Assembly: GCA_024281175.1 (NCBI GenBank) | Contig: JAMJTW010000026.1 | Location: 1-35,098 of the forward strand | Length of the DNA stretch: 35,098 nt | Direction: 5' to 3' | From: Candidatus Thiovulum imperiosus | GTDB taxonomy: Bacteria; Campylobacterota; Campylobacteria; Campylobacterales; Thiovulaceae | Shown here: positions 1 to 35,098 of the stretch, one piece after another | Position numbering within the stretch: the first letter of the stretch is position 1 | How the letters are laid out: each line of letters starts with the position of its first letter | The notes under the pieces: generated by a model | Seen by the model: the letters and a program-made list of their open reading frames with translations, nothing else | Database searches by the model: none | What the model was told of the DNA's origin: nothing | Made by a program: the position numbers and the translations under genes

Positions 1-585
1 GAGAGCTACTCCAAAGTAACGGTGTTAAATTCCAAAGAGAGCAGAGAACTTTTAGAACCTTTTCTTATTTGGCAAGAGAAAACATTCTTATTTTTCAAAT
101 ATGCTCAAACTCTAAATGGAAATATCTCTGATGGAGTTATCTCTTCCAAAGAGTCTCGAACTTTTGTTCATGAAATTAGAACAAAAATAGATTTACTTAT
201 AATTGGAGGAAATACAGTTCGAACTGATAGACCAACTCTTGATAGTAGATTGATAAATGGAAAAGCTCCAGATATTCTAATTCTCTCAAAAGAGAAAGAG
301 TTTGATAGAACAATTCCTCTATTTCAAGTTCCAGATAGAAAAGTTTATATAGATAACAACTTGGAAAGAGTTTCTAAGTATAAATTTGTGATGGTAGAGG
401 GTGGATACTCTTTACTAAAAGAGATTTTAAAAGAGATAGATATGCTTCTTCTCTTTATATCTCCAAAACTTAGAGAGTTTCCAAAAGGAGAGTTTTTGGA
501 AAGCGACTTCCAACTTCTTCACTCCAGAAGAGTTGGAGATGATACGCTTCTCTATCTTAAAAAAGATACCGAAGAGTCTTTATAA
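1..585 (+). CDS. ribD: RibD reductase domain, 5'-truncated by window edge
   Basis: C-terminal part of the bifunctional riboflavin enzyme RibD. The reductase domain reduces the ribosyl side chain of 5-amino-6-(5-phosphoribosylamino)uracil with NADPH in riboflavin synthesis. The frame is open from base 1, so the GTG at 22 is internal and not the start; the N-terminal deaminase domain lies outside the window. Visible family features are the YAQTLNGNIS segment at the domain start, the GGNTVRTDRPTLDSR nucleotide-binding stretch, and the late VEGGYSLLKEIL segment that precedes the last strand. It ends convergently with lptE, only 6 bases apart, with a hairpin over the stop codon. The reductase assignment is firm; bifunctionality is assumed from the family because the deaminase part is not visible. 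Confidence 0.88.
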   Translation, partial: ESYSKVTVLNSKESRELLEPFLIWQEKTFLFFKYAQTLNGNISDGVISSKESRTFVHEIRTKIDLLIIGGNTVRTDRPTLDSRLINGKAPDILILSKEKEFDRTIPLFQVPDRKVYIDNNLERVSKYKFVMVEGGYSLLKEILKEIDMLLLFISPKLREFPKGEFLESDFQLLHSRRVGDDTLLYLKKDTEESL

Positions 586-591
586 GACTCT
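573..591. terminator. Bidirectional hairpin between ribD and lptE
   Basis: Perfect 8-bp inverted repeat AGAGTCTT-TAT-AAGACTCT spanning the ribD stop codon and ending one base before the lptE stop. No long T-run follows on either strand, so it is an intrinsic-terminator candidate and not a certain one. Confidence 0.6.
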
Positions 592-1098
592 CTATCTTGT
601 AAACTTGCTTCCTTTATGAGAAAGTTTTGGAATGAGAGTATCTATCGCTTTTAGAGATGCTGATTTGATGGCGTCAAATTTGATAGCCATGGAGATAGAG
701 ACATTTGGTCTAACTGGAAATTCATAAAATCCATTTAGAGTGTAGAAAGAGGTTCTGCTAATTCCATGGATTTTATAGATGTGTCTTGCTTTCAAAACAA
801 CTTCAGTTCGATAGAGAATAACATAACCATCTTCATATTGAAGTGGACGAAATTCAAGAGATTTTAGAGTTAGATAGAGTTCAGAGTCTGCATTTTCTCT
901 ACTTGAGAAGCGAACATCTAATCTTGTTTGAAGAGCCTCTTTCAAGGCGTCTTCAATTAGAAAAGAGTTTTCAGGTTCTTCGATGATTGTTTTTACAGAA
1001 GCGTAAATATTTTCTCCAACAACTTCATGAACATATTGTGATGATGGTTTATATCCAGAACATGCAAAAAGAAATGGAATTAGAAGTATAAATCTCAT
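592..1098 (-). CDS. lptE: LPS-assembly lipoprotein LptE-like
   Basis: A 168-residue lipoprotein of the LptE type. In this family LptE plugs the LptD barrel in the outer membrane and helps insert lipopolysaccharide. The N-terminus is a short signal peptide with lipobox LFAC, Cys13 being the lipidated residue, followed by the GYKPSS motif that characterises LptE-like proteins of Campylobacterota. The remainder is alternating strands and helices with a C-terminal amphipathic helix (IKFDAIKSASLKAIDTLIPKL). Its start overlaps the end of the von Willebrand-A gene by 4 bases (ATGA), which suggests translational coupling. The family is poorly conserved in sequence, so the assignment rests on length, lipobox and the GYKP segment; a generic lipoprotein is the alternative. 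Confidence 0.7.
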   Translation of the reverse strand: MRFILLIPFLFACSGYKPSSQYVHEVVGENIYASVKTIIEEPENSFLIEDALKEALQTRLDVRFSSRENADSELYLTLKSLEFRPLQYEDGYVILYRTEVVLKARHIYKIHGISRTSFYTLNGFYEFPVRPNVSISMAIKFDAIKSASLKAIDTLIPKLSHKGSKFTR

Positions 1099-2663
1099 TG
1101 AAGCAATTTTGCAGTTTCCACAAGTTTTATAAATTCAGCTCTAAGACCATCATTATCTTCTCCTTTCGACTCTTTTGCAATTTCTAAAACTTTTTCATAA
1201 GATAAATTTCCAGAAAATTTAGACTCTTTAAGAAGCATTCCAAAAGAGATAACAGCGGAGGCAAATTGGAAATCTTGAGAAACTACATCTTTGGAGTTTT
1301 GAACAGTGTGAACTATCTCTTTTGAGCTGTTCTCTTCAACTTCTTTATATCTAACTTTTAGAGTCAAAAGTTCTTTGCTATCTTTTAAAGAGATATTTTG
1401 ATATTTCAAACTGCTTGAGAAGTTTCCATCTGACGGTACAATTTCATAAAAAGCTGTAACCTCATCGCCAACTCCAATTTCTCCAGCATCTTTTTTATCA
1501 TCTTTAAAATCTCTATTCTCAAGTTTTCGATTTTCATATCCAATAAGTCGATACTCTGCCACATATTTTGGATTAAACTCAACTTGAATTTTTGTATCCT
1601 TTGCGACTGTATGTAGATTTGAAACTAAATCTTCTGAAAAGATTTTTTTCGCTTCCAAAATAGAGTCGATATAAAAATAGTTTCCATTTCCCTTGTCTGC
1701 TAAAGTCTCAACCATATCATCTCGATAATTTCCCATTCCAACTCCAGCAACTGTTAGAAAAATTCCACTCTCTCTCTTTTTTTCGATGAGGTTCTCCATT
1801 TCGGAAACTGTACCTAAACCAACATTGAAATCTCCATCTGTAATTAGAACTATTCTGTTATTTCCATCAATTTTACTCTTTTCAGCTTCAGAGTATGCTA
1901 ACTCAATTCCACCCTCTCCAAAAGTACTACCCCAAGCCAAAATAGAGTCTATCGCTTCTACAATTTTCTCTTTATCCGAAGTTGCTTTCAATAGAACTGC
2001 TGTTGTACTCGCATAAGTTACAATAGAAACCCTATCTCTACTTTTCAAATTTCTTGTAAGAATTTTCAGAGAGTTTTTAACAATTCTCATTTTACTACTC
2101 ATTGAACCAGAAACATCAATTAGAAAAACAAGATTGTTATCTGGTAGAGTTTCTAACTCTTTTCCCTTAATTCCAATTTTGAGAAGAAGATTTTCAGGTT
2201 TCCAAGGAGCTACTCCAACTTCTGAAAAAACTTTCAAAGTATCCGTACTATTTCTATAATCGTAATCAAAATAGTTCACCATCTCTTCAATTCGAATAGA
2301 GTCTTTTGGAGGTAGAGTATCTCTTCTCAAAAATCTTCGAGTATTTGAGTATGAAGCTGTATCAACATCAATAGAGAAAGTTGAGAGTGGGTCAGTTGAA
2401 ACAGTTTTAAAACTATTTTCAGAAGTGAAATTGTAAGTCTCTCCCCGACTTGAGAAATTTGGAATAGGTCTTGGCAAACCTAAAAGAGGTTTTCTATAAG
2501 AAAGAGGTTGGACTCTAATTCTTGGAGCTACCAAACGCTGTTTTTGAAAGGGTGGAACATAGTGTGGAATAGGGTGAAGTATCTGTTTAGAGATATTTTT
2601 ATCTGTACTATTTGTGTCAGCAAAACTGTATGTAGCTAATAGAATTAGGAGCCACTTTTTCAT
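1095..2663 (-). CDS. Exported von Willebrand factor A domain protein, YfbK-like
   Basis: A 522-residue protein with an N-terminal signal peptide (MKKWLLILLATYSFA). A proline-rich linker follows to about residue 75, then the YfbK-type segment STFSIDVDTASYSNTRRFLR (about 95-115). The VWA domain starts near 176, and its MIDAS motif DVSGSMSS is at about 182-189, with the supporting TYAST and TDGDFNVG segments. The C-terminal ~170 residues match the architecture of E. coli YfbK-like proteins. VWA domains bind ligands through a divalent metal; the partner here is unknown. It is the first gene of a leftward pair with lptE (4-base overlap) and is divergent from the RND transporter with a 50-base gap. 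The architecture is clear; the cellular role is not. Confidence 0.8.
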   Translation of the reverse strand: MKKWLLILLATYSFADTNSTDKNISKQILHPIPHYVPPFQKQRLVAPRIRVQPLSYRKPLLGLPRPIPNFSSRGETYNFTSENSFKTVSTDPLSTFSIDVDTASYSNTRRFLRRDTLPPKDSIRIEEMVNYFDYDYRNSTDTLKVFSEVGVAPWKPENLLLKIGIKGKELETLPDNNLVFLIDVSGSMSSKMRIVKNSLKILTRNLKSRDRVSIVTYASTTAVLLKATSDKEKIVEAIDSILAWGSTFGEGGIELAYSEAEKSKIDGNNRIVLITDGDFNVGLGTVSEMENLIEKKRESGIFLTVAGVGMGNYRDDMVETLADKGNGNYFYIDSILEAKKIFSEDLVSNLHTVAKDTKIQVEFNPKYVAEYRLIGYENRKLENRDFKDDKKDAGEIGVGDEVTAFYEIVPSDGNFSSSLKYQNISLKDSKELLTLKVRYKEVEENSSKEIVHTVQNSKDVVSQDFQFASAVISFGMLLKESKFSGNLSYEKVLEIAKESKGEDNDGLRAEFIKLVETAKLLQ

Positions 2664-2713
2664 ATAAATTCCTTTTTATCCGAATTAAGAGTAATTTTAT
2701 CCAAAGTGAATAG

Positions 2714-5700
2714 ATGGTCAAATTTTTTTTAGAAAATGGTAAATTTAACTACACTCTTTTCCTATTTGTAACAATTTTAGGAATTCTCTCTTATAGTACT
2801 CTGCCCAAGGAGAAGTTCCCAATTATGGATTTAGATAGGGTTCTTATCTCTGGGGGATATGCAAAAACAAGTAATGAACTTCTTGACAAAATTGCTGTTT
2901 CTGAAATTGAGAAAGAGATACAGGGTATTGAGGGTGTCTCTACTGTAAACAGTGTAATTGCAAATGGTTCTTTCTCTATCTCTCTTGAAATAGAAAATGG
3001 TGTGGATAAATCTCAAGTTGCTGATAAGTTGCGAGATGCCGTATCAATTGCATCAAAAAACTTTCCATCAGATATGAATATTCCAACTGTTACGGAAATT
3101 CAGAGACTTTCAGAAGTTATAAAAGTTGGAGTAACCTCATCAGAAATAGAAGAGACTCTATATCGAGTTGATGAGGTTCGGGATAAACTTTTAGCTATTT
3201 CTGGTGTTGGTACTGTTTCTGTCACAGGAGAGAGAGAGGAGTTTCTTAAAATTACAATAGACCCAAAGAAAATTGAACTTTTTGGTCTCTCAATTCCCCA
3301 AGTTGTCTCAGCAATTCAAAACCTTTCACACATCTATCCTCTCGGAAAAGTTGAGGCTCAAGGCTATCACTTTTTTCTTCTTTCAGAAAGTGGAAAGGGA
3401 ATCGAAAGTGCAACTCTAAAATTTGGAGAGAAAGTTATCTCTCTTTCAGATGTTGCAAAAGTTGAAAAAAAGTTTGAAGATGACGCTCAAATTTCTGCTG
3501 TAAATCTACATGAAGCAGTAATTTTTGAGATAAATAAATTTGAAGATGAAAACGCTTTACGAGTAGCTGAAAATGTAAAAGAGTTTGTAAAAAATTGGGA
3601 CGATTCTGAACTGAAACTTTTTCACTTTTTAGATGATTCTGTTTCGATAAGGAATCGACTCAATAATGTTGTTTCAAATATTCTTTTTGGAATGATTCTC
3701 GTATTTTTTGCAATCTATATTCTGATTTCACCGAGAATGGCAGTTGTTGTAACAGTTGGAGTTCCAACAAGTTTTTTTATTGCATTTATATTTCTATTTT
3801 TAGCTGGTTTCTCTCTAAACCTCATCTCACTTTTGGGGCTTCTGATTGCGTTGGGAATTCTTGTTGATGATGCAATCATAGTTTCTGAAAATATTCAGAG
3901 ACATCTGGAGAATGGAGAGTCTCCAATGGAGGCGTCGAGGAAAGGTGCATTGGAAGTTATCACACCTGTAACAATGGCTTCATTAACAACAGTGTTCACA
4001 TTTTTGCCATTACTATTTATGTCAGGACATGCTGGAAATTTTATCATGATGATACCGATAACAGTATCTATTTTAGTTTTAGCTTCCTATCTGGAAAGTT
4101 TTATTTTTCTACCAATTCACTCAAAACATATTTTGAAAAGAAGAGCTAGTGTAAAGAGTTGGAGTGGTGTAAAAAAGGTGTATCGAAAAGTTTTGGAGTT
4201 TCATATAAATTGGAGAAAGACATTTCTAATAACTTTTATAATTGGAATTCCAGTAGCAATGGTACTCTTAATGAAAGCGACAAAATTCCAGTTTTTCCCA
4301 AAAGTTGATATTCCAATTCTCTACATTTCTGGAAAAGTTGATGAGAGTAGCACTTTACGAGAGACTGAAAAAAAAGTAGAAGAGGTTTCAAAAATAGTTT
4401 GGGAAAATAGAGAAAAGTGGGGTATTGCAAATATCTCTTCAGTAACAGGTTTTCGAAGAACAGCAGTTGGAGAGAGGGAGAATGGAGAGAACCTATTTTA
4501 CATCTATCTTGAACTGCATGAACAAGTTCCACAAAATTTTGTTGAGAGATATATAACTCCATACCTCTCTTTTGAGTATGACAATAGTTCAAAAATTCGT
4601 GAAAAGGCGAATAGGGAAATTCTAGCAGAGATTTCTAAAGAGTTGGAAAAGGTGGAAGCAGAAGAGATTTCAGTTTTTACAAAAAGAATTGGAGTGAAAG
4701 TTGATGTTGAGATAGGAGTAATTGCAAAATCGACTGCGGAAATTTTGAATAGTATTTCCACTTTGGAGAGTGAGATTTCAAAAATAGAGGGAGTAACTTC
4801 TATCTCTTCAAACGCCTATCTTGGAGTTGATGAGGTGATTTTGAAAATAAATCCTTATGGGAAAATGCTTGGTATCACAGAAAAGGATATTGCAAATGCA
4901 ATTTCAAATCTCTACCTCTCAAATCAGAAAGGGAATGTTGTTGGAGAACGGGAACTTTTAGAAGTTGTAGTTGAGAGTTCAGATTTAGATAATGTGAATG
5001 CTTTAGGTAGTTTGGAAATTTTGCTGGAAAATGGTACTTCAGTTCGGATTACAGATGTTACAGATTTTGAGTTGAAAAGAAATCTTGAGAGTATCGACAA
5101 ATATGATTTTAAACAGATGAAATCACTATTTGTAAATGTTGATACTAAAATTATTACTGCTGATGAGGTTCTTCATAAATTAGAAGAGACTTTCAAATCT
5201 TTAGAGAAGCAGGGTATTGAATTCGATTTTCTTGGTGAAAAGAAGATGAAAAATGATTTACAAAATGATTTAGGAAATGCCTCAATTTTAGCATTATCTC
5301 TTATTTTCATCTCTCTAATTCTTGTCTTTAAAAGTTTTGGAGCATCTCTACTTGTTATCTCAGTTATTCCATTCTCTCTTCTTGGAGTTCTTGGTGGACA
5401 CCTCATCATGGATTTAAATTTAACAATGCCTGGAATTATTGGAGCCTTTGGTCTTGCTGGAGTTGTTATTAATGACTCGATTGTTATGCTAACCTTTCTT
5501 CAAAAAGCAAAAAATCGTGAAGAGATTTTAGAAAACGCCTCTCAAAGATTTCGCCCAATTGTTCTAACTTCCTTAACAACTCTAATTGGTCTCTCCACCA
5601 TCATATTTTTTATTACAGGACAAGGTCTCATTCTTCAACCAATTGCAGTATCTTTAGGTTTTGGTCTCGCTTGGGGTACAGTTTTAAATCTACTCTACTT

Positions 5701-5764
5701 ACCAGTTATGTACTCTCTAATTAGAAAAGACAATAGCTACCAAAATATGGGAGTTACTACATAG
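2714..5764 (+). CDS. RND-family inner-membrane transporter (AcrB/HAE1-like)
   Basis: A 1016-residue RND permease with the usual duplicated plan: TM1 at the N-terminus, a large periplasmic loop, a TM2-6 bundle (about 315-470), a second loop, and a TM8-12 bundle at the C-terminus. The TM4 proton-relay motif is GILVDDAIIVSEN with the paired aspartates. The equivalent C-terminal segment is GLAGVVINDSIVML, without the lysine of AcrB (GLSAKNA), as in many non-AcrB RND proteins. The porter-domain stretches GIEGVSTVNS and ISGVGTVSVTGE are typical. No membrane-fusion protein or TolC-type channel gene adjoins it, so its partners must be encoded elsewhere. The substrate cannot be read from the sequence. 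It is divergent from the VWA gene and convergent with the LRR gene. Confidence 0.88.
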   Translation: MVKFFLENGKFNYTLFLFVTILGILSYSTLPKEKFPIMDLDRVLISGGYAKTSNELLDKIAVSEIEKEIQGIEGVSTVNSVIANGSFSISLEIENGVDKSQVADKLRDAVSIASKNFPSDMNIPTVTEIQRLSEVIKVGVTSSEIEETLYRVDEVRDKLLAISGVGTVSVTGEREEFLKITIDPKKIELFGLSIPQVVSAIQNLSHIYPLGKVEAQGYHFFLLSESGKGIESATLKFGEKVISLSDVAKVEKKFEDDAQISAVNLHEAVIFEINKFEDENALRVAENVKEFVKNWDDSELKLFHFLDDSVSIRNRLNNVVSNILFGMILVFFAIYILISPRMAVVVTVGVPTSFFIAFIFLFLAGFSLNLISLLGLLIALGILVDDAIIVSENIQRHLENGESPMEASRKGALEVITPVTMASLTTVFTFLPLLFMSGHAGNFIMMIPITVSILVLASYLESFIFLPIHSKHILKRRASVKSWSGVKKVYRKVLEFHINWRKTFLITFIIGIPVAMVLLMKATKFQFFPKVDIPILYISGKVDESSTLRETEKKVEEVSKIVWENREKWGIANISSVTGFRRTAVGERENGENLFYIYLELHEQVPQNFVERYITPYLSFEYDNSSKIREKANREILAEISKELEKVEAEEISVFTKRIGVKVDVEIGVIAKSTAEILNSISTLESEISKIEGVTSISSNAYLGVDEVILKINPYGKMLGITEKDIANAISNLYLSNQKGNVVGERELLEVVVESSDLDNVNALGSLEILLENGTSVRITDVTDFELKRNLESIDKYDFKQMKSLFVNVDTKIITADEVLHKLEETFKSLEKQGIEFDFLGEKKMKNDLQNDLGNASILALSLIFISLILVFKSFGASLLVISVIPFSLLGVLGGHLIMDLNLTMPGIIGAFGLAGVVINDSIVMLTFLQKAKNREEILENASQRFRPIVLTSLTTLIGLSTIIFFITGQGLILQPIAVSLGFGLAWGTVLNLLYLPVMYSLIRKDNSYQNMGVTT

Positions 5765-5785
5765 GATTTCCTCCCTGAACGAACG

Positions 5786-5814
5786 CGAAGAGTCTATCTA
5801 AAAGATACTCTTCG
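5786..5814. terminator. Bidirectional terminator hairpin between RND and LRR genes
   Basis: Stem CGAAGAGT / ACTCTTCG with an inner ATCT-AAA-AGAT stem. It lies in the 72-base gap between two convergent genes. Flanking TTCCT...AGGAA segments may extend it into a longer imperfect hairpin (about 5767-5836). Confidence 0.6.
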
Positions 5815-5836
5815 GTCGCTTCTCTTCCTCAGGAAG

Positions 5837-8719
5837 TTACCATTTAGCTTCAATAAATGTTCTCGGTAATAACTTATCCAATTCACTTTTATCGATTTTT
5901 TTTGAAAGACCTAAATCCAAATCCCGTAAATTTTTTAATTTTCCAATTGAACTTGGAATATATTTGAGATTTAAAGAATTGATAAATCTAAGTTTGTTCA
6001 AATTAGAGAGATTTCCAATAGTTTCTGGAAGTTCTATAATTCTACTTCCTAAAAATAGAATTTTTAAATTTGATAGGTTTCCAATTGTATCAGGAACTCT
6101 TACAAAACTACCGTAGAGTTTCAATTTCTGTAAATTTGATAGATAGCCAATCTCTTTTGGAATATAAGATATATTACCTGAAGAGGAGATAGAGAAACCT
6201 CGTTCCGAAAACTCTCTTGAGTATATCTTTGTTACTTTTTGTAACTCTTCCCAAGTTTTTGGAAGCCCAAGATTGTGTTCGTCAGACCATTTTGATAGAG
6301 CTTGAACTATCTCTTCTTGAGAAGGCTCTTTATCATTTTCTCCAATTGGATTTTGACCAATATTGATTTCAATTTCCAGTTTTGGCACTTCTCTTAACTT
6401 ATTTCCATATAAATTTAGCTCTTTAAGATTTTGCATAGAACTTGGAAATTCTTGTAGAGAGTTACAAGCTAAATTTAAGACTTCCAGCTTCTCTAAATTC
6501 TCAAAAGTCTCTGGAATTTCTGTAATTCTATTGTAAGAAATATCCAATGTTTTCAAGTTTGAGAGATATTCGAGATTTTCTGGAAAAGCTTTGATAGAGT
6601 TGTTTGATAGTTCTAAACTATCCAGTTTACTAGTAAGTTTTGGAAAACTTTTTAAGAAGTTATCTGTTAAATTTAGAATTTTCAAATTTGGTAAAGATAT
6701 TGCAAACTCTATAAGACTATTTTGTCTTAAATCCAACTCTTGAAGAGATTTTAAATTCCCAAGAGAGTCTGGAAGCGATACTATCTTGTTTCCAGCTAAA
6801 TCCAACTCTTGAAGATTTGATAAATTCCCAAGAGAGTCTGGAAGTGAAACTATTCTCGTATCATATCTATCTATACTTTGTATGTTACTAAATTTTAGTT
6901 TTTTAAGATTTTTTAGATACCCAATTGCTTCAGGAATGTAGCTCACCATTTTAGAACCAGAACAGCATTTATAACTACCATCAAGAACTTCTAATTTTTG
7001 CAATTCTTTCCAATCTTTTGGAAGTTCTAAATAGAATTCATCAGACCATCTTAAAAGTGATTTAAAAGCCACTATCTCTTTAGACGAAAGTCCAGTCGTA
7101 TCTAAATCTCGCAAAAGGTCTATTTTTTTTCCATTTATATATAACTCTTCTAAATTTGGGAGATTTTCGATGTAGATTGGAATGGAGTTTGAACTTGAGT
7201 TATAACTAAGGTATTTCAAATTAGAAAGTTTGCCAAGAAACTCTTCTGGAACTATGGTGGAGCTTTCTGATAAATCCAGAACTTCTAAATTTAAAAAATC
7301 TCCAATAAATTCAGGTAGTGATGAGGTTCCTAAATATAGCTTCTTTAAATTCTTAAATTCTTTTAAGTTTTCAGGAAGCGAAGAAAGTTGATATAGATGT
7401 AACTCTTCAATGTTTTTTAAACCCCAAAAACTATCAGGAATAGGAATGCCTTGATACTGAAATTTTGCTTTTTGTAAATTTGTAAGAAGCTCTATATTTT
7501 CAGGAAAGTAACTTACAGTTTCTAACTCTGTTGTCTCTTTTATCTCTTTCCAATTCATTGAAAATCCAAGATTGAATTTGTCTGACCACTTCACAAACTC
7601 CTTTAAACTCTTCACCTCATCAACTGAAAGACCTGTTGTACCTAAGTTGTTCCAAAGAGTTATCTTTCTTGAACCAATATATAGTTCTTGTAAGTTTGGA
7701 AATCCTTCAACTACCTCATCTTCTGTAAATTGAGTATCTTCAGGCAAGTGTAACTTTTCTAAATTCTTAAGGTTTTTCAAAGAATCTGGTAATGCGGGAG
7801 AGTCAAACCAGCTATCATGATATATATATAGCTCTTTTAAATTAGTAAGGTTTCCTATACTTTGAGGTAAAACCACCGTATCCATACTTACTTCAAGAAT
7901 TTCTAAGCTAGACATATCTCCTATAAAGTCTGGGATATCTTTTATTTCTGAGAAATACCCAAGTCTTATTTTCAAGGACTTTAAATTTTTCAGAAAGAGG
8001 ATTTCCTTTGGAATTACTGAAAGTTCTAACTCTTCGACTTTTTGCAACTCCTTCCAATTTGCAGGAAAATTCAACGAGTTATGATTTGAGAAATCTATGA
8101 GTTTTTGAAAAGCATCAATTTCTTCAGAAGATAGTCCCTCTAAACTTTCAGGTCTAATTAGAGTAATGTTTTGAAAACCAACTTTCAACTTTTCTAAATT
8201 TGGAAAGAATGTAAAAATATTTGCTGGAAGATTAAAATCTTCTCCTACTTCCAAAACTTTCAATTTTGGCATCTGCTTTAAAGAGGCTGGAAATTCAGAA
8301 GTCCTATAATGAATTGTTAGATTTAACTCCTCTAAATTCTCAATCTCTTGAATTGCGATTGGCAATTCTTTTAACCGATGGTTTTCTAAACTCACTCTTT
8401 TCAAACTCTTTAAATTTTTTACTGTATCTGGAAGAGGTGTATCAAGACCAGGAAGATTTAACTCCTCTAAATTTGAGAGAAACTCTATCTCTTTTGGAAC
8501 ATATGTAACCCAAAAACCATCTAGCTTTTCAAGACTTCTCATCTCTTCCCAACTTTCTGGAATTTCAGAATTCCAATAAGTTTTAGAGAACCAATCGTTA
8601 AGAGCTTTATAAACTTTCTGCTCTTCTAAGTTGACTTCTACAGACCGCTTTTCAACTTCTAAAACTTGAGCATTTAAGTTCAAAAAACCTAATAACACAA
8701 CAAATAAAATTCTTTTCAT
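5837..8719 (-). CDS. Secreted leucine-rich-repeat protein with five repeated cap modules
   Basis: A 960-residue protein with signal peptide MKRILFVVLLGFLNLNAQ and dozens of bacterial-type LRRs of the form LxxLxxLxLxxNxLxxLPxxIGxLxNL. The LRR array is interrupted five times (near residues 40, 205, 372, 552 and 806) by a related non-LRR module. The pattern is an acidic GLSxxEIxAF-type helix, a W/F-S-[DN]xxxLxxP-like stretch, then WKELQKxxEL leading back into the first LRR strand. A Cys pair (KCC) occurs in the fourth module. There is no C-terminal membrane anchor or sorting signal. LRRs bind proteins or glycans; a surface or extracellular binding role is inferred from the signal peptide. A TATAAT box and AAGG ribosome site precede the ATG. 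A self-contained single-gene unit with bounded flanks. Confidence 0.85.
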   Translation of the reverse strand: MKRILFVVLLGFLNLNAQVLEVEKRSVEVNLEEQKVYKALNDWFSKTYWNSEIPESWEEMRSLEKLDGFWVTYVPKEIEFLSNLEELNLPGLDTPLPDTVKNLKSLKRVSLENHRLKELPIAIQEIENLEELNLTIHYRTSEFPASLKQMPKLKVLEVGEDFNLPANIFTFFPNLEKLKVGFQNITLIRPESLEGLSSEEIDAFQKLIDFSNHNSLNFPANWKELQKVEELELSVIPKEILFLKNLKSLKIRLGYFSEIKDIPDFIGDMSSLEILEVSMDTVVLPQSIGNLTNLKELYIYHDSWFDSPALPDSLKNLKNLEKLHLPEDTQFTEDEVVEGFPNLQELYIGSRKITLWNNLGTTGLSVDEVKSLKEFVKWSDKFNLGFSMNWKEIKETTELETVSYFPENIELLTNLQKAKFQYQGIPIPDSFWGLKNIEELHLYQLSSLPENLKEFKNLKKLYLGTSSLPEFIGDFLNLEVLDLSESSTIVPEEFLGKLSNLKYLSYNSSSNSIPIYIENLPNLEELYINGKKIDLLRDLDTTGLSSKEIVAFKSLLRWSDEFYLELPKDWKELQKLEVLDGSYKCCSGSKMVSYIPEAIGYLKNLKKLKFSNIQSIDRYDTRIVSLPDSLGNLSNLQELDLAGNKIVSLPDSLGNLKSLQELDLRQNSLIEFAISLPNLKILNLTDNFLKSFPKLTSKLDSLELSNNSIKAFPENLEYLSNLKTLDISYNRITEIPETFENLEKLEVLNLACNSLQEFPSSMQNLKELNLYGNKLREVPKLEIEINIGQNPIGENDKEPSQEEIVQALSKWSDEHNLGLPKTWEELQKVTKIYSREFSERGFSISSSGNISYIPKEIGYLSNLQKLKLYGSFVRVPDTIGNLSNLKILFLGSRIIELPETIGNLSNLNKLRFINSLNLKYIPSSIGKLKNLRDLDLGLSKKIDKSELDKLLPRTFIEAKW

Positions 8720-8752
8720 TTACAACCTTTTATTTAAAATGGGTTATTTTTT

Positions 8753-8758
8753 ATTATA
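8753..8758 (-). promoter_or_regulatory. -10 box for the LRR gene
   Basis: On the minus strand a perfect TATAAT lies about 35 bases upstream of the ATG at 8719, followed by the ribosome site AAAGG. No convincing -35 box is seen, as is common in Campylobacterota. Confidence 0.55.
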
Positions 8759-8864
8759 CTGAAATTGATTTCTTTACTAGCCTTGTAATTCGACTTCTTA
8801 TCTCTTGAGAATAACTCTATATTTTTTCCTAAACTATTTTTTATTTGTATATTGAAATAATTGT

Positions 8865-8870
8865 TATAAT
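8865..8870 (+). promoter_or_regulatory. -10 box for oadGAB
   Basis: Perfect TATAAT 28 bases before the oadG ATG, with AAAGG at about 8887-8891 as the ribosome site. This gives a short leader of about 20 bases for the operon. Confidence 0.6.
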
Positions 8871-8897
8871 CTCTAAAACTAAAGATAAAGGTTTCCT

Positions 8898-9143
8898 ATG
8901 GAGGGCAGTTTAGTATCTGAGGGTTTAAAGTTTATGACATTGGGAATGGGAACTGTTTTTATTTTCCTAATTCTGATGATTATAATTTTAAATCTTCAAG
9001 CTTATGTAATAAATAAGTTCTTTCCCCATACAGAGATACCGCATAAGAGAGATGACTCCACTTCTCACAAAGATTTAGACGAAGAGAAGAGAGTGGTCGC
9101 TGCGATTGTTGGGGCAATTTCAAGTTATAGAGGTAGTAAATGA
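8898..9143 (+). CDS. oadG: Oxaloacetate decarboxylase gamma chain
   Basis: An 81-residue small subunit of the Na+-pumping oxaloacetate decarboxylase, which in the family anchors and stabilises the alpha and beta chains. One N-terminal membrane helix (GMGTVFIFLILMIIILNLQAYVI) is followed by a charged cytoplasmic tail ending in EEKRVVAAIVGAISSYRG, the usual OadG layout. It is the first gene of the oadGAB operon, in the same gamma-alpha-beta order known from Klebsiella, and overlaps oadA by 4 bases (ATGA). Size, topology and neighbours agree, so the call is good even though the family is weakly conserved. Confidence 0.85.
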   Translation: MEGSLVSEGLKFMTLGMGTVFIFLILMIIILNLQAYVINKFFPHTEIPHKRDDSTSHKDLDEEKRVVAAIVGAISSYRGSK

Positions 9144-10933
9144 AGAAACGAATTGATGTAATGGACACCACTTTCAGAGATGGTTTCCAGTCTGTTTTCG
9201 GTGGTCGAGTTCTTATGGAGGACTTTTTTCCAGCAGTAGAAGCTACAAGAGATGCTGGTGTAACACACTTTGAATTTGGTGGTGGAGCGAGATTTCAAAC
9301 ACTCTTCTTCTACATGAGAGAGAATGCTTTTGAGATGATGAAGAGATTTCGGGAAATTGTTGGTCCTGATGCAAATCTCCAAACTCTAAGTAGGGGAGTT
9401 TCTTATGTTGGATTAGATGTTGGAAGTTCTGATGTGATAGATTTGAATTTCAAACTTTTCAAAAAGTATGGTGCTACTACTATCCGAAATTTCGATGCTC
9501 TAAATGATATAAACAATTTGAAATTTCCAGCTTCTGCAATTAAGAAACATGGTCTAAAACATGAAGTAGTTGTAACGATGATGGATTTACCTCCAGGTTG
9601 TGAAGGAGCTCATGATGTCGCTTTCTATGAAAAGACTCTTCGAGATATTTTAGACTCTGGACTAGACTTCGACTCAGTAGCTTTCAAAGATGCTTCAGGA
9701 ACTGCAAACCCAAGAAAAATTGGTGAAACAATTTCAATGGCTAGAAAGCTACTTGGAACTGATACACATATAAGACTTCACACTCACGAAACAGCTGGAG
9801 TTTCTGTTGCTGCTTATATTTCAGCACTTGATGCTGGTGCTGATGGTATCGACCTTGCTCAAGCTCCTGTTTCTGGAGGAACAAGCCAACCAGATATTCT
9901 TACAATGCTTCATGCACTTAAAGGAACAGACTACGATTTAGGTCTTGATAAACATAAAATTCTTGAGTCTGAAAGAGTTCTTGGAGAGAGACTGAAAGAC
10001 TACTTTATTCCACCAGAAGCTGTTCAAGTTTCTCCACTAATTCCATTCTCTCCAATGCCTGGTGGTGCATTAACTGCAAATACTCAAATGATGAGAGATA
10101 ACAACATTCTTGATAAATTCCCACAAGCAATTCTTGAGATGGAAGATGTTGTAAGAAAAGGTGGATATGGTACTTCAGTAACACCAGTTTCACAATTCTA
10201 TTTCCAACAAGCTCTTAACAATGTGATGTTTGGACGATGGAAGAAGATAGCTCCAGGATATGGTCGAATGGTTCTAGGATACTTTGGAAAAACTCCTGTA
10301 AGTCCAGACCCAGAAACTGTGAAACTTGCTCAAGAGCAACTCAAATTAGAACCAACTACAAGACCAGCTCTTGAAATTGCTGATGAAGATGAGAAGAAAT
10401 CTTTAGCTCACTTCCAGAAGATGTTAGAAGATGAGGGACTTGAGACAAGTGAGGAGAACCTTTTCATTACAGCTTCATGCGATGTAAAAGGGATACGGTT
10501 CTTAAAAGGCGAAGGTGAATACAAAGTTAGAAAAATTTCCGAAATGGAAGAAGAAAAAGGAGAAAAGAGAGTGAAAAAAGGTGGAGTTGAAGTTTATACA
10601 GTAAATGTTGATGGTCAGAGTTATAATGTTACAGTAGCAGAGGGTAGCAATGCAAATATCGAAGTAAAAGATATAGTTTCTGCTGACAATGGAGCAAGTG
10701 TAAAACCGACTGGAGGAGCTGGAGAACCAATTCACTCTCAAGTTCCAGGGAATGTTTGGAAAGTTCTTAAGAAAGCTGGAGACAAAGTAGCTAAAGATGA
10801 GAAAATCATGATACTTGAAGCTATGAAGATGGAAATCGATATTGTCTCTCCAAAAGATGGGGTTGTCTCTGAAATTTCAGTTGCTGAAGGACAAGCTGTC
10901 GAAAATGAGCAATTATTAGCAAAAGTTCAATAA
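9140..10933 (+). CDS. oadA: Oxaloacetate decarboxylase alpha chain (carboxyltransferase + biotin carrier)
   Basis: A 597-residue alpha chain that transfers CO2 from oxaloacetate to biotin. The N-terminal carboxyltransferase TIM barrel carries [10 protein letters not shown] (about 9-18), the metal and substrate region FKDASG (about 180) and the HTHETAG stretch. A conserved PYC_OADA segment spans about 300-450. The C-terminal biotinyl domain has EAMKMEI, with the biotin-accepting lysine at residue 563. The segment after the first motif ([21 protein letters not shown]) differs from the more usual RDAHQS-type sequence, a variant form. Pyruvate carboxylase subunit B shares this architecture; the adjoining membrane oadG and oadB argue for the decarboxylase pump. 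The stop overlaps the oadB start by one base (TAATG). Confidence 0.9.
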
Positions 10934-12231
10934 TGAAAAAACTTCTATTTCTAGTTCTTCTCTCTTTTGGAACTCTCTTTGCGGGTGGCGATGAGGTCTC
11001 TCCTGCTGAAAAAGAGTATGTCTCAAAAGATATGGGAGAGATGGTTACAGATTTCCTTACTTCTACTGGAGCTTATGCTTTCTTTACAGCTGAAGAAGTT
11101 ACAAAAGAGGACCATGGAGAAGTTATAACAGTTTCAGAGTTTTCTCAAGGCTGGGGAAGATTTATCATGATTTTGGTAGCTTTCCTTCTCTTCTACTTAG
11201 CAATTGCAAAGAATTTTGAACCTTTACTGCTTCTTCCAATCGGTTTTGGAGGACTTTTAGCCAACATTCCAATTGCAGAAATTGCTGGTCCAGACGGCTT
11301 TTTAGGAATTCTCTATGATGCTGGTGTCTCAAATGGTCTCTTCCCAATTCTGATATTTATGGGAGTTGGAGCGATGACAGACTTTGGTCCGCTTCTCTCA
11401 AATCCTAAAACAGCACTTCTTGGTGGAGCAGCTCAATTTGGTATCTTTGCTACTCTAATTGGAGCAGTGGCTCTAACAGATGCTGGAATTTTCAACTTCT
11501 CACTTCAAGATGCGAGTGCAATTGGAATTATTGGAGGTGCTGATGGTCCAACCTCGATTTTTATAGCCTCCAATTTAGCCCCTGACTTGCTTGGTGCAAT
11601 TGCGGTAGCTTCTTACTCTTACATGGCTCTTGTTCCAATCATTCAGCCTCCAATTATGAAAGCACTCACTACAAAAGAGGAGAGAGAAATTCAGATGAGT
11701 AGCTTACGACCTGTAAGCAAACTTGAGAAAATTATGTTCCCTCTCACAATCATTGTTCTTACTCTTCTTGTTCTTCCTGATGCTACTCCACTTGTTGGAG
11801 CATTGATGTTTGGTAACTTCTTAAAAGAGTCTGGTGTAGTCGCAAGACTTTCTGACACTCTTCAAAATGCACTTATCAATATCATCACTATCTTTTTGGG
11901 TCTTGCTGTTGGTTCAAAACTAGCTGCGGATAAATTCCTTGTTCCTGAAACTTTAGGAATTCTTGCTCTTGGTCTTATCGCATTCTCAATTGGAACTGCT
12001 GCTGGGGTGATTATGGCGAAAATCATGAATAGATTTAGCACTCATAAAATCAATCCTCTTATCGGTTCTGCTGGAGTTTCAGCTGTTCCAATGGCTGCGA
12101 GAGTTTCAAATAAAGTTGGAATGGAGAGCAAACCTGGAAATATGCTTTTAATGCATGCGATGGGTCCAAATGTTGCTGGTGTAATCGGTTCAGCTGTTGC
12201 TGCTGGAGTTCTACTAAGTATCTTTAAATAG
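10933..12231 (+). CDS. oadB: Oxaloacetate decarboxylase beta chain, Na+-translocating
   Basis: A 432-residue integral membrane subunit that decarboxylates carboxybiotin and couples this to Na+ export. A hydrophobic leader ([19 protein letters not shown]) precedes the usual multi-helix core. The Na+/carboxybiotin signature [11 protein letters not shown], with its conserved aspartate, lies near residue 200. A second conserved region ([23 protein letters not shown]) follows near 375-400, and the end [16 protein letters not shown] is also typical. It is last in the oadGAB operon and is followed by a GAAA-loop hairpin. Depending on the ion gradients the complex could act as a Na+ pump or, in reverse, feed oxaloacetate to the TCA cycle; direction is inference. 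Confidence 0.92.
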
Positions 12232-12240
12232 ATACTCTTC

Positions 12241-12258
12241 TTTCCCCGAAAGGGGAAA
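12241..12258. terminator. Terminator hairpin after oadB
   Basis: TTTCCCC-GAAA-GGGGAAA, a perfect 7-bp stem with a GNRA-type loop. It lies between oadB and the convergent zinc-ribbon gene and probably serves both strands. Confidence 0.7.
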
Positions 12259-12260
12259 TA

Positions 12261-12428
12261 TCATAATTTTGACCTACACTTTTTACACCAACTTTGATTT
12301 CTTACATTTTTATCTCCGCTTGGTGATGTCATTGTTCTTAATCCAAACAAATCTTTTAACTCTTGCTGATTGTTAGCAGTTGTGCTACATTGAGGACATT
12401 TGTGAGGTAATGAGATTGTATTTGCCAT
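12261..12428 (-). CDS. Small zinc-ribbon-like protein (55 aa)
   Basis: A 55-codon ORF on the minus strand, starting MANTISLPHKCPQC and ending WCKKCRSKL. Two CxxC knuckles (KCPQC near residue 11 and WCKKC near 47) are separated by about 34 residues, a good zinc-ribbon layout. The middle reads ELKDLFGLRTMTSPSGD. A ribosome site (AAGGATT) precedes the ATG and the stop abuts the terminator hairpin. It is the last of four closely spaced leftward genes after HTH, DUF4160 and DUF2442 genes. No function is recognised; a nucleic-acid or protein-binding zinc ribbon is the likely structural class. The paired cysteines, ribosome site and operon position make it a real gene despite its size. Confidence 0.65.
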   Translation of the reverse strand: MANTISLPHKCPQCSTTANNQQELKDLFGLRTMTSPSGDKNVRNQSWCKKCRSKL

Positions 12429-12439
12429 TTTTTAATCCT

Positions 12440-12664
12440 TTATAAGTTGTATAAATATTCAGGAGCAAAATCTGCCCCATTTTTCCACTCAATCGTGTTA
12501 TGAGAAATAGAAAAATCTCTAAAAAACTCTTTTTTTCTAAGAGGTTCAAAAATTTCTCCATACAGTTCATTTTCTAAGTTGACTTCTTTTAAAGTTCCGT
12601 TATTAAATTCCAACTCCAGCCTATAACCACCAAGATATTTAGCACTAATTACATGAATAAACAT
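12440..12664 (-). CDS. DUF2442 family protein
   Basis: A 74-residue protein recognisable as DUF2442: VISAKYLGGYRLELEFNNG at the N-terminus, a central acidic LENELYGEIFEPL segment, and the terminal IEWKNGADFAPEYLY motif, which is close to the family consensus (WPNGxDLxPExL). DUF2442 proteins are very often encoded next to DUF4160 proteins, and the pair has been proposed as a toxin-antitoxin-like unit. Here DUF4160 lies 11 bases upstream in the same direction. The family assignment is strong; an antitoxin role is inference from pairing. Confidence 0.85.
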   Translation of the reverse strand: MFIHVISAKYLGGYRLELEFNNGTLKEVNLENELYGEIFEPLRKKEFFRDFSISHNTIEWKNGADFAPEYLYNL

Positions 12665-12675
12665 TTTGACTTCTT

Positions 12676-12933
12676 TTAAGGAAGAGGTGGAATTTTTAAG
12701 AGAGTTTTACGATTTTGAGAAAGTTCCCAATCTTCAAGAAGTTCTTCTTTGTAAAGTTCTAACCACTCAAAAATCATTTTCAAAGCCCGTTTTGGCATTG
12801 AACCTTTTACAGCTCCACTTTTAATTTCAACACTTATTTCAAAATCCCCATAAAAAGCATGAAAATGTGGAGGGTTGTGTTCATTGTAATTCATGGTGAT
12901 TGAAATTCCATAAAACCGACTAATTTCAGGCAT
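12676..12933 (-). CDS. DUF4160 family protein
   Basis: An 85-residue protein matching DUF4160 along its full length: MPEISRFYGISITMNYNEHNPPHFHAFYGDF..., with the hallmark NPPHFHA motif, and then the KRALKMIFEWLELYKEELLEDWEL helix. It sits between the small HTH gene (2-base gap) and DUF2442 (11-base gap), so it is translated from one leftward mRNA. The conserved histidine cluster suggests metal or nucleotide contact. A toxin role is proposed for such pairs but is not shown by the sequence. Confidence 0.87.
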   Translation of the reverse strand: MPEISRFYGISITMNYNEHNPPHFHAFYGDFEISVEIKSGAVKGSMPKRALKMIFEWLELYKEELLEDWELSQNRKTLLKIPPLP

Positions 12934-12935
12934 AA

Positions 12936-13187
12936 CTAAAAATCCAAATCTATAAAATCATTACTGTTTAAAGGTTTTTGAGGTTGATAACCAATTTGCA
13001 TTAGCTCATTCTTTAATGCATCTATTTCTATATTTGCTTGATTTAACCTAATTTCATAACCAGCCTCTTTAATCCATTGTCCCATTTGCTGAGGACTAAT
13101 TTGCATTAAATTTGCAATGGCTGTTTTTGTATAACCAAACTCTGTATGTAAAACATAGGCCATTTTCTTATATTTTTCTCTATGCAT
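12936..13187 (-). CDS. Small HTH regulator heading the DUF4160/DUF2442 operon
   Basis: An 83-residue protein with one helix-turn-helix (about residues 15-42: FGYTKTAIANLMQISPQQMGQWIKEAG), then a short coiled-coil-like helix (NQANIEIDALKNELMQIG) and an acidic tail (NDFIDLDF). It has the same general plan (HTH plus oligomerising helix) as the three small HTH genes at 27780, 32799 and 33961, but without their conserved N-terminus. First gene of the leftward set; an AGTAA...TTACT inverted repeat over the predicted transcription start suggests autoregulation. DNA binding is well supported by the HTH; the target is inferred. Confidence 0.72.
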   Translation of the reverse strand: MHREKYKKMAYVLHTEFGYTKTAIANLMQISPQQMGQWIKEAGYEIRLNQANIEIDALKNELMQIGYQPQKPLNSNDFIDLDF

Positions 13188-13212
13188 AAAGTAACTTTCT
13201 TTTTTAAATTCA

Positions 13213-13239
13213 AGTAATATTTTACTATTCTATTTTATA
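13213..13239 (-). promoter_or_regulatory. Promoter and putative operator of the HTH/DUF4160 operon
   Basis: On the minus strand a TATAAA -10 box (13234-13239) is followed by the inverted repeat AGTAA-TATT-TTACT (13213-13226), which overlaps the expected transcription start. This is a placement suited to repression by the HTH protein encoded immediately downstream. Confidence 0.4.
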
Positions 13240-13289
13240 AAAGTAAAGTATATTTAGAAAGAAAATTTCTACAAGATTTAAAGAAGTGA

Positions 13290-13477
13290 TTGATTGGACT
13301 TGCTGAAATAGAAAAAATCGATATTTTAAAAAGAAAGGCAATAAGTGTTAAATTACTTGAGGCTGATTTAGAAAAATTAAAGGCAAAGCAATAGAGTTAG
13401 GAATGCCGTATCAAACTTTAATTAACTCAATACTTCATCAATTTGCAAATGGGAAATTAGTTCCAAAAATGTTCTAA
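13290..13477 (+). pseudogene. Frameshifted CopG-like (ribbon-helix-helix) antitoxin relic
   Basis: Reading from 13290 gives LIGLAEIEKIDILKRKAISV, then KLLEADLEKLKAK, and then a TAG at 13392. Dropping back one base at 13388 continues as AIELGMPYQTLINSILHQFANGK to a TAA at 13475. The joined product matches the C-terminal half of CopG-type antitoxins of type II toxin-antitoxin systems (ISVxLxExDLExLKxxAxxxGMPYQTLINSILH). A single missing base explains the break. An in-frame TGA lies just upstream at 13287, and neither an intact N-terminus nor a toxin gene is seen nearby. The relic shows that this intergenic stretch once held a toxin-antitoxin locus. Confidence 0.65.
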
Positions 13478-13493
13478 GAAGAAAAACCTTTGT

Positions 13494-13499
13494 TATAAT
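13494..13499 (+). promoter_or_regulatory. -10 box for the KilA-N/GIY-YIG gene
   Basis: Perfect TATAAT. Transcription would start near 13506, so the GTG at 13504 cannot be the start; the ATG at 13540 with a TAAGG site about 10 bases before it is preferred. Confidence 0.55.
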
Positions 13500-13539
13500 T
13501 TGAGTGTTCAAAATCAAAATAACTAAGGTTTTTAAAATT

Positions 13540-14493
13540 ATGCCATATATCTATAAAAGTGTTCTGAAAAGTTTTGAATATTCTACTGAAAATTACAAAA
13601 TAGTTTCCGATTTTCTCCTTGATGGTTTGAAAAACAATCCAGATATTCTTTTAAATGTAACAAAGATTTCCCAACATTTTGGAAAAAGACCAAATGATTG
13701 GTTTGCAAATCCAACTACAATCAGTTTTATTTCTAAACTTATAAACATAAAATTAAAATCTGGTGATAAAAAATTAGAAAAGAAAATACTTTCTTGGCTA
13801 AAGAACGAAAATATAGATGAAAATATATTTGACAAACGAATAAATTTAAGAGTTATTCATAAAAATCAAAATAAACAATTATTAAAACTTTTTAAAGAAA
13901 TTGGAATAATTGAAGTCAAAAAGGGTGGAGGGGATTTATCTTTTAAAGGAACTTGGATACATCAAGATTTACTTGAAGAGTATTTCAAGTGGTTGGCTAA
14001 TTCTGAAACTGTTGTTCAGCCAGATGGTTTATATCTAATTCAAGCTGGAGAATTTACAAAAATAGGAATTTCTCAAAATATTGAAAAACGAATTAAATCT
14101 ATGGAAACAGATAATCCATTAGAAATTAAACTACTTTTTTATAAAAAAATGGAAAATGTGAGAAAAGTTGAAAGTTTCTTACATAAGCAACTCAAAGAAT
14201 ACAATGTGAAAAATGAGTGGTTCAAATTAGATAAAAGACATAATTATCAAAAATATAGATGATTTACAAAAGCTAGAAGACTCTTTAGAAAACTTCAAAA
14301 CTCCTAAATCAAACTTATCAAAAAGACAATTAGAAATTTATTTTAAAATGAAAAATCTTCAACAAAAGAGATAGCTAAAAAAATTGGATTTTCAACTTCA
14401 ACAGTTTTGAAAGAACTAAAAGTTTTAATTTCAAATAAACAGATAGAAAGAATTAAAGTTGGAAGAAATGTATTTTACAAAAGAGCAACTTGA
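13540..14493 (+). pseudogene. KilA-N + MUG113 (GIY-YIG) + winged-HTH gene, twice frameshifted
   Basis: From the ATG at 13540 the first frame gives a KilA-N-type DNA-binding domain (about residues 35-165; HFGKRPNDWFANPTT and TWIHQDLLEEYFKWL). A T5orf172/MUG113 GIY-YIG-type nuclease domain follows (about 172-232; GLYLIQAGEFTKIGIS, RIKSM, VESFLHKQL). That frame stops at 14262. Near 14236-14241, in an A-run, a shift restores DIIIKNIDDLQKLEDSLENF and LSKRQLEIYFKMKN. A second shift at about 14357-14360 restores STKEIAKKIGFSTSTVLKEL, then QIERIKVGRNVFYKRAT, ending at TGA 14491. The winged-HTH tail closely matches that of the gene at 28102; where that gene has CTTTCAACAAAAGAG this one has one T fewer. 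The 240-residue first-frame product might still be made. Homopolymer sequencing error is the alternative explanation. Confidence 0.75.
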
Positions 14494-14567
14494 CCAAATC
14501 GAAAAAGTGCAAATCTTTACAGAAAGATGGTAGCTTTGATAGGTAAGCAAATATCTTGAATAGATAT

Positions 14568-14589
14568 ACTCTGAGTTTCCACTCAGAGT
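14568..14589. terminator. Hairpin downstream of htpG
   Basis: ACTCTGAGT-TTCC-ACTCAGAGT, a perfect 9-bp stem 8 bases beyond the htpG stop on the minus strand. It also serves the rightward accessory gene. Confidence 0.7.
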
Positions 14590-14596
14590 GTTTGAA

Positions 14597-16462
14597 TTAG
14601 ATGGATTTTGAGATAACTCGGTTCATTCTTTGGATAAATTCGACAGAGTTCCGAACCTCATCACCATTAAAGAGTCGAGCTTGGTCAAGAAGAGTATTTG
14701 CAACATCTTTTACAAGTTCTTCATCTTCTAAAGTTGAAAGTTTCTCTAAGATTTCACTCTTTGGATTTATCTCAAGAATAGGTTTCACTTCTGGAATGTT
14801 TTCAGTCTGTCCCATCTGTTTTAACATTTGAGCCATCATGTAGTTCTGGTCATCTTTATCAGCAATAATTACAACTGGAGACTCCGATAGAGAAGTTGAA
14901 ACTCTAACCTCTTTCACCTCATCACCAAGAGCATTTTTCACTTTTTCAGCAAGAGTTTTATCCTCTTCAGAAATTTCCGAAGTCTCATCATCAAATTTCA
15001 CATCAGAAACATGTTTTAAAGGAGTCTCACCATAAGTTGTAACCATTGGGAAGACAACAGTATCAACTTCTTCATGAAGAATTAGAACATTTAAATCTTT
15101 TGCTTTGAATTTCTCTAGCAGTGGAGAACTTTTGAGGATATTTTCATCAGTTCCAGTGATATAGTAAATCTCTTCTTGACTCTCTTTCATCTCCTCTTTA
15201 TAAGTTTTTAAGTCGATGCTCTCTTTTTCCAGAGATTTGAAAATTAGGAGGTCTAAGATTTTATCTCTATTTCCGTGGTCTGTGTAAAGTCCCTCTTTGA
15301 TTGTTCGTCCAAACTCTTTATAGAAAGTGTCATATTTCTCACTATCACTCTTTTTAAGTTTTCCTAACTCTGTTAAAACTTTCTTAGCTGATGAGGTTTT
15401 GATTTTCTCAAGAATTTTGTTGTTTTGTAAAATTTCTCTTGAAACATTTAGAGGTAGGTCAGCAGAGTCTATAATACCTCGAACAAATCGGAGGTAAGTT
15501 GGTAGTAATTCTCGGTCTCCATCAGAGATGAAAACTCGATTTATATAGAGTTTTAGACCACTCTCCCAATCTGCTCGATATAAATCCATTGGTGCTTTTT
15601 TTGGAATGTAGAAAAGAGTTTTGTAATCTAAAGTTCCCTCAACTCGAGTATGAACCCAATGTAGTGGCTCTTCTGAAGAGTGAGCAATTGTTTTATAGAA
15701 TTCCGTATACTCTTCATCAGAAATATCAGCCTTATTCAGAGTCCAGAGTGCAGAAGCCTTATTGATTTGCTCAAATTTCTTTACTTTTTCAGGCTCTTTA
15801 TTTTCCTCTTCTTCACCTTCAGGCTTCTCAACTTCAACTTCCTTTTCTAAAAAGATTGGGAAAGGAACATGATTTGAGTATTTCTTGATTATGTTTTCAA
15901 CACTATATTCAGAAATAAACTCATCTTCACCCTCTTTTATATATAGAGTGATTTCAGTACCGTGAGACTCTTTTGGAGACTCAATAATTTCGTAACTTCC
16001 ATCTCCTGAACTTATCCATTTGAAAGAGCGTTCCTCTCCAGCCTTTTTTGATAAAACCTCAACCTTATCAGCAACCATAAATGCAGAGTAGAAACCAACT
16101 CCAAACTGTCCAATAAGTTGAGAATCTCTTTTGTTGTCTCCACTCATATTTTCAAGAAACGCTTTTGTTCCAGATTTTGCAATTGTTCCAAGATGCTCAA
16201 CTAAATCTTCATCATTCATTCCAATTCCAGAATCTGAAATAATAAGTTTTCTCTCATCTTTCTGAATTTGTAAATCTAATCGTGGAGCGAACTCTATATT
16301 TCGATAGTTCTCATCTGTAACAGTAAGGAGTTTGAGTTTGTCCATCGCGTCAGAACCGTTACTAATAAGTTCTCTTAGAAAAATCTCTTTGTTTGAGTAG
16401 AGTGAATGAATCATCAAATTTAGAAGTTGTTTGATTTCAGTCTGAAATTCATGTTTAGCCAT
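14597..16462 (-). CDS. htpG: Chaperone HtpG (bacterial Hsp90)
   Basis: A 621-residue Hsp90-family ATP-dependent chaperone of normal bacterial length. The GHKL ATPase domain shows LISNGSDAMDKL (about 34-45), the ISDSGIGM motif and GQFGVGFYSAFM (about 118-130). The middle domain carries the catalytic-arginine region NVSREILQNNKILEKI (about 338-353), and the C-terminal dimerisation domain ends in VEFIQRMNRVISKSI. A charged linker (EVEKPEGEEEENKEPEKVKKFEQ) lies near 210-230. It is monocistronic, with a minus-strand TACAAT -10 box just upstream and hairpins on both sides. No CIRCE or HspR-type inverted repeat was seen at its promoter. Confidence 0.97.
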   Translation of the reverse strand: MAKHEFQTEIKQLLNLMIHSLYSNKEIFLRELISNGSDAMDKLKLLTVTDENYRNIEFAPRLDLQIQKDERKLIISDSGIGMNDEDLVEHLGTIAKSGTKAFLENMSGDNKRDSQLIGQFGVGFYSAFMVADKVEVLSKKAGEERSFKWISSGDGSYEIIESPKESHGTEITLYIKEGEDEFISEYSVENIIKKYSNHVPFPIFLEKEVEVEKPEGEEEENKEPEKVKKFEQINKASALWTLNKADISDEEYTEFYKTIAHSSEEPLHWVHTRVEGTLDYKTLFYIPKKAPMDLYRADWESGLKLYINRVFISDGDRELLPTYLRFVRGIIDSADLPLNVSREILQNNKILEKIKTSSAKKVLTELGKLKKSDSEKYDTFYKEFGRTIKEGLYTDHGNRDKILDLLIFKSLEKESIDLKTYKEEMKESQEEIYYITGTDENILKSSPLLEKFKAKDLNVLILHEEVDTVVFPMVTTYGETPLKHVSDVKFDDETSEISEEDKTLAEKVKNALGDEVKEVRVSTSLSESPVVIIADKDDQNYMMAQMLKQMGQTENIPEVKPILEINPKSEILEKLSTLEDEELVKDVANTLLDQARLFNGDEVRNSVEFIQRMNRVISKSI

Positions 16463-16486
16463 AAAATCTCCAAAAATTTTTACGAA

Positions 16487-16492
16487 ATTGTA
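16487..16492 (-). promoter_or_regulatory. -10 box for htpG
   Basis: Minus-strand TGATACAAT about 25 bases before the ATG at 16462, with a GGAG ribosome site between. It directly follows the pglB terminator. Confidence 0.5.
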
Positions 16493-16497
16493 TCAGA

Positions 16498-16552
16498 AAA
16501 GTTTAGTCTATCAAACTAAACTTTATGAAGAAGTTCCAAGTAGAGCTTGGAA
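16498..16552 (-). terminator. Tandem terminator hairpins after pglB
   Basis: Read on the minus strand after the pglB stop: TTCCAAG-CTCTA-CTTGGAA (16552-16534), then a perfect 10-bp stem AAAGTTTAGT / ACTAAACTTT (16524-16498) followed by TTTTC. The second hairpin is the better terminator. Confidence 0.65.
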
Positions 16553-16558
16553 ATGGAT

Positions 16559-18733
16559 CTATTTTTTTACTTTAAAGACTTTTGCGATTGGAGTCATAAT
16601 AACTGGTTCGAAAAGCTCTTTTGAGTATGTCTCTAAAACAAATAGTTGGATATAAGTTGAGTTAAGAGTGTAGTTATCTACAACTAAGATTTTATTATAA
16701 TCTTGCATATAGATAATTGACATATTTGCTCCAGCTCTACTCTGAAGTCTTGTTACTTGCAACTTTCCATTTTTATCATATTTTGTAATGTAGAAAGAGT
16801 CTATCGGTTTTTCAACTTTTCCAATTTTTATAACTGCTCTTCTCTTATCAAAACTGATGCTCTGTCCAAGCTGTATTTCAGCACCAATATCTTTAAAGTT
16901 GTTACTTTGATAAAAGAATGGACGAATTGCCTGATTACCGCTTTTCAAATCAATTTGAGAAAATAGTCCAACAGTTGGAAAGATATTGAGCATTCTTAAA
17001 GGAAGATAGTAGTAGACATCTTGTGTTTTCTCAGGAAGAGCTATACTATTTGACTTAATATCAGCAAGAAACCTGTCAGAGTCTTTATATCCCAACTCTT
17101 CCATAACAGGAGAGATACTAGCCTTATTTTGTTCGTGAGCTTCAACCATAAGTCTTGCCATATTTGCAGACTCTAAAGGAGATTTCATAAGAGAATAACT
17201 AACATGATAGTTTCTACTTCCAGAGTGTTTTCCACCATCAGCAAAAGTTCTAACATCAGAGTAGTATCGAATTGGATATCCATAATCCCACCAAGCAAGA
17301 ACATAATCTTCTCTTTTTGCCATCATTTTCAATTCATCTAAAACAGCAACCTCATTTTTATTAAATACAACTGGAACTCTATACTGGTCTATGTGTAGAT
17401 AGTTTGGATAGAGTGTAGCTGATGTTAAAACTATTGCTGCACCATATTTTAGATACCTATTTTGGAAATCTTTAACAATAATTGTTATTATGTATCCTAA
17501 ACCTAGAGCGTAAATAGGTACAGCATAAACTGTAAATCTTAAACCATTTTTATAAGCTAGAAATCCTAATGCTAACATTGGTAGAGCAATAAGAAGAACT
17601 CTATATCTCCACATCATAAGAACTACACCTAAAGAAGCTACCCAGAAAGTTACTTGGTGTCCACTAATTCTATTTACAAATGTCTCCCACGGTATTGCAC
17701 TGGCTTCCCGAACAGTTTGAACAACACTATAAAACTTGAGAGATAATGTTTCTGTATCTAAAGTTGCACTGCTTTCTCTAAAGACATACCCTTTCAACTG
17801 GTTTAAGATTGCATCTAATGCACCTGAAAAGAGCAGAGCAACTCCAATTGCAACAAAAACAAAAATTAGATATTTGTCTATATTGAAGCTATTTTTATCT
17901 AAAGGAACTTCCTCTTTATCATAATCTATCTTTCCATAATGTTGTCTATTTTCAATATAGAAAATCACACCAAAGTATGCAAATATGAAAAGTAGTTTTA
18001 AGTAAGCATCAATAGGTAGTAGAGCTAAAAAGAGTAGAGTTAGTAATTTATAATTGAAGCTATCTCGTAGTTCAAAAATTAGAGTGTAAATTAGTAACAT
18101 TCCTGTCATAGCTAAAGAGAGAGAAAGACCTTGTGGATACCATAAAAGATAGATAATCAAAAAAACTGGAGCTATAAGAAGAACTCTATTCTCTTTATAC
18201 ATCAGTGCTGAGATAATACCCCACAATACAGCTGTCGGCAAAACAACAGAGAGCATATCTGTATCATAATATCCGACCATTGTTCTGTTGTAATAACTCC
18301 ATGTGACAGCACCAACAACTCCTGCAATTAGACCCATCATAGGCTGTCTAAGAGATTGTCCAATAAGAATTAGGGGAACAACTAAAAGAGAACCTAAAAA
18401 AGCTGGCATCCATAAAATTATAGTTTCAAAACTGAATGGAAGGAGTTTTGCAATAAGTGCTGTAAGTTGTGAAGCTGGGTGATTGACTGGAGAACTTTCA
18501 AGAGAAGAGTACTCTGTCACACCATTTAAAATATCTCTAGCACCTTCAGCATAGTAGTAGCCATCATTCGTATTTATCATTAACTCACCAAGCCATTTAA
18601 AACTCTCTGTATTTTGAAAATGGTCTACCCAGATATATCGCAAACCAACAGAAAATATAAAAGCAAAGAGAATAGCTAATGAGATACGAGTAATACTCCA
18701 CTCACCATCTTCTGGCTTTAACAATCTTTTCAT
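16559..18733 (-). CDS. pglB: Oligosaccharyltransferase PglB (STT3 family)
   Basis: A 724-residue polytopic membrane enzyme that transfers a lipid-linked oligosaccharide to asparagine in periplasmic proteins. An N-terminal region of about 13 membrane helices contains the external-loop acidic residue in NTNDGYYYAEGARDIL (about 50-64). The C-terminal periplasmic domain has the catalytic WWDYG motif at about 479-483, followed by YPIRYYSDVRTFADGGKHSGSR, closely matching Campylobacter PglB. It sits alone between priA and htpG, without the pgl glycan-assembly genes that flank it in Campylobacter jejuni, so glycan synthesis must be encoded elsewhere. Its own terminators and a 135-base upstream gap suggest a monocistronic unit. 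Confidence 0.95.
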   Translation of the reverse strand: MKRLLKPEDGEWSITRISLAILFAFIFSVGLRYIWVDHFQNTESFKWLGELMINTNDGYYYAEGARDILNGVTEYSSLESSPVNHPASQLTALIAKLLPFSFETIILWMPAFLGSLLVVPLILIGQSLRQPMMGLIAGVVGAVTWSYYNRTMVGYYDTDMLSVVLPTAVLWGIISALMYKENRVLLIAPVFLIIYLLWYPQGLSLSLAMTGMLLIYTLIFELRDSFNYKLLTLLFLALLPIDAYLKLLFIFAYFGVIFYIENRQHYGKIDYDKEEVPLDKNSFNIDKYLIFVFVAIGVALLFSGALDAILNQLKGYVFRESSATLDTETLSLKFYSVVQTVREASAIPWETFVNRISGHQVTFWVASLGVVLMMWRYRVLLIALPMLALGFLAYKNGLRFTVYAVPIYALGLGYIITIIVKDFQNRYLKYGAAIVLTSATLYPNYLHIDQYRVPVVFNKNEVAVLDELKMMAKREDYVLAWWDYGYPIRYYSDVRTFADGGKHSGSRNYHVSYSLMKSPLESANMARLMVEAHEQNKASISPVMEELGYKDSDRFLADIKSNSIALPEKTQDVYYYLPLRMLNIFPTVGLFSQIDLKSGNQAIRPFFYQSNNFKDIGAEIQLGQSISFDKRRAVIKIGKVEKPIDSFYITKYDKNGKLQVTRLQSRAGANMSIIYMQDYNKILVVDNYTLNSTYIQLFVLETYSKELFEPVIMTPIAKVFKVKK

Positions 18734-18868
18734 TAAGAAGAAACCTTGTTTTGGAAATTTGAAGATTATTTTATCTAATTTTATATTTTTACTTATGATA
18801 CAAATAGATGTTCTGTAAAGAGTAACAAAAAAGAGTAAAAATCGTCATTTTGAACCCTTAAGAACTTT

Positions 18869-20698
18869 TCACCATCGAGGAAAAACAGAGAGATATTTTT
18901 TAACTCTATTTGGAAAATATGGAAATATCTCTTTTAAAAATTCTCCAATTTTTTCTCCTCGAAGAACAGTTTCAAATCTCCAGATTTTATTTTCCCGTTC
19001 AACTCCAGATTTTCCAGAGTAGAGTATTTCAAAATCTGAAAAGAAGTGAAAAAAGAGTTCTAAATGGTTTAAGATATCTTCTCCACTCTCTTTTTTTGAG
19101 TGTGAAATTTCCAATTTGAATATCTCTTTAAAAGGTGGATATTTCCCTTTTCGAATTTTCAATTCATATTGTAGAAACTTTTCAAAATCTCCAATAAAAC
19201 TTTTATAAAGCTCTTCATACTTTGTCTGAATTAGAACTTCAGAGTCTCTATTTCTTCCGCTTCTTCCACCAATTTGAGTGACAAGAGCAATACTTTTTTC
19301 CAGAGATTTAAAATCTGAACTATTGAGAAGATAGTCTATACCTAAGATGATTGAGAGAGTTACAGCTGGATAGTCATGACCTTTTGAAATCATCTGAGTT
19401 CCAACAAGAATATCTATCTCTTTTTTCCGAAATTTCTCTAAGATATTTTCAACACCCTCTTTTCTAACTCTATCACTATCAAAATTGAGAATTGAACTCT
19501 TTTTAAATTTTGATTTCAAGATTTTTACAACTTCGGCTGTACCAACTCGACCAACTTCTAACTCTATATTTCCACAACTTTTACAACTCTCTGGAAAGCT
19601 CTTTTCAAAATCACATCTATTACATCTCAAAACCTCATCATCTTTATATAGAGAGAGTTTAACTGAGCAGTTTGGACACTCAAATTTGTAACCACAACTG
19701 TTGCAAGAGACATATTTAAAATTTCCACGAGTTGGAACAAAAATTATAGTCTGCTCCCTCTTTTCCAATCTACTACTTATCTTTTGAAGAACTCTTTCTG
19801 ATATATCCATATCTCCATTTTCAAAGATATAACTCTTTTCACCTTTGAAGAAATTGCCAAGAAGTCGAACTTTATGAAACTTATAATAGCTGTTCAAACT
19901 TGGCGTAGCACTACCTAAAACAATTGGTATCTTTTTCAAATTTGCCAAATAGATTGCGATATCTCTAGCGTTAAAATGGATAGATGAGTTTAAAATATAA
20001 CTTTCACTATGCTCCTCATCAACTATGATAAGTTTCAAATTTGCAAAAGGGACAAAAATTGAGGATAGAGTTCCAATAACTATTCGAACTTTTCGAGAGT
20101 AGATATTTTGTAGAGTCTCATCTTTACGAACTTTAGAATGCCAAGGAGCTACAATATCTCCAAACTGTTCTCTAACTCTTCGAACTGTTTGAGGTACTAA
20201 GTTTATCTCTGGAACTAGAAATAGGATATCTCCACCATTTCTTAAAACATCTGCAATTAGTTTCTTGTAGATATGAGTCTTTCCACTTCCTGTATCTCCA
20301 AAGAGTAGAGATACCTTTTCTCCTATCTCTCTAAATGCTTTCTCTTGCTCTTGTGAAAGAGCTATTTCTGGAATTTTGAGTTGATGAGGTTCTGGATATT
20401 CCAAAAGATGTTTTGGAAAAAAGCTGAATGTTTGAGATAGAGAGTTAAAATAGAAGTTTTTTATAAAAAGTGCTGTTTTAAAATACTCTTTTGGTAGATG
20501 AAAGTTTAAAACTGAAACTATCTCTTTTAATTTCTCTTCTGGAAATTGTAACTCTTTCACTTCTCGAAAAAGAATCCCAAGTGAAATTTTATTTTGAACT
20601 GGAACTCTTACATATTGAAAAGAGGAGAAACTACTCTCAGATTTGTATGTGAGAATAACATCTCTCTCTAAAAGAAAAACTTCGTAAAATCTACTCAA
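18869..20698 (-). CDS. priA: Primosomal helicase PriA (replication restart)
   Basis: A 609-residue superfamily-2 DNA helicase that reloads the replisome at stalled forks. The Walker A motif GDTGSGKTHIYKKL is near 135-148 and the DEEH box (VDEEHSESY) near 225. The two zinc-binding cysteine clusters fall between about 335 and 385 (CNSCGYKFECPNC, CNRCDFEKSFPESCKSCG). Helicase motifs GTQMISKGHDYP and QIGGRSGR follow. It is shorter than the E. coli enzyme (732 aa) because the N-terminal 3'-DNA-binding domain is reduced, as is usual in Campylobacterota. The start is a TTG overlapping the end of the preceding small gene by 8 bases; no better start is visible downstream before conserved sequence. Last gene of the moaC-gltX-priA run. 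Confidence 0.95.
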   Translation of the reverse strand: MSRFYEVFLLERDVILTYKSESSFSSFQYVRVPVQNKISLGILFREVKELQFPEEKLKEIVSVLNFHLPKEYFKTALFIKNFYFNSLSQTFSFFPKHLLEYPEPHQLKIPEIALSQEQEKAFREIGEKVSLLFGDTGSGKTHIYKKLIADVLRNGGDILFLVPEINLVPQTVRRVREQFGDIVAPWHSKVRKDETLQNIYSRKVRIVIGTLSSIFVPFANLKLIIVDEEHSESYILNSSIHFNARDIAIYLANLKKIPIVLGSATPSLNSYYKFHKVRLLGNFFKGEKSYIFENGDMDISERVLQKISSRLEKREQTIIFVPTRGNFKYVSCNSCGYKFECPNCSVKLSLYKDDEVLRCNRCDFEKSFPESCKSCGNIELEVGRVGTAEVVKILKSKFKKSSILNFDSDRVRKEGVENILEKFRKKEIDILVGTQMISKGHDYPAVTLSIILGIDYLLNSSDFKSLEKSIALVTQIGGRSGRNRDSEVLIQTKYEELYKSFIGDFEKFLQYELKIRKGKYPPFKEIFKLEISHSKKESGEDILNHLELFFHFFSDFEILYSGKSGVERENKIWRFETVLRGEKIGEFLKEIFPYFPNRVKKYLSVFPRW

Positions 20699-20990
20699 CT
20701 TTTTCCAGATATATAACTAAATTTGAATATGAGTTTTTAAATTTTCCACCCAAACTCAAGTTTGAAATTTCTCCTGAAATCAAAATAGAATCTCCAAAAG
20801 ATTCTTCTATTTTTGAAATATGCTCTCTTTTTGGAATTACTATCCACTCTGAATAACTCTCTTCAGGTTGAAAATAGTACTGCATTTCAAAAGAGATAAT
20901 AGGGTGTTGCATAAAAGGAGTTATAAACTTTCCTCTAAACTCTGTTGCAAAAAGAGAGTTGGCAAATAGGAGTAGAAATAGAATTCTCAT
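20691..20990 (-). CDS. Small exported protein of unknown function
   Basis: A 99-residue protein with a clear signal peptide ([15 protein letters not shown], cleavage likely after AFA-type residues), followed by a small beta-rich periplasmic domain. Recognisable stretches are GKFITPFMQHPIISFEMQYYF and ILISGEISNLSLGGKFKNSYSN. It has no cysteine lipobox and no recognised family. Its start overlaps gltX by 4 bases (ATGA) and its end overlaps priA by 8 bases, so it is translated as part of the moaC-gltX-priA operon. The signal peptide and tight coupling argue that it is real. Confidence 0.75.
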   Translation of the reverse strand: MRILFLLLFANSLFATEFRGKFITPFMQHPIISFEMQYYFQPEESYSEWIVIPKREHISKIEESFGDSILISGEISNLSLGGKFKNSYSNLVIYLEKVE

Positions 20991-22315
20991 CTTTTTAGCA
21001 AGGCTTCAACTCTCTCTATAACCTCATCTACACCTAAAATTTTCATGACATCAATTACAGATGGACTTTGAGCAGTTCCAACAAGAGCAATTCGAATTGG
21101 TTGAGCAAGTTTTGCCATTCCAACACCATTTGAATCTAACACTTTTTGAAAACTACTTTCTAAATTTTCACCACTCTGAATCTCTTCTAAAAACTCTGTT
21201 AAAAGTTTCTGATTTGTCTCTTTAAAATGTTTCTTTAAACTTTTAGAGTCATACTCTACTGGCTTTTCAGAAATCTTATTTACTTCTCTCTCTAAATCGA
21301 GTAGTGTATTACATCTATCTCGCACAAGAGCCACAATTTCCAAATTTCCAAATTGTGAAAACTCTTCTAAAGGTTTTAATTTGAGATGTTCACTATTTAC
21401 CCAATCTAATTTCTCTTTTGAGTAGATAGAGGCACTTTTAGAGATAGTGCTTGGGTCAAAAAGTTCTAACATCTCTGCCATACTAAAAATCTCTTTATCT
21501 CCATGAGACCAGCCCAATCTAAGCAAGAAATTTAGTAACGCTTCTGGAAAATATCCAAGTCTTTTATACTCCATAACATCAGTTGCACCATCTCTTTTTG
21601 AGAGTTTTCGCCCCTGCTCATTGTGTATCATTGGAACATGATAGAAATTTGGAATTGGGAAATTTAGAGCCTCATATATAACTATCTGTTTTGGAGTATT
21701 TGAAAGATGGTCATCTCCACGAATTACCTCATTTACTCCCATAAGATGGTCATCAACAGCTACAACAAAATTGTAAGTTGGAGTTCCATCAGCTCTCGCA
21801 ATGATAAAGTCATCTAAAGTATCTTCGACTCGAAATTCAATATCACCTTTAATTTTGTCATAAACAAAAATACTACCCTCTGTTGGAGCTTTTATTCGAA
21901 TTACAGGAGTAATTCCCTCTGGAGGAGTACCATTAAAGTCTCTGTATCTTCCATCATATCTTGGTCTTTCACCTCGATTTTTCTGCTCTTCTCGAAGCTC
22001 TTCTAACTCTGCTGGAGTCATATAACATCTATACGCCTTACCACTTTCAAGAAGTTCATCTATATATTTTCTATATATGTCATCTCTTTCAGATTGTCGA
22101 ACAACCTCATCATCACTCTGAAGACCTACCCACTCAAAAGCGTCTAAAATAGCTTTTACAGCCTCTTCATTGTGACGACTTCTATCTGTATCTTCAACTC
22201 TTAAAAGAAATTTTCCACCACTTTTTCGAGCATGAAGATAGTTTAGTAGTGCTGTTCTTAAACCTCCAATGTGAAGATATCCTGTTGGACTTGGTGCAAA
22301 TCGTGTAACTACCAT
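20987..22315 (-). CDS. gltX: Glutamyl-tRNA synthetase
   Basis: A 442-residue class I aminoacyl-tRNA synthetase that charges tRNA-Glu (and in organisms with GatCAB, tRNA-Gln). The HIGH motif is [14 protein letters not shown] near residues 5-18 and the KMSKS-type motif is KLSKRDGA near 240. The intervening [15 protein letters not shown] and [17 protein letters not shown] motifs are typical. Campylobacterota often carry two GltX paralogues that divide the discriminating and tRNA-Gln roles; this copy cannot be assigned to one role by eye. It overlaps moaC by 7 bases and the small exported-protein gene by 4. Confidence 0.96.
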
Positions 22316-22788
22316 GTTTTTCCTATTCTTGAGAAATCCCCACTCTTACCACCTCTCTTCTCTTCTAGTTGAATATTTGAGATAGTCATACTTTTATCTA
22401 TCGCTTTAACCATGTCATAAATTGTTAGAAGAGCAATTGAAGTTCCAGTAAGTGCTTCCATCTCTACTCCAGTTTTTCCTGTAATTTTAACAGTTACAAA
22501 AACTTTAAAGCCTGTTCCAAACTCTTCAATATCACAATCAACTCCTGTTATATTTAAAGGGTGACACATCGGGATGAGGTTTGAAGTCTGTTTTGCTCCC
22601 ATAATTGCTGAAATAACAGCAGTTTGCAATACAGGACCTTTCTTATTTTCCTCTTTTATAACATTTTGAAAAGCCTCTTCAGACATAGAGATAACTCCAC
22701 TTGCCGTAGCCACCCTATTTGTAACCTCTTTTGGAGAAACATCAACCATCTTTGGTCTATCTTTCTCGTTTAAATGAGTTAATTTCAC
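22309..22788 (-). CDS. moaC: Cyclic pyranopterin monophosphate synthase MoaC
   Basis: A 159-residue molybdenum-cofactor enzyme that converts the MoaA product to cyclic pyranopterin monophosphate. Signature segments are [18 protein letters not shown], the active-site [18 protein letters not shown], and [22 protein letters not shown] with its conserved lysine-containing end KAIDKSM. The start is a GTG with a good GAGG site 8-12 bases upstream. It is the first gene of a leftward operon with gltX, a small exported protein and priA; the functions are unrelated, so this looks like a housekeeping cluster. Other moa genes are not in the window. Confidence 0.95.
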
Positions 22789-22927
22789 TTACTATCCTCT
22801 TTTTTGGGGAGTTTTTGAAAAACCTAAATTTGCTACTACTAGAAATAGGAGAAGATATCTCCATTAGCTTAAGTTTTAAAAACTGTTTTTGGGTTCTTAT
22901 AACATAAATCAAATTATAAAACCTGTA

Positions 22928-22937
22928 ATTATATAAT
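22928..22937. promoter_or_regulatory. Divergent -10 boxes between moaC and oorD
   Basis: The 257-base gap contains a symmetric ATTATATAAT, giving TATAAT on the plus strand (22932-22937) toward oorDABC and on the minus strand (22933-22928) toward moaC. Leaders would be about 100 and 135 bases. -35 boxes are not evident. No gene is seen in the gap. Confidence 0.35.
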
Positions 22938-23045
22938 TTATTAGTTACTAATTAAGAACGGTTTTAAGTGAAGTTCGATATTCTAATGGAAATTATAGGT
23001 TTCAAAAAAGAGAAGAGACCTTAAAATATTGTAGGAGAAATAGAG

Positions 23046-23363
23046 ATGGGATTAATGAAATCACCAGAAAACACTCCTGTATGGGTAGATGAGAGCAGAT
23101 GTAAGGCGTGTGACATCTGTGTTTCTGAATGTCCAACAGGTGTTTTAAGTATGCATTATGATGTTGGTTCTACACTAGGTGCAATGGTAAAAGTTGACCA
23201 TCCAGAGGCTTGTACAGGTTGTAATGCCTGTGAGCTTATGTGTCCAGACTTTGCTATCTTTGTAGCTGATAAAAGTGAATTTAAATTTGCGAAAATTACA
23301 GATGAAGCAAAAGAGAGACAAGCGAAAATCGTCGCTAACAACTATATGTTCTTAGGAGAGTAA
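23046..23363 (+). CDS. oorD: 2-oxoglutarate:ferredoxin oxidoreductase delta subunit (ferredoxin-like)
   Basis: A 105-residue polyferredoxin subunit carrying two [4Fe-4S] clusters that pass electrons between the OorB active site and the external acceptor. The cluster motifs are CKACDICVSECP (about 18-29) and CTGCNACELMCP (about 57-68). It is first in oorDABC, the gene order known from Helicobacter and Campylobacter. A strong ribosome site (TAGGAG) lies about 9 bases before the ATG, and the stop codon is followed directly by the oorA ATG. In autotrophic Campylobacterota the enzyme carboxylates succinyl-CoA in the reductive TCA cycle; in heterotrophs it oxidises 2-oxoglutarate. Confidence 0.93.
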   Translation: MGLMKSPENTPVWVDESRCKACDICVSECPTGVLSMHYDVGSTLGAMVKVDHPEACTGCNACELMCPDFAIFVADKSEFKFAKITDEAKERQAKIVANNYMFLGE

Positions 23364-24515
23364 ATGGAAACTAGAGAAATAATTTCAACTGGTAACGACT
23401 TAGCTGCAATTGCTGCGGTAGATGCGGGATGTAAATTCTTTGGTGGATATCCTATTACACCAAGTAGTGAGGTAATGCACACAATTTCAGATTTACTACC
23501 AAAAGCTGGTGGAGTTGCTATCCAAATGGAAGATGAAATTGCTGGTATTGCGGCTGCTGCTGGTGCTGGTATGGCAGGAGTTAGAACAATGACTGCTACT
23601 TCTGGTCCAGGTGTATCTTTAAAAGCTGAAAACTTAGGTCTTGCTCAAATGGCTGAAGTTCCACTTGTTCTTGTAAATGTTATGAGAGGTGGTCCATCAA
23701 CTGGTCTTCCTACAAGAGTTTCTCAAGGTGATGTTCGACAAGCTAGAAACCCATCTCATGGTGACTATCGTTCTATTACTTTGTGTGCAGGAAACCTTTC
23801 TGAGTGTTATACAGAAGTTGTAAGAGCATTCAATTTAGCTGACAGATTTATGCAACCAGTTATTGTTCTTACAGATGAGACAATTGGACACATGCACGGA
23901 AAAGCTGTTATCCCAACAGTTGAAGAAGTTCAAAAAGGTATTGTTCCTAGAAAAACTTTTGATGGTCCTGCTGAAGAGTATCGACCTTACGGTGTTGGTC
24001 CAGATGAACCAGCGGTATTAAATCCAATGTTTACAGGATATAGATACCACTTTACAGGTCTTCATCACGATGCAAAAGGTTTCCCAACTGAAGAAATCGA
24101 AACATGCCGAAAACTTATCCAAAGACTTGAAGATAAGGTTATGAACCATACAGACGAGTTAGAGCTAAATGAAGAGTTTATGCTTGACGACTTCAATGGT
24201 GAAGAGGGCGAAGTTCTTATCATCGCTTATGGTTCTGTTTCACTCTCTGCAAAAGAGACAATTCGACACCTAAGAAAAGATGGAATTAAAGCTGGTCTAT
24301 TCAGACCTATCACTCTTTGGCCATCTCCAGCAGAAGCTATTAAGAAATATACTGATATGGTTAAAAATGTTCTTGTTGTTGAATTAAACATCAGACAATA
24401 TACTGAGGAAGTTGAAAGAGTTTCTGGAAGACTTGATATCCAAGGTCTCTACAAAGTTAATGGTAGAGCTATCTCTCCACATGAAATTGTAGAGAAAGTT
24501 AAGGAGGTATTCTAA
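23364..24515 (+). CDS. oorA: 2-oxoglutarate:ferredoxin oxidoreductase alpha subunit
   Basis: A 383-residue alpha chain with the POR_N pyrimidine-binding domain. Characteristic stretches are GGYPITPSSEVMH (about 28-40), the EDEIAGIAAAAGAGMAGVRTMTATSGPGVSLK region (about 57-88), and the transketolase-like C-terminal part (VLIIAYGSVSLSAKETIRHLRKDG, then FRPITLWP). It pairs with OorB to form the thiamine-diphosphate active site. It is contiguous with oorD and has one base before the oorB ATG. The ITPSSEVMH form fits 2-oxoglutarate rather than pyruvate oxidoreductases in this group, and the whole oorDABC order supports the call. Confidence 0.94.
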   Translation: METREIISTGNDLAAIAAVDAGCKFFGGYPITPSSEVMHTISDLLPKAGGVAIQMEDEIAGIAAAAGAGMAGVRTMTATSGPGVSLKAENLGLAQMAEVPLVLVNVMRGGPSTGLPTRVSQGDVRQARNPSHGDYRSITLCAGNLSECYTEVVRAFNLADRFMQPVIVLTDETIGHMHGKAVIPTVEEVQKGIVPRKTFDGPAEEYRPYGVGPDEPAVLNPMFTGYRYHFTGLHHDAKGFPTEEIETCRKLIQRLEDKVMNHTDELELNEEFMLDDFNGEEGEVLIIAYGSVSLSAKETIRHLRKDGIKAGLFRPITLWPSPAEAIKKYTDMVKNVLVVELNIRQYTEEVERVSGRLDIQGLYKVNGRAISPHEIVEKVKEVF

Positions 24516-24516
24516 T

Positions 24517-25374
24517 ATGGCATTTAATTACGACCAGTATTTAAGACTTGAAAAGATGCCAACACTATGGTGTTGGGGATGTGGTGACGGTGTTATCTTA
24601 AAAGCTGTTGTCCGAGCTATTGAAACTGTTGGTTGGAAACAAGATGATGTTGCTGTTGTTTCTGGTATTGGGTGTTCTGGAAGATTTTCTTCTTATGTAG
24701 ATTTCAATACTGTTCACACAACTCACGGTAGAACTGTTGCGTTTGCTACGGGAATAAAACTTGCAAACCCTGATAAACATGTTATCTGTGTTGCTGGTGA
24801 TGGTGATGCTCTTGCAATTGGTGGTAACCACACAATTCACGCAGCAAGAAGAAACATCGACATCAACTTCATAATGATAAATAACTTTATCTACGGTCTT
24901 ACAAACTCTCAAACTTCTCCAACAACACCTCAAGGAATGTGGACTGTATCTCAAAAAGCTGGAAACATTGACCCAACTTTTGATGGTGCAGAACTTGCTA
25001 TCGCTTCTGGTGCATCTTTTGTTGCTAGAGAAACAATTCTCTCTCCTAAAAAACTTGAGAAGATTTTAGTAAAAGGTTTTGAACATAGAGGTTTCTCTTT
25101 CTTCGATATCCTTTCTAACTGCCATATCAACTTAGGTAGAAAGAACAAAATGGCTTCTGCTATGGAAAATCTTGAATGGATTGACAAAATTACAGTAGCT
25201 AAAAACAAATATGAGAAGATGACAGAAGAAGAGCAACTTAACTTGTTCCCTACTGGTGTCTTAAAACATGATGAGAAAGCTAGAGAATATTGTGATATGT
25301 ATGAAGATATTAAAGCTGTTCATCAAGGTAAAAGAGCAAAAATCACTCAAGATGATTTCGAGAAGAAAATTTAA
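24517..25374 (+). CDS. oorB: 2-oxoglutarate:ferredoxin oxidoreductase beta subunit (TPP-binding)
   Basis: A 285-residue beta chain that binds thiamine diphosphate and Mg2+. The TPP motif runs from GDGDALAIGGNHTIHAARRNIDINFIMINN (GDG near residue 95, NN near 124), preceded by CWGCGDG (about 19-25) and VSGIGCSGRFSSYVDFNTVHTTHGR. A conserved SNCHINLGRKNK stretch follows near 200. It lies one base after oorA and 11 bases before oorC with a strong GGAG site. The cysteines near the N-terminus may help hold a cluster close to the active site, as in related enzymes. Confidence 0.95.
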   Translation: MAFNYDQYLRLEKMPTLWCWGCGDGVILKAVVRAIETVGWKQDDVAVVSGIGCSGRFSSYVDFNTVHTTHGRTVAFATGIKLANPDKHVICVAGDGDALAIGGNHTIHAARRNIDINFIMINNFIYGLTNSQTSPTTPQGMWTVSQKAGNIDPTFDGAELAIASGASFVARETILSPKKLEKILVKGFEHRGFSFFDILSNCHINLGRKNKMASAMENLEWIDKITVAKNKYEKMTEEEQLNLFPTGVLKHDEKAREYCDMYEDIKAVHQGKRAKITQDDFEKKI

Positions 25375-25385
25375 GGAGATACACA

Positions 25386-25943
25386 ATGGCTAGAACTTTA
25401 ATGAGATTTACAGGTGTTGGTGGACAAGGTGTTCTTCTTGCTGGTGAAATTTTTGCTGCTGCTAAAATCAAACTTGGCGGACACGGTCTAAAAACTGCTA
25501 CTTACACTTCTCAAGTTAGAGGTGGTCCAACAGTTGTTGATATTACACTTGATGACGAAGAGATTTTCTACCCTTATGCAAATGATGGTGAAATCGACTT
25601 CATGCTCTCTGTTGCTCAAGTATCTTACAACCTTTTCAAAGATGGTGTATCAAAAGGTGGAACTATTATTATAGATCCCAACCTTGTAAAACCAACTGAA
25701 GAAGATAGAGCTACTTGGAACATCGTTGAAATTCCTATCATTACAATTGCAAAAGAGGAAGTAGGTTTAGTTCTTACTCAATCTGTTATCGCTCTTACAA
25801 TTGCTAATACTTATATGAGTGCTGTTGAGCCTGAAACTCTAAAAGAGACAATGCTTTCAAAAGTACCTCCAAAAGTTCATGAAGCTAACTTAAAGGCTTG
25901 GGAACTAGGTATTAAATACGCAAAAGAGGCTATGGCTAAATAG
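25386..25943 (+). CDS. oorC: 2-oxoglutarate:ferredoxin oxidoreductase gamma subunit
   Basis: A 185-residue gamma chain (POR domain). The start RFTGVGGQGVLLAGEIFAAA (about 7-26) is the family hallmark, followed by YTSQVRGGPTVVDITL (about 41-56) and the acidic helix near ANDGEIDFMLSVAQ. It completes the four-subunit enzyme. A GGAG site lies 7-10 bases before the ATG, and a CCCC/GGGG hairpin with flanking T-runs follows the stop, closing the operon. Confidence 0.94.
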   Translation: MARTLMRFTGVGGQGVLLAGEIFAAAKIKLGGHGLKTATYTSQVRGGPTVVDITLDDEEIFYPYANDGEIDFMLSVAQVSYNLFKDGVSKGGTIIIDPNLVKPTEEDRATWNIVEIPIITIAKEEVGLVLTQSVIALTIANTYMSAVEPETLKETMLSKVPPKVHEANLKAWELGIKYAKEAMAK

Positions 25944-25948
25944 CTTTT

Positions 25949-25966
25949 TTCCCCATTTTTGGGGAA
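25949..25966 (+). terminator. oorDABC terminator
   Basis: TTCCCC-ATTTTT-GGGGAA starting six bases after the oorC stop, followed by TTCTTTC. It is similar in stem sequence to the hairpin after oadB. Confidence 0.7.
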
Positions 25967-26007
25967 TTCTTTCTACACAAATTTAAGACTTAAAAAGAAA
26001 TAACCCT

Positions 26008-26037
26008 AAATTAGATACCTCATCGGCACTCCTTTTT
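26008..26037 (-). repeat. Left arm of a 30-bp inverted repeat flanking guaA
   Basis: On the minus strand this reads AAAAAGGAGTGCC then GATGAGGTATCTAATTT, identical over 30 bases to 27663-27692 on the plus strand. It carries a ribosome site and the start MRYLI followed here by a stop, so it appears to be a lipoprotein-gene 5' end fragment. Confidence 0.85.
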
Positions 26038-26073
26038 CTTCTATTTGATAAAATGTCATAAAAAGAGAAAACT

Positions 26074-27603
26074 TTGATAGTAATTTTAGATTTTGGAAGT
26101 CAATATACTCAACTTATAGCGAGAAGACTTCGAGAACAAGAGGTCTATTCTGAAATAGTTCCCTATTTTGAAACTCCTGAAAAAATTTTAGAGAGAAATC
26201 CAAAAGGTCTGATTTTTAGTGGAGGTCCAGCCTCTGTTTATAGCGAAGAGGCTTATGCAGTAGATAAAAAACTTTACGAAATTGGATTACCAATTCTTGC
26301 AATCTGTTATGGAATGCAGAGAATTACGGTAGATTTTGGCGGTGAAGTTGTTCGGGCGTCAAAACATGAATACGGAAAATCTGAACTACTATTTAGTGAA
26401 ACCTCATCACCACTATTTGAGGGGTGTGATGCTGGAAATATCGCTTGGATGAGTCATGGAGATAGAGTAGAGAAGTTACCAGATGGTTTTGAAGCGATAG
26501 CTTATACTGAAAACTCTCCTTATGCTGGAATTGGAAATTCTGAAAAGAAGATTTATGCCCTCCAATTTCACCCTGAAGTAAAACACTCTGAAGATGGTTA
26601 TCTGATGCTCCGAAACTTTGCAAAAAAGATTTGTGGCGTTACGGAAAAGTGGAATATGGGACACTTCTCAAAAGAGCAGATTTCAAAAATTCGAGAGAAA
26701 GTTGGAAATGGAAAAGTTCTTTCAGCACTCTCTGGTGGTGTAGATAGTTCTGTCGTTACAGCTCTACTCTATGAAGCAATTGGTGATCAACTAATTCCTG
26801 TTTTTGTAGATAATGGTCTTCTTCGAGCTGGAGAGAGAGAAGCAGTTGAATACTCTTTTAAAGAGGTTTTGAAAGTTCCACTTGTCGTAGTAGATGCCAG
26901 AAAGAGATTTTTAGAAGTTCTAAAAGGTGTTACAGACCCTGAAGAGAAACGAAAAAAGATTGGACACACATTTATAGAGGTTTTTGAAGAGGAAGCGAAA
27001 AAATATGAGGGAATTCAGTTTTTAGCTCAAGGAACTCTCTATCCAGATGTTATCGAGTCTGTTTCTGTAAAAGGTCCAAGTAAAACTATTAAATCCCACC
27101 ACAATGTTGGCGGTCTTCCTGAAAAAATGGATTTCGCTCTCATAGAACCACTTCGAGAACTATTTAAAGATGAGGTTCGACTTTTAGGTGTAGAATTAGG
27201 ACTTCCAGAAAGCCTTGTGTATCGACAACCTTTTCCAGGTCCGGGGTTAGCAATCCGAATTATGGGTGATGTTACAGAAGAGGGTCTCGAACTTGTTAGA
27301 AGAGCTGATACGATACTTTTAGACGAAATCAAATCAGCTGGATACTATCGAAAACTTTGGCAAAGTTTTGCTGTTCTACTCAATGTAAATAGCGTTGGAG
27401 TTCAAGGCGACAATCGAACTTATGAAAATGCCGTAGCAATTCGAGCTATCGAGTCTACCGATGGAATGACAGCAACTTTTGCTCATCTTCCTCACGATAT
27501 TTTAGAGAGAATTTCTCGAAGAATTATAAATGAAGTGAGTGGTATAAATAGAGTAGTCTATGATATAAGCTCAAAACCACCTGCTACTATTGAGTGGGAG
27601 TAG
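26074..27603 (+). CDS. guaA: GMP synthase (glutamine-hydrolysing)
   Basis: A 509-residue bifunctional enzyme that aminates XMP to GMP. The N-terminal class I glutamine amidotransferase has [15 protein letters not shown] at the start, the nucleophile cysteine in LAICYGMQ (about residue 78), and FHPEVKHS (about 168). The ATP-pyrophosphatase domain has the PP-loop [12 protein letters not shown] (about 215-226). The dimerisation domain has [16 protein letters not shown], and the protein ends with the usual KPPATIEWE. The start is TTG at 26074, with AAAAGAG a few bases upstream; the next residues match the family N-terminus, so no longer form is needed. The gene is bracketed by the 30-bp inverted repeat (26008-26037 and 27663-27692). 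Confidence 0.97.
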
Positions 27604-27610
27604 AATTCAA

Positions 27611-27645
27611 GATTTCTCAATCGCCATGCTCATTTCGAAATGACA
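27611..27645 (-). repeat. Half-copy of the GTCATTTCGA palindromic repeat
   Basis: The plus strand begins GATTTCTCAATCGCCATGCT and continues to TTTCGAAATGACA. It matches one arm of the fuller elements at 29220-29294 and 31831-31929. It lies just after the guaA stop. Confidence 0.75.
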
Positions 27646-27662
27646 GATTAAGGTAAAATAGA

Positions 27663-27692
27663 AAAAAGGAGTGCCGATGAGGTATCTAATTT
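27663..27692 (+). repeat. Right arm of the inverted repeat flanking guaA
   Basis: Identical over 30 bases to the reverse complement of 26008-26037. It includes an AAGGAG ribosome site and the first codons of the lipoprotein-like relic at 27677. Confidence 0.85.
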
Positions 27693-27745
27693 TACTTTTT
27701 ACGGAGTGTGGCGAAACACCAAAACCAAAGGTTCTGCATGACAAG
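27677..27745 (+). pseudogene. Lipoprotein 5'-end relic
   Basis: After a strong GGAG site the ATG opens a short signal-peptide-like frame (MRYLILLFTECGETPKPK). It resembles the start and leader of the DUF1566 lipoprotein at 32751 (MRYFAILVFLLFAGCSS; AAAAAAGGAGTGTC before it). The hydrophobic stretch is too short for a working signal peptide, and beyond about 23 codons the frame merely runs out of phase through the next gene. It is probably a remnant of a lost lipoprotein gene; a tiny functional peptide cannot be excluded. Confidence 0.4.
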
Positions 27746-27750
27746 GTCAG

Positions 27751-27857
27751 TTTTTGTAAAATTTCAAAAAAGGATTTTTATGGAGAGTGTAGAGAAAGAA
27801 GAGAATTTAGTAAAAAAGACTTGTCGAGAATTGGGAATTACACAAAAAGAGTTAGCG
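27751..27857 (+). repeat. HTH-cassette conserved leader, copy 1
   Basis: The run TTTTTGTAAAATTTC plus AAAAAAGGA, and then the codons for ENLVKKTCRELGITQKELA, are shared almost base for base with copies at 32777-32864 and 33932-34026. This copy has four extra codons after the ATG. Confidence 0.88.
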
Positions 27858-28010
27858 GAAATATTTCATGTTACACCTCACACAGTTACAAATTGGGTTC
27901 GAGGAAGAATGGAAGAAGTTCATAAAAGAGCTTTAAAAGGTTTAATTTATGAACATCGATTTCAAGAAATAAAATATAAACTACATGATGTAAGTTTAGA
28001 TAAACTATAA
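27780..28010 (+). CDS. Small HTH regulator, cassette family member 1
   Basis: A 76-residue protein starting MESVEKEENLVKKTCREL at the ATG 27780, with an AAAAAAGGA site 6-14 bases upstream. A longer frame from 27708 is open but starts inside the lipoprotein relic and lacks a ribosome site. A single XRE-like helix-turn-helix spans about residues 18-45: the first helix GITQKELAEIF is shared with the other family members, and the presumed recognition helix TPHTVTNWVRGR is unique to this copy. The C-terminal helix (ALKGLIYEHRFQEIKYKLHDVSLDKL) may dimerise. The stop lies 3 bases before a TTGACA promoter driving the Bro-N/nuclease gene, so this protein is the obvious candidate regulator of that promoter. 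Confidence 0.8.
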   Translation: MESVEKEENLVKKTCRELGITQKELAEIFHVTPHTVTNWVRGRMEEVHKRALKGLIYEHRFQEIKYKLHDVSLDKL

Positions 28011-28013
28011 TCC

Positions 28014-28043
28014 TTGACAATGTAACTATATTTACAATAAAAT
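28014..28043 (+). promoter_or_regulatory. Promoter and putative operator of the Bro-N/nuclease gene
   Basis: TTGACA (28014-28019), 18-bp spacer, TAAAAT (28038-28043). The spacer carries the inverted repeat TGTAA-CTATAT-TTACA (28021-28036), an operator-like site exactly where a repressor would block RNA polymerase. A second inverted repeat TTGTTGG...CCAACAA (28048-28080) could fold in the leader RNA. Confidence 0.55.
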
Positions 28044-28060
28044 ATTGTTGTTGGAAAAGA

Positions 28061-28102
28061 ATGGCACTCTTAACCAACAAAATTCAATTAAGGCTTACTT
28101 AA
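28061..28102 (+). other. Possible 13-codon leader ORF
   Basis: ATG at 28061 with GGAAAAG just upstream encodes MALLTNKIQLRLT and ends in TAATG, the last two letters overlapping the start of the nuclease gene. It would translationally couple that gene. It could be chance at this length. Confidence 0.25.
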
Positions 28103-28944
28103 TGAAGCACAAAATTATATCAAACTCCTTACAGTATGCTACTTTTAACTTTAATTCTTTAGAAATTAGAATAGTTATTATTAATGGTCAAGAATATTTC
28201 GTTGCTAAAGATGTAGCAGAATTACTAAGTTATAAAAGACCTGCTGATGCAGTTGCCCAACATTGTAAAAAAGCAATTGATTTTGAGGTCAGTAAATTAA
28301 ATTGCACAAATAATTTTAGCTCTAAAGCTAGAGTAATAAAACTCATTCCAGAGTCTGATGTTTTAAGACTAATTCATAAAAGTCAAAAAATTACAGAACA
28401 AGAAAAGAAACATATTGTCAGCTTTTTTGATTTTACAAAAACAGAAATATTTATCTCAAGACAAGAAACAGAGTTTGGAAAAGAGTTGAAAAATTTCATA
28501 AAAACTATTTACAATTTAGAAGTAGAAACTCAATATCCTGTAAAAAATTACAGATTGGACTTTTATATTCCAGAACTCAACTTGGCTATTGAATTTGACG
28601 AAAAACATCATAAATATCAAAAAGAAAAAGACGAAAAAAGAGAAAATGAAATTAAAGATATTTTAAATTGTAAATTTGCTAGAGTCTTTGAAGAGCAATC
28701 TATTGGAGAACAATTAGGTTTTGTTATAAAAGCAATAAATGAAGAACCTAAAAAAGAGATTTCTCTTTCAAAACGACAAAAACAGATTTTAGAATATTTA
28801 CAAAATCACAAGCTTTCAACAAAAGAGTTGTCTAAAAAACTTGGTTTTTCAAAATCAACAATTTTGAAAGATTTAAAATTTCTTATTGAAAATGAACAAA
28901 TAGAAAAAATCAAAAGCGGAAGAAATGTTTTCTATAAAGCCTAA
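28102..28944 (+). CDS. Bro-N + PD-(D/E)XK-like nuclease + winged-HTH protein
   Basis: A 280-residue three-domain protein. The Bro-N DNA-binding domain spans about residues 14-105 (FNSLEIRIVIINGQEYFVAKDVAELLSY). A restriction-endonuclease-fold domain of the DUF559/Vsr-like type spans about 120-215, with acidic core RLDFYIPELNLAIEFDEKHH and EKRENEIKDIL. The winged HTH spans about 222-280 (LSKRQKQILEYL, LSTKELSKKLGFSKSTILKDL). I start it at ATG 28102, with TAAGG 9-13 bases before. The in-frame TTG at 28045 overlaps the promoter and would precede or abut the transcription start. The winged HTH is nearly the same as that of the broken gene at 13540, whose nuclease domain is of another fold. The HTH1 gene lies upstream. 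A phage-type regulator, nuclease effector or defence gene are all possible. Confidence 0.78.
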   Translation: MKHKIISNSLQYATFNFNSLEIRIVIINGQEYFVAKDVAELLSYKRPADAVAQHCKKAIDFEVSKLNCTNNFSSKARVIKLIPESDVLRLIHKSQKITEQEKKHIVSFFDFTKTEIFISRQETEFGKELKNFIKTIYNLEVETQYPVKNYRLDFYIPELNLAIEFDEKHHKYQKEKDEKRENEIKDILNCKFARVFEEQSIGEQLGFVIKAINEEPKKEISLSKRQKQILEYLQNHKLSTKELSKKLGFSKSTILKDLKFLIENEQIEKIKSGRNVFYKA

Positions 28945-29144
28945 ACTTCCTCCCAACAGAACTTGGAAAGTTACACGGAATTTCTGGAAGAGAAACAAAT
29001 TTGAAACTCAAGGCTTTAGGCTTTCAAGTTTCTGAAAACTCCATTTGGAAACTTACAGAAAAAGGAAAAGAGTTTGGAATGGAATACCGTGGAAAGTTTT
29101 CCCAACTCAAATGGAAACTTTATACACCAATATATATAGACTAA
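28938..29144 (+). pseudogene. C-terminal relic of an antirepressor-like gene
   Basis: A 68-codon open frame without a start, beginning inside the end of the nuclease gene. It reads LNFLPTELGKLHGISGRETN, then LKLKALGFQVSENSIWKLTE, then KGKEFGMEYRGKFSQLKWKL and YTPIYID. The arrangement TELG...LN/LK-LKxLGFQ...WxLTEKGKEF is the C-terminal domain of phage antirepressors and parallels KLNLILEEKGFQTRNEKVWE in the genes at 33134 and 34306. The 5' part is missing, so the Bro-N/nuclease gene probably replaced it. Confidence 0.6.
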
Positions 29145-29150
29145 ATAAAC

Positions 29151-29180
29151 TTGACATGAGCTGACTAAACTTTGTAGAAT
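29151..29180 (+). promoter_or_regulatory. Promoter upstream of clpB
   Basis: TTGACA (29151-29156), 18-bp spacer, TAGAAT (29175-29180). It would give clpB a leader of about 135 bases containing the palindromic repeat. No clear CIRCE or HAIR element was seen. Confidence 0.5.
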
Positions 29181-29219
29181 TTCTCAAAAAAAAGGAGAGG
29201 GGAGTTTGACAAAATAGTT

Positions 29220-29294
29220 TGTCATTTCGATATGAGCATGGCGATTGAGAAATCTTAAAAAAGTATTTCTCACCCGAAAGGGTTCGAAATGACA
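29220..29294 (+). repeat. Full palindromic repeat (GTCATTTCGA family) in the clpB leader
   Basis: Outer arms TGTCATTTCGA / TCGAAATGACA and inner arms TGAGAAAT / ATTTCTCA are interrupted on one side by a CCC-GAAA-GGG side hairpin. It would form a branched RNA or cruciform. It ends 28 bases before the clpB ATG. Confidence 0.8.
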
Positions 29295-29322
29295 AGTTTG
29301 GTCGTTCCCAAGGAGAAAAGAT

Positions 29323-31803
29323 ATGTTTGAAAAACTTACAGCATCTTTACAAGGAAATTTAGAAAAGGGAGTCTCTCTTGCACTTAGCAAGGGAAATGGA
29401 GAGGTAGAGCCTCTTCACATTTTTTGGAATTTGGTTTTGGAAACCTCATCGCCATTGAGAGAAGTTTTAAATCGGTTGGGGGAAGAGCCGAGGGGATATG
29501 AGTTACGAATTCAGAGCGAAATCGAAAAGTTTCCAAAAAGTTCAGGAGTTTCAAAAGAGAGTATAAGACTCTCTCGAAAAGGTATGGAGTCTCTTCAAAA
29601 AGCAGAAGCGGTAGCAACTCAAAAAGGAGACTCTTTCATTGCAACAGACTCTTGGATAGAAGCGAATATAGAAAACTATAAAAGTATCTTTCCAAACTAC
29701 AAAGAAATCCTAAAAGAGCTTCTGAAAGCTAGAGGGGAAAAGCGAATTGAGTCAGCAACTGGCGATGAGGTTCTTGAGGCTCTCAAAAAGTATTCTCGAA
29801 ATTTAAATCTTGCTTCAAAAGAGGGAAAACTTGACCCTGTAATTGGTCGAGATGAGGAAATCGAAAGAGCGATACAGATACTCATTCGGAAAACTAAAAA
29901 CAACCCTATTCTTTTAGGCGAACCAGGGGTTGGGAAAACTGCTCTTATCGAGGGTCTAGCTTCCCGTATCGTATCTGGAGATGTTCCAAATTCTTTGAAA
30001 TCGAAAACAATTCATCTCTTAGATATGACAGCACTTATTGCTGGAGCAAAATATCGAGGTGAGTTTGAAGACCGACTTCAAGCGGTTGTCAATGAGGTGA
30101 AATCTGCGGGAAATGTCATTCTTTTCATCGATGAAATTCACACAATTGTTGGAGCTGGAAACAGTGAGGGAAGTATGGACGCAGCAAATATTTTGAAACC
30201 TGCTCTTGCAAGAGGTGAATTGCGAACCATCGGGGCTACAACTCTAAAAGAGTATCGAAAATATTTTGAAAAGGATACTGCACTCCAGAGACGCTTTCAA
30301 CCTATTACTTTAAGCGAACCTACTATTTCTCAAGCTCTCCAAATCATGAGAGGAATTAAAGAACGACTTGAAACTCACCACAATATTTCGATTTCTGACT
30401 CTGCTCTGGTAAGTGCTGTAAAACTTAGCGACCGATACATTTCAGACCGTTTTCTTCCAGATAAGGCGATAGACCTCATCGACGAGGCTTCCGCAGAACT
30501 CAGAATGCAAATTGAGAGCGAACCATTTCCACTTTCACAAGTGAAAAGACTTATTTCGAGTTTGCATGTTGAGAGAGAAGCTCTAAAAATGGAGGGAGTT
30601 GAAAAGGGTAGATTGGAGGAACTTGCTGAAGAACTCAAATTTGCTGAAAAGCGAAAAGCAGATTTAGAAGAGAAGTTTGCCACGGAAAAGAGAATCTTTT
30701 CACAAATTTCAGATACAAAAGTTGAAATCGAAAAGAAGAAAATCGAAATGGGAAAACTGGAAAGTGAAAGCAAATATGGAGAAGTTGCAAAGATACGATA
30801 TGAAACAATACCCCAACTTGAAAGTAGAGTTTTGGAACTTGAAAAGGTTCAGAAAGAGGGAACTCTACTAAAAAACCGAGTCGATGAAGAGAGTATCGCA
30901 AAAGTGATAAGTCGCTGGACTGGAATTCCAATCTCCAAAATGTTACAGAGTGAAAAAGAGAGAATTTTAGAAATTGAAAAGCATCTAAATTCTGAAGTGA
31001 TTTCTCAAGAGGTAGCAGTAAAATCTGTTGCAAGAGCAATAAAGAGAAACAAAGCTGGACTCTCTGAAGAGAACCGACCAATTGGCAGTTTCCTCTTTTT
31101 AGGTTCAACTGGAGTTGGAAAAACTGAAACAGCAAAAGCACTTGCGAGATTCCTTTTTGACTCTGAAAGTGCAATGGTTCGATTTGATATGAGTGAATAT
31201 ATGGAGAAACATTCGGTTTCAAAACTTATCGGGGCTTCAGCAGGATATATTGGATATGAAGAGGGCGGACAACTTACAGAAGCTGTTCGGCGAAAACCCT
31301 ACTCTGTTCTACTTTTTGATGAAATTGAGAAAGCTCATCATGACATTTGGAATTTGCTACTTCAAGTTTTAGATGATGGCAGACTTACCGACAATAAGGG
31401 CGTTACCGTAGATTTCCGAAATACAATTGTGATTCTAACTTCAAATTTGCAAAAAGAGAATCTCAAGAACTATTTTCGTCCTGAATTTCTAAATCGGCTT
31501 GATGAAGTTGTGGAGTTCCAAACTCTTGGAGAAGAAGCGATTTTAAGAATCCTCGACATATTTTTAGGAAAAGTGGAAAAGAAACTTTCGGAAAGGAACT
31601 TGAAACTGGAAGTCTCTTCAGAAGCGAAAAGATATATAGCTTCTGTTGGTTTCGATGAGGTTTTTGGAGCAAGACCACTCAAAAGAGCAGTTTCAGAAGA
31701 GATAGAAGATAGAATTGCTGATGCGATTTTGGAAAGTAGAGTTTCTGATGGAGATACTCTAAAGTTTGGTTTCCAGAATGGAGAAATCTTTCTGGAAATT
31801 TAG
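29323..31803 (+). CDS. clpB: ClpB disaggregase
   Basis: An 826-residue Hsp100 AAA+ protein that pulls proteins out of aggregates with DnaK. Clp N-domain repeats occupy about 1-140. AAA-1 has Walker [18 protein letters not shown] (near 200) and [13 protein letters not shown] coiled-coil middle domain (about 395-500; [15 protein letters not shown]) distinguishes ClpB from ClpA/C. AAA-2 has Walker [16 protein letters not shown] (near 595), the LFDEIEKAH Walker B and the [12 protein letters not shown] sensor region. Some 30 residues fewer than E. coli ClpB (857). AAGGAG lies 12-17 bases before the ATG. Flanked on both sides by the palindromic repeat family, between two accessory islands. Confidence 0.96.
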
Positions 31804-31830
31804 AATTGCAAAATAGGCTTTTACCTCTCT

Positions 31831-31929
31831 TGTCATTTCGAACCCTTTTGGGTGAGAAATCCTTGTATTGAACAAAGTGAAATATCTTTTTCAAGATTTC
31901 TCAACCGCTACGCTCATATCGAAATGACG
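31831..31929 (-). repeat. Full palindromic repeat between clpB and the lipoprotein gene
   Basis: Outer arms GTCATTTCGA / TCGAAATGAC and inner arms TGAGAAATC / GATTTCTCA, with a CCC-TTTT-GGG side hairpin. It is in reverse orientation to the copy at 29220-29294 and has a longer central loop. It lies between convergent genes, so it may serve as a terminator. Confidence 0.8.
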
Positions 31930-31938
31930 GAGAAGAAA

Positions 31939-32751
31939 CTAGTCTAAGTTTCGGACGCATAGAGTATGATATTTCTCACTGTTACTTGAATTGCCACTTC
32001 CATAACTAGCACCAATAAGATATGAAGATGTGCTAGTCCAATATAAATTTTGCAAATTTCTAAATCTATTTCTATTTTGAAAAATTTTCAACTCTTCATG
32101 ATTTGGAAGTTTCCAATCCGTAAATCCATGTAGATTTTCGCAATATCTATTTGCATCTTTCCAAGTCATCGCATTTTGCAGGTGTTTTAGAAACATCAAA
32201 TTCCCAATGATTACAATTTCAAAAGGAATTTCAAATTTTGACGAGTATTTTTCTGCACTTGCTCCAACTATCCAAAGTTCTCCATTTCTCTCTTCAAATT
32301 TCATATCAAATTGCTTCACACTACCTTTAAAACTTTCGGCTTTAGCAATAGGAACAGCAATCTGAAAAGGAATACTATTTACCGTAACATCAAAAACCTC
32401 ATCATCAGGGCGATACTTCATCGAAATGCTTTGTCTTCCAAGCCAAGAGTTTAAAATCTCACCTTTCTCATTTTCAATTGCTTTCTGATTTCTAGCTTTA
32501 CACTCCTCTTTCTTTTTTCTAAAAGTCTCTTTTCTCTTTTGATAGGCTTCACTCTTTTCAAACTCTCCTTGAGAAGAGATACTACTTGGACAACTCTCTT
32601 GAGAAATCTTCGGTCTCACTATCTGGACTGCTTCGCCAAAACTCGTTGCATTCGCTACTTCTGGATACTTTGGAGAATTTCCCGTCCAAACTAAACCTTT
32701 ACTTGAACAACCTGCAAAAAGCAGGAAAACTAAAATTGCAAAATATCTCAC
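31939..32751 (-). CDS. DUF1566 (Lcl-type) lipoprotein
   Basis: A 270-residue lipoprotein starting at GTG with a strong GGAG site. The signal MRYFAILVFLLFAGCSS has lipidated Cys15. The middle third is charged and helical (KSEAYQKRKETFRKKKEECKARNQKA). The C-terminal ~85 residues form a DUF1566 domain: FLKHLQNAMTWKDANRYCEN, GFTDWKLPNHEELK, NLYWTSTSS, then the closing VRNLD. DUF1566 has a C-type-lectin-like fold seen in surface adhesins such as Legionella Lcl; the ligand is unknown. It is divergent from the HTH gene at 32799, with only 47 bases between starts. Its leader and first codons resemble the relics at 26008 and 27677. Confidence 0.8.
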   Translation of the reverse strand: MRYFAILVFLLFAGCSSKGLVWTGNSPKYPEVANATSFGEAVQIVRPKISQESCPSSISSQGEFEKSEAYQKRKETFRKKKEECKARNQKAIENEKGEILNSWLGRQSISMKYRPDDEVFDVTVNSIPFQIAVPIAKAESFKGSVKQFDMKFEERNGELWIVGASAEKYSSKFEIPFEIVIIGNLMFLKHLQNAMTWKDANRYCENLHGFTDWKLPNHEELKIFQNRNRFRNLQNLYWTSTSSYLIGASYGSGNSSNSEKYHTLCVRNLD

Positions 32752-32764
32752 GACACTCCTTTTT

Positions 32765-32770
32765 TATAAT
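32765..32770 (+). promoter_or_regulatory. -10 box for HTH cassette 2
   Basis: TATAAT 29 bases before the ATG at 32799. The 47-base divergent gap must also contain the lipoprotein promoter or its leader, so the two genes are probably co-regulated. Confidence 0.45.
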
Positions 32771-32776
32771 TCTAAT

Positions 32777-32864
32777 AAAATTTCAAAAAAGGAAAATTAT
32801 GGAAGAAGAGAATTTAGTAAAAAAGACTTGTCGAGAATTGGGAATTACTCAAAAAGAGTTGGCT
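32777..32864 (+). repeat. HTH-cassette conserved leader, copy 2
   Basis: AAAATTTCAAAAAAGGAAAA and the first ~22 codons are nearly identical to copy 3 (33932-34026). Upstream of the AAAATTTC the sequence differs (CTAAT in place of TTTGT), because here the lipoprotein gene precedes the cassette. Confidence 0.88.
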
Positions 32865-33035
32865 GAAAAAACTTCAATATCTTTACCAACAATCAATAGA
32901 TGGAGTTCTACCAATAAAATACCTAAACAGAATGTTATGTTTTTAAATCTTCTTCTTGAAAATAATCAATTACAAAATCAACTTTCTGAATTTCAAAACT
33001 TTTTTCATAAATTTAATAAACTCTCTTCAATATAA
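32799..33035 (+). CDS. Small HTH regulator, cassette family member 2
   Basis: A 78-residue protein from ATG 32799 with an AAAAAAGGA site. Residues 1-22 are the same as in member 3 (MEEENLVKKTCRELGITQKE...). The helix-turn-helix continues with a private recognition helix (SISLPTINRWSSTNK) and a leucine/asparagine-rich C-terminal helix (NLLLENNQLQNQLSEFQNFFHKF), a likely coiled coil for dimerisation. A longer in-frame start at 32586 would lie inside the opposite lipoprotein gene and is rejected. A hairpin sits on its stop codon. A strong promoter with an AT-rich palindrome follows and drives the antirepressor-like gene at 33134. Confidence 0.82.
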   Translation: MEEENLVKKTCRELGITQKELAEKTSISLPTINRWSSTNKIPKQNVMFLNLLLENNQLQNQLSEFQNFFHKFNKLSSI

Positions 33036-33061
33036 AGGGGGTGTCATTTTGACGACCCCTT
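33035..33061 (+). terminator. Hairpin after HTH cassette 2
   Basis: Stem AAGGGGGTGTCA / TGACGACCCCTT with one mismatch and a TTT loop, immediately at the stop codon. It separates the regulator transcript from its partner gene. Confidence 0.55.
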
Positions 33062-33108
33062 AAAATAATAATTATTTTTTGACAAAACAATTATTTTAAT
33101 AGTATTAT
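33062..33108 (+). promoter_or_regulatory. Promoter and putative operator of antirepressor gene 1
   Basis: TTGACA (33079-33084), 18-bp spacer, TATTAT (33103-33108). The palindrome AAAATAAT-A-ATTATTTT (33062-33078) abuts the -35 box. The leader is about 20 bases, with GGA at 33125 as ribosome site. Confidence 0.6.
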
Positions 33109-33133
33109 TCTCAGTAAATTTATTGGAATAACA

Positions 33134-33940
33134 ATGTTAGTGAAATTTGAGAATATCAATATAGAAGTTGAAAGAAATTCAAAGCATGAGTTTTTAATTT
33201 CAAATAGCGAAGTCGCGAAAGGTTATGGAGTTCAAGAAAAATCTTTATTGCGAACTAAAACTAGACATGAAGATGAACTGATAGAGAGAAAACATTTCAT
33301 CTTTTTAGAAGTTCAAACAAAAGGTGGAAAACAGAAAAAGATTTTCTGGACAAAACGGGGAGTAATTCGGCTTGGGTTTTTTATAAAATCTGAAAGAGCC
33401 AAGAAGTTTCGAGATTGGGCAGAAGATTTAATACTTTCGGAAATTGAAGCAGTTCCAAGTTTGCAGAAGCTAGAAGAGAGAGCAAAACTTTTGGAAATTT
33501 CGGAAAAGGAGTTTTATATCTTTGAGAGAGTCTTTTTCAAGTTGGGCATTACTAGACCTGAAGAACTTGCAATTACAACAAATAGAGCAGTGAAAAAAGA
33601 GACTGGAGTCGATTTCCTCAAAATTTCCGAAAAGAAAGGAATTTCCACACTTGAAAACTATATCACTGTAACAGAACTTTGTGAAATTATCCGAAAAGGA
33701 GAATACTCCGATGAGGTGAAATCCTCTGTTTCTACAAAAGACCTGTCCAAACCGAACCCTCGCAAACTAAATTTGATTTTAGAAGAGAAAGGCTTCCAAA
33801 CCCGAAATGAGAAGGTTTGGGAAGCTACTGAGAAAGGGAAAAAGTTTTCAAATTTCGTTCAAAACAAATCTAAAACTTCTGAAAAAACTATTTATCACCT
33901 AACTTGGAAAAAGGAAGTTTTGGAAGAACTCTTTTTGTAA
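33134..33940 (+). CDS. Phage antirepressor-like protein 1
   Basis: A 268-residue protein. The N-terminal part (1-100) resembles phage antirepressor/Bro-type DNA-binding domains: SEVAKGYGVQEKSLLRTKTRHEDELIERKHFIF, then the very conserved KIFWTKRGVIRLGFFIKSERAKKFRDWAEDLI. A linker helix (KLEERAKLLEISEKEFYIF) and a central segment follow. The C-terminal antirepressor domain (about 175-268) has NYITVTELCEIIRKG, PNPRKLNLILEEKGFQTRNE, VWEATEKGKKF and YHLTWKKEVLEEL. No nuclease motif is seen. It has its own promoter and follows HTH member 2. The paralogue at 34306 is near-identical outside residues ~12-50. A regulatory role opposing a repressor is inferred from family resemblance. Confidence 0.72.
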   Translation: MLVKFENINIEVERNSKHEFLISNSEVAKGYGVQEKSLLRTKTRHEDELIERKHFIFLEVQTKGGKQKKIFWTKRGVIRLGFFIKSERAKKFRDWAEDLILSEIEAVPSLQKLEERAKLLEISEKEFYIFERVFFKLGITRPEELAITTNRAVKKETGVDFLKISEKKGISTLENYITVTELCEIIRKGEYSDEVKSSVSTKDLSKPNPRKLNLILEEKGFQTRNEKVWEATEKGKKFSNFVQNKSKTSEKTIYHLTWKKEVLEELFL

Positions 33941-34026
33941 AATTTCAAAAAAGGAAAAATATGGAAGAAGAGAATTTAGTAAAAAAGACTTGTCGAGAAT
34001 TGGGAATTACTCAAAAAGAGTTAGCT
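33932..34026 (+). repeat. HTH-cassette conserved leader, copy 3
   Basis: It begins in the last codons of the antirepressor gene at 33134 (TTT TTG TAA). The same TTTTTGTAAAATTTC string opens copy 1 at 27751, where no such gene precedes it. Confidence 0.88.
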
Positions 34027-34215
34027 AGACAAATGGGAGTTAGCGACTCAACAGTTAGACACTGGAACTCCAATAATGAATTTCCAAACATAGCAAAGAA
34101 TTTTATGAAATTAATTTTAGAAAATAGAGAGTTAAAAAATAGATTTCAAAAAGTAGAAAACTTCCTACTTTTAATAGATGAAGTAAAGGGTGTTCAAAAA
34201 ATGAACACCCTTTGA
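33961..34215 (+). CDS. Small HTH regulator, cassette family member 3
   Basis: An 84-residue protein starting 20 bases after the antirepressor stop, with AAAAAAGGA as ribosome site. The N-terminus matches members 1 and 2. Its private recognition helix is GVSDSTVRHWNSNNE, and the C-terminal helix is MKLILENRELKNRFQKVENFLLLIDEV, coiled-coil-like. The last codons and stop form the right arm of a perfect 12-bp hairpin. A TTGACT promoter and an antirepressor paralogue follow, repeating the arrangement of the previous module. Confidence 0.82.
   Translation: MEEENLVKKTCRELGITQKELARQMGVSDSTVRHWNSNNEFPNIAKNFMKLILENRELKNRFQKVENFLLLIDEVKGVQKMNTL
34185..34213 (+). terminator. Hairpin over the end of HTH cassette 3
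   Basis: Perfect 12-bp stem AAAGGGTGTTCA / TGAACACCCTTT with a five-A loop, overlapping the stop codon. No T-run follows beyond TTT. Confidence 0.65.
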
Positions 34216-34222
34216 AACATGC

Positions 34223-34288
34223 AAATAAAACACATTTATTTAAAATAATATGCTGTATTTGACTTTATGCCTAAAACTAAGATAAACT
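34223..34288 (+). promoter_or_regulatory. Promoter and putative operator of antirepressor gene 2
   Basis: TTGACT (34259-34264), 18-bp spacer, TAAACT (34283-34288). The inverted repeat AAATAAA-ACACA-TTTATTT (34223-34241) lies 17 bases upstream of the -35 box. It differs from the palindromes of modules 1 and 2. Confidence 0.5.
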
Positions 34289-34305
34289 AAAAGAAAAGTG
34301 TCAAC

Positions 34306-35098
34306 ATGCTTGTAAAATTTGAGAATATAGATATTGAAGTTGAGGAAAATCAAAAATATGAGTTTTTAATTTCTAATAGTGAAGTTGCAAAAGGTTATGG
34401 TATTTCAGAAATTACTTTACGGCGACATAGAAGTAATAATGAAAATGAACTGATAGAGAAAAAACATTTCATCTTTTTAGAAGTTCAAACAAAAGGTGGG
34501 AAACAGAAAAAGATTTTCTGGACAAAACGGGGAGTAATTCGACTTGGATTTTTTATAAAATCTGAAAGAGCCAAAAAGTTTCGAGATTGGGCAGAAGATT
34601 TGATACTTTCAGAAGTTGAGGCAGTTCTAAGTTTGCAAAAGCTAGAAGAGAGAGCAAAACTTTTGGAAATTTCGGAAAAAGAGTTTCATATCTTCCAAAG
34701 AGTGTTTCGAGAACTCGGTATTACTAGACCTGAAGAGTTAGCAATTACAACAAATCGAGCAGTGAAAAAAGAGACTGGAGTCGATTTCCTCAAGATTTCC
34801 GAAAAGAAAGGAGTTTCTACACTCGAAAACTATATCACTGTAACAGAGCTTTGTGAAATTGTCCGAAAAGGAGATTTTCCAGAAGAAACAAAACTTTCTG
34901 TTTCTACAAAAAATGACAAGCCAAATCCTCGAAAACTAAACCTCATCTTAGAAGAAAATGGTTTTCAAACCCGAAATGAGAAGGTTTGGGAAGCCACAGA
35001 AAAAGGGAAACCTTTTGCAGATTTCGTTCAAAACAAATCTAAAACTTCTGAAAAAACTATTTATCACCTAACTTGGAAAAAGGAAGTTTTGGAAGAAC
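34306..35098 (+). CDS. Phage antirepressor-like protein 2, 3'-truncated by window edge
   Basis: A frame of 264 codons open to the last base. It starts MLVKFENIDIEVEENQKYEF with an AGAAAAG site about 10 bases upstream. It is the close paralogue of the gene at 33134. From KKHFIFLEVQTKGGKQKKIF onward the two proteins differ only at scattered positions, whereas the HTH-like stretch (GYGISEITLRRHRSNNENEL versus GYGVQEKSLLRTKTRHEDEL) is largely different. The visible sequence ends at WKKEVLEE, four residues short of the paralogue's end, so only the stop is missing. By analogy another HTH leader may follow outside the window. Confidence 0.75.
   Translation, partial: MLVKFENIDIEVEENQKYEFLISNSEVAKGYGISEITLRRHRSNNENELIEKKHFIFLEVQTKGGKQKKIFWTKRGVIRLGFFIKSERAKKFRDWAEDLILSEVEAVLSLQKLEERAKLLEISEKEFHIFQRVFRELGITRPEELAITTNRAVKKETGVDFLKISEKKGVSTLENYITVTELCEIVRKGDFPEETKLSVSTKNDKPNPRKLNLILEENGFQTRNEKVWEATEKGKPFADFVQNKSKTSEKTIYHLTWKKEVLEE

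What the first reader, a model, noticed from the sequence alone, without database searches (positions are those of the whole stretch)
27751..34288. Cassette family of small HTH genes with constant leader/N-terminus and switched recognition helices
Seen: three genes (27780, 32799, 33961) share an almost identical ribosome-site region (AAAATTTCAAAAAAGGA) and ~20 codons encoding ENLVKKTCRELGITQKELA, then lose similarity abruptly where the second HTH helix begins (TPHTVTNW, SLPTINRW, SDSTVRHW). The high DNA identity, including the untranslated part, points to recent copying or gene conversion of the 5' block. Known: in XRE-type HTH proteins the third helix reads DNA. Inference: regulator specificity is being diversified by recombination through a constant 5' block, giving a set of orthogonal regulators with shared expression signals.
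Basis: partly seen in the sequence, partly recalled or inferred. Interest (0 to 1): 0.82.

Follow-up and report, generated by a model that had tools for sequence, protein, structure and literature searches.

The report
Shuffled phage-switch cassettes in Thiovulum kin
A sulfur bacterium related to Thiovulum carries about two dozen copies of a small phage-type repressor/anti-repressor gene pair; the outer parts of the pairs are kept alike within each genome, while the central parts that should set specificity are old, shared between species and found at different chromosomal places.

Summary
The host is a Thiovulum-like Campylobacterota bacterium. Its genome encodes this N-terminal core at 24 places, 21 of them identical over 17 residues. 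A congeneric genome and Ca. Thiovulum stygium have 33 and 34 profile matches. In the window each HTH gene precedes an antirepressor-type gene.

The pair is a mosaic: constant left border (leader, helix 1, most of helix 2), variable centre (recognition helix, C-terminal helix, intergenic DNA, partner N-domain), constant right border (partner C-terminus). Borders evolve in concert: the nearest relative is in the same genome for 58 of 63 leaders and 54 of 63 C-termini, but 17 of 63 tails (about 20.6 expected). Tails show pN<pS in 26 of 26 cross-species pairs, and 0 of these 26 share a host flank gene in the stretches fetched. So old specificities appear to be reassorted between recombining borders, not newly diversified.

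Phages of Campylobacterota carry related pairs. Function (autoregulated phage-derived switch, perhaps a superinfection-immunity repertoire) is inferred, not shown; operators were not established. New variant of a known kind.

The parts
27752..27857 (+). Module 1 constant left border: leader (TGTAAAAT, AAAAAAGGA), start codon and N-terminal codons through KELA
   Evidence: near-identity to a paralog extends 55 nt left of the core and 4 nt right; core 27807-27857
27780..28010 (+). Module 1 HTH gene, tail class VTPHTVTNW
   Evidence: HTH_3 24.7 bits, cutoff 23; phrog_4779 4.3e-10
27876..27905 (+). Module 1 recognition helix codons
   Evidence: by alignment to helix 29-38 of the model of the 33961 protein; inference for this gene
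28011..28101 (+). Module 1 intergenic stretch with TTGACA and TAAAAT boxes and an imperfect palindrome; presumed operator and promoter
   Evidence: sequence and inverted repeats; operator not established
28102..28944 (+). Module 1 partner: Bro-N domain, DUF559-like middle, winged HTH (a different C-terminal type from modules 2 and 3)
   Evidence: PF02498 2.4e-12, PF04480 4.1e-06, PF08279 1.7e-08
32776..32864 (+). Module 2 constant left border
   Evidence: near-identity 38 nt left, 4 nt right of core 32814-32864; another paralog (C14_136798) shares 593 nt to the left
32799..33035 (+). Module 2 HTH gene, tail class SLPTINRW
   Evidence: HTH_3 26.1 bits; phrog_4779 7.8e-15
32883..32912 (+). Module 2 recognition helix codons
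   Evidence: by alignment to the model; inference for this gene
33036..33133 (+). Module 2 intergenic stretch, presumed operator and promoter
   Evidence: operator not established
33134..33940 (+). Module 2 partner, Bro-N-like antirepressor
   Evidence: PF02498 3.8e-05, 24.6 bits, just under the cutoff 25.6; phrog_63 anti-repressor 2.7e-09
33653..33937 (+). Constant right border as analysed: last 95 codons of the module 2 partner
   Evidence: segment B: same-genome nearest relative in 54 of 63 (DNA 55 of 63)
33932..34026 (+). Module 3 constant left border; overlaps the stop codon (33938-33940) of the module 2 partner
   Evidence: near-identity 44 nt left, 0 nt right of core 33976-34026; sequence
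33961..34215 (+). Module 3 HTH gene, tail class VSDSTVRHW
   Evidence: HTH_3 27.1 bits; phrog_4779 8.5e-16
34045..34074 (+). Module 3 recognition helix codons (residues 29-38)
   Evidence: AlphaFold2 model, mean pLDDT 87.1
34216..34305 (+). Module 3 intergenic stretch, presumed operator and promoter
   Evidence: operator not established
34306..35098 (+). Module 3 partner, Bro-N antirepressor, continues beyond the window
   Evidence: PF02498 4.3e-07, 30.9 bits; 86% identical to the module 2 partner

Best explanation
A chromosomal, multi-copy family of phage-type repressor/antirepressor gene pairs in Thiovulum-like bacteria. Shown by sequence: constant borders (left: leader to HTH helix 2; right: antirepressor C-terminal part), homogenised within each genome, around a variable centre (recognition helix, HTH C-terminal helix, intergenic DNA, antirepressor N-domain); the centres are shared between species, with tails under purifying selection, and were not found at shared chromosomal sites. 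Inferred evolution: homologous recombination (gene conversion between copies, unequal crossing-over in tandem arrays, perhaps uptake of outside DNA) in the conserved coding borders swaps or copies what lies beyond a centre; the sharp edge is where shared homology ends. Inferred function: each HTH protein represses its partner's promoter through a site in the gap, and the partner relieves repression, giving a set of autoregulated switches derived from temperate phages; the likeliest use is regulation of, or immunity to, phages with the same classes.
For: Nearest relative in the same genome: leader 58, C-term 54, tail 17, recognition part 12, HTH C-term 13, intergenic 14, partner N-term 25 of 63, about 20.6 expected. 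Tree label changes: leader 6, C-term 11, tail 32; 300 shuffles each average 29.3-30.0. Codon-usage null 35.1 +- 4.5 against 72.0 of 78. Leader and C-term vary together within genomes (r=0.33), leader and tail do not (-0.05), tail and intergenic do (0.32). Two snapshots of exchange in a complete chromosome. Tail pN<pS in 26 of 26 pairs. 0 of 26 pairs share a flank. Same two-gene order in the three phage records opened.
Against: No operator motif was established, so repression of the partner is inference. Tail and partner N-domain are only loosely linked (r=0.22), and an inverted repeat in some gaps follows the partner class, not the HTH class. Intergenic and C-term also correlate weakly within genomes (r=0.12, p=0.001), as do partner N- and C-terms between genomes (0.10, p=0.001), so centre and border are not fully independent. 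Background synteny was not measured, so lost neighbours may partly reflect rearrangement. Of nine loci outside Thiovulum read, four show an antirepressor-like gene next to the HTH (by eye or annotation) and five do not.
Confidence: 0.72

Rival explanations
1. Remnants of many prophages whose regulatory pair outlived the rest and was later homogenised as repeated sequence; no present function.
For: Campylobacterota phages carry the pair. 18 of 81 modules failed the filter for a complete partner at normal distance, some because of contig ends; the partner frame of module 289009 is interrupted.
Against: Purifying selection on tails in 26 of 26 cross-species pairs; 30-34 profile matches in each of three genomes against at most 5 in any other of the 298 genomes scanned.
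Confidence: 0.15
2. Purifying selection alone: the N-terminal residues, start region and partner C-terminus are constrained, so they look constant without any copying.
For: Phages NrS-1 and NrS-4 keep nearly the same residues; third codon positions in the core are less alike (0.72) than first and second (0.95, 0.97).
Against: Synonymous and untranslated letters cluster by genome: 72.0 of 78 against a codon-usage null of 35.1; partner C-terminal proteins cluster by genome as well (54 of 63); copied blocks reach up to 614 nt upstream.
Confidence: 0.04
3. Recombinase-driven cassette exchange at a fixed site near the KELA codons, as in invertible specificity systems.
For: The right edge is sharp (median 4 nt).
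Against: In one snapshot identity begins inside the coding core rather than at a fixed edge, and right extensions range from 0 to 22 nt. No recombinase search was made.
Confidence: 0.05
4. Toxin-antitoxin-like pairs spreading as addiction genes, the HTH being the antitoxin.
For: Two-gene TA-like layout; pneumococcal Ant and Bro inhibit growth when overexpressed (PMC4257102).
Against: In the same study the adjacent Xre proteins did not neutralise them and the authors ruled them out as typical TAs. Partners here carry DNA-binding antirepressor domains.
Confidence: 0.08

Closest known systems
Phage Xre-Bro/Ant repressor-antirepressor pair (Makarova et al. 2009, PMC2701414, passages; Chan et al. 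2014, PMC4257102, abstract and passages)
   Same: An HTH gene beside a protein with Bro-N, KilA-N or similar N-domain; same domains by Pfam.
   Different: Described there as present in many phages but not in bacterial genomes, and in single pairs; here about 25-34 copies per chromosome with homogenised borders.
Cro-like protein and neighbour of Nitratiruptor phage NrS-1, and relatives in NrS-4 and a Campylobacter jejuni phage
   Same: Same N-terminal block and gene order; the NrS-1 tail falls in the class of G000_C14_136798.
   Different: Phage-borne; NrS records have up to two matching places each.
Gifsy immunity regions and antirepressors (Lemire et al. 2011, PMC3121763, passages)
   Same: Repressor variants, homogenisation of two immunity regions by recombination or conversion, antirepressors acting in trans, also on non-cognate repressors.
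   Different: Whole prophages; [quoted passage not shown]
Domain shuffling among BRO/KilA-N proteins (Iyer et al. 2002; recalled, and cited inside PMC4257102)
   Same: Different N-domains on shared C-terminal types.
   Different: Here shuffling couples to an adjacent HTH gene and to within-genome homogenisation.

Membership tests
Cro/C1-type HTH (Pfam HTH_3) | Profile match above the curated cutoff | tested here: met
   24.7, 26.1 and 27.1 bits against 23 for the three window genes
Phage repressor-antirepressor pair | HTH gene followed by a gene with an antirepressor N-domain | tested here: met
   Window partners: Bro-N above cutoff in 2 of 3 and 1 bit below it in the third; KilA-N, pRha and Bro-N in three other module partners
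Phage repressor-antirepressor pair | Lies in a phage or prophage | tested here: inconclusive
   Window neighbours are guaA, clpB and ilvD-like genes by sequence; no systematic prophage search was made
Phage repressor-antirepressor pair | HTH represses and partner relieves repression | not testable with these tools
   needs binding or reporter assays; operator motif search inconclusive
Concertedly evolving gene family | Copies more alike within than between genomes | tested here: met
   Met for leader (58 of 63) and partner C-term (54 of 63); not met for the centre (tail 17 of 63)
Type II toxin-antitoxin | Toxic partner neutralised by the HTH protein | not testable with these tools
   Failed for related pneumococcal pairs in print
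Recombinase-driven specificity switch (hsdS-type; recalled) | Dedicated recombinase and fixed sites | not tested
   Only indirect: one junction lies inside the coding core

The most novel reading that the evidence does not exclude
Thiovulum-like bacteria keep a standing, recombining repertoire of phage-repressor specificities. Constant borders act as homology arms, so that specificity parts (repressor reading head, gap with its operator, antirepressor head) can move between chromosomal slots, strains and phages, giving superinfection immunity by repressor library alongside CRISPR and other defence loci.
Probability: 0.22. Interest if true: 0.88.

Novelty: new variant of a known kind. Interest (0 to 1): 0.66.

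Why it matters
The repressor-antirepressor pair has been described as a phage feature not found in bacterial genomes (PMC2701414, passage). Here three related genomes each keep about 25-34 of them, with borders that evolve in concert and conserved centres that do not stay at one place. It offers a natural set of regulators on one scaffold with many recognition helices, a clear case of recombination reassorting regulatory specificity, and a testable idea of immunity by repressor library.

Tried and rejected
Operator motifs: palindromes common to a recognition class and rare elsewhere were sought in 87 intergenic stretches (79 modules, 8 phage or relative loci); the AT-rich background gave no convincing motif. 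A TTCATTWATGAA-like palindrome in NrS-1 and two modules of one class was seen by eye only and is not claimed.

CRISPR spacers: 55 distinct T. stygium spacers against all loci held gave, below E 0.01, only hits in array sequence.

Structures: the antirepressor model was poor beyond residue 103 (mean pLDDT 60.8). Foldseek gave no PDB match at E<=0.001 for either model. Sequence search of solved structures gave weak HTH matches, best 2.1e-4 to a designed DNA-binding protein. Only the helix positions of the HTH model are used.

Recent duplication with fast tail divergence: rejected, because tails have counterparts in other species with pN<pS.

Prior description: searches of the held open-access library listed no paper that I recognised as describing this family (titles and abstract starts seen). 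In the T. stygium paper (PMC9938260) 'repressor', 'duplicat', 'regulator', 'caspase' and 'transposase' have no occurrence and 'phage' two, in the main text (find). Subscription papers were not searchable.

Rows dropped: 3 of 81 modules before (one near-identical C25 copy, one diverged core, one short tail); 18 of 81 before and the trees of 77 (incomplete partner or gap over 180 nt, among them those 3). The parser missed some copies, for example the two of snapshot 2, so 29 modules stand for the 34 matches in T. stygium.
Full report
WHAT IS THERE. They are small Cro/C1-type HTH proteins (HTH_3, 24.7-27.1 bits, cutoff 23) and match phage family phrog_4779 (4.3e-10 to 8.5e-16). Each is followed by a protein of the phage antirepressor kind: Bro-N at 28102-28944 (2.4e-12), at 33134-33940 (3.8e-05, one bit under the cutoff) and at 34306-35098 (4.3e-07).

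HOST. The closest named hits are Ca. Thiovulum stygium. A genome with the same match coordinates (G044) is coded same family but other genus than the window's genome; G001 is coded same genus. I therefore write Thiovulum-like; the name rests on these hits, not on a marker-gene tree.

HOW MANY. In the own genome (G000, 2.2 Mb, 36 contigs) the leader window has 29 matches, some partial. The core LVKKTCRELGITQKELA is encoded at 24 places with at most 6 mismatches, 21 exact. A profile finds 30 matches in G000, 33 in G001 and 34 in the complete T. stygium chromosome. Among 298 genomes of the order, 62 have any match; outside these three the largest count is 5 (at most 19 candidates per genome were scored). 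In T. stygium some modules stand in tandem about 1.2 kb apart (433.6-437.2 kb and 919.2-922.8 kb).

ANATOMY. Three module partners tested carry unrelated N-domains: KilA-N 7.1e-24, pRha 4.6e-14, Bro-N 1.5e-26; two stand-alone relatives carry AntA (6.9e-24, 2e-19). Many share C-terminal types; the module 1 partner has another one (DUF559 and winged HTH). In module 3 the stop codon of the preceding antirepressor lies inside the constant leader (TAA 33938-33940). The HTH model has helices 6-14, 18-25, 29-38 and 43-83 (pLDDT 87.1). The constant part ends at residue 22, within helix 2; the variable part holds recognition helix 3 and the long C-terminal helix.

THE KEY TEST. I compared modules of the three genomes segment by segment: 81 parsed, 78 usable for the HTH gene, 63 with a complete partner. 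For leaders (24 nt upstream plus the 51-nt core) the nearest relative is in the same genome in 71.6 of 78 (permuted 25.7 +- 5.0, max 44.2 of 2000); for tails in 16 of 78 (25.5 +- 5.2). With 63 modules it is leader 58, antirepressor C-term 54 (DNA 55), tail 17, recognition part 12, HTH C-term 13, intergenic 14, antirepressor N-term 25, against about 20.6. Trees agree: 6 genome-label changes on the leader tree (300 shuffles: mean 29.3, min 23), 11 on the C-term tree (29.9, min 24), 32 on the tail tree (30.0, range 23-35). Codon usage does not explain it: simulated synonymous cores give 35.1 +- 4.5 (max 48.2 of 300) where 72.0 of 78 is observed.

LINKS BETWEEN SEGMENTS. Within genomes, leader and antirepressor C-term vary together (r=0.33, p=0.001); leader and tail (-0.05) and tail and C-term (0.00) do not. 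Tail and intergenic (0.32, p=0.003) and tail and antirepressor N-term (0.22, p=0.001) do. Against a perfectly clean split: intergenic and C-term correlate weakly within genomes (0.12, p=0.001), and antirepressor N- and C-term between genomes (0.10, p=0.001). So there are two borders and a centre that is only loosely held together.

EDGES AND SNAPSHOTS. Between best leader partners in one genome, near-identity extends a median of 47.5 nt to the left (up to 614 nt) but 4 nt to the right of the core. Two comparisons in the complete chromosome show exchange. Modules 957621 and 898412 are 77-100% identical per 30-nt window, mostly 93% or more, through about 540 nt of upstream DNA, leader, HTH, gap and the first 90 nt or so of the antirepressor; alignment then fails for about 235 nt of the Bro-N core and returns at 83-100%. 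Tandem modules 287823 and 289009 have an HTH body identical over 240 nt but different leaders, identity beginning inside the core, and different antirepressor N-parts (the frame of the second antirepressor is interrupted). Exchange thus occurs at more than one seam.

OLD CENTRES, LOOSE SITES. There are 33 reciprocal best tail pairs between species above a normalised score of 0.4 and 26 at 0.5 or more. In those 26, pN averages 0.23 and pS 0.56, with pN<pS in each. None of the 26 shares a host flank gene within 6 kb in the stretches fetched. Five host flank genes are shared between genomes, and the modules near them have unrelated tails (best similarity 0.24-0.35). Stretches were short, some end at contig ends, and background synteny was not measured, so rearrangement may contribute.

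PHAGE CONNECTION. A tblastn of the 33961 protein finds 41 phage records at E<=1e-3: 25 Vibrio (the listed ones with short matches), 5 Nitratiruptor, 2 Campylobacter and 9 labelled 'Bacteriophage sp.', the listed ones from Helicobacter. In the three records opened (NrS-1, NrS-4, a C. jejuni phage) an antirepressor-like or so annotated gene follows. Of six further loci read (three IMG/VR contigs, three bacterial), one shows such a gene by eye and five do not. NrS-1 and NrS-4 keep ENIVKKVCKELGITQKELA, so the residues are under purifying selection beyond this group. Peculiar here are copy number and within-genome homogenisation of the DNA.

MECHANISM. Shown: homogenised borders, old centres, exchanged parts. 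Inferred: homologous recombination between borders; repression of the partner promoter by the HTH protein; relief by the partner. The intergenic stretch follows the HTH tail class, but no operator motif was established. An inverted repeat (CAAGTAGAAAY...TTTCTATTTG) in five partner leaders spans several HTH classes and seems to follow the partner type. Superinfection immunity or a set of host switches remain open.

AGAINST THE KNOWN. Makarova et al. 2009 describe the phage pair as present in many phages but not in bacterial genomes, and TA-like (PMC2701414, passages). Chan et al. 2014 found two pneumococcal prophage pairs not to be typical TAs although Ant and Bro inhibit growth (PMC4257102, abstract and passages). 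Lemire et al. 2011 describe antirepressors acting on non-cognate repressors and homogenised Gifsy immunity regions (PMC3121763, passages). The gene pair is known; a chromosomal repertoire with concerted borders was not met in the searches listed under Tried and rejected.

On re-reading the calls I softened the host name to Thiovulum-like, moved AntA from module partners to stand-alone relatives, limited the phage gene-order statement to the records opened, corrected the operator-search count to 87 stretches, and added the weak correlations that run against a clean split.

VERDICT. Observation confirmed and extended; interpretation partly supported (constant block and copying yes, ongoing diversification no). 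New variant of a known kind.

Noticed in passing
T. stygium chromosome (L187, L188, L190; about 901.2-902.3, 909.5-911.8 and 960.1-961.7 kb): Three CRISPR arrays (16, 32 and 23 repeat copies listed) lie directly beside modules 900923, 912025 and 959905, which share one leader type (MGRKKT...LENSK). None of 55 spacers matched a module among the loci held.
   Followed up: partly
G000 C10:57-70 kb (L092): Modules 57091, 62088 and 69787 are interleaved with defence genes: HEC-02A (4.3e-130), HEC-02B (3.4e-18), DRT2 reverse transcriptase (5.1e-152) and a type IIG restriction-methylation enzyme (2e-47); 4 of 9 proteins tested hit PADLOC strongly, 5 had none.
   Followed up: partly
G000 C9:67726-67932, C30:42628-42831, C30:43735-43932: A second, smaller HTH set shares MEEKFDLKSELKSIGMTQKEFAE and then differs at the recognition helix (NQNTVSRW, KSVYTITRW, HVNSVGKW), also beside antirepressor-like genes: the same design with another constant block.
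   Followed up: no
window 27613-27644, 29221-29252, 31897-31928: A 32-nt dispersed repeat (TTTCTCAATCGCNATGCTCATNTCGAAATGAC) occurs three times in the window on both strands, 0.00 expected; one copy lies about 110 nt upstream of module 1's leader. Genome-wide count not obtained (one search failed).
   Followed up: partly
window 31939-32751 (-): Lcl_C-domain gene (8e-10) with 11 similar ORFs in the fetched stretches; near-identity of module 2 with C14_136798 runs 593 nt upstream into this region.
   Followed up: no
G000_C10_100134, G000_C31_3237, G001_C17_70, G001_C42_15539, G001_C6_31221 gaps: An inverted repeat CAAGTAGAAAY...TTTCTATTTG in the partner's 5' leader, under different HTH classes but before pRha-like partners by eye: RNA hairpin or binding site of the partner.
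   Followed up: partly
window end, G000 C26:35100-35650: The module 3 partner frame runs into a run of N, after which another 87%-identical antirepressor C-terminus follows (C26:35192-35644): perhaps a collapsed tandem repeat in the assembly.
   Followed up: no

Follow-up and report, generated by a model that had tools for sequence, protein, structure and literature searches.

We analysed a 35,098-nucleotide stretch of a Candidatus Thiovulum imperiosus scaffold (contig JAMJTW010000026.1, here C26; hereafter the window), the right end of which is occupied by a tandem repeat of two forward-strand units (unit 1, 32799-33940; unit 2, 33961-35098+), each consisting of an Xre-type helix-turn-helix (HTH) gene (gene 1) and an antirepressor-type gene (gene 2). 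Unit 1 opens with a constant leader (32770..32798), an AT-rich promoter/RBS stretch (TAAAATTTCAAAAAAGGA), followed by a gene for a 78-aa Xre/Cro-type HTH protein (32799..33035; Pfam HTH_3, 8.9e-06, over cut-off), which is constant up to ~32870 and variable beyond. A hairpin (AAGGGGgTGTCatttTGACgaCCCCTT, 33035..33061) that overlaps the HTH stop and is retained in the same-genus relative G001 is followed by a promoter-like site (TTGACA-18-TATTAT, 33079..33108; 11/12, a consensus match only) and by gene 2 (33134..33940), encoding a 268-aa antirepressor-type protein with a Bro-N-like N-domain (Pfam Bro-N, 3.8e-05, just under cut-off) and a constant C-domain. The stop codon of this gene falls within the constant leader of unit 2 (33932..33960, TTTTTGTAAAATTTCAAAAAAGGA exact). 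Gene 1 of unit 2 encodes an 84-aa Xre-type HTH protein (33961..34215; HTH_3, 4.3e-06, over cut-off) with a recognition helix that differs from that of unit 1; its end is overlapped by a hairpin read directly from the sequence (AAAGGGTGTTC-loop-GAACACCCTTT, 34185..34213), and behind a weak promoter-like site (TTGACT-18-TAAACT, 34259..34288; 9/12) the antirepressor-type gene 2 (34306..35098; Bro-N, 4.3e-07, over cut-off) enters a 98-N assembly gap.

The earlier note on this DNA had described a 1,172-bp unit. This spacing was confirmed for the antirepressor starts at 33134 and 34306, and the direct-repeat search shows the repeat (33134-33433 / 34306-34605, spacing 1172, 87%; 33748-33929 / 34917-35098, spacing 1169, 89%), whereas the HTH genes lie 1,162 bp apart. 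The HTH leader is itself repeated (32776-32871 / 33938-34033, 95%), with a diverged third copy at 27769-27864, and the leader pattern occurs three times (two exact, one with 3 mismatches) versus 0 expected in shuffles. Sliding identity between the two units was 95-98% in the leader, 57-75% in the HTH 3' part and intergenic region, 70% in the N-segment of gene 2 (33229-33288) and mostly 88-100% beyond, and "near-identical" past residue ~50, as had been claimed, is too strong: in two later patches (~33499-33588 and ~33679-33798) identity falls to 74-78%.

A third module lies further left on the same strand, with an exact leader (27751-27774, leader pattern search), a 76-aa HTH gene identified with Pfam (27780-28010, within 27751..28010) and a gene 2 (28045..28944) that combines Bro-N (2.7e-12), a DUF559/MTES_1575-like nuclease domain (DUF559, 4.3e-06) and a C-terminal HTH (HTH_11, 1.7e-08). 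Directly behind it is an orphan C-domain (FLPTELGKLHGISGRETNL...WKLTEKGKEFG, 28947..29120, forward strand) of a kind that other gene 2 copies carry, which, judged by its sequence, is a trace of C-domain exchange (a mosaic). Several other elements were observed in the window. A dispersed repeat, GTCATTTCGA...GAGAAATC, is found at 27606-27650, 29215-29296 and 31829-31931 and also ahead of a number of modules at other places in the genome; the 5' region of a gene for an Lcl_C-domain protein (31939-32751, minus strand) is duplicated along with a module at G000:C14:136783; and an ORF at 13504-14262 with a weak KilA-N match (3.1e-08) is unattached to any leader module. An Rfam search of the window gave no match.

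The contig (68,242 bp) goes on past the window, where 98 Ns (contig positions 35099-35196) mark a scaffold gap. The 440 bp after the gap match the 3' part of gene 2 (96.6% identity to copy 2, 86% to copy 1), and because unit 2 already covers this gene segment, the post-gap segment would, provided that the scaffold was joined correctly, be a third copy. About 90 bp beyond it lies ilvD, which was recognised by reading its sequence by eye. The unit is thus open at the window end, as had been noted, and runs into the gap, the third 3' copy and ilvD. Reading rightward for another leader and HTH gene yielded the 3' part of gene 2 only, and the return to a housekeeping gene comes behind that copy rather than directly. 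Tandem arrays do occur, as runs of several units in a closed relative; here, as assembled, the run is short. In both genomes a module array adjoins ilvD.

Genome-wide searches showed the scale of the family, whose members are both dispersed and stacked in tandem along the chromosomes of these giant sulfur bacteria. In the Ca. Thiovulum imperiosus genome (G000; 36 scaffolds, 2.20 Mb), 34 places matched at the DNA level and 31 HTH places at the protein level; the genome carries about 30 repressor/antirepressor pairs, and about 33 pairs were found in the relative's closed genome (G004; 1 contig, 1.72 Mb), where units of ~1.2 kb form tandem runs at 286.6-291.4 kb, at 433.6-437.2 kb and within 897-960 kb. 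Two relatives had 32 and 34 HTH matches; outside these three genomes, a 298-genome sample of the phylum had mostly 0-3 and at most 8, under a stricter E limit. Similarly, Bro-N (19-26 per genome) and KilA-N (17-24) are abundant in the three Thiovulaceae genomes, whereas almost every other genome in the order Campylobacterales has 0-1 Bro-N or KilA-N genes, and a genome scan with gene 2 found a match in a Ca. T. karukerense MAG. We compared the placement of 18 cassette pairs with matching variable parts (17/18 across genomes) and found that most had no flanking gene in common; where flanking genes did match, they mainly belonged to other modules or to multicopy families. About a quarter of the modules had no downstream ORF of at least 200 aa, partly at the ends of fetched stretches and partly through decay. 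Within Ca. Thiovulum imperiosus, two modules with identical HTH proteins, C25:27813 and C25:44220, are followed by the same genes in opposite orientation and form a large inverted duplication ~16 kb apart.

The earlier proposal of a constant scaffold around a variable DNA-contacting segment holds genome-wide. The constant leader spans ~95 bp, promoter/RBS included. The first HTH helices hardly vary: 17 leader residues, LVKKTCRELGITQKELA, are shared without change by 54 modules drawn from three genomes, these being the modules with a perfect 17-residue match selected out of 78. Among the 70 modules with at least 12/17 leader matches, entropy was 0-0.8 bits in leader columns and 3.3, 3.6 and 3.0 bits in the helix-3 contact columns, which we assigned according to the general pattern of HTH_3 proteins, while the structural T, I/V and W are conserved; variability so much higher at contact than at structural positions suggests selection for specificity. 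Third positions of the leader agree more within genomes (0.74-0.81) than between genomes (0.58-0.60), which therefore indicates conservation at the protein level together with greater DNA likeness inside each genome. The leader sequences thus suggest protein constraint plus within-genome homogenisation.

For gene 2, variation is not confined to an HTH-like stretch, as had been supposed, since entire N-domains are swapped. Pfam assigned these to Bro-N, KilA-N, Rha and, once, AntA; the C-ends fall into few types that are freely combined with the N-types, Bro-N, KilA-N and Rha each occurring with both C1 and C2. Exchange can be followed in individual pairs of the closed genome: modules at 898436 and 957645 have the HTH and intergenic region in common and diverge inside Bro-N, and those at 287823 and 289009 have the variable HTH in common and different leaders. 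The Pfam search of gene 2 proteins gave no KilAC match, a W-x-LTEKG motif being KilAC-like by eye only, and an AF2 model of gene 2 from 3 sequences was poor (pLDDT 43).

The HTH promoter and leader are constant, and any cassette-specific operator is therefore expected between the two genes, where gene 2 is preceded by a promoter-like site of its own (consensus match). Tests for a common palindrome within recognition-helix groups were mostly not significant, and inverted repeats between the genes were no commoner than in control flanks. Intergenic similarity tracks HTH similarity for close pairs only, a pattern that descent alone would yield. In Rha-type modules, a conserved RNA hairpin in the 5'UTR (CTCCAAtCAAGTAGAAA..TTTCTATTTG..ATTGGAG) covers the ribosome-binding site of the antirepressor gene (C10:57073, C10:100116, C14:132520, C30:42831, C30:43932 and C31:3252 in Ca. 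Thiovulum imperiosus; 287823, 433561, 1067755 and others in the closed relative). It forms 171/187 pairs with 5 compensatory columns and a conserved G-U pair (0/2000 shuffles), counted on a hand-split alignment of related sequences, which may beat such shuffles even without structure.

CRISPR-type repeat arrays were also observed near modules. Three repeat families are represented, and each of the following arrays is flanked on one side by an antirepressor module or a Bro-N gene that points away from it (C8:223472-223558, C9:3703-3859, C26:55162-55386 and C31:35354-35441 in Ca. Thiovulum imperiosus; C1:901203-902288, 909393-911723 and 960185-961697 in G004). In the C9 array the module sits between repeats, and array and module copies within one genome look duplicated together; arrays C26:66154 and C24:65 have neither module nor Bro-N gene. 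Cas1 was not found, and a type III CRISPR-Cas-like operon recognised by eye (Csm2/Csm3-like and Cas6-like proteins; G000:C26:57345-65689, L147) is likewise without Cas1. CreTA-like control of modules by CRISPR spacers was rejected, since none of the spacers matched a module convincingly.

Switches built from a repressor and an antirepressor are a textbook feature of phages. In prophage-like regions of genomes G014 and G040, homologues of the HTH gene stand ahead of antirepressors of the Rha, Bro-N or AntA type, beside RecT-, SSB-, exonuclease- and integrase-like genes (read by eye), and isolated temperate Nitratiruptor phages carry the same HTH and antirepressor pair, NrS-3 having two. NrS-4 is annotated with a separate LexA-like repressor, and the pair therefore looks like an accessory early module rather than the main immunity repressor. 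An IMG/VR scan with the HTH gave 14 viral loci; the same scan with gene 2 gave no match. For the modules themselves, a prophage was rejected, as structural, packaging and integrase genes are absent from the ORF lists around those inspected (read by eye). A diversity-generating retroelement was discarded because the variable parts differ in length and entire domain type, unlike a point-substituted repeat. Against known anti-phage defence families, the window units had weak partial PADLOC matches only (PDC-S05/S69, mad1).

Since phages carry the same pair and matching sites are mostly non-syntenic, we consider it probable (roughly 85%) that the family came from phages and forms a repertoire of cassettes that has been amplified, and recombines, in Thiovulaceae. 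That the modules are instead degenerate prophage remnants, the regulatory regions of lost prophages, seems very improbable: the gene pair is indeed a phage early-region pair, but no phage structural, replication or integrase genes were recognised beside inspected modules, which stand singly or in pure arrays amid housekeeping genes with leaders homogenised within genomes, and the pure tandem arrays of the closed genome had already weakened this explanation. We give as little credence to domesticated host regulators of neighbouring host genes, a role that stable presence in three genomes and the position beside ilvD in both Ca. Thiovulum imperiosus and G004 would suit, although neighbours mostly differ between genomes and no common regulon is visible.

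Rather more weight, though still on the doubtful side, goes to selfish two-gene cassettes that spread and persist like toxin-antitoxin elements or phage morons with no benefit to the cell, the constant ends then reflecting recombination and shared descent. Mostly non-syntenic placement, occurrence both in phages and in chromosomes, and broken copies are in keeping with this, the decay behind part of the missing gene 2 ORFs fitting selfish turnover too. Xre-Bro pairs have moreover been classed with TA-like mobile pairs (PMC2701414), and Ant/Bro proteins inhibit growth (PMC4257102). However, no insertion machinery was seen alongside the modules, the 17 leader residues do not differ between genera at the protein level, and the contact positions vary far beyond the structural ones, suggesting selection for specificity.

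The fuller account, in which phage-derived cassettes diversify by exchange of their middles and also repress gene 2 and act against phages, we hold at slightly better than even odds. Counting against it are the operator tests, the finding that Xre fails to neutralise Ant/Bro toxicity in pneumococcus (PMC4257102), and the lack of any CRISPR spacer or other sequence that indicates which phages the cassettes would recognise. The Xre protein would be expressed from the constant leader promoter and would shut off gene 2 of its own cassette, which has a separate promoter specific to that cassette; the region of this promoter is presumably the sole variable regulatory DNA in the module. Should repression be lost, for instance through titration or inactivation of Xre by an incoming phage, gene 2 would be made; its N-domain would contact a regulator or DNA specific to the cassette, and its C-domain might target a common partner and so interfere with phage development or with growth of the host. 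The hairpin over the ribosome-binding site could act as a further lock in modules of the Rha type, and with about 30 cassettes many phage specificities might be covered. The furthest extension, a chromosomal combinatorial anti-phage repertoire of dozens of orthogonal phage-regulator sensors, with DNA-recognition middles (recognition helix, operator/5'UTR and gene 2 N-domain) swapped by recombination and renewed from phages, appears unlikely. If each Xre protein controls its own cassette only, the modules would amount to a natural collection of orthogonal repressors with their operators, and the origin of their specificities and their use by the host against phages would become testable.

Among known systems, Nitratiruptor phages NrS-2 to NrS-5 come close, with a closely similar HTH N-terminus (ENIVKKVCKELGITQKELAE) followed by an antirepressor gene; they differ in that their pairs are low in copy number and form part of complete genomes of temperate phages, close to genes for RecT, SSB and exonuclease. 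The bro families of baculoviruses and large DNA viruses, reportedly described by Iyer et al. in 2002 as many paralogues with shuffled Bro-N/KilA domains, belong to eukaryotic DNA viruses and are without an Xre partner cassette. Some Thiovulum gene 2 proteins have an N-terminal KilA-N-type domain like that of the abortive infection protein BstA, for which a cis element near the gene start confers cognate specificity; BstA is prophage-encoded, with no Xre partner described in the sections of the report considered here (PMC8585504), and its likeness to gene 2 is a resemblance only. The text on Thiovulum genomes in PMC9938260 does not mention antirepressor or KilA, and we found no description of a chromosomal repertoire of this size in the open-access literature, an absence that is no proof of novelty. 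Also among the closest is the phage Xre-Bro repressor/antirepressor pair of Makarova et al. 2009 (PMC2701414), a small Xre HTH gene plus an antirepressor with a Bro-N N-domain and a separate C-domain. In Thiovulum, too, an Xre/Cro HTH gene directly adjoins an antirepressor gene on the same strand, and Pfam places the antirepressor N-domain in Bro-N (or KilA-N, AntA or Rha); a phage or prophage location was found for the homologues in G014, G040 and NrS-3, and not for the Thiovulaceae copies inspected. The Thiovulum modules further differ in their KilA-N, Rha and AntA versions and in being chromosomal, at ~30 copies per genome, with ends that stay constant and middles that are exchanged. A pair described in 2009 as occurring in phages and not in bacterial genomes is thus found here about 30 times per genome, as cassettes with fixed ends and variable middles.
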